Made by a program: the position numbers and the translations under genes. The notes beneath the pieces are model-generated. The model saw only the letters and a program-made list of their open reading frames with translations. It did not search any database and was not told where the DNA came from. From contig JAIOQZ010000025.1 in NCBI GenBank assembly GCA_021108395.1, forward strand, positions 1 through 44,389: 44,389 bases of DNA, in the 5' to 3' direction. Positions 1-44,389 of this stretch are shown here, piece after piece. The first letter of the stretch is position 1. Each line of letters opens with the position of its first letter. Origin of the DNA: Candidatus Cloacimonadota bacterium. GTDB taxonomy: Bacteria > Cloacimonadota > Cloacimonadia > Cloacimonadales > JAIOQZ01.

Positions 1-42
1 GGAAGCGCCACCAGAGTTCGCAAGTTGCTGTTGCTGAAGTAA
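1..42 (+). CDS. C-terminal end of a secreted protein with FlgD/T9SS-like sorting tail (partial)
   Basis: Frame 1 reads GSATRVRKLLLLK followed by a TAA stop at 40-42. The ending matches the tails of two complete secreted proteins in this window, ATMVRKGLLLK (stop at 6663) and VMTRKLLLLK (stop at 28965), so I read it as the last strand of the same Ig-like FlgD/T9SS-type sorting domain. Only 13 residues are visible and the body of the protein is left of the window. Its strand converges on the DUF2089/DUF4097 operon. Confidence 0.6.
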   Translation, partial: GSATRVRKLLLLK

Positions 43-55
43 TTCACCACCACAC

Positions 56-83
56 AAAACCACGGGCAGGATGAACCTGCCCG
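56..83 (-). terminator. Rho-independent terminator of the DUF4097 operon
   Basis: CGGGCAGG (63-70) and CCTGCCCG (76-83) form a perfect 8-bp stem with a 5-nt loop. On the minus strand it is followed by TGGTTTTGTG (T-run at 56-59). It lies 10 bp past the stop codon of the last gene of the minus-strand operon. Confidence 0.75.
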
Positions 84-93
84 CAATCATGCT

Positions 94-480
94 TCACTCG
101 CAGAAGATGCGCACCTGGAGCGGACCGCTGTCGGCGTCGTCAACTTCGACATGCAGCGCTTCGCCCACCTCGCCCCGCGCAATCAGCTCGATCACCTCGT
201 CCCACTTGATGGATTGCAGGTCGAAGCGGGCGCTGCCCAGTTGCGTCTCGATGACCGAATGCCTGGGCAGGAGGCGTACCCCCGCTCGAATTATGGCCAC
301 TGGGATTCGCAGGTTGAAAACCATGCGGTCTTCCTGCCACACCTGCACCACCAGTCGGCGCTCGGCCTTTTTGAGCGCGATCGGCCGTTCACTGCTGACG
401 GCCTCGAACAGGCGCATGGCTTCGGCAGGCTGCACCTTGCCCTCGGCCAGCATTTCGAGAATCTGTCGTCTGGCGTCCAT
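94..480 (-). CDS. SHOCT-like domain protein (YvlB/LiaX N-terminal-like)
   Basis: 128-aa cytoplasmic protein with no signal peptide. Residues 1-27 (MDARRQILEMLAEGKVQPAE...) form the short helical hairpin 'R..IL.ML.EGK....EA..L...V' found as the SHOCT-like module of YvlB/LiaX-type envelope-stress proteins. The remainder (about 40-128) is a mixed alpha/beta region I do not recognise. It is the last gene of a three-gene minus-strand operon. The RBS AGGAGATCGC lies 8 bp from the upstream stop codon, so coupled translation is likely. A similar hairpin ends each of the two upstream proteins. The exact role is unknown; a regulatory or protein-binding function is inference. Confidence 0.75.
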   Translation of the reverse strand: MDARRQILEMLAEGKVQPAEAMRLFEAVSSERPIALKKAERRLVVQVWQEDRMVFNLRIPVAIIRAGVRLLPRHSVIETQLGSARFDLQSIKWDEVIELIARGEVGEALHVEVDDADSGPLQVRIFCE

Positions 481-488
481 GCGATCTC

Positions 489-1817
489 CTAATCTATTGC
501 CTTCAGCAGGCGTTCGGCTTCTTCCACGTTAATCTGGCCATCGCGGAGCAACTGTAGCACTTGCAGCTTGCTCTGGGCGGTGTGCTCCGACTCGACGGGG
601 TCTGCCGGCCTGGCGTGACGGGCTGGACGTTCGGGACGCGGCGGACGGTGGCTGTGGTCGAACATGCCCTCGAAGAAGTTCTCCATGCCGCTCTCTTTGA
701 ACCCGGTGGACAAGCTCTCTGCGATGGCCTTGCCAACGCCGCTGAACTGCTCGCCAAATGCGGCGCCAAGGTGTCCCATCTCGCGGCCAAGCGCCTTCAT
801 CTCATCCTTGTTGGCTTCCTTGTCCTTGGCCAGATTCTTCATTTTCTTGCCCATCTTCATCATCTTATGCCTGTACTCGTGCATCTTTTCTTTGTCCATA
901 ACCTTGTGGAGGTGCTTGCGGATGCGCTTGTGGGAGGCATGGCGCGGACTGTGGTGCGACCAGCCGAAGCGATAGCTGTGGCGGCCGTTCTTTTCCACCG
1001 GCGTATCGGTGAGGATGATGGGACCGTTCTCGGTTTTCACCTCAATCTTCACCTTGCCGCTGCCACGCACCATCTTCACATGGCGGCGATGATGGGAGCG
1101 ATTGGTGTCATAGTCACCCTCGATGCCCATGTGCAGGCTGCCGTTTTCGGTCTCAGCCGCCAGGTCGAACTCGATGGCCTCGGGTACCACCAGCGTGACT
1201 TTGCCGTTCTCGCTGAGGAAGGTGAAGCGGCCGTCGGTCTGGTCGGTGAACTCGAAGACGATGCGGCCATTCTCGTTTTTCACGTCGGCCTGAGAGAAAT
1301 GCGCCTTGCTGACGTTGACCCCGCCGTTCTCACAGGTGATTTTTGCCGTGCCTGCGCAGTCGCTGACAGTCATGCGGCCGTTCTCGTTCTCCAGCTCCAT
1401 CGTCGCGTCGCAGGCGGTGATATTTAGTCCGCCGTTCTCGTTGTTCAGGCGCAGGTGGCCGGTGAGGTTGCTCACCGACAGGCCGCCGTTCTCGGAATCG
1501 ACCTCGAGGGTGAGCTTTTCGGGAACGCGGAGTTCGATATGCGCCTCGACGCTGACGCCGCTCATGCAGTCGTCCATTTCCCAGTCGGGCGAGATATCGA
1601 TGCGGACTTCATTGGCTTCTTCGTCCCATTCGGTTTCGATGGGTATTTCCAGTTCGGTGTCTTCGCTCATGCCGGAAATGATGAACTCGGCGTTCAGCTC
1701 GACGGCGTTGTCCTCGCCACGATCTATGTTTACGCCGAACATCTCGCTGTTGATGATTACTTTCACATCGGGAGCGACTTCCGCTCTCCATGTTTTCTTG
1801 ATTGTCTTGGATGTCAT
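489..1817 (-). CDS. DUF4097 (YvlB-like) beta-solenoid protein with C-terminal SHOCT-like hairpin
   Basis: 442 aa from the ATG at 1817, chosen because AAAGGAGATAGAC precedes it; the reading frame stays open further upstream but there overlaps the upstream DUF2089 gene. No signal peptide or membrane segment. Residues about 105-285 carry eight regularly spaced x-ENG-x motifs (SENGG, NENGG, NENGR, CENGG, NENGR, SENGK, TENGS, TENGP), one per turn of the beta-solenoid typical of DUF4097. Residues about 290-360 are rich in His, Lys and Met and probably helical. The last 27 residues repeat the SHOCT-like hairpin (LQVLQLLRDGQINVEEAERL). The start lies 2 nt after the DUF2089 stop. DUF2089/DUF4097/SHOCT neighbours are known in Bacillota; the function is undefined. 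Confidence 0.85.
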   Translation of the reverse strand: MTSKTIKKTWRAEVAPDVKVIINSEMFGVNIDRGEDNAVELNAEFIISGMSEDTELEIPIETEWDEEANEVRIDISPDWEMDDCMSGVSVEAHIELRVPEKLTLEVDSENGGLSVSNLTGHLRLNNENGGLNITACDATMELENENGRMTVSDCAGTAKITCENGGVNVSKAHFSQADVKNENGRIVFEFTDQTDGRFTFLSENGKVTLVVPEAIEFDLAAETENGSLHMGIEGDYDTNRSHHRRHVKMVRGSGKVKIEVKTENGPIILTDTPVEKNGRHSYRFGWSHHSPRHASHKRIRKHLHKVMDKEKMHEYRHKMMKMGKKMKNLAKDKEANKDEMKALGREMGHLGAAFGEQFSGVGKAIAESLSTGFKESGMENFFEGMFDHSHRPPRPERPARHARPADPVESEHTAQSKLQVLQLLRDGQINVEEAERLLKAID

Positions 1818-1819
1818 GT

Positions 1820-2173
1820 CTATCTCCTTTTGTTGAGCTGGCGAATGGCGGCCGAAACACTGATTTGGCCGGTCGCTATATCGTCCAGAATGCCCTGGTT
1901 GTCGGTCTGATCCTGATTGCACATCTGGTCGGTTATCTCGGCCAGGCGGTTTTTTACTGTTGGATAGGATATGCCGAGACGCTTCTCGACTTCTTTGAAG
2001 TTCCCCCCGGCGCACAGGAACACCTTCACGAATTCATGCTGGGAGGGGGTGAGGGACGCCAGGTCTCCCAGCCCGAACCGGCCACGCACGGTGATATCAC
2101 ATGCGGGGCAGTGATATTCCACCACATCGAGTGTTTCGTTGCAAACGGGACATTGTCGTAAACGCTTATTCAT
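1820..2173 (-). CDS. DUF2089 family zinc-ribbon/HTH regulator
   Basis: 117 aa from the ATG at 2173, which has GGAGG five bases upstream; the frame extends to 2290 but that part is AT-rich intergenic DNA. An N-terminal zinc ribbon CPVCNETL...CPAC is followed by the DUF2089 core (SLTPSQHEFVKVFLCAGGNF, then KEVEKRLGISYPTVKNRLAE), a clear helix-turn-helix. The C-terminus (ILDDIATGQISVSAAIRQL) is again a SHOCT-like hairpin. It is the promoter-proximal gene of the operon and probably a DNA-binding autoregulator. The domain call is firm; the regulatory target is inferred. Confidence 0.88.
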   Translation of the reverse strand: MNKRLRQCPVCNETLDVVEYHCPACDITVRGRFGLGDLASLTPSQHEFVKVFLCAGGNFKEVEKRLGISYPTVKNRLAEITDQMCNQDQTDNQGILDDIATGQISVSAAIRQLNKRR

Positions 2174-2343
2174 TGCATCCTCCATACGATCGACTTGATT
2201 CGGCGCGAAAGAAACACAGTACATTAAATATGTCAAGCAGAAAGTTAAAATAATCAATATAGTAATTAAGATAATTAATGCAACATGCAAAAAGGCTTAA
2301 GCCGAGATGCCTCAAAAAAAGCGCTGTAACGGGCAGGAAAAGC

Positions 2344-2374
2344 TTGACAGCATATTGTCGTTTGACAGGATATT
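2344..2374 (+). promoter_or_regulatory. Promoter/operator region with repeated TTGACAGNATATT
   Basis: TTGACAGCATATT (2344-2356) is repeated as TTGACAGGATATT (2362-2374), an 18-bp period. The same stretch holds alternating half-sites GACA (2346-2349), TGTC (2356-2359) and GACA (2364-2367). Either TTGACA could be a -35 box, but no strong -10 follows. It lies 30-60 bp upstream of the UPF0251 regulator gene, in the divergent intergenic region, so it may be an operator for that regulator or for DUF2089. Confidence 0.4.
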
Positions 2375-2404
2375 CACCAATGCTCAATAAAGGAGAGATG
2401 CTTC

Positions 2405-2854
2405 ATGCCTCGCCCCAAGAAAGAACGCCGCATTGACTGCCCGCCTCGCTGGCTTCGATACAAGCCTGTGGGCGTTTCCACTCGATTGCTACAGCAAATC
2501 GAGCTGAACATCGACGAGTATGAAGCCATTCGCCTGTCTGACCATGAAGGGATGGACCACATGAAGGCCTCTCGCAATATGGGCATCTCACGTTCCACGT
2601 TTACCAGGCTCATCGAGCAGGCGCACAAAAAGATAGCGCTGTTTCTGCTTCATGGGGGTGAGCTACAGATCAAGGGCGGCGTCATCCGTTTTCGTGATAA
2701 CCTGTACCAGTGCGAGGATTGCGGCGCGTTCCTGCGGCGGCCCTTCGACGAGCCGCTTTATGAGTGCTCCGAATGCGGCTCCGGTAAGCTGGTGAACTAT
2801 GCGCAACACTACTTTGCTTCCGAAACGGACAAACGGGCGAAAGCGGAGAAATGA
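2405..2854 (+). CDS. UPF0251/DUF134 family HTH DNA-binding protein with C-terminal zinc ribbon
   Basis: 149 aa. The N-terminus MPRPKKERRI...PVGVSTRLLQQIEL, followed by LNIDEYEAIRLSDHEGMDHM, is the hallmark of DUF134 (UPF0251). ASRNMGISRSTFTRLIEQA at about 55-73 is the helix-turn-helix. Residues about 100-130 form a zinc ribbon (CEDCGAF...CSECGSG). RBS AAAGGAG is nine bases upstream. The family is annotated as a predicted DNA-binding protein, often near molybdenum, Fe-S or redox genes. The stop codon overlaps the ATG of a duplicated methyltransferase start (tgATG), so this gene was originally translationally coupled to the methyltransferase at 3121. Confidence 0.87.
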   Translation: MPRPKKERRIDCPPRWLRYKPVGVSTRLLQQIELNIDEYEAIRLSDHEGMDHMKASRNMGISRSTFTRLIEQAHKKIALFLLHGGELQIKGGVIRFRDNLYQCEDCGAFLRRPFDEPLYECSECGSGKLVNYAQHYFASETDKRAKAEK

Positions 2855-2878
2855 TGGACTGGAATAAGTTTACCGCAT
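2837..2878 (+). repeat. Copy A of duplicated regulator/methyltransferase junction
   Basis: 42 bp that match 3104-3145 at 40 positions. It contains the end of the UPF0251 gene, its TGA stop, and an ATG reading MDWNKFTA, the methyltransferase N-terminus. After copy A the methyltransferase frame continues only as YQIVDKVSNLRFVFAL and stops at 2928. Confidence 0.85.
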
Positions 2879-3103
2879 ATCAGATTGTTGACAAGGTCAG
2901 CAATCTGCGTTTTGTGTTTGCTTTATGAAAAGCAAATCAGAGACAGCTCTTGTCATAACTGAGGGTGAATGCGTATTTTAATACGCTTCAGTACCCGAAG
3001 TTTGGCAAGAGATGCTCTGACCGGTATCTTCTTGTTTACAAAGCAGCATATGAGCGCTTATCATGAGATATTTCAGACTGAAATGGTTTATCAACAGCCC
3101 TGA
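2879..3103. mobile_element. 225-bp hairpin-rich insert, possible MITE-like element
   Basis: This segment separates two diverged copies of a 42-bp junction. Its ends are an imperfect inverted repeat: TCAGATTGTTGACAA from 2880 inward and TCAGGGCTGTTGATAA on the other strand from 3103 inward. Inside are several stems: 2881-2907 (12 bp, one wobble, loop AAG), 2917-2936 (8 bp perfect, TTTGCTTT/AAAGCAAA), 2966-2990 (GCGTATT/AATACGC extended by TGAA/TTCA), 3006-3034 and 3071-3083. There is no coding potential. A non-autonomous element or structured RNA are both possible; a 42-bp flanking duplication is long for a simple target-site duplication. Confidence 0.5.
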
Positions 3104-3145
3104 GCGAAAGCGGAGAAACGATGGACTGGAACAAGTTTACCGCAT
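3104..3145 (+). repeat. Copy B of duplicated junction, carrying the functional methyltransferase start
   Basis: Direct repeat of 2837-2878 with two mismatches, 267 bp downstream. It supplies the working RBS (GCGGAGAA) and the ATG at 3121 of the intact methyltransferase. Confidence 0.85.
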
Positions 3146-3873
3146 TGTATGAGTGGGAGTTCGAGCAGGTATGCACACGCCAGAAGGAAGATGTGCTCAT
3201 GTGGATAACCGAGGCGGAGCAGATTGGCGGGCCCATACTCGAGCTTGCCTGTGGTGGCGGGCGACTCACTGTTCCACTTGCACGGCAGGGCCACACGGTC
3301 ACCGGCATCGACAGCTCGCAGGGCATGATCGAGCTTGCCAGAACCAAGCGCTGCCCCGATCCGCCACGCCTGTTGCAGGCCGATATGACCAGCTTTCAGC
3401 TATACGAGAAGTTTCGCTTCGTTCTCATCGGCTATAGCTCGTTTCAGTTGCTGCTCAACCTGGAAGACCAACAGGCCTGCCTGCGCCACGTGCACGACCA
3501 CCTCGACGACAAAGGCGTTCTTGGCCTCGACCTCAATCCGGCCGTGTGCGAAGGCCCCGACCAGCAAGACCCAAAGCACATTTACACCCGCTGGTGGCAC
3601 GAGCGAAATTGCTCAGTCAGTTGCTATTCGGGCTATGATACAGACCGTGTGAACAAAACCCGTACCTGGCACGATCACTACGAAATCTTCGACCGTGACG
3701 GCGACCGCACTGTCCTCGATCATGATATCAGTCTGCGGGATGTTTCGCTGGAATACATGCGCCTGTTGCTGTCCGATTGCGGGTTCAAGCTCATCGAGGT
3801 CTGGGGTTCGCTCAAGAAAGGCCCGTTAACGCCCTATAGCCACAATCTCGTCCTGCTGGCCACCAAAGCCTGA
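3121..3873 (+). CDS. Class I SAM-dependent methyltransferase
   Basis: 250 aa. Motif I is PILELACGGGRLTVPLARQG (about 38-57), followed by VTGIDSSQGMIELA (motif II), LLQADMTSF (motif III) and FRFVLIGYSSFQLLL (post-motif region), the standard Rossmann-fold SAM-binding order. Substrate-binding regions are not diagnostic; such stand-alone proteins are usually annotated as methyltransferase domain 25/11. The start at 3121 has the RBS of junction copy B. Promoter-proximal DNA now includes the 225-bp insert, so the original coupling to the UPF0251 gene is broken. It converges on mltC. Confidence 0.85.
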   Translation: MDWNKFTALYEWEFEQVCTRQKEDVLMWITEAEQIGGPILELACGGGRLTVPLARQGHTVTGIDSSQGMIELARTKRCPDPPRLLQADMTSFQLYEKFRFVLIGYSSFQLLLNLEDQQACLRHVHDHLDDKGVLGLDLNPAVCEGPDQQDPKHIYTRWWHERNCSVSCYSGYDTDRVNKTRTWHDHYEIFDRDGDRTVLDHDISLRDVSLEYMRLLLSDCGFKLIEVWGSLKKGPLTPYSHNLVLLATKA

Positions 3874-3949
3874 CGTTCCGCTCCGCCGTCTCTCCTCGAC
3901 ACCTCACTTGCACTGCATCCCTGTGACGCCTACAACACCCAGTCGGCGC

Positions 3950-5029
3950 CTACAGTCCCCCATAATCCTCGGCGCGGCTCGTCACCTTGATGAGGTAGCG
4001 GCGAGTTTCGCCATATGGGTGGTTGCCGGTGAGACGTATGAAAACGTTCTTGGCATCCATCTCGTTGACGATCCGGTCGAATTCCTCACTGTGGCGCGAT
4101 TGGCCGGTGAAGGTGCGGAAGACGTTGGCGGCGCCGCCGTTGTAGGCGGAGATCATGGTGTAGTAGCGACTGCGGCTGATGCCGACATTGGAAAAGTAGT
4201 GGATGTCGAGATAGTGCAGATAGCCGATGCCCATCTCGAGGTTGACCAGCGGATCGAGAAGTTGTTCGGGCAAAGGCTGGCGCGTGTCGTCATTCAGGAT
4301 GCGGTTCATGGTCACGCCGGCGTAGCGCGGGATAATCTGCATCAGTCCGTATGCCCCGGCGTCGCGGTTGATGGCTCGCGGGTTGAAGTGTGACTCGGTG
4401 TGGATGACGCCCATGACCAGCGGGGCCGGTACCTTGAAGCGGCGGCACAGGTCGAGGATGTCTGGCAGGTAGCGTCCGATCCGCTCCTGAAGGTGGTCAT
4501 CGATCAGCTCGAGCTTGACGGTGTAGAGAAGCTTGTGCCCTTCCGGCGTCTGGATGCGCTCGACGTGCGGGGCGCTCACGAGCTGGGCGGCGGACTGCTC
4601 GGCGTTGGCCGGGTTCACAGGGTCGCCCGAGGGCGCTGCGAGCTGGTTTTCGAGCAACGGTATCCCGTCCGAGTCTGTTTTGCCAATCACCCGCACAAGT
4701 TGCTCGCGTAGGTTGTTCTCGGCTCTATCCATCGGATCGGCAGCCTCCAGGCTCACCAATGTGGCCAGTTCGATGGTGCCCTGCTCGAAGTCAACGGCGC
4801 TACGCATGGTTTCATCGGGGCCATATTCGACCCAAACCGTAGGCGTGGAATCGACAAACTCTGCCCACATGCACTCGATGTGCCGCTTGTATGAAAGGAA
4901 GGCGTCGTCAACCTGCTGCTCATAGCCGCGCCACGCCTCCTCGGCGCTGTCTCGCCAGTCCTCGAAGTCGTCCTGCGCCGCCAGTGCGATACTTGCCAGC
5001 GCCAGAGCCACTATCAGCAGGTGTTTCAT
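3950..5029 (-). CDS. mltC: MltC-type lytic murein transglycosylase
   Basis: 359 aa. Signal peptide at residues 1-18 (MKHLLIVALALASIALAAQ), with no lipobox cysteine, unlike Enterobacterial MltC. Residues about 60-180 match the MltC N-terminal domain (WVEYGPDETMRSAVDFEQGT). The catalytic SLT domain begins near 195: VMGVIHTESHFNPRAINRDA with Glu212 as general acid, then GAYGLMQIIP and the YLHYLD/SAYNGGAANV motifs of family 1 transglycosylases. It cleaves peptidoglycan to 1,6-anhydro products in the periplasm. The start is 1 nt after the pgk stop, so it is probably translated by coupling from the pgk transcript. Confidence 0.9.
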   Translation of the reverse strand: MKHLLIVALALASIALAAQDDFEDWRDSAEEAWRGYEQQVDDAFLSYKRHIECMWAEFVDSTPTVWVEYGPDETMRSAVDFEQGTIELATLVSLEAADPMDRAENNLREQLVRVIGKTDSDGIPLLENQLAAPSGDPVNPANAEQSAAQLVSAPHVERIQTPEGHKLLYTVKLELIDDHLQERIGRYLPDILDLCRRFKVPAPLVMGVIHTESHFNPRAINRDAGAYGLMQIIPRYAGVTMNRILNDDTRQPLPEQLLDPLVNLEMGIGYLHYLDIHYFSNVGISRSRYYTMISAYNGGAANVFRTFTGQSRHSEEFDRIVNEMDAKNVFIRLTGNHPYGETRRYLIKVTSRAEDYGGL

Positions 5030-5030
5030 T

Positions 5031-6380
5031 TTACTGGCCAGGAACTATTTCCGGGACGATGGGTTCGCGTGTGCCATCAATGCGGTCGCGGTTGCGCAAG
5101 ATTGCGCGTACGGGCGCAAGGCCGAAAGCGGAGCCTTCCTCGATTGCCGTGAGGATGGTGCCGCCGCCGGTAAAGAAATAGTAGCTGCGGTCGTTTCTGG
5201 TTTTGGCAAACAGCCCTGGCAGCAGGGATTTGAAGTCCTGAAGAGTGTCGCCGCCGCCAAAGAGTTTTCTGGCGTTGTCGTTGGCGCCGATGCACTCGTA
5301 GAGGGCTTTCGAGCCGTCGCCAAAGTGTGGCGTGAAGCCCATGACGGCGTTGGTGAAGATGGTGCCGGCATTGCCGATAGCCTCACGCATTTCCGCCTCG
5401 TCGAAAGATTCCGGCGCCGCGTCGAGCACATAGCCCAGCTTGGCGCCTTTTTTCAGCTTACGGATGTCATGGACGCGCCACTTGCCCTCGATTTTGCCGT
5501 CCATCGTGTCGCTTTCGACGATGAATCTCGGTTCGAGCAAGCGCTCGATGTCGGCTGTGGCGATGAATTGCCTGGCGCTCTCGATCTCGCTCTCGGCCAG
5601 GCCTTCGATGTGGAATCCGTATTTGGCGGCGAGGTAGGCGTTATAGAGCACTCCACCGAGAATGACATGGTCGGCGCGGTCGAGCAGGGCGTTCAGCGGG
5701 CCAATCTTCGTATCGTATTTGCTGCCCGCCACAATGCCGACGAACGGACGTTGTGGACGGAAGATGTCTTCCAGGTTTTCGATTTCGAGCTGCATGAGAA
5801 GCCCGGCGTAGGACGGGATGTGCTCTGGCGGTTTGACAGTGCTGACGTGTGGCTGCCACGAACCGAAGGCGTCGTTGACGTAAACATCGGCGAGAGAGGC
5901 CATCTGCTCGCCCAGGTGGTCAGCTTCGTCGCCCTCGAGTTCCTCGGCGTGGAACCATCGCGTATTTGGCAGGTATAGCATGTCCCACTTGTTGTCACGC
6001 AGTTCCCGAATCATCTGGTTGATTGAGGTGTCGATGCCCAGGATGCCGTTCTTGCCGCCGGGATCGGTAATCTGCATCTCGGGGGTACCGATGCGGAAGC
6101 CATATTTGTGTTCGAGGTATTCGACGATGGGTTGAACCGAAGTCTCTGGCGACATGGTGATGGCACCGGTTTTTTTGTCGCGGGGGCGCCCCACATGTGT
6201 CATCAGGATAATATGGCCGCCGTCGCGGATGATGCGCAGGATGGTGGGGATGGTCGCTTCTATGCGGGCAGGGTCTTTGATCTTCCCCTTCTTGATCACG
6301 TTGTGGTCAACGCGCATCAACACGACCTTCTCATAGACATCGGCTTCCTGCACTCGAGGCAGATTGTCGAGGAGTTTCAT
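5031..6380 (-). CDS. pgk: Divergent phosphoglycerate kinase
   Basis: 449 aa from the ATG at 6380, chosen for the GGAGG five bases upstream rather than the earlier ATG at 6413. PGK landmarks are present but altered: RVDHNVIKKGKI (usually RVDFNVP), THVGRPRDKK (SHLGRPxG), NTRWFHAEE (NxRFHxEE), YVNDAFGSWQPHVST (FVNDAFGxxHRAHxS), GIVAGSKYDTKI (xVxGGxKVxxKI), NAVMGFTPHF (NGPMGVFE), FGGGDT and FFTGGGTILTAIEEG. The enzyme catalyses 1,3-bisphosphoglycerate + ADP to 3-phosphoglycerate + ATP. Length exceeds the usual 390-417. It heads a two-gene unit with mltC. Confidence 0.85.
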   Translation of the reverse strand: MKLLDNLPRVQEADVYEKVVLMRVDHNVIKKGKIKDPARIEATIPTILRIIRDGGHIILMTHVGRPRDKKTGAITMSPETSVQPIVEYLEHKYGFRIGTPEMQITDPGGKNGILGIDTSINQMIRELRDNKWDMLYLPNTRWFHAEELEGDEADHLGEQMASLADVYVNDAFGSWQPHVSTVKPPEHIPSYAGLLMQLEIENLEDIFRPQRPFVGIVAGSKYDTKIGPLNALLDRADHVILGGVLYNAYLAAKYGFHIEGLAESEIESARQFIATADIERLLEPRFIVESDTMDGKIEGKWRVHDIRKLKKGAKLGYVLDAAPESFDEAEMREAIGNAGTIFTNAVMGFTPHFGDGSKALYECIGANDNARKLFGGGDTLQDFKSLLPGLFAKTRNDRSYYFFTGGGTILTAIEEGSAFGLAPVRAILRNRDRIDGTREPIVPEIVPGQ

Positions 6381-6411
6381 ATGTCCTCCAGCATAATTAT
6401 GATTCGAGGGC

Positions 6412-6441
6412 ATTATACATATTGATTGAATAATTCGGCAA
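6412..6441 (-). promoter_or_regulatory. Sigma-70-type promoter of pgk-mltC
   Basis: On the minus strand TTGCCG (6436-6441) and a consensus TATAAT (6412-6417) are separated by 18 bp. Predicted transcription start is about 25 nt upstream of the pgk ATG. Confidence 0.6.
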
Positions 6442-6535
6442 CAAATTTTTCGCGTTGGAAGAAAAAGGAGGGGGCATTACATGATACAAAAGAACGCCGC
6501 TTCACTACGCGACTGAACGTTGCGTATTCTTGAAA

Positions 6536-6654
6536 CACCCCATCCCCGGCCCTTCCCCTACATAAGGGAAGGGCGACCAAAATGTCAGTGTGGCAATCTT
6601 GTCTTTCCCTCCCCTATGCAGGGGAGGGAAGCCGCGAAGTGGCTGGGTGGGGTG
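6536..6654. repeat. Palindromic intergenic repeat element (copy 1)
   Basis: Ends are inverted: CACCCCATCCCCGGCC (6536-6551) against GGCTGGGTGGGGTG (6641-6654). Two internal stems are CCCTTCCC/GGGAAGGG and CCCTCCCC/GGGGAGGG. The motif AAGCCGCGAAGYGGC near its right end recurs in the element at 28655-28798. It lies directly downstream of the carboxypeptidase stop codon and may also act as its transcription terminator. It occupies most of the gene-free stretch 6442-6662. Confidence 0.7.
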
Positions 6655-6662
6655 CTGTCCGG

Positions 6663-9161
6663 CTATTTGAGCAGCAGGCCTTTGCGCACCATAGTGGCGT
6701 TGTCGGTTTCGAGACGGAACAGATAGATGCCGCTGGCGACTGGTGCGCCGTGACTATTCTGGCCGTCCCAGACAACGCTGTGTGTTCCGGCCGGCAGGTC
6801 GGTGTTTACCAGCGTGGCCACCAATTGCCCGCGAGTGTTGAACACACGCAGGTTCACGGCGCCTGGATGCGCCAGGTCGAAGGCGACGCGGGTTTCGGGA
6901 TTGAACGGATTGGGGTAGTTGCCTCGTAGCCTGGTGAACGCATCCACATCGCCATTTGTCAGATCGAGCGGGTAGTCCATGTAGATGGTGAAATCGTCGA
7001 TGTAGATGCCGTCGTCGGTGACGTATGTGTCTGTTTCAAAGCGGAAGCGGAGCTGAATTTGCTGGCCGCAGAACTGATTGAGGCTGAACTGTTGCTGCGC
7101 CCAGTCATTCTCGCCGGAAAGGCTGCCCAGGCTGGTCCATTGTGTCTGGCCAACTTGCCGAGCTTGGAGGTAGCAGTAGTCGTAGCCGGATTCGATATCC
7201 CACTTTGCCCAGAATGACACGCTGGCGTTTTCTGCGGTGGTGAGGTCGATGTCCTGGGCGAGCGTGGCGGAGGTGTTGCTGTTGTTGCCGTAGTTTCCGG
7301 TGGGACTGTCGGTGAGACTGTGGCTTGGCGAGTGCGATTCGTTGGTGGTGGTGTTCCACGAGCCGGTGGTTGTCCAGTTGTCCAGGCCGCTCTCGAAGTC
7401 ATCGGCAAAGGCAGGGGGAAAGAGGGGAATCTGCACGCTGCCGCCTGGCGTCACCTCGACCCAGTCGCGCCACATGCCGTAACCCTCGCGGGTCACTTCC
7501 AGCTCGTAGGAGCCATACGCGATGCTAACAAAGGAGAACGAGCCGTCGGCGGGGGTGGTTACCGGGTCGAACGGTGTGCCGAGCATGGTCACGGTGGCAT
7601 CGGCCAGGCCATTGCCGGTCACCGCGTCATAGACCGTACCCGTGAACGTGGTGGTGCCTACAGGCGTGAGCGCCACATCCTGGATGGTGCGGGCATCGTC
7701 GGTGATGGTCACGTCGAAGCTTTGGGAGGCATAGCCGTAGGCGCGGTACTCGACCGTCCAGTCGCCGGGCGGCAGCATGCGCCAATAGCGGCCCCAAGTC
7801 TCGTCGGCGAGCATGGGATGGCGGAACTCGCCCGTGTCGTCGATTCCCTCCACGAACACCTCGGCCTGTACTGGCGGCCCTGTGTCGGCGTCGATGATGT
7901 GGCCCGTGAGGGTGGCGTAGTCGATGCGGTCGAGCATCAGCATGGCGCCGGGGATGTTGTCGTCGGTGATGGTACCAATCTGGCTCTGCGGGGGGATGAA
8001 CTGCGTGGCCAACTCGATTGTGTAGGCAAAGATGCCAAAAAGGCCATAGGCCCAATCTGTCGTGTCGCCCATGGTGGGGTAGAGGCCATAGGACGGCCCG
8101 CCCGTGTAGTGTCCGCCGTACAGGGCGTCGATGGCCGCGGCGACTTCCATGGCCAGTCCAGAGAGTGCGACGACATCCGGGGTGTAGATGTCTTCGGCAT
8201 AGGCGTAGGGATAGAGCACGAGCTCGCTGTAGGAGTGATAGGTGAAGCCCAGCACGAAATGGTGCGCCGAAACGAGATCGCGGATGGCCTGCGATTCGGG
8301 TTCGGAGAACGCCTCGGGGCCGTGATAAGTGACGCCGTTGGGATTGTCGGTGCTGCCCACGTTGCCCCACATAAAGCCATAGTTGCGGTTGAGGTCAACG
8401 CCGTCGTCGCCGGTACCGGTGCCGTAGTCGCTGTCGAATGTATGGTTGTCGTTGTTGTCGCGGATGTTCTTGCGCCACCAGATGTCGGTCTGGTCCAGCA
8501 CGATCTTGTGGCCGTCAGGGTTCAGTAGCGGGATGAACCACAGCGTCTTCGAGTCGATGTCGTCGGTGATTTCGGGATCGGTACCGTAGTTGTCGAGCAT
8601 GTGTTCGAGCAGGCCCAGCACCACCTCGGCGCTGATGGGTTCGCGGGCGTGGTGCTCGCCGATGAAGAAAATGTGCGGTTCGTCTTCATCCACTGCCACG
8701 TTGGCTGAGACCTTGAGCGCCCATAGCTCGTGGTCATCGAAGGGGTCGTAGTAGGTGTGTCCCTGGGCCGAGTAGAAGGGACCCCAGCTGTCGCCGATGT
8801 CGAACAGGGCGCACAGGTCTGGGTAGTCGGCCACGCACTGTTGCAGAATGGCGAGCGTCTCGTCGTAATCATGGTAGCCGGGGATGGGGCGGCCCGCGTC
8901 GGGGGTGAGGTTGTCGCGCATCTGCTGCTCGGTGATGTGCACGGTGACGTTGTAACCGGCGGCGAGCAGAGCGTCGTATTCGCTGCGCGGCATCACCACG
9001 TCGAGGTATTCGCCGGGACGGTGGGCGGCCACGTCGTGGTCGGCGTTGCAGTAGGTGGCCAGAATGGCCTGCGTGGGTTGCGGGAAGCGAGCCACGAGGG
9101 ATTCTTCGGCGAACAGCCAGGTGCACATGGCCAGTAGAATAATAATGATAAAGTGTCGCAT
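6663..9161 (-). CDS. Secreted M14 zinc carboxypeptidase with CTD sorting domain
   Basis: 832 aa. Signal peptide 1-18. The M14 domain (about 95-390) has zinc ligands His171/Glu174 in HHAREP and His309 in TYHSYSE, substrate residues NPDG (214-217) and DLNRN (256-260), and the general base Glu383 in YTIEL. Two carboxypeptidase-regulatory-like Ig domains follow (about 415-590, GHIIDADTG and GTVYDAVTGNGL), then a MAM/lectin-like jelly roll (about 590-740) and the FlgD/T9SS-like tail NYPNPFNPETRV...GIYLFRL...VRKGLLLK. It probably degrades peptides extracellularly or on the cell surface. Similar to carboxypeptidase T of Bacteroidota. Palindromic element copy 1 lies just after its stop. Confidence 0.92.
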   Translation of the reverse strand: MRHFIIIILLAMCTWLFAEESLVARFPQPTQAILATYCNADHDVAAHRPGEYLDVVMPRSEYDALLAAGYNVTVHITEQQMRDNLTPDAGRPIPGYHDYDETLAILQQCVADYPDLCALFDIGDSWGPFYSAQGHTYYDPFDDHELWALKVSANVAVDEDEPHIFFIGEHHAREPISAEVVLGLLEHMLDNYGTDPEITDDIDSKTLWFIPLLNPDGHKIVLDQTDIWWRKNIRDNNDNHTFDSDYGTGTGDDGVDLNRNYGFMWGNVGSTDNPNGVTYHGPEAFSEPESQAIRDLVSAHHFVLGFTYHSYSELVLYPYAYAEDIYTPDVVALSGLAMEVAAAIDALYGGHYTGGPSYGLYPTMGDTTDWAYGLFGIFAYTIELATQFIPPQSQIGTITDDNIPGAMLMLDRIDYATLTGHIIDADTGPPVQAEVFVEGIDDTGEFRHPMLADETWGRYWRMLPPGDWTVEYRAYGYASQSFDVTITDDARTIQDVALTPVGTTTFTGTVYDAVTGNGLADATVTMLGTPFDPVTTPADGSFSFVSIAYGSYELEVTREGYGMWRDWVEVTPGGSVQIPLFPPAFADDFESGLDNWTTTGSWNTTTNESHSPSHSLTDSPTGNYGNNSNTSATLAQDIDLTTAENASVSFWAKWDIESGYDYCYLQARQVGQTQWTSLGSLSGENDWAQQQFSLNQFCGQQIQLRFRFETDTYVTDDGIYIDDFTIYMDYPLDLTNGDVDAFTRLRGNYPNPFNPETRVAFDLAHPGAVNLRVFNTRGQLVATLVNTDLPAGTHSVVWDGQNSHGAPVASGIYLFRLETDNATMVRKGLLLK

Positions 9162-9240
9162 ATAAGTGCTCCTTAGATGTCTGTTGATATTTCTCCAATA
9201 AAAAAGGATACATTTTTTATTCCAATCAAGGGCATGATTT

Positions 9241-9264
9241 GTCTGAATCAGGATTTACAGGATT
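9241..9264. repeat. Heptad-type intergenic repeat fragment (GGATTTACAGGATT)
   Basis: The stretch begins GTCTGAATCAGGATTTAC and continues AGGATT. This GGATTNN-period sequence resembles a dispersed intergenic repeat I recall from many bacterial genomes. A single short copy lies in the divergent 193-bp spacer between the carboxypeptidase and the HEAT-like gene. No other feature in that spacer is clear. Confidence 0.4.
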
Positions 9265-9354
9265 GGGGGCGCACAACTGGCCAAGTCTCCAATTTTAATC
9301 TTGTCATAATTATTTGCTGACATACAACATGTTCTATCATATAAGGGGGATACA

Positions 9355-11694
9355 ATGAGACTTGGAATAATGGCGCTCGTACTATTTGTTCTTACTTCAT
9401 CCTTGCTGTTTGCACAGCAAAACGATTCGGAAGTACCCCAACTGGATTTTGAAAAGATAAACGCTCGGTATCATACAAATCGCTGCAACAACGATTATGA
9501 AATCCTGTCCACTTTCACCTCAATCGAACTTTTTGAACTACTCTTTGAGTTTGCTTTAGATGGCTCCAGTCACGTCGGTGAGTCCATGAAAAGCGTAACT
9601 AACCACATTCTCGGAATACCCGACAAGCAGAATTATGAAATTGCCATTATTGAATGGATTGGCAAAGAAAACTATCCTCCCGTGTTCAGACGGATATTAA
9701 TCGATCTTGCAGAAGAATGGATAAAAATTGAAAATCCAAACTACGCCAGATTTCAGGAGGTCCTGATCAAAGTTGCTTTTGAGAATGCAACAGATTTGTA
9801 TCTGAGGAGATCTGCTGTCAGCAGTATGGATGTGGAAGACTCAGCATCTCAGCAGGTTTTGTCAGATTTGTATGATCAAACAGATGATCAAGCGCTTAAA
9901 AGGCACATTTTATGGAAGATGCGATTTGCCAGGAGCCCCGCTTTGGAGGATAGATTAGCTCCGATACTGGCAAATCCACATGAGTACGATGAGAAATTCC
10001 TGAAGAGCGCAATACAGTTTACACGCCCTGATTTCGATTTTCTTGATGAGTTGGTTGCTATTGCCCAGGATACCGAATCTGAATCGATATTTTGTGAGAC
10101 TATGAGAGCTCTTGGTAGAATGAACACTCCAGAAGCTGTAATTGCCTTTATCAATTCTTGGGGAAGGTTGGGACACAGCGATACTCCTGCCCCGGTAATG
10201 AGGTCTGACCCTGCAAGGAAGCCTGTCTCTGGAAGGAAGCCTGTCCGATCAAGGCTGCCTTACACCAGATTGATACTTGCTGGTGATCTGATGCTCCGAC
10301 CTTTTCACACAGCCGTAGAAGAGATGCTTACACCTGAGCAGAGCGATGAATTCATTATATACGGTCTCAAGGCTGTGCGGATAGGAGGATTACGTATTGA
10401 AATGGATGTGATCGAAAAAATCAAGTCAGAAGCAGGTAATCCTGAAGTTCAGGATGAGTGTGATTTGACCCTTGAATTTCTACTGAATAACCAGGAAAAT
10501 CGCAATGAGGATAGAGAAAGGAGTGTTACAGGAATATTTGGAGATAGAAAAGAGCCACCAAAATTCGTGTGTGTGCATCTGAGCGATTCGTATATGTCAG
10601 AACTGGATTTTGAGAAAATTGACGCTCGATATCATACAACTCGTTACAAACAGGATATTGCTGTTCTTTGGGCTATGACCGCAGTCGAGCTTTTTGAATT
10701 GGCCTATGAGCTTGTTATAGACCATCCTGACAGAGGTAGAAATGGCGCAATGGACATACATCCGTATGTGACAACTGTTCTGTTTGAGAAAAATTATAGC
10801 AAAGCGCTGATACAGTGGATCGGCGACGAAACCTATCATCCAAAGTTCAGATTATATTTGTTGGATATGGCAGGATTCTGGATAAACAGTGAATGTGCAA
10901 ACTACGCCAGATATCAGGAAGTCTTGCTGAAAGTTGCTTTTGAGAAGGAATCAGAAGTGTATCTAAGAAGCTATGTACTCAATTTTATAGATTGGGAAGA
11001 CTACGCATCTCCGCAGGTTTTGTCAGACCTGTATGATCAGACAGAGGAGCCAAGTCTAAAACGACAGGTTTTGTCGAGGATGAGAATGGTAGAAAGCCCT
11101 GCCCTTGAGGAAAAGATTAGCACCATTCTGACAAATCCATCTGACTACGATGAAGCATTCCTGAAATGCGCAATGGACAGCATGCTGCCCGATTTTGATG
11201 ATAATTATATTGATGAGCTGGTTATTATTGCCAGAGATACGGAATCCGTAAATATATACCATGTTGTTCTAAGCTCTCTAAATAGAATGAACACCCCAGA
11301 AGCTATAATTGCACTGATTAATTCTCTGGGAAGGTTTGGTTACAACACAACGCCTGGTTACATTCCTTGGACAACTTCTTCGTATAGTTCAATATGGAGA
11401 AGACATCTTCCTGAGTTGCTGTGGCATTCTCAGATAACAGTAGAAAGGATGCTTACACTTGGGCAGAGCGATGAATTCCTGATATATGGCCTCAGGGCAG
11501 TGCGGATTGGATATCTACACATTGAAATGGGAGTAATCGAAAAAATCAAGTCTGAAACAGATAATGCTGAGATCAGGGCTGAGTGTGATATGACATTGGA
11601 ATACCTTATTGAAAACCAGAAAAAACACAATAAAGACACAATGAGGAAAGGGCAACTGAATTGGACCAAACGCCACGAGGATAATAAGCGGTGA
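9355..11694 (+). CDS. Exported HEAT-like repeat protein with internal duplication
   Basis: 779 aa. Signal peptide 1-20 (MRLGIMALVLFVLTSSLLFA). RBS AAGGGGGATACA precedes the ATG. The mature protein is two similar halves: residues about 30-404 (from LDFEKINARYHTNR) and about 417-765 (from LDFEKIDARYHTTR), each ending in a (L/M)TLE(F/Y)L(L/I)(N/E)NQ motif. Each half consists of helical pairs such as QVLSDLYDQT and IALINSLGR, suggesting HEAT/ARM-like solenoid repeats. No catalytic motif is visible. The gene is clearly AT-richer than its neighbours, which hints at transfer. Function unknown. Confidence 0.8.
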   Translation: MRLGIMALVLFVLTSSLLFAQQNDSEVPQLDFEKINARYHTNRCNNDYEILSTFTSIELFELLFEFALDGSSHVGESMKSVTNHILGIPDKQNYEIAIIEWIGKENYPPVFRRILIDLAEEWIKIENPNYARFQEVLIKVAFENATDLYLRRSAVSSMDVEDSASQQVLSDLYDQTDDQALKRHILWKMRFARSPALEDRLAPILANPHEYDEKFLKSAIQFTRPDFDFLDELVAIAQDTESESIFCETMRALGRMNTPEAVIAFINSWGRLGHSDTPAPVMRSDPARKPVSGRKPVRSRLPYTRLILAGDLMLRPFHTAVEEMLTPEQSDEFIIYGLKAVRIGGLRIEMDVIEKIKSEAGNPEVQDECDLTLEFLLNNQENRNEDRERSVTGIFGDRKEPPKFVCVHLSDSYMSELDFEKIDARYHTTRYKQDIAVLWAMTAVELFELAYELVIDHPDRGRNGAMDIHPYVTTVLFEKNYSKALIQWIGDETYHPKFRLYLLDMAGFWINSECANYARYQEVLLKVAFEKESEVYLRSYVLNFIDWEDYASPQVLSDLYDQTEEPSLKRQVLSRMRMVESPALEEKISTILTNPSDYDEAFLKCAMDSMLPDFDDNYIDELVIIARDTESVNIYHVVLSSLNRMNTPEAIIALINSLGRFGYNTTPGYIPWTTSSYSSIWRRHLPELLWHSQITVERMLTLGQSDEFLIYGLRAVRIGYLHIEMGVIEKIKSETDNAEIRAECDMTLEYLIENQKKHNKDTMRKGQLNWTKRHEDNKR

Positions 11695-11700
11695 ATAATG

Positions 11701-11734
11701 AAAAAGCCCCTATGGTCAATCATGCTTAGGGCTT
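11701..11734 (-). terminator. Possible antisense-strand terminator hairpin
   Basis: AAGCCCCTA (11704-11712) pairs with TAGGGCTT (11727-11734) with one bulged C. The minus strand then runs into TTTTTC (11700-11705), so the T-tract polarity points leftwards. It would stop transcripts running antisense through 11782-13752 from the convergent cluster. It could also be a chance or plus-strand hairpin after the HEAT-like gene. Confidence 0.3.
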
Positions 11735-11781
11735 GCTCTACCGCTGTAGATGCCCGGAGAGGGGCACAACAGGGAGAATAG

Positions 11782-13752
11782 TTGAAAGTCGCTATATACA
11801 TCTCGAATCACGGCTACGGCCATGCCACCCGCATGGCGGCGCTGGCGCAGACGCTCAACGAGGCGGGCATCGTCTGCTGGCTGTGCACCGACCGCCCGGC
11901 GTTTCTGTTCGCCGGCCTCGACCCCCAGCTCACGCTCCAGCGCAGGGTCAGCCTCGACTTTGGCCTGGTGCAACACGGCTGGAGAACCGCCGACGCCACA
12001 GCTACACTGGCGGGACTGAACGAGCTATGGTCGCGCCGCGAAGACCTGCTGGCGACTGAGGCGGCCTTTCTGCGCCGCGAGCGCATCGACCTCGTGGTGG
12101 GCGACATCCCGCCGCTTGCGTTCGAGGCGGCGGCGCGAGCCGGGGTACCCTCGGTGGCGATGTCCAACTTCGACTGGCCATTCATCTATCGCAATGTGCT
12201 GGGCGGGGTGAAGGCCGAGCAGGCGCTCGCCCGCGTCGAGCGTGCCTGCGCCCATGCCGGTCTGGCGCTGCGATTGCCGTTTTCGAGTCGGCGGAGCATG
12301 GCGTCGTTCCCGCGAATCGAGTCATTCGGCCTGTTGACGCGCAAGGCGAACACGCGACGGGCGTCGGTTCGCCGCCAACTGGGCGTGAGTGACGATACGC
12401 TGCTGGTTCTCGCGCTTTTCGGTGGCATGGGCGGCTCGACGGTTGATTTCGCCGCGCTGTGTGCCCAGCCGAACGTGCAGGTTCTGGCGGTGGAAGCCGG
12501 GCCTCCCGCAGACAACTACCGCGTGCTGCCCCGCAGCGCCGACCTGCCGTCGCTGCTGCCAGCGGTGGATCTCGTGCTTACCAAGCTGGGCTACAGCACA
12601 CTGGCGGAGTGCGTTGTGGCCGGAGCGCCGCTGCTGTGCACTCACCGCGACAGCCAGCCCGAGGACGTTCTGCTCAGTGACGGCCTGCGCGAGATGAACC
12701 ACCCGCATCAGCTGGTGTCTCCCAGTGAACTGGCAGGCCTCGATTGGCCGCAGGCGCTGGACTGGGTGCGGCGGACAAAGCGGTCTCGTGGCCGCGCCAC
12801 TGCCAACCGCGAAGTCGCCCGACGCTGCGTGCGCCACGCTTTCGAGAATAGGCCGCCCATCCAGGCCGTGCTGGATGTGGGCAGCAACAACATCTTGTTG
12901 CTGTGGGGGCGCCGTGAGGGTGAGCGCATAGTGGCCGACCACCGCGCCAGCGCCGTCAGTGCCCTGGGTCGTGGCATGAGGGGCGACCGCCTCACCACCG
13001 CCGGACTGCGCCGCACCCGCCGCATCCTCGACCGCTATATCGCCATGAGCCGCGCCGTCACCGACGACATCCACGTCTATGCCACCAGTGCTGCCCGCGA
13101 GGCCGCCAACATCGGCGAGCTGGCCGACTGGCTGCGACGGCGGCACGGCGTGGCGCTACGCATTCTCAGCGAGGAGGAGGAAGCCCGCTGCGGCGGACTG
13201 GCCGCGGCGTCGGCGTTTGCGGGGCGGCTGTTCACCTTCGACATCGGCGGCGGCAGCACCGAGTGTACGCTTGTCGAGGACGGCGAGGTGGTGCGCTGGG
13301 CGAGTTTGCCGGTGGGGTTGCGGCGACTGGAGAGCATGTTCGGCGCGGATGGGCAGGCACGGCGCGACTACATGCGCCTGCACCTGGAGGCGCTGGTCGA
13401 CTGGAACCTGGACAACGCGCGGCCTGTGGGACTGGGCGGAACCGTGTGCAATCTGGCCGCCGTGAAGCTGGGGCAAGTGCGCTACGCTGCCGACGCCGTG
13501 CATGGCTCGCAGCTCTCCGCCGCCGACCTGACGCGCTACTCCCGCGAGCTATGCGCCATGCGCGACGCCGACATCGCTCGGCTGATGCCGTTCGAGCCAA
13601 GCCGCGCACGACTGGTGCGCGTTGGCGTGGAGTGGATGGCCATGTTGCTAATGCGCGCCACAGGCGAAGGCAGGGGCGCCATCGCCGTCTGCGACCGCGG
13701 GATGCCGTTCGGGTATCTGATGTTGCTGGGGAGGGAGGCTACAACCTTGTGA
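11782..13752 (+). CDS. Glycosyltransferase-like (L-arabinokinase N-terminal type) / Ppx-GppA phosphatase fusion
   Basis: 656 aa, TTG start with AGGGAG six bases upstream. Residues 1-350 resemble the MurG-like GT-B module at the N-terminus of L-arabinokinases: YISNHGYGHATRMAALAQTL, CTDRPAFLFAG, LDFGLVQHGW, ATEAAFLRRERIDLVVGDIP, MSNFDWPFIYRN, and a C-terminal donor lobe ALFGGMGGS...TKLGYSTLAECVVAGAPL. Residues about 360-656 are an ASKHA-fold Ppx/GppA domain: LDVGSNN (364), ATSAAREAAN, SEEEEARCG, FDIGGGSTE, LPVGLRRLE, GLGGTVCNLA and VHGSQLS. Family knowledge predicts exopolyphosphatase or pppGpp hydrolase activity for the second half. No internal stop, frameshift or start signal separates the halves. 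It overlaps the convergent lipoprotein gene by 14 bp. Confidence 0.85.
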   Translation: MKVAIYISNHGYGHATRMAALAQTLNEAGIVCWLCTDRPAFLFAGLDPQLTLQRRVSLDFGLVQHGWRTADATATLAGLNELWSRREDLLATEAAFLRRERIDLVVGDIPPLAFEAAARAGVPSVAMSNFDWPFIYRNVLGGVKAEQALARVERACAHAGLALRLPFSSRRSMASFPRIESFGLLTRKANTRRASVRRQLGVSDDTLLVLALFGGMGGSTVDFAALCAQPNVQVLAVEAGPPADNYRVLPRSADLPSLLPAVDLVLTKLGYSTLAECVVAGAPLLCTHRDSQPEDVLLSDGLREMNHPHQLVSPSELAGLDWPQALDWVRRTKRSRGRATANREVARRCVRHAFENRPPIQAVLDVGSNNILLLWGRREGERIVADHRASAVSALGRGMRGDRLTTAGLRRTRRILDRYIAMSRAVTDDIHVYATSAAREAANIGELADWLRRRHGVALRILSEEEEARCGGLAAASAFAGRLFTFDIGGGSTECTLVEDGEVVRWASLPVGLRRLESMFGADGQARRDYMRLHLEALVDWNLDNARPVGLGGTVCNLAAVKLGQVRYAADAVHGSQLSAADLTRYSRELCAMRDADIARLMPFEPSRARLVRVGVEWMAMLLMRATGEGRGAIAVCDRGMPFGYLMLLGREATTL

Positions 13753-14434
13753 TGCTGCTCGCGCCGGAAACCTCCTGCTTGATAATCCTCGCATCGCCGC
13801 GATAGCGAACCTCGCAGGCGCCGCTCGCTACGAGCGACAACGACTCGCTCACGCTCACCTCTATCTCGGCTGCCCCGGCCGCTTCGATGACGGTGGAGCG
13901 GGTCTGCAACTCGAACGCTTCAACTTCGCCGGCTCCGGCTATCTCGATCATGAAGACATCGGCGCGGCCACGCAGCCAGAGGTCACCGGCGCCGGCCACT
14001 TTGAGCGACAGTGAGTCGGTGTCCACCTCGAGGTCGATTTCCCCCGCTCCGGCCACGCGTAATTCGAGATGCGGCACCCGCAGTGGTGTGGTGGCTTCGA
14101 TTTCACCGGCGCCGAGCACCGCTATCCGGTTAATTTCGCGCACGGTGACGTGATAGACGATGGGCTTGGTGGGGCGGACAAACAGCTTGCGCTTCATGCC
14201 GATAATGAGCTCGTCGCCTTCCACGCGGGCGTGCACACGCTCGATGATGTTGTCCTCCGCCTCGATCACCAGCGATTCATGATCGCCCTGCGTAATGATA
14301 ATGGCGCCCAGCCCGTGCAACTCGATTCGCTGAAAGTCCGACACGTCGCACTGCCGCGTGACGACGTTGCCAGAACCTTTGACGCAGCCTGTCAGCGACA
14401 GAGCCAGAAGCAGAAATCCAGTTATGTAGCGCAT
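13739..14434 (-). CDS. DUF2807 (GIN-domain) repeat lipoprotein
   Basis: 231 aa from the ATG at 14434, with GGAGG four bases upstream; the longer open frame runs into the nfnB-like gene and is not used. Signal peptide with lipobox LTGC at about 14-17. The mature part starts GSGNVVTRQCDVSDFQRIEL, typical of the 'head GIN' DUF2807 beta-solenoid. Seven turns carry a GAG-type motif (LGAGEIEA, AGAGEIDL, AGAGDLWL, AGAGEVEA, AGAAEIEV, SGACEVRY, SGASSITRL), about 20 residues apart. It probably sits on the outer membrane or faces the periplasm. It is the last gene after the NfnAB-type cluster, separated by a hairpin, so cotranscription is uncertain. Confidence 0.88.
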   Translation of the reverse strand: MRYITGFLLLALSLTGCVKGSGNVVTRQCDVSDFQRIELHGLGAIIITQGDHESLVIEAEDNIIERVHARVEGDELIIGMKRKLFVRPTKPIVYHVTVREINRIAVLGAGEIEATTPLRVPHLELRVAGAGEIDLEVDTDSLSLKVAGAGDLWLRGRADVFMIEIAGAGEVEAFELQTRSTVIEAAGAAEIEVSVSESLSLVASGACEVRYRGDARIIKQEVSGASSITRL

Positions 14435-14453
14435 GTGGCCTCCAAAAGTAGTC

Positions 14454-14475
14454 GGGGCTGCCCGCAGACAGCCCC
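14454..14475 (-). terminator. Hairpin between nfnB-like gene and DUF2807 gene
   Basis: GGGGCTG (14454-14460) and CAGCCCC (14469-14475) form a 7-bp GC-rich stem, followed on the minus strand by GACTACTTTTGG. The short T-run suggests a weak terminator or attenuator. Confidence 0.45.
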
Positions 14476-14481
14476 CAACGC

Positions 14482-16272
14482 TTATTTCGCTTTTTTGGTC
14501 AGTTTCTTGTGAATGGCGTCGGCGGCGATGCGGCCCGCGCCCATTGCCTCGATGACCGTGGCCGAGCCGGTGACGATGTCGCCGCCGGCATACACGAATT
14601 CCTTCGAGGTTTCCATCGTTTCCATGTTCACATCGATGTAGCCCCACTTGTTGCGGTTGAGGCCGGGCGTTGTGCTGAAGATGATGGGGTTGGGCCCGGT
14701 GCCGATGGCCACAATGACCATGTCGGTATCGAGGATGAATTCGCTGCCCTCGATGGGAACGGGACGGCGGCGGCCGGAGTCGTCGGGCTTGCCCAGTTTC
14801 ATCTGGATGCACTCCATGCCCTTCACCCAGTTCTGGTCGTTGCCGATATAGCGAACGGGGTTGGTGAGCAGCTTGAACTTGATGCCCTCTTCCTCGGCGT
14901 GATGAACCTCGGCGGCGCGAGCCGGCAGCTCCTTGCGTGAGCGTCTGTAAACGATGGTCACCTCTGCGGCGCCACAGCGCAAGGCGTTACGAGCGCAGTC
15001 CATGGCCACGTTGCCGCCACCCAGCACGGTAATCTTGTTGCCGCTGGGCTTGGGCGTGTCGTACTCGGGGAACTTGTATGCCTTCATCAGGTTGATGCGG
15101 GTGAGGTATTCGTTGGCCGAAAACACGTTGCACAGGTTCTCGCCGGGGATATTCATGAAGCGGGGGAGACCAGCGCCCACCCCGATGTAAACCGCATCGA
15201 AGTTTTCGAGCAGTTCGTCAACGGTGTAGATGGTGCCGATGACGTGGTTCAGCTCTACCTTAACGCCCAGCTTGCGCAGATAGTCGAGCTCGAAACTCAC
15301 GATGGACTTGGGCAGGCGGAACTCTGGAATGCCATAGAGCAGCACGCCGCCGGCTTCGTGAAGCGCCTCGTACATCGTTACGCCATAACCCAGCAGAACA
15401 AGGTCTGCGGCGCAGGTGATGCCACCAGGCCCAGAGCCGATGACAGCCACCCGCTGCTTGCGCTTTTTCTTGATGAGAGGCACTTTCACCAGGTCCATCT
15501 TGCGCTCGAAGTCGGCCACATAGCGTTCGAGGTTGCCGATGGCTACGGGTTCGTCGCGGATACCCAGCACGCACTTGGCCTCGCACTGGTCTTCCTGAGG
15601 GCACACGCGACCGCACACGGCTGGCAGCACATTGCGCTCCTTTATCTTCTTGGCTGCTCCGTCAATGTCGTCTTCACGCAGCAGCTTGATGAAACCGGGG
15701 ATGTCCACCGCAACGGGGCAGCCATCTACGCATAGCGGTTTTTTGCATTGCAGGCAGCGCCCGGCCTCGAGCTGGGCCAGCTCGGTGGTGAGGCCGTATG
15801 GTACCTCGACGAAGTTGTGCACCCGCAGTTTCTGATCCTGCTCCGGCATCTCCTGCCGCGGGATTTTCAGCTTGATCTGGCGTTCGTCGGCCTTGGTGAG
15901 TCCGTGCCATTCGCAGCCGTATTTCAGGCAGATGTAGAAATTGATGAGCTTGGCGAAAGCCGAGATGATGACCAGCGCCACCGGGCTGTTGCACTCTCCG
16001 CAGTTGCGCTCGTCGGTGACGAGGCTGGCATTGCACTTCGGGCAGATGAGGTCATCGAGCACGGCGCCCTCGGGCAGGTCAATCGAGCACTCCACCTCGA
16101 ATACGTCGAGGTAGGGGCTGAGACGCAGCTCGATGTCTTCACCCTTGTACTTCGCATTGAATTTGATAACGTGTTCAGTCTTTGTCTTGATGTTGAAGCT
16201 GTTGTTGCAATGTGGGCAGTAGGTGTTCAAGAATGTCTTAAACTTGAGATACTTTACGTCATAATCCAGCAT
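14482..16272 (-). CDS. nfnB: NfnB/SudA/GltD-type NAD(P)H oxidoreductase large subunit with N-terminal zinc-ribbon module
   Basis: 596 aa; NfnB/SudA/GltD proteins are usually about 465. RBS GGGGAG precedes the ATG. Residues 1-130 are an extra zinc-ribbon module: Cys19/22, Cys77/80, Cys91/94, Cys115/120 and His123. The rest is canonical: two [4Fe-4S] sites (Cys173/176/181/185 and Cys220/224/230/234), FAD site VAVIGSGPGG (275-284), NAD(P) site ITVLGGGNVAMDCA (about 414-427), and closing AGGDIVTGSATVIEAMGAGR. With the small subunit encoded 58 bp upstream it should form a ferredoxin:NAD(P)+ transhydrogenase, possibly electron-bifurcating, or a sulfide dehydrogenase. A GOGAT role is less likely because no large GOGAT subunit is present. 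The module is related to those of the protein at 17184. Confidence 0.9.
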   Translation of the reverse strand: MLDYDVKYLKFKTFLNTYCPHCNNSFNIKTKTEHVIKFNAKYKGEDIELRLSPYLDVFEVECSIDLPEGAVLDDLICPKCNASLVTDERNCGECNSPVALVIISAFAKLINFYICLKYGCEWHGLTKADERQIKLKIPRQEMPEQDQKLRVHNFVEVPYGLTTELAQLEAGRCLQCKKPLCVDGCPVAVDIPGFIKLLREDDIDGAAKKIKERNVLPAVCGRVCPQEDQCEAKCVLGIRDEPVAIGNLERYVADFERKMDLVKVPLIKKKRKQRVAVIGSGPGGITCAADLVLLGYGVTMYEALHEAGGVLLYGIPEFRLPKSIVSFELDYLRKLGVKVELNHVIGTIYTVDELLENFDAVYIGVGAGLPRFMNIPGENLCNVFSANEYLTRINLMKAYKFPEYDTPKPSGNKITVLGGGNVAMDCARNALRCGAAEVTIVYRRSRKELPARAAEVHHAEEEGIKFKLLTNPVRYIGNDQNWVKGMECIQMKLGKPDDSGRRRPVPIEGSEFILDTDMVIVAIGTGPNPIIFSTTPGLNRNKWGYIDVNMETMETSKEFVYAGGDIVTGSATVIEAMGAGRIAADAIHKKLTKKAK

Positions 16273-16330
16273 ATTCTCCCCTTATACAAAATTTAAGGCA
16301 GTCTCCCCGTTGTTTTTCGTCAGTCGCGTG

Positions 16331-17155
16331 TCACTTTATCGAGAACAGAAGCGCGTCCTTCTCCTCTTTGAGGTACATCGAGTTGCGCATGCTCAGTTCC
16401 TCGAAGTCCACCTTGTGTCCGTCAAAATCAGGGCCGTCAACACAGCAGAACTGGGTGCGATTGTCCACAGTCACTCGACATCCACCGCACATGCCGGTGC
16501 CGTCAATCATCACCGGATTGAGGCTGACCATAGTGTGCAGGTCGTGCTTCTTTGTCAGCTTGCACACATTCTGCATCATGATGATTGGCCCGATGGCATA
16601 GGCGAGTTTGATGTCATAACGCTCTTCGAGGTACTTTGCGAGGGGCTCGGTAACGAAGCCCTGCTGCCCGTGCGTTCCGTCGTCTGTGCACACGACCAGC
16701 TCGTCACACAACAGATTCATCTCGTCTTCGAGAATAAGCAAATCCTTGGTGCGAGCGCCGATAATGCCGATGACGTAGTTGCCGGCCTCTTTCATGTCTT
16801 TGACAACGTGGTGGAGGATGGCGATGCCGGTGCCGCCGCCAACGCAAATTACAGTGCCGCATTTTTCGACATGCGCCGGGCGACCCAGGGGGCCAACGAC
16901 ATCCTTGATGAAGTCGCCGGCGTCGAGTGACCGCATGAGCGCGGTTGTCTTGCCCACCACCTGGAACACGATGGTGATGACGCCGGAGAAGCGGTCAACA
17001 TCGGCGACGGTGATGGGGATGCGCTCTCCTGTTTCGTTTACACGGAGGATTACAAATTGCCCGCTCTGAATCTTGGCGGCGATTTTTGGCGCCAGGATGT
17101 CGAAGCGGATGTTCGTGCCTTGAGCCATTTCATCCTTTCGTACGATTTCAAACAT
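16331..17155 (-). CDS. nfnA: NfnA/SudB-type FNR small subunit (FAD, [2Fe-2S])
   Basis: 274 aa. Start at 17155 with GAGGAG upstream; the longer ORF to 17443 overlaps the upstream gene in another frame. The FNR-type flavin domain has RIPITVADVD (45-54) as the FAD-binding segment. The NAD(H) lobe starts at VICVGGGTGIAILHHV. The C-terminal DGTGMCGGCRVTV...CCVDGPDFDGHKVDFEEL carries the [2Fe-2S] ligands Cys223, Cys226 and Cys237 or 238, with Asp218 at the position that supplies the unusual fourth ligand in characterised NfnA. It partners with the downstream NfnB-type subunit; the two gene order and spacing are those of nfnAB/sudBA operons. Confidence 0.92.
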   Translation of the reverse strand: MFEIVRKDEMAQGTNIRFDILAPKIAAKIQSGQFVILRVNETGERIPITVADVDRFSGVITIVFQVVGKTTALMRSLDAGDFIKDVVGPLGRPAHVEKCGTVICVGGGTGIAILHHVVKDMKEAGNYVIGIIGARTKDLLILEDEMNLLCDELVVCTDDGTHGQQGFVTEPLAKYLEERYDIKLAYAIGPIIMMQNVCKLTKKHDLHTMVSLNPVMIDGTGMCGGCRVTVDNRTQFCCVDGPDFDGHKVDFEELSMRNSMYLKEEKDALLFSIK

Positions 17156-17183
17156 AAATGCGTCTCCTCGCTCTCTATTCAGA

Positions 17184-18062
17184 TTACCATTCTTCGCTGT
17201 CTTCCATGATGATATACTTGAGGTCATCATCGGAGAGGCCGTGCCAGGTGCAGCCTTTCTTGGAACAGATGTAGAAGTCAACCATGCGGGACATGGCGGC
17301 CACAGTGATGCGGGCAACGTCTGAGTTACAGCGCGGGCAGGGGTCTTCGTCCACCATGAGGCTCGAGTCGCAATGCCAGCATCTGATGTCTTCGACGGCG
17401 GTGTCCTCGGGAAGATGGATGCTCGATTTGCGGGTGAACACATTGAGATACGGGCTCAACATGAGATAGCCGATTTCGTTGTTGCCCTTCATCACCTTAA
17501 ACTTGAGCATGTCACGCTCGTTGAGGCTTTTCTTGCAGTGCGGACAGAACGCATGCAGGAAGGTGCCGGACTCGATAATATCGCGATCGTCATCGTCACG
17601 CCGAGGCGGTGGGGCGGTGGGGTGTTTGGCCTTTTCCACCGCGACTGGGTCCTGTTGGCCGCGGTAGGCGAAGTCTTCATAGAAGTGGTGCAGGGCGACG
17701 TTGAGATCCTCGAACTCAATCGAGTGTTTCTCGCAACCGGCACGCGAGCAGATGCTCACCTTGCCGCCCTCGAGGAGGTGAACTGGCACCAGCGGGGCGT
17801 TACAGGCATAGCAATTCTTGGTGGCCAGAAGCTGCTGTTTACAGTGAGGGCAAAAGAATTGGGCGATTTCTTCATCTCGCACGTTCACGGTAGCCTCGTA
17901 GTTGTAGCTTCCGTAGATGGAACTCAGCCAGATTTCGCCTTGCCCGGCCTCCACACTGATCTGAAGCTTGACGCCGGGCTTGGTATCGATCAGTTTGTTC
18001 TCATCCATCAGCGAGGCGCCGCAGAGCGGGCATTTTACCCGAAGCGAAACGTAGTTAACCAT
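17184..18062 (-). CDS. Tandem zinc-ribbon protein of the NfnAB-type operon
   Basis: 292 aa, cytoplasmic. Two modules of about 105-115 residues joined by an acidic/proline linker (about 148-162, PPPRRDDDDRD). Module 1: Cys11/14, Cys71/74, Cys84/87, Cys105/110 and His113. Module 2: Cys173/176, Cys228/231, Cys242/245, Cys266/271 and His274. Between the first and second cysteine pairs is a beta-rich stretch; in module 2 it reads LSPYLNVF, almost identical to LSPYLDVF in the N-terminal extension of the NfnB-like subunit, and both modules end YIC...GC.WHGL. RBS AGGAG; 28 bp from nfnA. First gene of the operon. I do not know a named family. A structural or electron-carrier role is possible, but the spacing fits zinc better than heme or Fe-S. 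Inferred partner: the NfnAB complex. Confidence 0.85.
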   Translation of the reverse strand: MVNYVSLRVKCPLCGASLMDENKLIDTKPGVKLQISVEAGQGEIWLSSIYGSYNYEATVNVRDEEIAQFFCPHCKQQLLATKNCYACNAPLVPVHLLEGGKVSICSRAGCEKHSIEFEDLNVALHHFYEDFAYRGQQDPVAVEKAKHPTAPPPRRDDDDRDIIESGTFLHAFCPHCKKSLNERDMLKFKVMKGNNEIGYLMLSPYLNVFTRKSSIHLPEDTAVEDIRCWHCDSSLMVDEDPCPRCNSDVARITVAAMSRMVDFYICSKKGCTWHGLSDDDLKYIIMEDSEEW

Positions 18063-18141
18063 AGTGATGTCTCCTCTCGCGTGTGAACTCGGCCTTTCGA
18101 GGAACCACCCGAAGAAGCCTGTTACTCTCTTTATTGGCTGA

Positions 18142-18159
18142 TTGACGGGAGTGCGTCAA
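18142..18159. promoter_or_regulatory. Inverted-repeat operator/promoter candidate upstream of zinc-ribbon/NfnAB operon
   Basis: TTGACG-N6-CGTCAA is a perfect 6-bp inverted repeat, 80-97 bp upstream of the operon's first ATG. The minus-strand TTGACG could also be a -35 box, but the matching -10 is weak (CAATAA after 17 bp). Nothing else is clear in 18063-18230. Confidence 0.35.
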
Positions 18160-18230
18160 GTAAAAAGTGATGAGAAGGGGATAATGGCGGGGAGAAGGGG
18201 GACGATCAACTAAGGCGTGGTGTTCTGTGA

Positions 18231-19182
18231 TTATTCATTTGTGCCGAGAAAGTAAATTGGCTGTAATGGCATTAGGTTCTTCTCTTCATCGGATAATTGT
18301 GAGTAATAATCTTTCCACAATCCAATAAACGCGTCACCATCAATAAGTCTAACGTGGGTTTGAGAATCTCTCGCACATCTCTCAGCATCTCGTGTAAATT
18401 TCCCTGAAGTGACAAACAACCCAATATCACCAGTGTTATTCAAAAGGCCAAGAAGGCTTCGAACATCATCCACTATTATGGATGAATCCGGTCTGTGTTT
18501 CACTTGAACTTTTATCTTTGGTGCTTGTGCTCCTAGCGGATCTTTATAAGCTACCACATCAATGCCACCATCCTTGCCTTTTGGTGATATAAAAGGAGTG
18601 TAATAGCCCATGGCTCGAAGAAGAGCTGCGGTTAGGTCTTGAAATTCATAAGGATTTTTGTTCCGAATAAATTCCTTTATTCCTTCAATTGCGCTTTCTT
18701 CAAGCTGTTCTATCATTGCCTTTTGATTAGGTCTATCTTCTATTCCTTCCTCTTCAGTATCTGCCTTTCTCTTTTTGTCCCAAACTTGATATTTCTTCGT
18801 AGCACTTTCGAGGAGGGCTACTGCTCCCAAAGAAATTGCATTTTCTCCTTCCCCTGATAAGATACCATATTCCGTTTTGCTTTCGTAGATAGCCCGCCTT
18901 TGAACAGTCGATGGAAAAAAAATGAAGTATTGATTGCCACCTTATATACCCCGTTTTCTCGTATCGTTCCTGTTCCCAATCATTAAGTTCAATTCTATGC
19001 GGGATTGAATCAACAATTTCTTTGATCGGCAACTCTCCCCCCGCTTCATTTAGTATTTCGAAGGTCGCGAAAATTGTCTTTGCAGCACAACTCACTGAAC
19101 GTGAAAGTTTCTCGATTCCCTTATACTTGTTTGAATTCACACTTGACCTCCAAGAACTGAGAATTTCCAATAAGTCTTTCAT
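18231..19182 (-). pseudogene. mrr: Frameshifted Mrr-type restriction endonuclease
   Basis: Two overlapping frames together make one Mrr protein. The first (start 19182) encodes residues about 1-112, with the winged-helix Mrr N-domain (ILNEAGGELPIKEIVDSIPH...GYIRWQSILHFF...AGYLRKQNGIWYLIRG). The second frame, joined near 18851-18854, continues EGENAISLGAVALLESATKKY and the PD-(D/E)xK nuclease domain: GKDGGIDVVAY, IKVQVKH, GDIGLFVTSGKFTRDAE and VRLIDGDAFIGLW, ending at 18231. The shift sits in a GGGG run (minus strand), one base too many. It may be a real inactivation, programmed slippage or a sequencing error. AT-rich, without a methylase neighbour; probably horizontally acquired. Mrr cuts methylated foreign DNA. 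Confidence 0.8.
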
Positions 19183-19361
19183 TTGTAGAATACGATCGAC
19201 CTTGAAATATAACTACTTCTGACGTTCGTTTTGTCAAGCGTAATTCACTGAAACTTGTCAATGCCCGATTTCCCCGCTGTCCTCTCCCTCGCATTTTCAT
19301 TGACATCAATCCCCAGCTATAGGTAGCCTGCAACACACATAAAAAGCAAGGGGATTCGACT

Positions 19362-20303
19362 ATGCGCTGGATATTACTCACAGCTTTGCTCGCAACAGCA
19401 TTAATGGGGTGCAACATGAAACAGCCTTCGACGGAAACAGAAAAGATCATCGCCGCCATGTGGGACTACAACGACCCGGCGGCCACTGAAGCCCGCTTTC
19501 TCGCCTGGCTCGACTCGACCGGCGCCGAGCAGCCATTGCAAGACCGGCTGATGGTGCGCACTCAGATTGCCCGTACATACAGCTTGCGCGGCAATTTCGA
19601 CGAGGCCCACGCCACCCTCGACGACATCGAGAATGAGATAACCAGCGGCATGATCGCTGTTCGGGTGCACTACGACCTCGAACGCGGTCGCGCCTTCAAC
19701 TCAGCGGGCGAAGCAGACAAGGCTGTTCCGTTGTTCATCGACGCCTGGGAAGTGGCCGGCAAGGCCGGTCTTGAACGACCCGCAATCGACGCGGCGCACA
19801 TGCTGGGCATCGCCGCTCCGCCGGAGCTGCAACTGGACTGGAACCTGAAAGCTCTCGCTATGGTCGAGGAGTCTTCCGACAGCGCCGTGAAGGGTTGGCT
19901 GGGGCCGATGTACAACAACATCGGCTGGACATACCACGACAGCGGCGAATTCGAGAGCGCACTGGATTACTTTCGCAAGGGCTACGCTTGGCGGATCGAG
20001 GTGGACGACGCACCTGGCGCTCGCATCGCTAAGTGGACAGTGGGGCGCGTGTTGCGCTCGCTTGATCGGCTGGACGAAGCGCTAACGCTTCAGATCGAGC
20101 TCGAGCAGGAGTCCAAGGACGCCGGTCAGCCGGTGGACGGCTTCAACTGCGAGGAACTGGGCGAGCTATACCTGGCGCTGGAACAGCCGGACATGGCCGT
20201 GCGCTACTTTCGTCAGGCGCACGAGATACTCTCGCAAGACCAGTGGTTGGTGGCCAACGAATCCGACCGCCTGGCGCGACTGAAAGAACTGGGCGGGGAA
20301 TAG
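19362..20303 (+). CDS. TPR-repeat lipoprotein
   Basis: 313 aa. Signal peptide with lipobox LMGC at about 14-17, then a helical protein with TPR-like pairs: ARTYSLRGNFDEAHATLDDI, YNNIGWTYHDSGEFESALDY followed by FRKGYAW, VGRVLRSLDRLDEALTLQIE, and LGELYLALEQPDMAVRYFRQ followed by AHEIL. RBS AAGGGGATTCGACT. Likely outer-membrane or periplasmic scaffold. malQ follows after 74 bp with its own promoter. No specific partner can be read from the sequence. Confidence 0.88.
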   Translation: MRWILLTALLATALMGCNMKQPSTETEKIIAAMWDYNDPAATEARFLAWLDSTGAEQPLQDRLMVRTQIARTYSLRGNFDEAHATLDDIENEITSGMIAVRVHYDLERGRAFNSAGEADKAVPLFIDAWEVAGKAGLERPAIDAAHMLGIAAPPELQLDWNLKALAMVEESSDSAVKGWLGPMYNNIGWTYHDSGEFESALDYFRKGYAWRIEVDDAPGARIAKWTVGRVLRSLDRLDEALTLQIELEQESKDAGQPVDGFNCEELGELYLALEQPDMAVRYFRQAHEILSQDQWLVANESDRLARLKELGGE

Positions 20304-20323
20304 ACGCCGGCCACATTTTTTCG

Positions 20324-20351
20324 TTTACAATATCTACCGCCGTGCTATCAT
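20324..20351 (+). promoter_or_regulatory. Sigma-70-type promoter of malQ
   Basis: TTTACA (20324-20329), 16-bp spacer, TATCAT (20346-20351). Predicted start of transcription is about 20 nt before the malQ ATG at 20378. Confidence 0.6.
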
Positions 20352-20377
20352 GTCATAAACGAACTTGTGAGGTTTTC

Positions 20378-21850
20378 ATGGACAGACAGTGCGGCATTCT
20401 TTTGCATCCCACATCCCTGCCGGGCGACGCCACAACCGGTGGGTTCGCCACCGGCGATCTGGGCGACAGCGCCTACCGCTTCGTTGACTGGCTTGAGGCT
20501 TCGGGCGCAAAGCTGTGGCAGACGCTCCCGCTCAACTACCCCGGCTGGGGCTTTTCGCCCTACTCGGCGCTCAGCGCCTTTGCCGGCAATCCCTGGCTTA
20601 TCAGCATCGACAGGCTGGTGAAGGAAGGCCTGCTGAACGCGAGCGACATACCCAGTCGCCCGAGCGCAGGGGGCAGCCAGGCTCGGTTCGAGGCCGCCGT
20701 TGCCTACAAAGAGCCACTGCTGCGCCGCGCCTGGGACAACTGCGTTACGGTCAGTCCCCTGCACGATAGCTTCGAGGTGTTCTGTCAGCAACACCAGCAC
20801 TGGCTCGACGACTTTGCCGCTTTCATGTCGTTGCGGCACGTCTGCGGTGACAAGCCGTGGAACACCTGGGGCATGCCGCGTCCCAAAGCGCTGTCGCATT
20901 GCTATCGCAACCTCAAGCAGGAGATGGACTACCACAAGTTTGTGCAGTTCCTGTTTCATCGCCAGTGGTTTGCCCTGCGCGAATACGCCAACCGCAAAGG
21001 CATCGCCATCGTCGGCGACATCCCTATCTACGTGAGCTATGACAGCGCCGATGTCTGGAGCCACCAGTCGCTGTTTCACCTCGACTCCGAGGGCGAGCCG
21101 ACCCTCGTGGCCGGGGTTCCGCCAGACTACTTCAGCGAGACTGGCCAGCTATGGGGCAACCCCATATACCGCTGGGACAAGATGCAGAAGCACGGTTTCA
21201 GTTGGTGGATGGAGCGCGTTGCACACCTCATGCAGCTCGTTGACTGGATTCGCATTGACCATTTCATCGGCTTCGTGCGTTACTGGGCTATTCCAGCATA
21301 CGCCGAGACAGCGGCAGGTGGTGAATATCACCAGGGGCCCGGCGAGAGCTTCTTCGAGACGCTCACAGGACGCTTTCATAACGTGCGCGTAATGGCCGAG
21401 GACTTGGGAGTGCTGACGCCCGATGTAACCGCGCTGAAAGACCGCTTTGGCCTGCCGGGCATGAAGGTGCTGCATTTCTTGTTTCACGAGCCAGACCCGC
21501 TCGATTTCCCGTCCAACACCGTCCTATACACCGGCACTCACGACAACGATACCACCGTCGGCTGGTTTGCCGACATCAAGCAGAACGATCCTGAGCTGTG
21601 TGAACAGGTGAAGAACAAGCTTCCGGGAGTGCATCCTGACATCGTCTGGGATATGATGGAGTACGCCTGCGGCTCGGCGGCGCGATACACCATCTTTCCA
21701 ATGCAGGATATTCTCGAGCTGGGCAGCGCCGCCCGCATGAACGTTCCAGGGCAGGCCACAGGCAACTGGGGATGGCGGCTCAAGCCGGGGCAATGCACGA
21801 TGGAACACGCTGAACGTGTGCGAGGGATGCTGGCTCGTCACGGTCGGTAA
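20378..21850 (+). CDS. malQ: 4-alpha-glucanotransferase (amylomaltase, GH77)
   Basis: 490 aa from the ATG at 20378 (GTGAGG upstream); the longer frame overlaps the TPR gene. GH77 signatures: GILLHPTSLPG (6-16), WQTLPLNYPGWGFSPYSALS, GDIPIYVSYDSADVW, GVPPDYFSETGQLWGNPIY, nucleophile Asp294 in WIRIDHFIGF, acid/base Glu341 in MAEDLGVLTPDV and transition-state Asp389 in YTGTHDNDT. It transfers 1,4-glucan segments between maltodextrins during glycogen or maltose use. Length is normal for the bacterial short form. A strong hairpin follows the stop. Confidence 0.96.
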   Translation: MDRQCGILLHPTSLPGDATTGGFATGDLGDSAYRFVDWLEASGAKLWQTLPLNYPGWGFSPYSALSAFAGNPWLISIDRLVKEGLLNASDIPSRPSAGGSQARFEAAVAYKEPLLRRAWDNCVTVSPLHDSFEVFCQQHQHWLDDFAAFMSLRHVCGDKPWNTWGMPRPKALSHCYRNLKQEMDYHKFVQFLFHRQWFALREYANRKGIAIVGDIPIYVSYDSADVWSHQSLFHLDSEGEPTLVAGVPPDYFSETGQLWGNPIYRWDKMQKHGFSWWMERVAHLMQLVDWIRIDHFIGFVRYWAIPAYAETAAGGEYHQGPGESFFETLTGRFHNVRVMAEDLGVLTPDVTALKDRFGLPGMKVLHFLFHEPDPLDFPSNTVLYTGTHDNDTTVGWFADIKQNDPELCEQVKNKLPGVHPDIVWDMMEYACGSAARYTIFPMQDILELGSAARMNVPGQATGNWGWRLKPGQCTMEHAERVRGMLARHGR

Positions 21851-21874
21851 GACAGGGGCGCCGCCCCTGCCTTA
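21848..21874. terminator. Hairpin terminator between malQ and convergent lipoproteins
   Basis: TAAG-A-CAGGGGC, loop GCC, GCCCCTG-C-CTTA: a stem of 11 pairs with one mismatch, beginning inside the malQ stop codon region. A second hairpin (TAACACGC/GCGCGTTA, about 21873-21891) adjoins the stop of the minus-strand lipoprotein. No long T-tract. Confidence 0.55.
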
Positions 21875-21888
21875 ACACGCTGGGCGCG

Positions 21889-22656
21889 TTACTGTACGCC
21901 TGTCTCCAACTTGAACCAGGGATCGATGTAGGAGTCGCTGTTGCTGCCGGGCCACAGATACATGCGCCCGTTTTCGTCCACTATCTTGAAGGTCAACTTG
22001 TGGGCCCAGTCTTCATCCTCGCCCAGAATTATTGCCTCCACCTCTCTCGTGGCAGGATCGATTTTGCCCACGACAAAGGACTCGAGACCGTATGCGTTGC
22101 AACTGTAATCGTCTTTGTCGATGCCTTTCTGGCGACAGTACGCGGGTGAAATGTATGAGAGCAGAAGTGGCTCGTTGTAGTAATCGTCGATCATTTTTTG
22201 CAGGAATTCGTCAACCAGCGCTTTCTCTTCCTGTCCCACATTTATCTGCACAGTAAACCAGGGATCGACGTAATCCCAATCGTATTGCGCGGGGACGAAA
22301 TAGAGACGGCCATCCTCTTTGATGAGCCGGAAGGTGAGCAGGTGCTGCCAGGCGTCCTGCGAGCCATACAACATCACGCCGAGGTCACCCGATTTGTGGT
22401 CATACGAGGCGACTTCCCAGCGATCGGGGGAGTAGGAATTGCACCTGGCCACCTTCATATCGACGCCGAGTTTGGCCATCGCTTCGGGGGAGACGTAACC
22501 CAGCAAGAGTTCATTGTCGTCGAAGTTGTCGCGCATGTCGTTCATGAAGGCATCGACGTAGGCGGTTTCCGTCACGCCATCCGTCGAGAACCCTCCGGTG
22601 CATGACGCAACCAGAACGGCTACGGAAAGAATCACAATGCATCGCAGTGTTTTCAT
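21889..22656 (-). CDS. Lipoprotein with two copies of an uncharacterised domain
   Basis: 255 aa. Signal peptide with lipobox VASC at about 16-19. Two copies of a domain of about 110 residues: about 30-138 (AYVDAFMNDMRDNFDDNELLL...NSYSPDRWEVASYD... ending DGRLYFVPAQYDWDYVDPWF) and about 145-252 (ALVDEFLQKMIDDYYNEPLLL...NAYGLESFVVGKID... ending NGRMYLWPGSNSDSYIDPWF). Both share the closing GR(L/M)Y..P....Y(V/I)DPWF. The upstream lipoprotein at 22675 has one more copy. The domain is reminiscent of small NTF2-like or snoaL-like folds, but I do not recognise it. Second gene of a two-gene unit, 18 bp apart. Confidence 0.85.
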   Translation of the reverse strand: MKTLRCIVILSVAVLVASCTGGFSTDGVTETAYVDAFMNDMRDNFDDNELLLGYVSPEAMAKLGVDMKVARCNSYSPDRWEVASYDHKSGDLGVMLYGSQDAWQHLLTFRLIKEDGRLYFVPAQYDWDYVDPWFTVQINVGQEEKALVDEFLQKMIDDYYNEPLLLSYISPAYCRQKGIDKDDYSCNAYGLESFVVGKIDPATREVEAIILGEDEDWAHKLTFKIVDENGRMYLWPGSNSDSYIDPWFKLETGVQ

Positions 22657-22674
22657 AGAACCTCCGCTGGGCAG

Positions 22675-23106
22675 CTAATTTTCGATGTAGGAACGCACCT
22701 CGAACCAGGGGTCAACGAACACATCGCTGTGGCGGCCTGGCATGAGGTAGAGCCGGCCCTCGTTCTTGACAAGCTTAAACACCAGTTCGTGCACCCACGA
22801 GTTGTCCTCGCCCCAGATATGTGTAGTGATCAAGCCGGTGCTCGGGTCATATTCCTCGATACTGAACCCCACCGGCGAATAGCTGTTTACTTGGTAGGCG
22901 TCGACTTCGATGGCGTTTGACTGCAAGTATTCGGGCGCCAGGAAGACGAACATCTCCGCGTCGTTCTCGTTGTTGTTGATCATCAGCGTGAGAAAGCGGC
23001 TGACGAATTCCTGTTCGTCCACTCCGTCACGAGATAGTTTATTGATTGTGCCGCAGGCGGTAACCATGAAAAGCAGCAGAACAACAATGCAAGCCAGACG
23101 TTTCAT
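22675..23106 (-). CDS. Single-domain lipoprotein paralogous to downstream gene
   Basis: 143 aa. Signal peptide with lipobox VTAC at about 15-18. One copy of the domain repeated in the next gene: FVSRFLTLMINNNENDAEMF, APEYLQSNAIEVDAYQVNSY, and closing EGRLYLMPGRHSDVFVDPWF. RBS GGAGG upstream. A consensus promoter lies at 23173-23199. No catalytic residues are evident. Confidence 0.85.
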   Translation of the reverse strand: MKRLACIVVLLLFMVTACGTINKLSRDGVDEQEFVSRFLTLMINNNENDAEMFVFLAPEYLQSNAIEVDAYQVNSYSPVGFSIEEYDPSTGLITTHIWGEDNSWVHELVFKLVKNEGRLYLMPGRHSDVFVDPWFEVRSYIEN

Positions 23107-23172
23107 TTATCCTCCGATATGAATGCTCCGACAAAGTGAGCATACGTGCAATATTAACACTTACTATCAATT

Positions 23173-23199
23173 ATTATACTGTTTCGATATGTTTGTCAA
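23173..23199 (-). promoter_or_regulatory. Promoter of the paired lipoprotein genes
   Basis: On the minus strand perfect TTGACA (23194-23199) and perfect TATAAT (23173-23178) are separated by only 15 bp, shorter than the optimum of 17. The rest of 23107-23421, about 315 bp between the lipoprotein and the receiver gene, holds nothing else I can support. Confidence 0.55.
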
Positions 23200-23421
23200 G
23201 AGATTTCACAAACTGCTCAGCCACAATAAAAACGCCCAGGCAGTGCTGGGGCAGGCCAACACGAGGTTTGGCGGATAGTGGTAAAACTATGGCAAAGATG
23301 AATCGTTTTCAGCTTGAAAACGCTGATTATGACCTGCCGCCAATTATCCTGGGCGCACTCTGGGGCATCCCTCGCTCAATCTTTTCGAGCAGCGTAGTTT
23401 TGACCAGGGGTGCAATATCAT

Positions 23422-24099
23422 TTACTCGTCGTCATCGACTCCATTCTCGTTATCACCCAGTTCGGCCATCGGAATTCCTTTTGTATATGCCCCCATTTCC
23501 ACACTAGTCGAGTTTTTGAATCGAGTGAGAATGCTCTGGATTCGCGATACGGAATCCTGCATTCTGGCCAGGTAGCGTTTCGTCACTTCGTCCTTAGCCT
23601 CAGCGGACAGATACATATCGAGCATTTCAATATTGCCGGCCAGCACCATCAGCGGCTGGTTGATTTCATGATTGGCCGTGGCTGCCATAGCCAGCGCCGA
23701 GTGCAGGCGCTCTTTGCTCAACAGCTTATCATAGAAGGCTTTATGTCGCAAGTAAGAAGCGACCCGCATGCGCAACTCAGATCCGTCAACCGGTTTGTGC
23801 AGGATGTCGTCTGCGCCGGCGGCGATGATGTCGTCGTTGCGCTTGGCGTCCATTCCGGTGGAAACGATAACCGGAATGAAATCCCGGCGCTGCTTGATGT
23901 GGCGACAAGCTTCGATGCCGTCCATCACGGGCATCATGATGTCGAGGATGACAAGGTCGAACGGCAGCTGTTCGACCATATCGAGCGCCTCCTGGCCATT
24001 CTCGGCTTCAAAAAGCTCGTAACCCTGATCGCGCAGCTCCCTGAGAGTGGTTTTGCGCACAATTCGGCTGTCATCGACTATGAGAACTTTCGGCATCAT
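23422..24099 (-). CDS. Response-regulator receiver fused to histidine-kinase DHp helices, no ATPase domain
   Basis: 225 aa, starting at the tandem ATG at 24099 with AGGAG five bases upstream. Receiver domain about 3-118: Asp9/Asp10, phosphoacceptor Asp53 in LVILDIMMPVMDG, Ser80/Thr81 and Lys102 (HKPVDGSELR). It is followed by a helical hairpin with a HisKA H-box, ATANHEINQPLMVLAGNIEM, with His144 as candidate phosphosite, and a second helix RMQDSVSRIQSILTRFKN. The protein then ends in a short acidic tail, with no N/G1/G2 boxes of the kinase catalytic domain. It may act as a phosphorelay intermediate or be a dimerising regulator. Confidence 0.87.
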   Translation of the reverse strand: MMPKVLIVDDSRIVRKTTLRELRDQGYELFEAENGQEALDMVEQLPFDLVILDIMMPVMDGIEACRHIKQRRDFIPVIVSTGMDAKRNDDIIAAGADDILHKPVDGSELRMRVASYLRHKAFYDKLLSKERLHSALAMAATANHEINQPLMVLAGNIEMLDMYLSAEAKDEVTKRYLARMQDSVSRIQSILTRFKNSTSVEMGAYTKGIPMAELGDNENGVDDDE

Positions 24100-24176
24100 A
24101 ATTACTCCTGAAGCGAAAGTAGCAAGTGGCCGAAAAGGTGCAATCTTTTTATTCACATAGAATCAGACGAAATAGG

Positions 24177-24205
24177 TTGACAAGGTTGAGGCGGGCTTCT
24201 ATCAT
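24177..24205 (+). promoter_or_regulatory. Strong sigma-70-type promoter with long leader
   Basis: TTGACA (24177-24182), 17-bp spacer, TATCAT (24200-24205). Predicted transcript start near 24212, about 100 nt before a possible 70-codon gene at 24313 and about 315 nt before the gene at 24529. Confidence 0.6.
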
Positions 24206-24312
24206 TCCCGTAGGTTCGGAAGTATTTGTTTTCTGGTTAGCCTGGCTCCAAACGCCGCGATGAAAAGACTGTCGTCACTCTGGCGCAGTCATACGGTGTA
24301 CAGGAGCAGACA

Positions 24313-24525
24313 ATGGCCGCTTTGCCCAAGACGCAACACATGATGGTATCGCAGTATAGCAACGTTTTCGTCGCTACTGCGGTTTTTCTGCATACTCTGC
24401 CTGCTCACCTCTTTTTCTATGTCAACATCAACCGGTTTTCGCGCTGGACACACTCGGCAGCGCCCCCGCACAAATATCCAGTACCAGTAAGATATACCAT
24501 CAATGCACAACAACCGAGGAGGTGA
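24313..24525 (+). CDS. Possible small membrane-associated protein in the leader
   Basis: 70 codons. AGGAG lies six bases before the ATG, a good promoter lies about 100 bp upstream, and the TGA stop sits inside the AGGAGGTGA RBS of the next gene, an arrangement seen with coupled genes. Residues 16-38 are fairly hydrophobic (SNVFVATAVFLHTLPAHLFF). No family is recognised and the sequence could instead be an untranslated leader. Confidence 0.35.
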   Translation: MAALPKTQHMMVSQYSNVFVATAVFLHTLPAHLFFYVNINRFSRWTHSAAPPHKYPVPVRYTINAQQPRR

Positions 24526-24528
24526 GAT

Positions 24529-24846
24529 ATGATCGGAGTAGGAGAAATCGCGCAAATTGCAGCGAGCAGCGCAATGGATCAGGGACATGCAATGGCCAAC
24601 ATGGCCGGACTGGGTGCCACAGAGGCGCAGGCGCTCGCCATCGACACCGTCATGAATGCTCAAGCCTATAAGAACAGCGTGGGGCAAAGCATCCAGCCGC
24701 AATTCAGCACCTACAGTTCACAGGGGGCGCTGGGCGGACAGGTTGTCAACGCCACGCTCAACAAGATGCAGGGCGGGTTTGGCTATGGAATGCAGCAGCA
24801 AAGCGAAGCCTTCAATCGTGAGATACTGGGGGCGGTTTACGGCTGA
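24529..24846 (+). CDS. Hypothetical small Ala/Gln/Gly-rich protein
   Basis: 105 aa with a strong RBS (AGGAGGTGAGAT) before the ATG. It lacks a signal peptide or membrane segment, and its composition is rich in Ala, Met, Gln and Gly (IAASSAMDQGHAMANMAGLG; GGFGYGMQQQSEAFNREILG). No recognised domain. It resembles in style small secreted-without-signal or motility-associated proteins, but that is not evidence of function. It ends just before a strong bidirectional terminator and is preceded by a long leader from 24212. Confidence 0.7.
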   Translation: MIGVGEIAQIAASSAMDQGHAMANMAGLGATEAQALAIDTVMNAQAYKNSVGQSIQPQFSTYSSQGALGGQVVNATLNKMQGGFGYGMQQQSEAFNREILGAVYG

Positions 24847-24862
24847 TGCCAGGCATTGAGAA

Positions 24863-24897
24863 AACGGCGGCTGGAGTGTTCCGGCCGCCGTTGTGTT
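24863..24897. terminator. Bidirectional Rho-independent terminator
   Basis: AACGGCGGC (24863-24871) pairs with GCCGCCGTT (24884-24892), 9 bp perfect, with an inner GGA/TCC pair. TGTGTTT follows on the plus strand and TTTTC on the minus strand. It separates the convergent genes 24529 and 24913. Confidence 0.8.
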
Positions 24898-24912
24898 TAT
24901 GATAAGTGTTGG

Positions 24913-26151
24913 TTAGTCAAGCAGGTGAACAAGGATGCCTGAGCGCAGCTTGGGCTCGAACCAGGTTGACTTTGGAGGCATAACCTCGCCGGCGTCGGCG
25001 ATGGCCATGAGTTGCTCGATGCTGGTGGGGAACATGCTGAACGCCACCGCTTCACCCTCGTTTACGCGGCGTTCGAGCTCGTCGAGGCCGCGGATGCCAC
25101 CGACAAAATCGATACGCTTGTCTTTGCGCGGATCTCCGATGTCGAGGATGGGCGAGAGCAAGTTGTTTTGCAGGATAGCCACGTCGAGAGAGGCGACCGG
25201 ATCGTTCTGCGGGAAGCTGCTCGGCTTGGCGGTAAGTTTGTACCAGCGACCGCCGAGGTACATACCGAACTCGTGCAGGTGTTCAGGGGCGAAAGCGTAG
25301 CCGACCGGCTTGACATCGAAGCTGTTCTTCACGCGATCGAGGAAGGCTTGTTCGTTCATGCCGCACAGGTCTTTCACCACGCGATTGTAGTCCATGATAT
25401 ACATCTGGTCATGCGGGAAGATGACCGAGAGAAAGCTGTTATACTCCTCATCGCCAGTGTGGTTGGGGTTGGCTTCGCGTCGGCGCTGACCCACCTTTGT
25501 GCCGGATGCCGAACGGTGATGGCCGTCGGCGACATAGAGCACGGGAATTGCGGCGAACAGATTCTCGATACGCTTGATCAATGCTTCGTCGGTAATGCTC
25601 CACAGCGTGTGCCAGATGCCGTCTTCGCTCACGAAGTCATAGAGCGGTTTACGCTCCATGTATTTGGCTGCGAGGTCATTCATTTCGGCGTTGGCGCGGT
25701 AGGTGAGGAAAACAGGGCCGGTGTTTGCGTTGAGCGTGTCCACGTGACGAATGCGGTCGTTTTCTTTGTCGCGCCTGGTGTGCTCATGCTTCCTGATCAC
25801 ATCGTTTTCGTAGTCCTCAATGGATGCGCAGCATACGAGGCCAACCTGATTGTGGTAGCCCATGCTTTGCTGGTAGAGATAGAAGCACGGTTTGTCGTCT
25901 TGTACCATAATCTGATCGCGGATGAGGCGTTCGAGGTTTTCGCGCCCCTTGGCATAGACAGCGTCGTCATAGAGGTCGGCGCCGACGGGCAGGTCGATTT
26001 CCGGTTTGATGACGTGCAGGAAGGTATATGGTTTGTCTTCGGCCATCTTGCGGGCCTCGGCGGAATTGAGAACGTCATAGGGTGGTGAGGCAACATCTTT
26101 AACATGTTCGGTAACAGGCCTCAAGCCTTTGAATGGACGCACGATTGCCAT
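24913..26151 (-). CDS. DUF1015 family protein
   Basis: 412 aa. Starts MAIVRPFKGLRPVTEHVKDV with ASPPYDVLN, the classic DUF1015 N-terminus (...FRALRP...V.SPPYDV). Further conserved blocks: FYLYQQ, HEHTRRDKENDRIRHVDTLN, ANTGPVFLTY, LYVADGHHRSASGTKVGQ, NSFLSVIFPHDQMYIMDYNR, SLDVAILQNNLLSPILDIGD and FVGGIRG.DELE. RBS AGGAGGAAAGC. Cytoplasmic; the family is widespread in anaerobes, often near serine/phosphoglycerate metabolism genes, without an agreed activity. Single gene, ended by the shared terminator. Confidence 0.93.
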   Translation of the reverse strand: MAIVRPFKGLRPVTEHVKDVASPPYDVLNSAEARKMAEDKPYTFLHVIKPEIDLPVGADLYDDAVYAKGRENLERLIRDQIMVQDDKPCFYLYQQSMGYHNQVGLVCCASIEDYENDVIRKHEHTRRDKENDRIRHVDTLNANTGPVFLTYRANAEMNDLAAKYMERKPLYDFVSEDGIWHTLWSITDEALIKRIENLFAAIPVLYVADGHHRSASGTKVGQRRREANPNHTGDEEYNSFLSVIFPHDQMYIMDYNRVVKDLCGMNEQAFLDRVKNSFDVKPVGYAFAPEHLHEFGMYLGGRWYKLTAKPSSFPQNDPVASLDVAILQNNLLSPILDIGDPRKDKRIDFVGGIRGLDELERRVNEGEAVAFSMFPTSIEQLMAIADAGEVMPPKSTWFEPKLRSGILVHLLD

Positions 26152-26275
26152 GCTTTCCTCCTATAATTGCCTAACTTACGGCACAAGGAATTCATGGGCG
26201 GGTGTAGTGTCAATCACTTTCTCGCGCTATCGACGGCAATCGGGGCGGAAACAGAGCGAAATAGGAACGCCCGGG

Positions 26276-28576
26276 CTACTTGACTATCGTGATGCGTCCG
26301 TTGCGTTGGCCCTGCGAAGTGGTGATGCGATACAGATACACGCCTGAACCCACGAGTTTGCCGTTGTCATCGCAGCCGTTCCAGCGCATTTCGTGTTGTC
26401 CGCCTCCCAGATAGCCGCTGACAAGCGTACGCACCTTCTGCCCCCGTATGTTATAGAGGCTTATCTCGATTTCCGTTGAAACCGGCATGGACAAAGCGAA
26501 GGTGCAGTAGAAGTTATCCTGTCGTTTGGCGAGAGATACAGGGTTGGGGTACACGCGTATGCGTAGCGGTTTCTCGTCCGCTTCGTCGTCGATGGAGACG
26601 CCCTGGAATTCGTAGGCGCCGAGGTCGATGCCGGTGCCGTGAATGCGTGGGTTGCCGGCAAGGTCAACGGCGTCGGGGGCGAAGCTGAAGCCGGGGATGT
26701 CGGTGGTTCCGGCGTTGAGGCACGGCGACCACGCCGTCAGCTCGTATGGATGCTCGCCCTCGCCGGAGAACAGCGGGTTGCCGGTAATGATGTACTCGGT
26801 GTCCCACTCATACAGGGTACCGTAGGGGTCGATGGCGTCGATGCCGCCCTCGAGCAGGCAGTGCGAGAAGAACGCCGAGCCGGGGTTGTAGCGACCGTCC
26901 AGGGCGATGACGTTCGGCTCGTTGCCATAGATGACGGTGTTGTAGAACTCGGCCGATACGCGGTCTTGCACGAGCACGGCGGCGTGCAGGGCGGCGTTGT
27001 CGGCGATGGTGCAGTTGATGATCTTGGCGCCCATCGAGTCGGGATCCACGGTGTAGTAGGCACCGTAGATTTTCAGCCCGCTGGTGCGGATAGCGCCGGG
27101 CCAGGGCTCCAGGTTCTCGCAGCCGGTGATGAGGCTGTTAGTCACCGTGGCAAAGCTGGGTGTTATAGGGTGGGTGTAGTGAATGCCCAAGCCTGATTTT
27201 GCATCCGCGATGCGCAGGCGATCCAGTTCCGCAGTAAGAAAATAACCGACGTTCATGCCTGCGCTGTATTCATACTCGCCGGTAGTGATGTTCGACATTA
27301 CATAGTGGTCGCAGGTTTGCGAGCTGACAAGGGCGGGTCTGCCTCCCTCTAAACCGGGCAGGACGACATCCTCGACGACGATATTGCGCATCGTAGCGTA
27401 GTCGAGATTCCGCAGATATAACGGTGGCGCAAGAGAGTATGGAACACCGTGCGTGAGAAGGAAGTTCTCGACCGTGATGGAGCCGGAGCGTATGTGCAGA
27501 TCATCGCCGACCTCCTCGTAATGAAGGAAAAACGGGAACATGCCTTCGCCGTCGAACTGCGTATCCCCGTCGCCGATGAGCGAGACGTTCTTGCGCAGGT
27601 GAACCGGCAGCAGCTCGCCGGTGGCCGAGTGGGAGTAGAAGCCGTCGGCCACGTGTACGGTGCGCAGGTGCAGGCTGTCGGCGCGTATCTTCATCATGGC
27701 GAAGGCTACGTTTTGCAACGGGTCGTCGGGCGAAAGGCCGCCGTTGGCGTCGCTGCCCGTTGCGCTCACGTAGAGGTCGGCCTCGGCCGGCTCGACCACC
27801 GCTTCATCGACAGAAAATGTCGTGATCGAACTCTCCATGAGGTAAACGAAATATGGGTCGGGAACGGAATCGGTGAAACGGTCGAGCGCGATATCGAGAT
27901 TTTCGCAACGGCTAATTGATATATCGTTACCTCTGAGACCGGAATTGCAGTAGATGCTGTTCTTGTTCAACGAATCGAACGTGACTTCTGTTTGGAGCGG
28001 AGGATTTGAAGACGGATTCCAGGTGAAGCCAAGCCCGCCGCCTGAGCCTCCGGCCATGTTGCGGGTAATGGTAGTACCGGAAAGATTACAGTGCGAGTTA
28101 ATGATTTTCACTCCTCCTCCGCCACCTCCGTGGGAGTAATTGTCATGAATCCGGCAATCCTGAAGCGTGACGATCGAGTCGTCGATATATACGCCGGCTC
28201 CGACATAGCAATTATAGATTGCCATATGCTGCCCGATGCCGTGCTGGATGGTGAAGCCGCCGAGAAAGGCGCCATAGCAACCGTCGATGCGAACGACCCC
28301 GGTGACCCACTGGCCGTCGAGCACGGTCTGCGCCACATAGCTGGTGTCTCCCGTGGTTATGGCTAGGCTCATCACGGAGATAGCCTTGCCGGTATAGTCA
28401 ACATGGCCGTAGTAAACGCCCGGAAAGACCAGCACCGTGTCGCCGTCGGCGGAGGCGTCGATGGCCTCCTGGATGTCGTCATAGTCGCCCGTACCGCCGT
28501 CGTCCACCGTAATCAGCGTGGCGGACAGCGTCAGCGGAAGCGTCATCGCAAGCATCGCCAGTAGAAGCGGTCTCAT
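26276..28576 (-). CDS. Secreted right-handed beta-helix protein with FlgD/T9SS-like tail
   Basis: 766 aa from the ATG at 28576 (AGGGAG upstream); the longer frame to 28657 is not supported. Signal peptide 1-18. The N-terminus TLITVDDGGTGDYDDIQEAI, then DASADGDTVLVFPGVY, is the usual cap of pectate-lyase-like helices. Repeated helix turns follow (IYNCYVGAGVYIDDSIVTLQ; NCTIADNAALHAAVLVQDRV), with a second helix after about 265. A CARDB/LbR-like domain AGTTDIPGF...GAYEFQG precedes the sorting tail (IYNIRG-type strand LYNIRGQKVRTL, GSGVYLYRI, GRITIVK). Surface-exposed; sugar-binding or polysaccharide-cleaving is possible, but catalytic residues cannot be assigned. Confidence 0.87.
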   Translation of the reverse strand: MRPLLLAMLAMTLPLTLSATLITVDDGGTGDYDDIQEAIDASADGDTVLVFPGVYYGHVDYTGKAISVMSLAITTGDTSYVAQTVLDGQWVTGVVRIDGCYGAFLGGFTIQHGIGQHMAIYNCYVGAGVYIDDSIVTLQDCRIHDNYSHGGGGGGVKIINSHCNLSGTTITRNMAGGSGGGLGFTWNPSSNPPLQTEVTFDSLNKNSIYCNSGLRGNDISISRCENLDIALDRFTDSVPDPYFVYLMESSITTFSVDEAVVEPAEADLYVSATGSDANGGLSPDDPLQNVAFAMMKIRADSLHLRTVHVADGFYSHSATGELLPVHLRKNVSLIGDGDTQFDGEGMFPFFLHYEEVGDDLHIRSGSITVENFLLTHGVPYSLAPPLYLRNLDYATMRNIVVEDVVLPGLEGGRPALVSSQTCDHYVMSNITTGEYEYSAGMNVGYFLTAELDRLRIADAKSGLGIHYTHPITPSFATVTNSLITGCENLEPWPGAIRTSGLKIYGAYYTVDPDSMGAKIINCTIADNAALHAAVLVQDRVSAEFYNTVIYGNEPNVIALDGRYNPGSAFFSHCLLEGGIDAIDPYGTLYEWDTEYIITGNPLFSGEGEHPYELTAWSPCLNAGTTDIPGFSFAPDAVDLAGNPRIHGTGIDLGAYEFQGVSIDDEADEKPLRIRVYPNPVSLAKRQDNFYCTFALSMPVSTEIEISLYNIRGQKVRTLVSGYLGGGQHEMRWNGCDDNGKLVGSGVYLYRITTSQGQRNGRITIVK

Positions 28577-28654
28577 CTTGGCTCCCTTGAGTAATGAGAG
28601 GGGACGCCGGAAGACGCCCCCTCGGGCTGTTGACAAACATGTTTTGGGGCGGGA

Positions 28655-28798
28655 CACCTCATCCGGTACACCCCCCTGTCAAGGGGGGAAGCCGCGAAGC
28701 GGCAGGGGGTATTCTTTCCTTTCTCGTAATCTTCAATTTTCTAAACCCCCCTGACCCGACTACGGGTCTTCCCCCCTTGACAGGGGGGTGTAACCGGT
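28655..28798. repeat. Palindromic intergenic repeat element (copy 2)
   Basis: A perfect 23-bp inverted repeat at 28669-28691 and 28768-28790 (begins CACCCCCCTGTCAAGG), extended by CCGGT/ACCGG, encloses a smaller stem (CAGGGGGT against ACCCCCCTG). The left end CACCTCATCCGG resembles the left end of the element at 6536, and AAGCCGCGAAGCGGC is shared. It lies between two minus-strand secreted-protein genes and fills most of the gene-free stretch 28577-28964. Confidence 0.8.
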
Positions 28799-28838
28799 GC
28801 AAGCCGCCACTGATTGCCGACTTTGTCATCACTCTTAA

Positions 28839-28862
28839 GGGGGGAGCCGGAAGGCTCCCCCT
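28839..28862. repeat. GC-rich GNRA-loop hairpin
   Basis: GGGGAGCC (28841-28848), loop GGAA, GGCTCCCC (28853-28860), extendable by one G-C pair. A related but imperfect hairpin (GGGGACG...CGCCCC) lies at 28600-28620, so the palindromic element is bracketed by two similar hairpins. The 28839 hairpin is 105 bp downstream of the amidotransferase-like gene and could end its transcript, although no T-tract follows. Confidence 0.6.
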
Positions 28863-28964
28863 CTGGGACTTATTCCACTTTCGGGTATTCGCTACGCTAC
28901 ATACCCTTTAGTTCAATGTTTTTCGCCTGAATGGCGAAAATACATACTGAGTAGCGCGGGAGCG

Positions 28965-31133
28965 CTACTTGAGCAGAAGCAGCTTGCGCGTCATAACCTC
29001 GTCGCCGGCTGTTACGCGGCAGAAGTAGATGCCGGAAGCTACTGGCCGGCCGTTGTCGTCCTGGCCGTTCCACACGAAGCTGTAGTCGCCCGCCGCGAGA
29101 TCGCCGCGCGTAAGCGCGCGTACGCATTGGCCTCGCAGGTTATACAGGCTCACCTCGAGCATACCGTCCTGCGGCAGGCTGAGGGCGATGGTGGTGGACG
29201 GGTTGAACGGGTTGGGCGAAGCGGAGAAGGCGAGAGGCCGCGCTTCGGCCGGCTTCGCCTGTGTGCGGCCGCCCAGTCTCACGGTGCGGTAGTCGATCTG
29301 CCCGCCGGCGAGACTGCCGGCGTAATACTTGCCATCGTCGCCGTCCCACACGGCCACCGATGGGCGAGCCTGCACGGCGGTGCGCTCGCCATACCAATAC
29401 TGGAAGTCCAGCTCGATTCCCTCATACCCCTCGGTGTAGGCGAGAATCTGCACGGGGAACTCGACCACCACCGACGCGCCGACGCAGACTTCATCGGCAA
29501 ACACGCCGATTTCGAGGATACCTGCGCCGTTCTCCACCGACGCTATGTCGATTACCTCGTATTCGGGCGCATCGTTCCAGGTGAAGAATTCAGATCCTGG
29601 GAGTGTACCTGTAGAACTGGGGATGCGCGAGTTGGTCCAGTAGAAGTCTTCGATTACCCCGACTCCTTCCTTGAGGATGATGTTGTACATCTTGCCGAAC
29701 TCCAGCGGCAGGGTGGCCATGTCGATGGGTGGATCGGGAGCGCGACCTTCCGGCGCCATGTAGCAGAATGTCTGGGCGTCAACTCTCTCCACGTCGTCGA
29801 AGTTATCGCCCAGGGCCTGGCGCAGCGACTGCGAGTTGAGCAGCCAGTAGCCCACCCAGTTGTCCTGACCAGGCTGGAGATCAAAGGAGGAATCCTCATG
29901 GGTGATGAGCTGACCGCGTACCCACGCCGGAGTGGTGTCATAGATAGAAACCTCGATCTTGTAGCCGGCGGTCTGGGTGAAGGAGGGAAGGTCAAACTCG
30001 TGCCACTGCCCGTCATCATCTTTCTCGAGATAGGAGCCGTCAGCTTGTGCTTCCACGTAAATCGCTGTATCGAAACCATAGGGGGTACCATTTTCCTGTG
30101 TCATTGTCTCAATGGCCGAGTCGTCGAGGTTCAACACGGGGAAGCTTTCCCAGCACCAGTAGTTGATGGCGTCTGGTTTCGGCGGCAGCATCTCCTTGCA
30201 CACCTGAATCCCGATGTCGTATAAGAAGTTCTTGAAGCGGATGGGTTTGCTCGCCGGCGAGAAGAAAATAAGTTCGTCGTTTCCGAATGGCACATCAGCA
30301 TAATCAGAATCATCAGTCATAACCGTGTAGGCATTGTAATCTTGATTATAGCCATAGTGTAAAGGGTGCAACTCATCATTAGTGTGTCGATAGGCATAGG
30401 CGTCATAGCCGTCCGTGAAAACGAAGTTCTTGTCCCAGCCTCCCTGGAAGATATCGTCTGTCATCGCCTCTCGCAGGCCTTGCAGGATGTTCCAGTTATT
30501 CAGCCTGATGTATGCCATGAGGTAACCGAAATAGACGCCGGAATCGACATCCTGAGTTGCGAGGTAAACAAGTTGCTCGTCACCCCAGCCATAATAGCTG
30601 TTCAGGGAAATGATTCTGTCAGCCAGGTCGGGCATATAGGTGCTTCCTGGTCCTCCATTCTGGGCGAAGGCGAAGGAGTTTATGTCCGTCTCATAGATGA
30701 AGGGGTGCGGGTTGGGAATTTCATCCCCTGACCCTCCACTGGACCCATTGCGCAAATGCCCGATGATGATTCGATTCCGTTCAGCGATAATGGCGTCTGC
30801 TGCCATTTCATAATTGTCGTTATTGTAGGCGTTGGCATAACCCGCCCATCGATTTGAAGGAACTGGATTATCAGGATCTTGTGGCCACCACTCAAGCCCT
30901 TCTCCCGTGCACGATTCATTGCGAAGATAATAGGCAAGTCCCCAACCATCATTCTGCCCACTATGATGGCTTTGCAATTCATCGAGAACTTCTTCCACAT
31001 ATTCATTGTCGAGGTAAGGCCCTGGCTTTGACATTATCGATAACAGCAACTTACACTCGTCGCTGCACAGCAGCGCTGCCTGGCTGAGGAACATGAGGGC
31101 CAACAGACCCACAAGAAAGACGCTCCGTTTCAT
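28965..31133 (-). CDS. Exported class II glutamine amidotransferase-like protein with FlgD/T9SS-like tail
   Basis: 722 aa from the ATG at 31133 (GGAGG five bases upstream). Signal peptide about 1-20. Directly after it comes CSDECKLLLSIMSKPGPY, resembling the MCRLLGIxSxxP start of YafJ-type Ntn amidotransferases, with Cys27 as candidate nucleophile. Further matches: GWGLAYYL, IIIGHLRNGSSG (IAHVRxAS.G), NPHPF and FAFAQNGG (FAHNG). This domain covers about 27-280. Middle regions (280-610) are unassigned, then an Ig-like region and the sorting tail SASPNPFNPSTTI...GIYFCRV...MTRKLLLLK. An Ntn nucleophile must be N-terminal, so cleavage exactly before Cys27 or Cys23 would be required. Extracellular role unknown. 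Confidence 0.82.
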   Translation of the reverse strand: MKRSVFLVGLLALMFLSQAALLCSDECKLLLSIMSKPGPYLDNEYVEEVLDELQSHHSGQNDGWGLAYYLRNESCTGEGLEWWPQDPDNPVPSNRWAGYANAYNNDNYEMAADAIIAERNRIIIGHLRNGSSGGSGDEIPNPHPFIYETDINSFAFAQNGGPGSTYMPDLADRIISLNSYYGWGDEQLVYLATQDVDSGVYFGYLMAYIRLNNWNILQGLREAMTDDIFQGGWDKNFVFTDGYDAYAYRHTNDELHPLHYGYNQDYNAYTVMTDDSDYADVPFGNDELIFFSPASKPIRFKNFLYDIGIQVCKEMLPPKPDAINYWCWESFPVLNLDDSAIETMTQENGTPYGFDTAIYVEAQADGSYLEKDDDGQWHEFDLPSFTQTAGYKIEVSIYDTTPAWVRGQLITHEDSSFDLQPGQDNWVGYWLLNSQSLRQALGDNFDDVERVDAQTFCYMAPEGRAPDPPIDMATLPLEFGKMYNIILKEGVGVIEDFYWTNSRIPSSTGTLPGSEFFTWNDAPEYEVIDIASVENGAGILEIGVFADEVCVGASVVVEFPVQILAYTEGYEGIELDFQYWYGERTAVQARPSVAVWDGDDGKYYAGSLAGGQIDYRTVRLGGRTQAKPAEARPLAFSASPNPFNPSTTIALSLPQDGMLEVSLYNLRGQCVRALTRGDLAAGDYSFVWNGQDDNGRPVASGIYFCRVTAGDEVMTRKLLLLK

Positions 31134-31150
31134 ATCAACCTCCAATTTGT

Positions 31151-31178
31151 AGTGTACAAACCGTTTCGGGCTTGTCAA
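31151..31178 (-). promoter_or_regulatory. Promoter of the exported amidotransferase-like gene
   Basis: TTGACA (31173-31178 on the minus strand), 16-bp spacer, TACACT (31151-31156). Predicted start near 31144 would leave a leader of only about 11 nt, starting at the RBS. Confidence 0.6.
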
Positions 31179-31265
31179 GACAAATAGGGAGCGCCGGGCT
31201 TCTGGAAGTCAATTTTTTTTTGCACTTATCGCGTTTTTCGTCTCGGGGCGCCCTCCAGGCAGGCA

Positions 31266-31300
31266 AGTAAAAAACACGGCGGAACCCGCAGGCCCCGCCG
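31266..31300 (-). terminator. Rho-independent terminator of htpG
   Basis: On the minus strand CGGCGG (31295-31300) pairs with CCGCCG (31277-31282), followed by TGTTTTTTAC (T-run at about 31269-31274). It lies 22 bp after the htpG stop. Confidence 0.75.
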
Positions 31301-31321
31301 CAATATCTGTTGCCACTCGGT

Positions 31322-33178
31322 TTACAACATCCCCAGTATGCGGTTGGCGTTGGCAATGAACGCCTGCAGCTGCTGGCCGTCGAATGCCTTCTGTTCGAGC
31401 AGCGCGAGCTGGTGCAGGTAGCGGCAGAGGATGTCGGCGTTCTCGGCGCTGCCGGCGGCGTCCAGGCGCAGCGCCTTCTTGACGCTCGCGTTCTCGGTGT
31501 TGACCACCAGCGTGTGATTGGCCGGCATGTCCATCTTGTCGCCGCCGGGCATGAGGTGGCTCATCTCCTGGAAGCGGCGCATGTGCTCGTTAAACACCAC
31601 CATCGCGGGGATTTCGGGTGTCTTCAGGCTCTTGGGCTCAACGGTTATCTGCTCGTTGTCCAGGGCGCGCTCGAACACCGCTTTCACCTTGTCGCTCTCG
31701 GTTTTGTCGTCAGCGTCCACCAGCTCTTTCTTGTCGGTGTTGACGATGCCATCGAGCACCTCGGAGTCGATGCGGACAAAGCGCGTGAACGGCAGCTTCG
31801 ACTCGAGGTTCTGGAACAGATGCGTGTCGATGGCGCTGGTCGTATAGATCACTTCGATGCCCTGGTCGCTCATCAGCTTGAGATAGGTGACCTGCGTATC
31901 CTCGCCCGGAGAATAGTATATCTTGTGCGTTGTCAGGCCGTCCTTGTCATCCTCAGCGGGTTTCTCGGCTGTTTGCGGATTGCGCTCTTTATACTCTTCC
32001 AGCGTCACCCACTCGTCCTTGCTGGTTTTGAAGACGAGGATGTCCTTCATCGCCTCGAAGAAGTCCTCGTTGGTGATGACGCCGAACTTGATGAACTGCT
32101 GGATGTCGTCCCACAGCTCCTCGAAGCGTTTGCGGTCTTCCCTGAACAGCTCGTTGAGGCGATCGGCCACCTTCTTGATGATGTATTTGCTGATTTTACG
32201 CACTTGCGCGTCCTGTTGCAGGAAGCTGCGGGACACGTTGAGCGAGATGTCGGGGACGTCGATGCCGCCGCGCAGCAGCAGCAGGAATTCCGGGACGAAT
32301 TCTTTCAGGTTGTCGGCGACGAACACGTTGTTGCAGTAGAGCTTGACGCTGCCGCGATGGTAGTCGAGTTCGTTTCTGAGTCGCGGGAAGTAGAGGATGC
32401 CCTTGAGGTTGAAGGGAAAATCGACGTTGAGGTGAATCCAGAACAGCGGCTCTTCCCACTCGTGGAACATATCCTTGTAGAACTGCTTATACTCGTCGTC
32501 GGTGACGTCTTTGGGATGCCGCAGCCACAGCGCCTCGGTCTGGTTGATCACGTTGCCGCTCAGCTCGATGGGGTAAGGCATGAAGTTGCAGTAGCGCTCG
32601 AGCATCTCGCGCAGCTTGCTCTCGTCGAGATACTGCTCGTTTTCCTTGTTGATGTGCACGGTGACGGTAGTGCCCACCTCGGTGCGTTCGCCGCGACCCA
32701 GGGTGTATTCGGTGGTGCCGTCGCATTCCCAGAGGGCGGCTTTGGCGCCGGGCTTGTAGCTCAGGCTGTCGATGGTGACCTTTTCTGCCACCATAAACGA
32801 GCTATAGAATCCCAGCCCGAAGTGGCCGATGATGCTGGCCTGGCGATCCTTGAACTTGCTGACGAATTCCTCGGCGCCGGAGAAGGCTATCTGGTTGATA
32901 TATTTTTTGATCTCGTCGCCGGTCATGCCGATGCCGCTGTCGCTCACGCTGATGGTGCGGGCGTCCTTGTCCAGCTTCACCACCACCTTGAACTCGTCGT
33001 CGGCGTGTTTGGGCTGGGCGGCTTTGCGTTTGCTGGTGGCGTCAACGGCGTTGCTCACCAGCTCGCGCAGGAAGATGTCGTGCTCGGAGTAGAGCCATTT
33101 CTTGATGATGGGGAAAATGTTGTCGGTGTGTATCGAAAGCGAGCCGTGTTCCGGCTTCTTTGGTTTGGTGTCGCTCAT
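31322..33178 (-). CDS. htpG: Molecular chaperone HtpG (Hsp90)
   Basis: 618 aa, the family's normal length. N-terminal GHKL ATPase: IFLRELVSNAVDA (Asn-box), VSDSGIGM (DxGxG), GHFGLGFYSSFMVA (G2). The middle domain includes PIELSGN, LWLR and VRRVFI-equivalent regions (LYCNNVFVADN; PEFLLLLRGGIDVPDISLNV then SRSFLQQD), and the C-terminal dimerisation segment ends ANRILGML. ATP-dependent cytosolic chaperone. It has its own promoter (33209-33237) and a terminator, so it is a single transcription unit; no CIRCE operator is visible. Confidence 0.97.
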   Translation of the reverse strand: MSDTKPKKPEHGSLSIHTDNIFPIIKKWLYSEHDIFLRELVSNAVDATSKRKAAQPKHADDEFKVVVKLDKDARTISVSDSGIGMTGDEIKKYINQIAFSGAEEFVSKFKDRQASIIGHFGLGFYSSFMVAEKVTIDSLSYKPGAKAALWECDGTTEYTLGRGERTEVGTTVTVHINKENEQYLDESKLREMLERYCNFMPYPIELSGNVINQTEALWLRHPKDVTDDEYKQFYKDMFHEWEEPLFWIHLNVDFPFNLKGILYFPRLRNELDYHRGSVKLYCNNVFVADNLKEFVPEFLLLLRGGIDVPDISLNVSRSFLQQDAQVRKISKYIIKKVADRLNELFREDRKRFEELWDDIQQFIKFGVITNEDFFEAMKDILVFKTSKDEWVTLEEYKERNPQTAEKPAEDDKDGLTTHKIYYSPGEDTQVTYLKLMSDQGIEVIYTTSAIDTHLFQNLESKLPFTRFVRIDSEVLDGIVNTDKKELVDADDKTESDKVKAVFERALDNEQITVEPKSLKTPEIPAMVVFNEHMRRFQEMSHLMPGGDKMDMPANHTLVVNTENASVKKALRLDAAGSAENADILCRYLHQLALLEQKAFDGQQLQAFIANANRILGML

Positions 33179-33208
33179 GTGAGCCTCCTGCGCATATTCA
33201 TTGGCGAC

Positions 33209-33237
33209 AGGATATGCAGAGGTGTTGCAGGCGTCAA
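33209..33237 (-). promoter_or_regulatory. Promoter of htpG
   Basis: On the minus strand TTGACG (33232-33237), 17-bp spacer, TATCCT (33209-33214). About 31 bp upstream of the htpG ATG. Confidence 0.55.
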
Positions 33238-33268
33238 GCAGAAATTGGCAGTCGGAGGAGAAGAGCGC

Positions 33269-34162
33269 TTATTTGAATAGAGCCACCGCCACCCGCGCCG
33301 CCACGCGAGCGTTGTTCTCCAACAAACGCAGGTTGGCCTGCAACGTGCGTCCTGAGGAAATCTCGGCCAGCCGACGCAGCAGCCAGGGCGTCAGCGCCGG
33401 GCCAGAGGGCAGAGCCGGGTCGCGCTCGGCCTCGCGCAGCCAGCCCTCGATAGTCGCGGCGGGAATCTCGTGCTCACGCGGGATGGGATTGCCCACCAGC
33501 AGGGCCTGGCTTAGTCCGAGGTTGCGATGCGTATGCCAGAGCGCGGCCACCTCTGCTTCGCTGTCGAGTCGGGGCACGGGCAGCCCGCTGGCGGCTGACC
33601 AGAAAGCGGGGAAGACGTCGGTGCGCAGTCCCACCACCGGGACGCCGTGGGTTTCCAGCACTTCGAGCGTGGCCGGAAGGTCGAGCACGGCCTTGGCCCC
33701 TGCGCTGATTATCATCACCGGTGTGCGGCTCATCTGCAAGAGGTCGGCGGAGACGTCGAACGGCGCGCCTCGATGAACTCCGCCGATGCCGCCGGTGGCG
33801 AACACCTCGATGCCGGCCCGGTGCGCGCACCACATGGTGGCGGCGACTGTGGTGGCTCCCAATGAGCGGTTCGCCAGCGCCAGTGACAGGTTGCGCATGC
33901 TCACTTTCTGTGCGCCGCCACTGGCCAGATCGTTCAACAGATTGCTGTCCAGCCCCACATGCACATGGCCATTGGCCAGGCAGATGGTGGCGGGCACGGC
34001 GCCCTCTTCGCGCACGATGGATTCGAGGCGCAGGGCGGTATCGCGGTTATCTGGCCAGGGGAGACCGTGTGAGATAAGGGTGGATTCGAGCGCCACAACG
34101 GGGCGATGCTCCCGCAGCGCCGCGGCGACTTCGGGGTGAACGCGGAGGGTTTCAGTCACCAT
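33269..34162 (-). CDS. psuG: Pseudouridine-5'-phosphate glycosidase
   Basis: 297 aa. PsuG family blocks: RPVVALESTLISHGLPWPDN, GAVPATICLANGHVHVGLD, LGATTVAATMWCAHRAGIEV, FATGGIGGVHRGA, FDVSADL, VMIISAGAKAVLDLPATLEV, ETHGVPVVGLRTD and FPAFW. It splits pseudouridine 5'-phosphate into uracil and ribose 5-phosphate. The usual partner kinase psuK is not adjacent; upstream is the FapA-like gene 33 bp away, so it is probably the second gene of that transcript. The RBS is weak (CGGAACG). Confidence 0.95.
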   Translation of the reverse strand: MVTETLRVHPEVAAALREHRPVVALESTLISHGLPWPDNRDTALRLESIVREEGAVPATICLANGHVHVGLDSNLLNDLASGGAQKVSMRNLSLALANRSLGATTVAATMWCAHRAGIEVFATGGIGGVHRGAPFDVSADLLQMSRTPVMIISAGAKAVLDLPATLEVLETHGVPVVGLRTDVFPAFWSAASGLPVPRLDSEAEVAALWHTHRNLGLSQALLVGNPIPREHEIPAATIEGWLREAERDPALPSGPALTPWLLRRLAEISSGRTLQANLRLLENNARVAARVAVALFK

Positions 34163-34195
34163 CGTTCCGGCAGGTAGCGCGACGAGGCAGCGACG

Positions 34196-36232
34196 CTACT
34201 CGGTCTCATCGCTCGTGCCGCCTTCAATGCCAAACTTGCTGCGGTCAATGAGGCGGGTCTGAATTCCGAAGTAGAACCTCGAAGGGCTTTCAACGGTGTC
34301 GATGGTTCGCTGCACCCCATGACAGTGAAGCACCAGGTCGGGCAGCAGCTTCTTACTGATGTGCACGGCTGAATTACACAGCATGTCGTCACGTTTCTTC
34401 AGCTCTCCATCGAGGATTTTGCGCATCATCTTGAGGCGTCCCTCGGTCTTGTTCTTCTCTTGTATTGCTGCGATAACTCCGTCTTTAGTGAGAGAATCGA
34501 GGTTTTGCAATTGGCTGTAAACATTTGGATTATTGATGTCAACCGGCTGGCTTTCGTTCAGTTCTTTCTGCTGCTGTTCAATCTTGCCAACCGTTTCTGT
34601 GAGATTCTCGATGTGATCGTATAGTTTCTTGTCCCAGGCGAACCAGATGGTGGTTGTCAATCCGGCGTCGCTACCGATTACCGGCACATGCAGCTCGTCG
34701 CGCACGCGGATTTCGCAATCGACGATAGCGCCGCGCTCGTTGAGGTTGATGCCTGAGCCGAAGACCATGATCGAGCCGTGGCAAGTGATTCTCGCCCCTC
34801 GCAGGAAACGCTGCACCTGCATTGTGCCGCCTGCCTCCACCGAGCAGGTCTCGATGTATTTTGCGCTGAAGGTTCCTTTGCAGATGATGCGCGTGTTTTC
34901 GCCGGAGATGCCGCCCACAACGTTGAGATCGCCGCCGCAGTCGATGACGCAGTTATCTTCGATGTTGCCGTTGATCAAAATGTTTTTCTTCGACTTGACA
35001 TTGAATCCGGCCAATACATCGCCCATTACCTGAACATTGGCGGCCGAGTCGATGTGGCCGGTTTCCATGCCGACATCGCCACGTATGGTGATTTCGGGAA
35101 ACACCGAGATGATGTCTTTCTCGTACTGGAGCACACCTTCTTCGGCGCTGTACACAGAGAGGTGGGTGTCGGTCTTTTCTACGCGGGTACCGCGTCCCTG
35201 TTTGAAGAAAATATCCGCTGGCATCGGGGCGAGCTTGACCTGGCCAAACAGATCGCGCCCCTCGCTGCCGCGAATGGCCAGCTTCTTGGTGGCCAACAAC
35301 TTGTCGGCCTCGATGCTGTTGAACTTGTGTTGCTCTTTATAGTCGATACGGCCGCTTTCGTCCATCTCGCCAATCGATTTCTCGATGGTGAAGAAAAGCT
35401 CCAGCTCGGCGTCGATCGAGGCCCCCGGGAGCTTGCCTTCGGTTATCAGCACATGTGAATTGACCTGACAGGCGCTCCAGTCTTTTTTATCGATTTTGTC
35501 GAACATTATCTGGTTGCGCTGATAGTAATTATACAGCTCCTTGTCGGTAATAAAATCGTCGGGACTGGTGCGAGGGAGGTTGATGAAGTACGCCTGCATC
35601 CTGTCGCGGGTGATGAACAGCGCCTCCTGCACAGTGAGCGAGAAATCTTTGATGACAAAATAACCGCACACACCTGCGGTGAACATTCCGGTATTCTGGT
35701 CAAGATACACGCCTTCGCCGGCGGTGAATTCGATGTTCTGTCCACGAGTGACAGGGATGTTTTCGCCAAAGGTGTTTGTGCCCGGCTCCGGCGTGTCAAC
35801 CGTGACCCGCCTGGCGAGTTGCTGGCCCTCATGGACCAGGCACAGCTTGTGCTCGCACAGCCAGAGCCTGCTCAACTCGAAGCTGTCGAAGAAGCGGCTG
35901 GCAATGTCCCAGGCGGGGCGGTCGCCCACCTCGACTGATTGCTCGACAATCATTTCAAGACGTTCGGTGCCTCGGCGCAGAGCAGGCGTGAAATGCGCCA
36001 CGAGACATTTCTCCGGCGCTCGGCCTTCGTCTCTGCCCACCTGTAGCCAGTAGTCGATAGCCTCACGACTTAAACCATGCTGCACCCGTTCGAGATTGAG
36101 CAAATGCAAAACGTCTTCGCGTGTGGTCTCGGAGCCGTCTTCGTGGTATGGATACATCTTCAGGATGTTTGCCGAAATCCCATTGCCCACTAATTCAATC
36201 TGAATGTTACCGGCAAGCGCCGCGTTTTCCAT
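34196..36232 (-). CDS. FapA / DUF342 family protein
   Basis: 678 aa, cytoplasmic. Residues about 150-250 form the FapA-type beta domain (VDTPEPGTNTFGENIP, AGEGVYLDQNTGMFTAGVCG). A long beta-solenoid follows (about 385-520: ITIRGDVGMETGHIDSAANV, VMGDVLAGFNVKSKKNILIN, GNIEDNCVIDCGGDLNVVGG, CHGSIMVFGSGINLNERGAI). Residues about 550-625 are a coiled coil (YDHIENLTETVGKIEQQQKE). DUF342/FapA proteins influence MinD-type ATPase or flagellar assembly in Vibrio and are bactofilin-like polymerising scaffolds elsewhere. No flagellar genes are nearby, so a cytoskeletal or envelope role is as likely. Confidence 0.88.
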   Translation of the reverse strand: MENAALAGNIQIELVGNGISANILKMYPYHEDGSETTREDVLHLLNLERVQHGLSREAIDYWLQVGRDEGRAPEKCLVAHFTPALRRGTERLEMIVEQSVEVGDRPAWDIASRFFDSFELSRLWLCEHKLCLVHEGQQLARRVTVDTPEPGTNTFGENIPVTRGQNIEFTAGEGVYLDQNTGMFTAGVCGYFVIKDFSLTVQEALFITRDRMQAYFINLPRTSPDDFITDKELYNYYQRNQIMFDKIDKKDWSACQVNSHVLITEGKLPGASIDAELELFFTIEKSIGEMDESGRIDYKEQHKFNSIEADKLLATKKLAIRGSEGRDLFGQVKLAPMPADIFFKQGRGTRVEKTDTHLSVYSAEEGVLQYEKDIISVFPEITIRGDVGMETGHIDSAANVQVMGDVLAGFNVKSKKNILINGNIEDNCVIDCGGDLNVVGGISGENTRIICKGTFSAKYIETCSVEAGGTMQVQRFLRGARITCHGSIMVFGSGINLNERGAIVDCEIRVRDELHVPVIGSDAGLTTTIWFAWDKKLYDHIENLTETVGKIEQQQKELNESQPVDINNPNVYSQLQNLDSLTKDGVIAAIQEKNKTEGRLKMMRKILDGELKKRDDMLCNSAVHISKKLLPDLVLHCHGVQRTIDTVESPSRFYFGIQTRLIDRSKFGIEGGTSDETE

Positions 36233-36262
36233 CGTATATCTCCAGCGTGGTCATTTACTGGT

Positions 36263-36290
36263 AATTTAATGCGAAATGGCTAACTGTCAA
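36263..36290 (-). promoter_or_regulatory. Promoter of the FapA-like/psuG unit
   Basis: On the minus strand TTGACA (36285-36290), 16-bp spacer, TAAATT (36263-36268), about 31 bp upstream of the ATG at 36232. Confidence 0.5.
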
Positions 36291-36305
36291 ATATTAACCG
36301 CGCTT

Positions 36306-36566
36306 TCAATCGGTATGTACAAGCCGTCGCAGCTTCCAGGTGAGGCTGTCGGCGTTCAGCTCGAGCTCGTAGTAGTTGCCGTCACGGTCAGTGACAGCCC
36401 AGTAATGACATACGGTGATTCCCTCACGGCGGTGCCAGTACCCCTTCGAGGTAGCGATGCGGATAACCCTGCCGTCCCAGCGGAAGCGCACCGGGCGTTT
36501 CTGGTCGAGGCCAAAGTAGAAAATCACCTCGACCGGTTCGTCCAGGCGTTCTACGTCCAACGACAT
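36306..36566 (-). CDS. Small cytoplasmic protein (DUF6504-like)
   Basis: 86 aa. Begins MSLDVERLDEPVEVIFYFGL. The pattern PVRFRWDGRVIRI...GYWHRREG...HYWAVTDRDGNYYELELN...TWKLRRLVHTD matches short DUF6504-like proteins (RFxWxGRxYxV...HFxVxTxxGxxYEL), so a small beta-barrel is likely. The family call is tentative. Its start lies 4 nt after the stop of the upstream lipoprotein gene, suggesting coupled translation. No motif suggests catalysis. Confidence 0.65.
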   Translation of the reverse strand: MSLDVERLDEPVEVIFYFGLDQKRPVRFRWDGRVIRIATSKGYWHRREGITVCHYWAVTDRDGNYYELELNADSLTWKLRRLVHTD

Positions 36567-36570
36567 GGGG

Positions 36571-37089
36571 CTATTGCTTCACCAGCCAGAAGCGGCCAGG
36601 CTTGAGCAGAAGTTCGCCGTCGGCGGTGCGGACTGCGCCATAGGTCGAGATGCGGTAGTCGGTGTCGTTGGCGCGGAAGAGGATGTCCATGCCGGAGTGG
36701 TCGGTGAAGCCTTCGAGCTCGGTGATGTGCTCCGAGAGACTGACAGTGACAAGGACAGCCGCGCTCCAGTCAAACCCGAAACGTTCGGCGCTTGTGGTGC
36801 GTATCCGCTCGAAGGCAGTGCGTGTTTCGGCTATACGGCCAGGGTAACTCTCACTCTTGAAGCCGGGATTGACCTCATGATGAAACCTGGCAGTCATTTC
36901 ATTGCAATAGGACTGGTAAGTTTCGGCGTCTGTGAATGTTTCCTGTAGGCGGGGGAAGTCTTCCGACTCGAGGGCGCGCAGCATCGTCTCGCCGAGCTGT
37001 TCCGGTGTACGCGACTGGGCAGTGTCGCTCTTGCCGCAAGCGGCCAGCAGAACCAACACAACGACCAATAATGGCATAATATAACGCAT
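36571..37089 (-). CDS. Small lipoprotein of unknown function
   Basis: 172 aa. Signal peptide with lipobox LAAC at about 15-18. The mature part has an N-terminal helical region (SRTPEQLGETMLRALESEDF) and a beta-rich C-terminal half ending AVRTADGELLLKPGRFWLVK, the layout of NTF2/SnoaL-like or DUF4878-type lipoproteins. No active-site pattern is evident. It heads a two-gene unit with the small protein at 36306. A dense palindrome array lies upstream. Confidence 0.8.
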   Translation of the reverse strand: MRYIMPLLVVVLVLLAACGKSDTAQSRTPEQLGETMLRALESEDFPRLQETFTDAETYQSYCNEMTARFHHEVNPGFKSESYPGRIAETRTAFERIRTTSAERFGFDWSAAVLVTVSLSEHITELEGFTDHSGMDILFRANDTDYRISTYGAVRTADGELLLKPGRFWLVKQ

Positions 37090-37146
37090 ATCAAATCCTT
37101 TCGGCGAACATCGCCTGAATGAAATTTTCGTTTACGGGTGGCGGTT

Positions 37147-37415
37147 GCCACAACGTTGGCTCAAAAACAGCATGGCTGTTGTGGCTTGTCAAGCTTACCT
37201 TTTTCGGGTGAAACGATGTTCGAACATCGTTTACACCAAGAGAGAAATCGGCTGGGAAGCCGATTCTTGTAGGTAAGGCCAAAAAGCTTTAGCGGATGCT
37301 GCGCATCCTTTGTGTCACATGAATATGTTTTGTACATAGGATGCGTAGCATCCGCCAAGAGTTTTTGATCAAACTTTTTGCAAAAAGTTTGTGGGGTTCA
37401 GGGGCAGCGCCCCTG
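37147..37415. repeat. Array of six distinct palindromes/hairpins in a divergent spacer
   Basis: H1: GCCACAAC (37147-37154)/GTTGTGGC (37178-37185). H2: a perfect 22-bp palindrome at 37211-37232 centred on TTCGAA. H3: AATCGGCT (37246-37253), loop GGGA, AGCCGATT (37258-37265). An outer stem CTTACCT (37194-37200)/AGGTAAG (37271-37277) encloses H2 and H3. H4: 17-bp arms with one mismatch at 37292-37308 and 37339-37355. H5: a perfect 22-bp palindrome at 37370-37391. H6: CAGGGGC, loop AGC, GCCCCTG at 37399-37415. No gene is visible in 37090-37481. Confidence 0.75.
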
Positions 37416-37481
37416 CTCTTTACGCCGGAAATTGCTTGACGAGACATGAGGGCAGGTGTAGCCGGAAGCATCGGAGGTATG

Positions 37482-40400
37482 ATGCGTTTTCGCTGGCTGT
37501 TGCTTTGCCTGTTGGCTGTGCCGTTGTGGAGCCAGGCGCCCTTGGCGCCAAATCTCTGCAACGATCGCGGGGAGCGCACCGGTGCGTGGGTGCTGCTCTA
37601 CAACGCCCGCTGGCAGCCAACCGACGAACCGGCGCAGTGCGCCTTCTATCGTCTTGTCACCTTCGAGAACGGCGTTCCCGTCGAGCCGGTGCAAGACTTC
37701 TATCGCTCTGGCAGACCGCGTTCTGTCGCCCCTATGGCCTCTATCCAGCCAGATGTGTATGGCAGTGGCGAAGCCACCACCTGGTATGAGAACGGCAACC
37801 GCGAGTCACAGGGCGCGTTTCGCCAGGGACGCGAGGACGGCGAATGGAGCGCCTGGTACGACAGCGGTCAGTTGCGCAGTCAGGGCATGTATGACTTTGG
37901 CCGATTGCAGGGACTGTGGCGCAAATGGTACCCTAACGGCAACCTCGAAGGTGAGGGCCGCTATGAGAACAACCAGCCCGTTGGTGAATGGCGCACCTGG
38001 TTCGAGAATGGCCGACCACGCAGCGAGGGCGTTATCGGTGACGGGCAAAAGCAGGGCTTCTGGCGTGAATGGAGCGGCAGGGGCGAGATGACCGAAGGCT
38101 GGTACGTTGACGACGTGCCCGACAGCCTGTGGGTGTTCCGCCGCCAGGACGGCTATGTCGTCGCTCGCGGCAGCTACGACAGAGGCACAAAGTGTGGCTG
38201 GTGGAAAGAAAACTACCCTGGCGGCGACTGGGGAGAAGGCCGCTATGAGAATGGCCGGGCAACCGGCGAGTGGTCACTGTTTGCCCCCGATGGCTTCCTC
38301 ACGGCGCGAGGGCATATCGCCGACAGCGTGCGCACCGGACTGTGGATCGAGTTCCAGCGCGATGGCTCACACGCCACAGGCCACTACGAAAGCGGGGTGG
38401 TGGACAGCGTCTGGACATTTTTTCTGCCCGACAGCACAATTCATAAAATCTACAGCTTTGACCACGGAACACCACACGGATACTGGCTCGAACGCACTGC
38501 GGACGGCGGCACAGAGGAAGGGCGATTCGAGGGCGGCGAGCGCGTCGGCGTATGGACATTCCGCGATTCCAGTGATGTGCTGATGGCCCAAGGTGAGTTG
38601 CTGGATGGTCAACGCCAGGGGCGCTGGAAACAGTGGGATTCGCAGGGCCGTCTCAGCGAAGGCGCCTATGAGCAGGGGGCGCGTGACAGCCTGTGGAGCT
38701 GGTTCGACGCAGATGGTGCGGTTCGGCGGCAGGGCAGCTATAGTCTCGACACGCAGGTTGGCTTCTGGCGGGAGGACTATCCCGACGGCCGTGTTTCGCT
38801 TGGCTGGTACGTCGAGGGCGTGCCGGACAGCGCCTGGGTGTGGCTGGATGCCGCCGGCGACACGATAGCGGCGGGGGATATGCTGCTGGGCAACAGGCAC
38901 GGCGTCTGGACCGAGCGCACTGCCGACGGCAACCTGCGCAGCGGCCGCTTCGAGCATGGCGTGCCCGAGGGCTGTTTTCGCACCGAGGCGCCAGACGGCA
39001 GGCTCGTCTCGTTCGGGGCTTTCAGTAACGGCAGGCGCGAAGGCATTTGGGTCGAACGCGACAGCCTCGAATCGCTGGGCGTCTATCACGACGATTTGCC
39101 GCATGGCCGCTGGACATGGCGCGACCCGAACGGAAACCTGCGCCGCCGCAGTTACTATCGTCACGGGGTTGCTGCCGGACGCTGGGAACACTGGGACGAG
39201 AGCGGCACACGTCTTGAGATAGACTCCTGGCGCATTACCGGCGATGCACAGTCGGTGCGCTACGGCCAGCAGGAACGTCGCTTTGCCGACGGCTCACCCC
39301 AGATGTCCGGCGTCTGGCTCGACGACAAACGCATGGGACAGTGGCTGCTGTTCGGGGACGGACATCAGTTAGAGCAGCGCAGCTATCTGCTCGACACTCC
39401 TCATGGCCTCTGGCGCACCTTCACCACAACGGGCGCTCTCCAGTGGGAGGGGCGTTACTACAACGGGCAGCCTCACGGCGTCTGGCGCGACTGGAGTGAC
39501 GAAGGGCATCTGCTTGCCGAAACCCGCTGGCGCTATGGCCTGCTGCACGGGGTCAGTCGGCAGTGGCGCGCCGACGGCGCCCTGCTGTGGCGGCATGGCT
39601 ATGCGGCAGACGTGCCGCATGGCGCATGGCTGGAGCCAACACCAAATGGCGGCGCTGTGCTGGGCCGTTACGAAATGGGCCTGCGAGACAGCATGTGGGT
39701 CTGGCGGGACAGCAGCGGGGCTATCCTGCGTCACGGCGAATACGCACGAGGGCAGCGGCATGGCGAGTGGTTCATACCCGACAGTTCAGGCGTCTGTGCT
39801 ATAGGCCGATATGAACATGACCGCCGCGAAGGCGAGTGGCGGTTTGTCGCCGCCGACAGCGTTTGCACACAGATATATCGGGATGACATCGCCGACGGCG
39901 ACTATACCCTGAGTGACGCAAGCGGGGCGCTATGCGTACGTGGAGCTTATCACGATACATTGCGCATAGGGCAGTGGGAGTGGTTTGACGCAGGGGAACG
40001 TCTGGAACATAGCGGTTCATATTCGCGTGGCCGGCGGCACGGCGTGTGGGAGTGGTTTGACAGCCTGGGCACGCTGCAACAGGTGGGACGTTACGACCGT
40101 GATCGGCAGAGTGGCCAGTGGTATATTCTCAACGCCGACAGCACATTCTGGCGGGGTGGCTGTGAAGCCGGAGAGCGCGTGGGCAACTGGACGTTGTGGA
40201 GCGCCGACAGTCTGTGTCTTGCCGCCGGGCTTATGAGCGATACCCTGCGCACCGGCTTGTGGACATTGTGGCAGCCGGATGGCCGTGTATCCAGTGGGCA
40301 GTATGTGGCGGGCAGGCAGCAGGGCGAATGGGAGGTTCGCGCCGCCGATGGCTCGGTGGTTGCAGTGGGTGACTACGACCAGGGGCGCAGGCATGGTTTT

Positions 40401-40808
40401 TGGCGAGAGTGGTATGGCGGCGGCAAGCGCGGCGAGGGTCGCTATGAGCATGGCTTGCAGCAGGGTGAGTGGAGCTTCTGGCGCAGCGAAGATGTGCAGG
40501 AGACCGTTGGCAACTACCATAACGGTAGCCCCGTAGGTCGCTGGACTCGCTGGCAGTTGGACGGAGGCCGTAGCGAAGAACACTACGAAGACGGCCTGGC
40601 GCACGGCGCCTGGACGACATGGTATCCCGACGACTCGATAAAAAGCCGCTGTGAGTGGCGCTATGGCGAGCGGCATGGCGAATACACCGCCTGGTGGCAG
40701 AATGGCAACCGCCAGGAGACAGGCCGCTACGAGCACGACGAAAAATGCGGCGTCTGGCTCAGGTTCTTTCAGATGGGAGTAATCGAGTCGGAAATCGACT
40801 ACAAGTAG
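37482..40808 (+). CDS. Giant exported MORN-repeat protein
   Basis: 1108 aa from the ATG at 37482; GGAGG lies four bases upstream, which fits better than the adjacent ATG at 37479 or the longer ORF at 37446. Signal peptide MRFRWLLLCLLAVPLWSQA. From about residue 90 the protein is almost entirely MORN-variant repeats of about 22-24 residues (YENGRATGEWSLFAPDGFL; YESGVVDSVWTFFLPDSTI; YDQGRRHGFWREWYGGG), around 45 by length. Repeats alternate G-(E/R)-W and N-G(-)-Y/E motifs of the YwqK type. Extracellular or periplasmic beta-sheet ribbon is likely; substrate unknown. The gene at 40817 follows after 8 bp. Confidence 0.88.
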   Translation: MRFRWLLLCLLAVPLWSQAPLAPNLCNDRGERTGAWVLLYNARWQPTDEPAQCAFYRLVTFENGVPVEPVQDFYRSGRPRSVAPMASIQPDVYGSGEATTWYENGNRESQGAFRQGREDGEWSAWYDSGQLRSQGMYDFGRLQGLWRKWYPNGNLEGEGRYENNQPVGEWRTWFENGRPRSEGVIGDGQKQGFWREWSGRGEMTEGWYVDDVPDSLWVFRRQDGYVVARGSYDRGTKCGWWKENYPGGDWGEGRYENGRATGEWSLFAPDGFLTARGHIADSVRTGLWIEFQRDGSHATGHYESGVVDSVWTFFLPDSTIHKIYSFDHGTPHGYWLERTADGGTEEGRFEGGERVGVWTFRDSSDVLMAQGELLDGQRQGRWKQWDSQGRLSEGAYEQGARDSLWSWFDADGAVRRQGSYSLDTQVGFWREDYPDGRVSLGWYVEGVPDSAWVWLDAAGDTIAAGDMLLGNRHGVWTERTADGNLRSGRFEHGVPEGCFRTEAPDGRLVSFGAFSNGRREGIWVERDSLESLGVYHDDLPHGRWTWRDPNGNLRRRSYYRHGVAAGRWEHWDESGTRLEIDSWRITGDAQSVRYGQQERRFADGSPQMSGVWLDDKRMGQWLLFGDGHQLEQRSYLLDTPHGLWRTFTTTGALQWEGRYYNGQPHGVWRDWSDEGHLLAETRWRYGLLHGVSRQWRADGALLWRHGYAADVPHGAWLEPTPNGGAVLGRYEMGLRDSMWVWRDSSGAILRHGEYARGQRHGEWFIPDSSGVCAIGRYEHDRREGEWRFVAADSVCTQIYRDDIADGDYTLSDASGALCVRGAYHDTLRIGQWEWFDAGERLEHSGSYSRGRRHGVWEWFDSLGTLQQVGRYDRDRQSGQWYILNADSTFWRGGCEAGERVGNWTLWSADSLCLAAGLMSDTLRTGLWTLWQPDGRVSSGQYVAGRQQGEWEVRAADGSVVAVGDYDQGRRHGFWREWYGGGKRGEGRYEHGLQQGEWSFWRSEDVQETVGNYHNGSPVGRWTRWQLDGGRSEEHYEDGLAHGAWTTWYPDDSIKSRCEWRYGERHGEYTAWWQNGNRQETGRYEHDEKCGVWLRFFQMGVIESEIDYK

Positions 40809-40816
40809 GAGGGAAT

Positions 40817-41218
40817 ATGGCAACACTGCAATTGCGACTTGACGAACTGGCGAGATTGTTGCGTCGTCCCGGTTTGCTGCCCTCCTGGTTGAGCGACGTA
40901 CGCGCCGACGGTAATCGCCTGCGAATGACCGCCTCGCAGGGCAAATGGCTGCGCTTTCCGTTCACTTGCGCCATTCTGGGCTGGAAGAGCGGCAGGCTTC
41001 GGGTGCGGGTGGCGTCTGTGCTGTCCCTGCACCGGGTGGCGCTGCTGCTGGGGCAATCCAGTTTGCAGGCTCACGGCCTGAGCATCGAAGGCGACATCAT
41101 CTCATTGCCCATCGAATTGCCCGATGATATGCTGCGTATCATCGACATCAGCCAGGTGGGCGACTTGGTGACAGTCGAGACAGACCTGTGCAGGATGACG
41201 CCGAAAAAACGAGATTGA
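40817..41218 (+). CDS. Hypothetical cytoplasmic protein downstream of MORN gene
   Basis: 133 aa with RBS AGGAGGG three to nine bases before the ATG. MATLQLRLDELARLLRRPGL then alternating hydrophobic strands (GRLRVRVASVLSLHRVALLL; GLSIEGDIISLPIELPDDML) and a charged tail TPKKRD. No signal peptide and no family recognised. It is close enough to the MORN gene to share its transcript. Confidence 0.7.
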   Translation: MATLQLRLDELARLLRRPGLLPSWLSDVRADGNRLRMTASQGKWLRFPFTCAILGWKSGRLRVRVASVLSLHRVALLLGQSSLQAHGLSIEGDIISLPIELPDDMLRIIDISQVGDLVTVETDLCRMTPKKRD

Positions 41219-41272
41219 CAGTCCTGGTGAATGAGATTATTCTTAAGGTAAACCCAACCTGAGAGGACGCCG

Positions 41273-41779
41273 ATGAAGAAACGACTCGAAATGGAATTCA
41301 AAGAATGTCTCAGTTGCCCCTTCTGCCGATTGACAAAGAATATCGAAGACCCCCGCGGCGACATTTGGAAATGCTACTACGATGCCTTTGGTTCCCGCGA
41401 GATCATCGAAGACAAAGCTCTGCACATGTTCCGAGAGCAATACTCGCAACGTTTTCCTTCATGGTGTCCTCTGCCGGAGATAGCCGACGACGCGGCAAAA
41501 CCTCAGGAAGACGACACTAAGGGCGACGACAGCAAGTTCAAGTGGACATTGAAAGACCCGACTCACTGCGATCTCAAGCGAGCCGTCATCTATCTGGCGG
41601 ATGACGGCAAAACCTGGCGTCTCTTTGCCACACGCTCTTCGACAGGCCGCACCACCGACTCCTCGTACGAAGACTATTCATCTCTTGAAGATGTATTAGC
41701 CCGATTCGAGCAAGACCACGGCCTCGGCAATGAGTGGCTTCGCGAGCCCATCAGGGAATCCCGGCGCATTAAAGGCTGA
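41273..41779 (+). CDS. Small protein with CxxCPFC...C...WCPLP cysteine motif
   Basis: 168 aa. RBS GAGAGGACGCCG. Residues 12-18 CLSCPFC, Cys35 in WKCYYDAFGSREI, and SWCPLP at about 63-68 form a pattern found in many short uncharacterised anaerobe and phage proteins (CPxC...R.I...WCPLP), probably metal-binding. The second half (about 88-168) has HCDLKRAVIYLADDGKTWRL and an acidic/aromatic helix. It is separated from the phage-type genes by only 9 bp at convergent stops. Function unknown. Confidence 0.7.
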   Translation: MKKRLEMEFKECLSCPFCRLTKNIEDPRGDIWKCYYDAFGSREIIEDKALHMFREQYSQRFPSWCPLPEIADDAAKPQEDDTKGDDSKFKWTLKDPTHCDLKRAVIYLADDGKTWRLFATRSSTGRTTDSSYEDYSSLEDVLARFEQDHGLGNEWLREPIRESRRIKG

Positions 41780-41788
41780 CCCGCCAGG

Positions 41789-43159
41789 CTATTCGTTTAC
41801 ATTCCCCGTCTTCTTCATTTCTTCCGCCTCGATGCGTTCGAGCTGCGCTTTGCCCGCTTCACGGTCGAGGTCGGGATTGTCTTCGAGGATGAAGTCGAGA
41901 CGTGACGCCAACCCCATCTCCAGCTTATGCTTGCGGGCGCGGAGCTTGTCCAGGTCGGACTGGGCGAAGCGGATCTCGCCAAAGTCAACGGTGATCTCCG
42001 CGTCTGCGGGGAAGTCGGCGCCCAGTCCCAGCCGCGCCGTGTCCATCATCACCTTCACCAGCTCCGTCACCGAAGCGCGGTAGTATTCGCGGTCGCTACG
42101 GTTGCGTTCGAGGATTTCATGTTTGGCCAGGGCGAGTTCGTAGCCGCTGCTGGCTGTCTGGCCGGTAATGACGCTGCGGCTGAGGCCCAGCGACAATCCG
42201 AGCTGCTCGATGCGGTCGCGGATGAGCTCGTTCTGTTCCCGCAGGCTCTCGCTCGGCTTCAGATAGCGCGCGTCGCCCACTGTATCGCCCAGCTCGTTGC
42301 GGGGGATGTCGAGCTTGAAGGTGCGGCCCTTCTTCATCTCCTGATCTTCCGGCGCGCCGATGGTGAGCAACTGCGGTATGTTGTAGGCTTCGGCCATAGC
42401 CAGGTCGGTGCGGCGCAGGTCGATGGCGATGTTCTTCTGCACGACGGCGTTTTCGGCGTCACGCCAGAAGCTGTCCACAGGCAGATAGTTGCGGAACATC
42501 ACCACGGGCAGGCGGCCACCGTAGTCGATGTGCGGCAGGCGTACGAAGTTGCCGGGCTGTCCATCGGCGTCCACAACGCAGGCAAACTTGCCTTCCTCGC
42601 ACCAGGCGTGGTAATTATCCACCCGCCCTGGCTGCGGCGTGTTTTGGCGCACGCCAACCTGATAGTAGAACCTCGCGGCGTGGGTCGGGTTGTCTTCGGC
42701 CTGCTCCACGAACGCTTTCTCGCCGGTGATGATGTCCAGTTCGATGGCGCCGTGCCGAAGCTGTGGCAGCACCGCCACGTCAAACGTGAGCTTGCTCAGG
42801 CGTTCCACCTCTTTGAGCGCCAGTCCCAGCCGCGAGGCGGCCAGCAGGCGGTCGAGGCGGGACTGCAACGCGGCGTCATCACCCCAGCCGCTTTGCTCAC
42901 GGCGGCGCACCCGCACCCGTAGCGGCTCGGCGAACACGAGCGAGATAGCGTGAATCATGCGCTCGGTGATGTTGTCGTGTTCGAGATAACGCGCCAGCTC
43001 ACGCGCTTCCTCGCTGTCCACCATCTGTTGCAGTATCGGCAAGAGGTGGCGCTGTACGCGGTTGTGATAGAAATCGAGATACATCTGTGTGCGCTGACGG
43101 CGTTCGAGGTCGTCGCGCCATTTGGCCAGTCGCTGGCGATCGGCAATCATGTTTTGCAT
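41789..43159 (-). CDS. Phage portal-like protein
   Basis: 456 aa with RBS AAAAGGAGAAAACT. Features fit SPP1 gp6/DUF1073-type portals: an N-terminal helical region (YLDFYHNRVQRHLLPILQQM), then the clip-like ARYLEHDNITERMIHAISLV, WRDAENAVVQKNIAIDLRRT and a long C-terminal helix with ELALAKHEILERNRSDREYY. It immediately follows the terminase gene (12 bp apart), the usual phage order. No capsid or protease gene follows; the next gene downstream is convergent and non-phage, so the module seems truncated here. Confidence 0.75.
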   Translation of the reverse strand: MQNMIADRQRLAKWRDDLERRQRTQMYLDFYHNRVQRHLLPILQQMVDSEEARELARYLEHDNITERMIHAISLVFAEPLRVRVRRREQSGWGDDAALQSRLDRLLAASRLGLALKEVERLSKLTFDVAVLPQLRHGAIELDIITGEKAFVEQAEDNPTHAARFYYQVGVRQNTPQPGRVDNYHAWCEEGKFACVVDADGQPGNFVRLPHIDYGGRLPVVMFRNYLPVDSFWRDAENAVVQKNIAIDLRRTDLAMAEAYNIPQLLTIGAPEDQEMKKGRTFKLDIPRNELGDTVGDARYLKPSESLREQNELIRDRIEQLGLSLGLSRSVITGQTASSGYELALAKHEILERNRSDREYYRASVTELVKVMMDTARLGLGADFPADAEITVDFGEIRFAQSDLDKLRARKHKLEMGLASRLDFILEDNPDLDREAGKAQLERIEAEEMKKTGNVNE

Positions 43160-43171
43160 AGTTTTCTCCTT

Positions 43172-44389
43172 TTATCTCGGTGTGTTACCGCAGGGGGCAC
43201 ACACAGCGTGGTTTTGTACCTGAACACACGAAGTGTGTGCTTTTGTACCAGGAACACACGAAGTGTGTGCCCTTGGCTTCTGTGCGGCGGATGTTCGCCA
43301 CCGGGGTGTTCTTGTCATCGGCAGCAGGCGGCAGATGGCATAGCCCATGGCGTCACTGATGTGGGTGAGGTCGGCGTGGCTCTTGTCCAGCTCGCCGCGT
43401 CTGTCGCGAGTGACCTGTTCGAGATCGCGGATGAGATGCACGCAGCGCCGCATCACGCGCACCTTGTCGTTCGAGAAGGCGTGATTGACGGTGTTGAGGC
43501 GGTCGCGCACCAGCGGGTTGCGGCTGCCCAGGATGGCAAAGCCGTGCTGCTTGAGGATGGCGATGTCGCTGAGGCCTGCCGAAGCTGTGGAGCGGCGCAC
43601 GCCCGTCATGTCGGGGCATACGGTGATGGCGCGCTGGCCCCAGCGTTCGCGCAGCGCCTCGCACATGCGCTGGGTGTGCCCGCCGCGCAACCACACCTCC
43701 TCGCACCAGATGAGCCTGTCGTCCTGTCGCCAGCCCACAATCGCCACCATCGGGTCAACGTTGAAGTCCATGCCGCAGAAAAGCTCGGCGGCAGGCGGCG
43801 GCTGGCCGTCGTCGATGAGATGTCGCTGACGGTCGAATGCGTAGTAGGCGGCGTCGCCGGTGAGGTTGACGAACTCGCCATCGAGATATTGCGCCAGCAG
43901 GCGGTCGTCATACTGCGCTCGCAGTAATTCGAGATAGCTCGGCGGCAGGTGCGGGTTGTCGGTGGCGCTGGCGCGCACCAGATGCTTGCCCTCGCCTTCA
44001 TCGACGAACAGCTTGTGGGTGTAGTGAAAGCCTTCGGGCGTGGTGACGATGTACAGCCGGGGGTCGTCGCAGCCGCGCAGGCGGCCCAGCGCCTTTTTCC
44101 AGGCGGTGTCGCACTGGTCCCAGCCGGCCACGTCGAACTCGTCGAAGCCGACGTAGGTTAGCTCGCTGCCCACCATGCGGTGTGGCGTCATCATCTGATA
44201 GACCCGGATGCCGCCATAGCGCGTGGTGATGCGGTGACCACGGTGAATGGCGCGAATGCGGCGCCGTGCCAGCAGCGCCAGGAACGGCTCGACGAACAGT
44301 TCTTCGGCCAGGTCGTAGGTGGGGTACAGAATCCAGCCCTGCGACTGCCCGCGCTTGTTCTTGCGAAAGAGGTGGTTCAGGAACGTTTC
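43172..44389 (-). CDS. terL: Phage terminase large subunit (partial, 5' end outside window)
   Basis: The reading frame is open from the right edge to the stop at 43172. The Walker A motif lies beyond the edge. Visible: SQGWILYPTYDLAEELFVEP, Walker B in LTYVGFDEFD (the conserved DEFD), and the motif III/coupling region VTTPEGFHY. The nuclease domain has CGMDFNVDPMVAIVGW, VCPDMTG and THISDAMGY acid residues of the RNase H-like TerL nuclease. It packages DNA together with the portal protein encoded next. The last about 45 codons look out of frame (see the finding near 43320): an alternative frame there reads NTPVANIRRTEAKG and ends at 43185. Confidence 0.88.
   Translation of the reverse strand, partial: ETFLNHLFRKNKRGQSQGWILYPTYDLAEELFVEPFLALLARRRIRAIHRGHRITTRYGGIRVYQMMTPHRMVGSELTYVGFDEFDVAGWDQCDTAWKKALGRLRGCDDPRLYIVTTPEGFHYTHKLFVDEGEGKHLVRASATDNPHLPPSYLELLRAQYDDRLLAQYLDGEFVNLTGDAAYYAFDRQRHLIDDGQPPPAAELFCGMDFNVDPMVAIVGWRQDDRLIWCEEVWLRGGHTQRMCEALRERWGQRAITVCPDMTGVRRSTASAGLSDIAILKQHGFAILGSRNPLVRDRLNTVNHAFSNDKVRVMRRCVHLIRDLEQVTRDRRGELDKSHADLTHISDAMGYAICRLLPMTRTPRWRTSAAQKPRAHTSCVPGTKAHTSCVQVQNHAVCAPCGNTPR
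43212..43270. repeat. Tandem 29/30-bp hairpin repeat inside terminase 3' end
   Basis: Copy 1 at 43212-43240 and copy 2 at 43241-43270 share TTTTGTACC and ACACACGAAGTGTGTGC. Each contains the stem ACACAC/GTGTGT around GAA. It adds a short repeated peptide (THFVCS in the alternative frame) to the protein's end. One more partial ACACA... occurs just before (43199-43206). Confidence 0.75.

Follow-up and report, generated by a model that had tools for sequence, protein, structure and literature searches.

A glycosyltransferase-like module joined to a distinct Ppx/GppA-fold domain in Cloacimonadota

Arabinokinase consists of an N-terminal domain and a sugar kinase, and its N-terminal domain is known just as a 'putative glycosyltransferase' (PMC12281597). 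Among the Ppx/GppA phosphatases, residues of functional importance, including R86 and the catalytic E114, have been set out for DrPPX (PMC11234463), and proteins of this family are able to convert ADP to AMP (PMC3411833). Nucleoside diphosphates (NDPs) inhibit glycosyltransferases, and in the Golgi they are removed by NDPases (PMC9368800). Here we describe a bacterial protein in which two known folds, an arabinokinase-type glycosyltransferase (GT) module and a Ppx/GppA-fold module, are joined in a new architecture. Its gene lies on contig JAIOQZ010000025.1 of a Candidatus Cloacimonadota bacterium (assembly GCA_021108395.1); the stretch analysed, positions 1 to 44,389, is referred to as the window.

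The fusion gene occupies positions 11782-13752 (+) as a single open frame of 656 codons plus a stop, giving a product of 656 residues. It begins with TTG, 5 nt after a probable ribosome-binding site (GGGAG, 11772-11776, +), and an in-frame TAG (11779-11781) abuts the TTG at 11782, which fixes the earliest possible start. The initial annotation had described an uninterrupted frame with these two domain identities, as confirmed by the open 656-codon frame, a PF02541 match and matches to GT-B folds. The six motif strings it listed were all found in place (HGYGHATR, residues 10-17; TDRPAFLFAG, 36-45; MSNFDWPF, 127-134; DVGSNN, 365-370; TSAAREAAN, 435-443; DIGGGSTE, 487-494). In an AlphaFold model of the whole chain (pLDDT 93.1, pTM 0.92; input of 30 window and locus sequences), the halves are separated by a short linker of ~6 residues, running from a helix (342-354) to a strand (361-366). 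By its pTM, this model suggests a defined placement of the two domains relative to each other. A Foldseek search with it returned Ppx/GppA phosphatases at the top and GT-B enzymes next. Across 27 aligned proteins, 23-38% identical to the window protein, 20 residues are invariant.

Tail-to-tail with the fusion gene lies a gene for a DUF2807 putative adhesin (13739-14500, −; E = 1.4e-41), and the two reading frames share about 14 bases. The upstream neighbour (9355-11694, +) encodes a 779-residue HEAT-repeat-like protein with a signal-peptide-like start, made up of two similar halves, PQLDFEKINARYHTNR... and SELDFEKIDARYHTTR.... An NfnAB-like pair (14482-18062, −) comprises a glutamate-synthase-type flavoprotein (Fer4_20 and Pyr_redox_2) and a DHODB-type subunit; the flavoprotein is extended at its N-terminus by a cysteine-rich segment resembling a zinc ribbon, and the pair adjoins a free double-zinc-ribbon protein. 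A terminase large-subunit-like gene (43172-44194, −; PF03237/PF17289) at the window end marks a possible prophage edge.

The fusion is a genuine protein, retained across much of Cloacimonadota. A frame spanning the junction without a break was found in 46 of 125 genomes of the phylum, from eight families as counted from the survey table, and one further probable fusion (G059) is interrupted where contigs end. Of the 37 named Cloacimonadota loci, 32 were fused; four of the other five end at a contig end, and the fifth (L043), apparently the same gene as L130 discussed below, is a lone GT. A one-contig genome of 2,246,820 bp (G010) carries the fusion at 1052722-1054776. With single-frame fusions in 46 genomes, G010 included, and in the named records, we give practically no credence to a misjoined contig or a frameshift at the junction, which the initial annotation had wanted excluded.

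That annotation had also asked whether related genomes encode the halves separately. In some families they literally do, as lone Ppx halves or, in L130, a lone GT, but the fusion is still no artefact: the separate halves are gains or losses along lineages. Three families (f8, f9 and f13) have the Ppx half only, in a gene of about 300 codons, and in families where no GT of this type was detected the lone Ppx half must have a GT-independent role. L130 is a GT alone; it stops after this module, overlapping MiaB, and shows no Ppx remnant. In G005 (L030/L110) a stub of ~140 residues aligns to the GT profile as two collinear segments (E = 6e-7, single-target search). L008 has an intact Ppx half and a GT half altered at H10, G13, F130, W132, G270, Y271, E276 and R289. 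The two halves also diverge at different rates in the Cloacimonadaceae (f10), where all 171 pairs showed higher identity in the GT half (mean 45.5%) than in the Ppx half (32.1%); the Ppx half has drifted there, with the third glycine of DIGGGS replaced and the HG motif often lost. The halves were about equal in the other fused families (35.5% and 37.3%). In quick trees, the Cloacimonadota GTs formed a single clade (SH-aLRT 97), and fused and standalone Ppx halves were intermixed outside the Cloacimonadaceae, forcing at least three changes. The history suggested by these trees may be either one fusion followed by losses or several fusions.

The GT half (residues 1-352; 11782-12837, +) was assigned from AlphaFold, Foldseek and PDB profile matches. 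Modelled alone it gave a pLDDT of 94.1, and its model matched UGT/MurG-type GT-B structures in Foldseek with probability 1.00, a TM score of about 0.6 and a large rmsd, a value that GT-B lobes differing in angle can give. A PDB profile search with relatives of the GT half matched UDP-glycosyltransferases (E = 6e-6). The curated libraries nearly miss it, the NCBIfam model TIGR00661 reaching E = 0.0024, 17.2 bits against a cut-off of 195.9. PF13528 was matched by 11 of 23 and PF04101 by 9 of 23 members of the GT-half family. Conservation is marked. In the N-terminal glycine/histidine loop, HGYGHATR (11809-11832, +), H10, G11, G13, H14 and R17 are unchanged in fused and standalone relatives. The alignments also show an invariant Asp108 in a D-x-P motif (12103-12105, +) and a conserved N129-F130-x-W132 within MSNFDWPF (12160-12183, +). 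The C-domain aligns with that of UDP-glycosyltransferases, and in its predicted nucleotide-sugar-binding motif, KLGYSTLAE (residues 268-276; 12583-12609, +), K268, G270 and E276 are invariant. H10, G11, G13, H14, R17, D108, K268 and E276 remain so even in comparison with distant standalone GT relatives. Taken with the models, the GT half is a GT-B fold with an intact motif set, and the transfer of sugar from an NDP-sugar is predicted. The fold similarity had raised the idea of a MurG replacement, which we rejected, as L132 has a separate partial MurG-like ORF beside cell-wall genes (identified by eye).

The kinship with arabinokinase suggested by the initial annotation drew support from a profile comparison. 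The GT half aligned by hhalign with an unverified N-terminal sequence of ARA1 at 100% probability (E = 3e-48, 28% identity, 324 columns), and arabinokinase does carry a putative glycosyltransferase at its N-terminus (PMC12281597). The fusion has no GHMP kinase domain, its C-terminal half being Ppx-fold. Outside Cloacimonadota, the GT module was found only standalone, in five surveys and among the named loci. In all 29 named loci from outside the phylum, the GT frame lacked a Ppx domain. The surveys covered 284 genomes around L081 (Myxococcota), 297 around L074 (Proteobacteria), 300 around L077 (Bacillota), 294 around L092 (titled Rhodopirellula) and 399 around L085, the last set overlapping that of Bacillota, and in all five the strong GT matches were frames of about GT size. 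Long Planctomycetota frames (591-1031 aa) were rejected as fusions after inspection of the four longest in the L092-centred set, which showed read-through upstream of a C-terminal GT. No GT-GHMP fusion occurred among the strong GT matches of the five surveys, two of them overlapping, which leaves the claim that many bacteria have one unconfirmed. A plasmid search with the GT half gave no match, and a literature search for GT-Ppx fusions found no relevant report in the collection searched. Some record titles are doubtful. The contig of L092, titled Rhodopirellula sp. MED697, has gene surroundings like those of Synechococcus (L075, L086) and probably belongs to a contaminated bin; L085 and L091, titled uncultured Bacteroides, carry GTs that group inside Bacillota, so the titles are probably wrong, a reading with which the genomes shared by the L085-centred and Bacillota searches agree.

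The Ppx/GppA-fold ASKHA half (residues 360-646; 12859-13719, +) is readily recognized. PF02541 matched residues 403-616 (E = 4.9e-26, 92.2 bits; gathering score 27), and Foldseek gave 1t6d at E = 1.7e-20 and 3cer at an rmsd of 2.7 Å. TIGR03706 (exo_poly_only) matched residues 362-646 with E = 1.7e-36 but, at 126.1 bits, fell short of the model's 307-bit cut-off. None of the five hydrolytic residues is missing: D365, R439, E467, D487 and E494 align with D7, R86, E114, D136 and E143 of DrPPX. D365 lies in the phosphate loop DVGSNN (12874-12891, +), R439 in TSAAREAAN (13084-13110, +), and D487 and E494 in DIGGGSTE (13240-13263, +), while E467 (13180-13182, +), the counterpart of the catalytic glutamate (PMC11234463), is invariant in all classes. 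D365, R439, E467 and D487 are invariant throughout the subfamily and E494 almost so.

The residues that grip polyphosphate are a different matter. We compared 60 subfamily members with 13 canonical Ppx paralogues, mapping positions 372, 394 and 642 to H14, R37 and R271 of DrPPX by motif spacing and not by direct DrPPX alignment. Position 372 (Leu in the window protein; 12895-12897, +) is Lys in 13/13 paralogues and basic in 0/60 members; position 394 carries Arg or His in 13/13 and a basic residue in 5/60; and at position 642 the polyphosphate-contacting Arg is found in 13/13 and 0/60, the window protein having Pro642 within RGMPFG (residues 639-644; 13696-13713, +) at the place of the canonical G-L-R-(E/H)-G. 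Position 370 is Asn in 54/60 members and Ser or Thr in 13/13 paralogues. A split with an SH-aLRT of 99 sets the Ppx half apart from canonical Ppx paralogues in related genomes, and the source genome has such a paralogue as well (L002). Of the 'full set' of Ppx/GppA motifs initially reported, therefore, the hydrolytic five stand, and the C-terminal R-x-G motif and two other basic pocket positions are missing. On these alignments the Ppx half is best described as a distinct subfamily that has kept its hydrolytic residues and lost the basic residues that hold polyphosphate.

Searches of 45 genomes, the source genome (98.3% complete) among them, yielded neither PPK1 nor PPK2, and the source genome and G010 gave no match to a RelA/SpoT synthetase domain, positive controls being detected in each case. 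The RelA/SpoT synthetase was absent from 17 of 22 fusion-bearing genomes sampled and present in 5. A literature search for Cloacimonadota and polyphosphate returned nothing relevant in the collection searched. As the canonical Ppx paralogue persists in genomes without PPK, the absence of PPK alone says nothing about the role of any Ppx-fold protein. Together with the lost pocket residues and the absence of RelA/SpoT here, it makes a polyphosphate or pppGpp role for the Ppx half of the fusion unlikely. More generally, the label 'exopolyphosphatase' on Ppx-GppA proteins may mislead where no polyphosphate kinase is found.

Gene neighbours were identified by eye. In Clostridia and Methanofastidiosum, standalone relatives of the GT are surrounded by GDP-mannose-pathway and polysaccharide or exopolysaccharide genes. 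The Cloacimonadaceae fusion stands in a conserved run of waaA, an AmrS-like and a NusG-II-like gene, the fusion, (a DAHP-synthase-like gene), miaB, yicC, RNase R and murI, a neighbourhood that is not kept in the window. These two settings point to envelope glycans. A second arrangement recurs around the Ppx half: four loci (L098, L100, L103, L104) have a NYN-domain-like gene, Ppx and a DAHP-synthase-like gene in that order, and in L132 the fused GT-Ppx takes the middle place. DAHP synthases usually have K-P-R-T-S; several of the DAHP-synthase-like proteins in these five triplets have K-L-R-T-S or K-M-R-T-S.

The best-supported reading, which we advance tentatively, is that of a GT carrying a phosphoanhydride hydrolase whose specificity has changed, with NDP as its most likely substrate. 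NDP is the simplest choice because Ppx/GppA proteins hydrolyse ADP (PMC3411833) and NDPs inhibit glycosyltransferases (PMC9368800). The GT half would use a nucleotide sugar to glycosylate an acceptor, probably of the cell envelope, freeing NDP; the Ppx half would act on a short phosphoanhydride, most probably this NDP, and yield NMP and phosphate; and removal of the NDP would relieve product inhibition and render transfer irreversible, a service that eukaryotic glycosyltransferases receive in trans from the Golgi GDPase/UDPase. Consistent with this are the invariant GT positions and the match of the C-domain to UDP-glycosyltransferases, the hydrolytic five kept while basic positions 372, 394 and 642 are lost, the lack of PPK1 and PPK2 in 45 genomes and of RelA/SpoT in the source genome and G010, the glycan genes beside standalone GTs and waaA near the Cloacimonadaceae fusion, and the pTM of 0.92, which hints at defined domain placement. 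Against it, however, the Ppx half stands alone in families without a detected GT of this type, L130 retains a GT without a Ppx half, the Cloacimonadaceae Ppx half diverges much faster than its GT half, and what recurs next to the Ppx half is a gene resembling DAHP synthase, not a glycan gene. That the fusion is specifically a bifunctional enzyme confined to the phylum, with a former polyphosphate hydrolase clearing NDP from its attached GT as a single-chain bacterial counterpart of the Golgi partnership, is possible but doubtful; if true, the standalone Ppx relatives would represent a subfamily of NDP hydrolases new to the Ppx family.

What else could the Ppx half do? It might be a regulatory ASKHA domain, perhaps weakly hydrolytic, that senses nucleotide or phosphate and gates the GT half. 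Its drift in all 171 Cloacimonadaceae pairs while the GT stays conserved would suit such a sensor, as would L130, which manages without it; but a pure sensor has no need of the invariant E467, R439, D365 and D487, and L008 shows the reverse, with a degenerate GT half, so we think this unlikely. We also regard as improbable that the halves are largely independent and were fused through neighbourhood, the Ppx half serving a phosphate-hydrolysing step tied to the DAHP-synthase-like neighbour. The order of the NYN-like, Ppx or GT-Ppx and DAHP-synthase-like genes is the same with or without the GT (L098, L100, L103, L104, L132), and each half is lost or degenerate somewhere (L030/L110, L008, L130), yet retention of the fusion in eight families, the ~6-residue linker and the pTM of 0.92 argue for physical coupling. 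Quite improbable, in our view, is that the GT half makes a phosphorylated product from which the Ppx half removes the phosphate. Characterised Ppx/GppA enzymes act on phosphoanhydrides and we know of none that cleaves sugar phosphomonoesters; moreover, a standalone Ppx half would lack a supplier of its substrate. This reading does have an established precedent in the trehalose-6-phosphate synthase/phosphatase fusions, which place a GT and a phosphatase in one chain (PMC3634074). Least probable, and now very much so, is the initial proposal of an exopolyphosphatase or pppGpp hydrolase beside a GT half that senses or processes a sugar nucleotide: the fold and core motifs of the Ppx/GppA family favour it, but the lost pocket residues, the lack of PPK1 and PPK2 in 45 genomes, the absence of RelA/SpoT from the source genome and 17 of 22 sampled fusion-bearing genomes, and the separate canonical paralogue L002 all count against it. 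That annotation was half right, the fusion and its folds holding good and the alarmone or polyphosphate role being unlikely.

With a tentative NDP hydrolase as the preferred reading, the fusion can be set beside known systems. It shares the ASKHA fold and the hydrolytic five with Ppx/GppA phosphatases (PF02541; Aquifex aeolicus 1t6c, D. radiodurans 8jgo, H. pylori 6pc0); unlike them, its Ppx half is without the R-x-G arginine and the other basic pocket residues, consists of the catalytic module only and has a GT attached. The GT half has the GT-B fold and a related N-terminal loop in common with the MJ1255/VC2487 (TIGR00661) and PF13528 glycosyltransferases, but it scores far under the TIGR00661 cut-off (17.2 vs 195.9 bits) and is followed by a C-terminal hydrolase domain. 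Plant L-arabinokinases ARA1 and ARA2 appear to carry the same GT-B module, N-terminal in both, as judged with the unverified ARA1 sequence; their partner is a GHMP sugar kinase, whereas that in the fusion is a Ppx-fold hydrolase domain. That the arabinokinase-type GT module has a second fusion partner unrelated to the first, a phosphate hydrolase, restricts its possible roles, and the fusion offers a bacterial protein on which that module can be studied. The Golgi GDPase/UDPase has an ASKHA-type fold, and the phosphatase of trehalose-6-phosphate synthase/phosphatase is HAD-type and acts on a phosphomonoester of the product. The likeness to the Golgi enzyme lies in the proposed logic only, the removal of inhibitory NDP (PMC9368800), and implies no sequence relationship; there the proteins are separate and work in a membrane lumen, unlike the single-chain fusion. 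Trehalose-6-phosphate synthase/phosphatase resembles the fusion in having a GT and a phosphatase in a single chain (PMC3634074).
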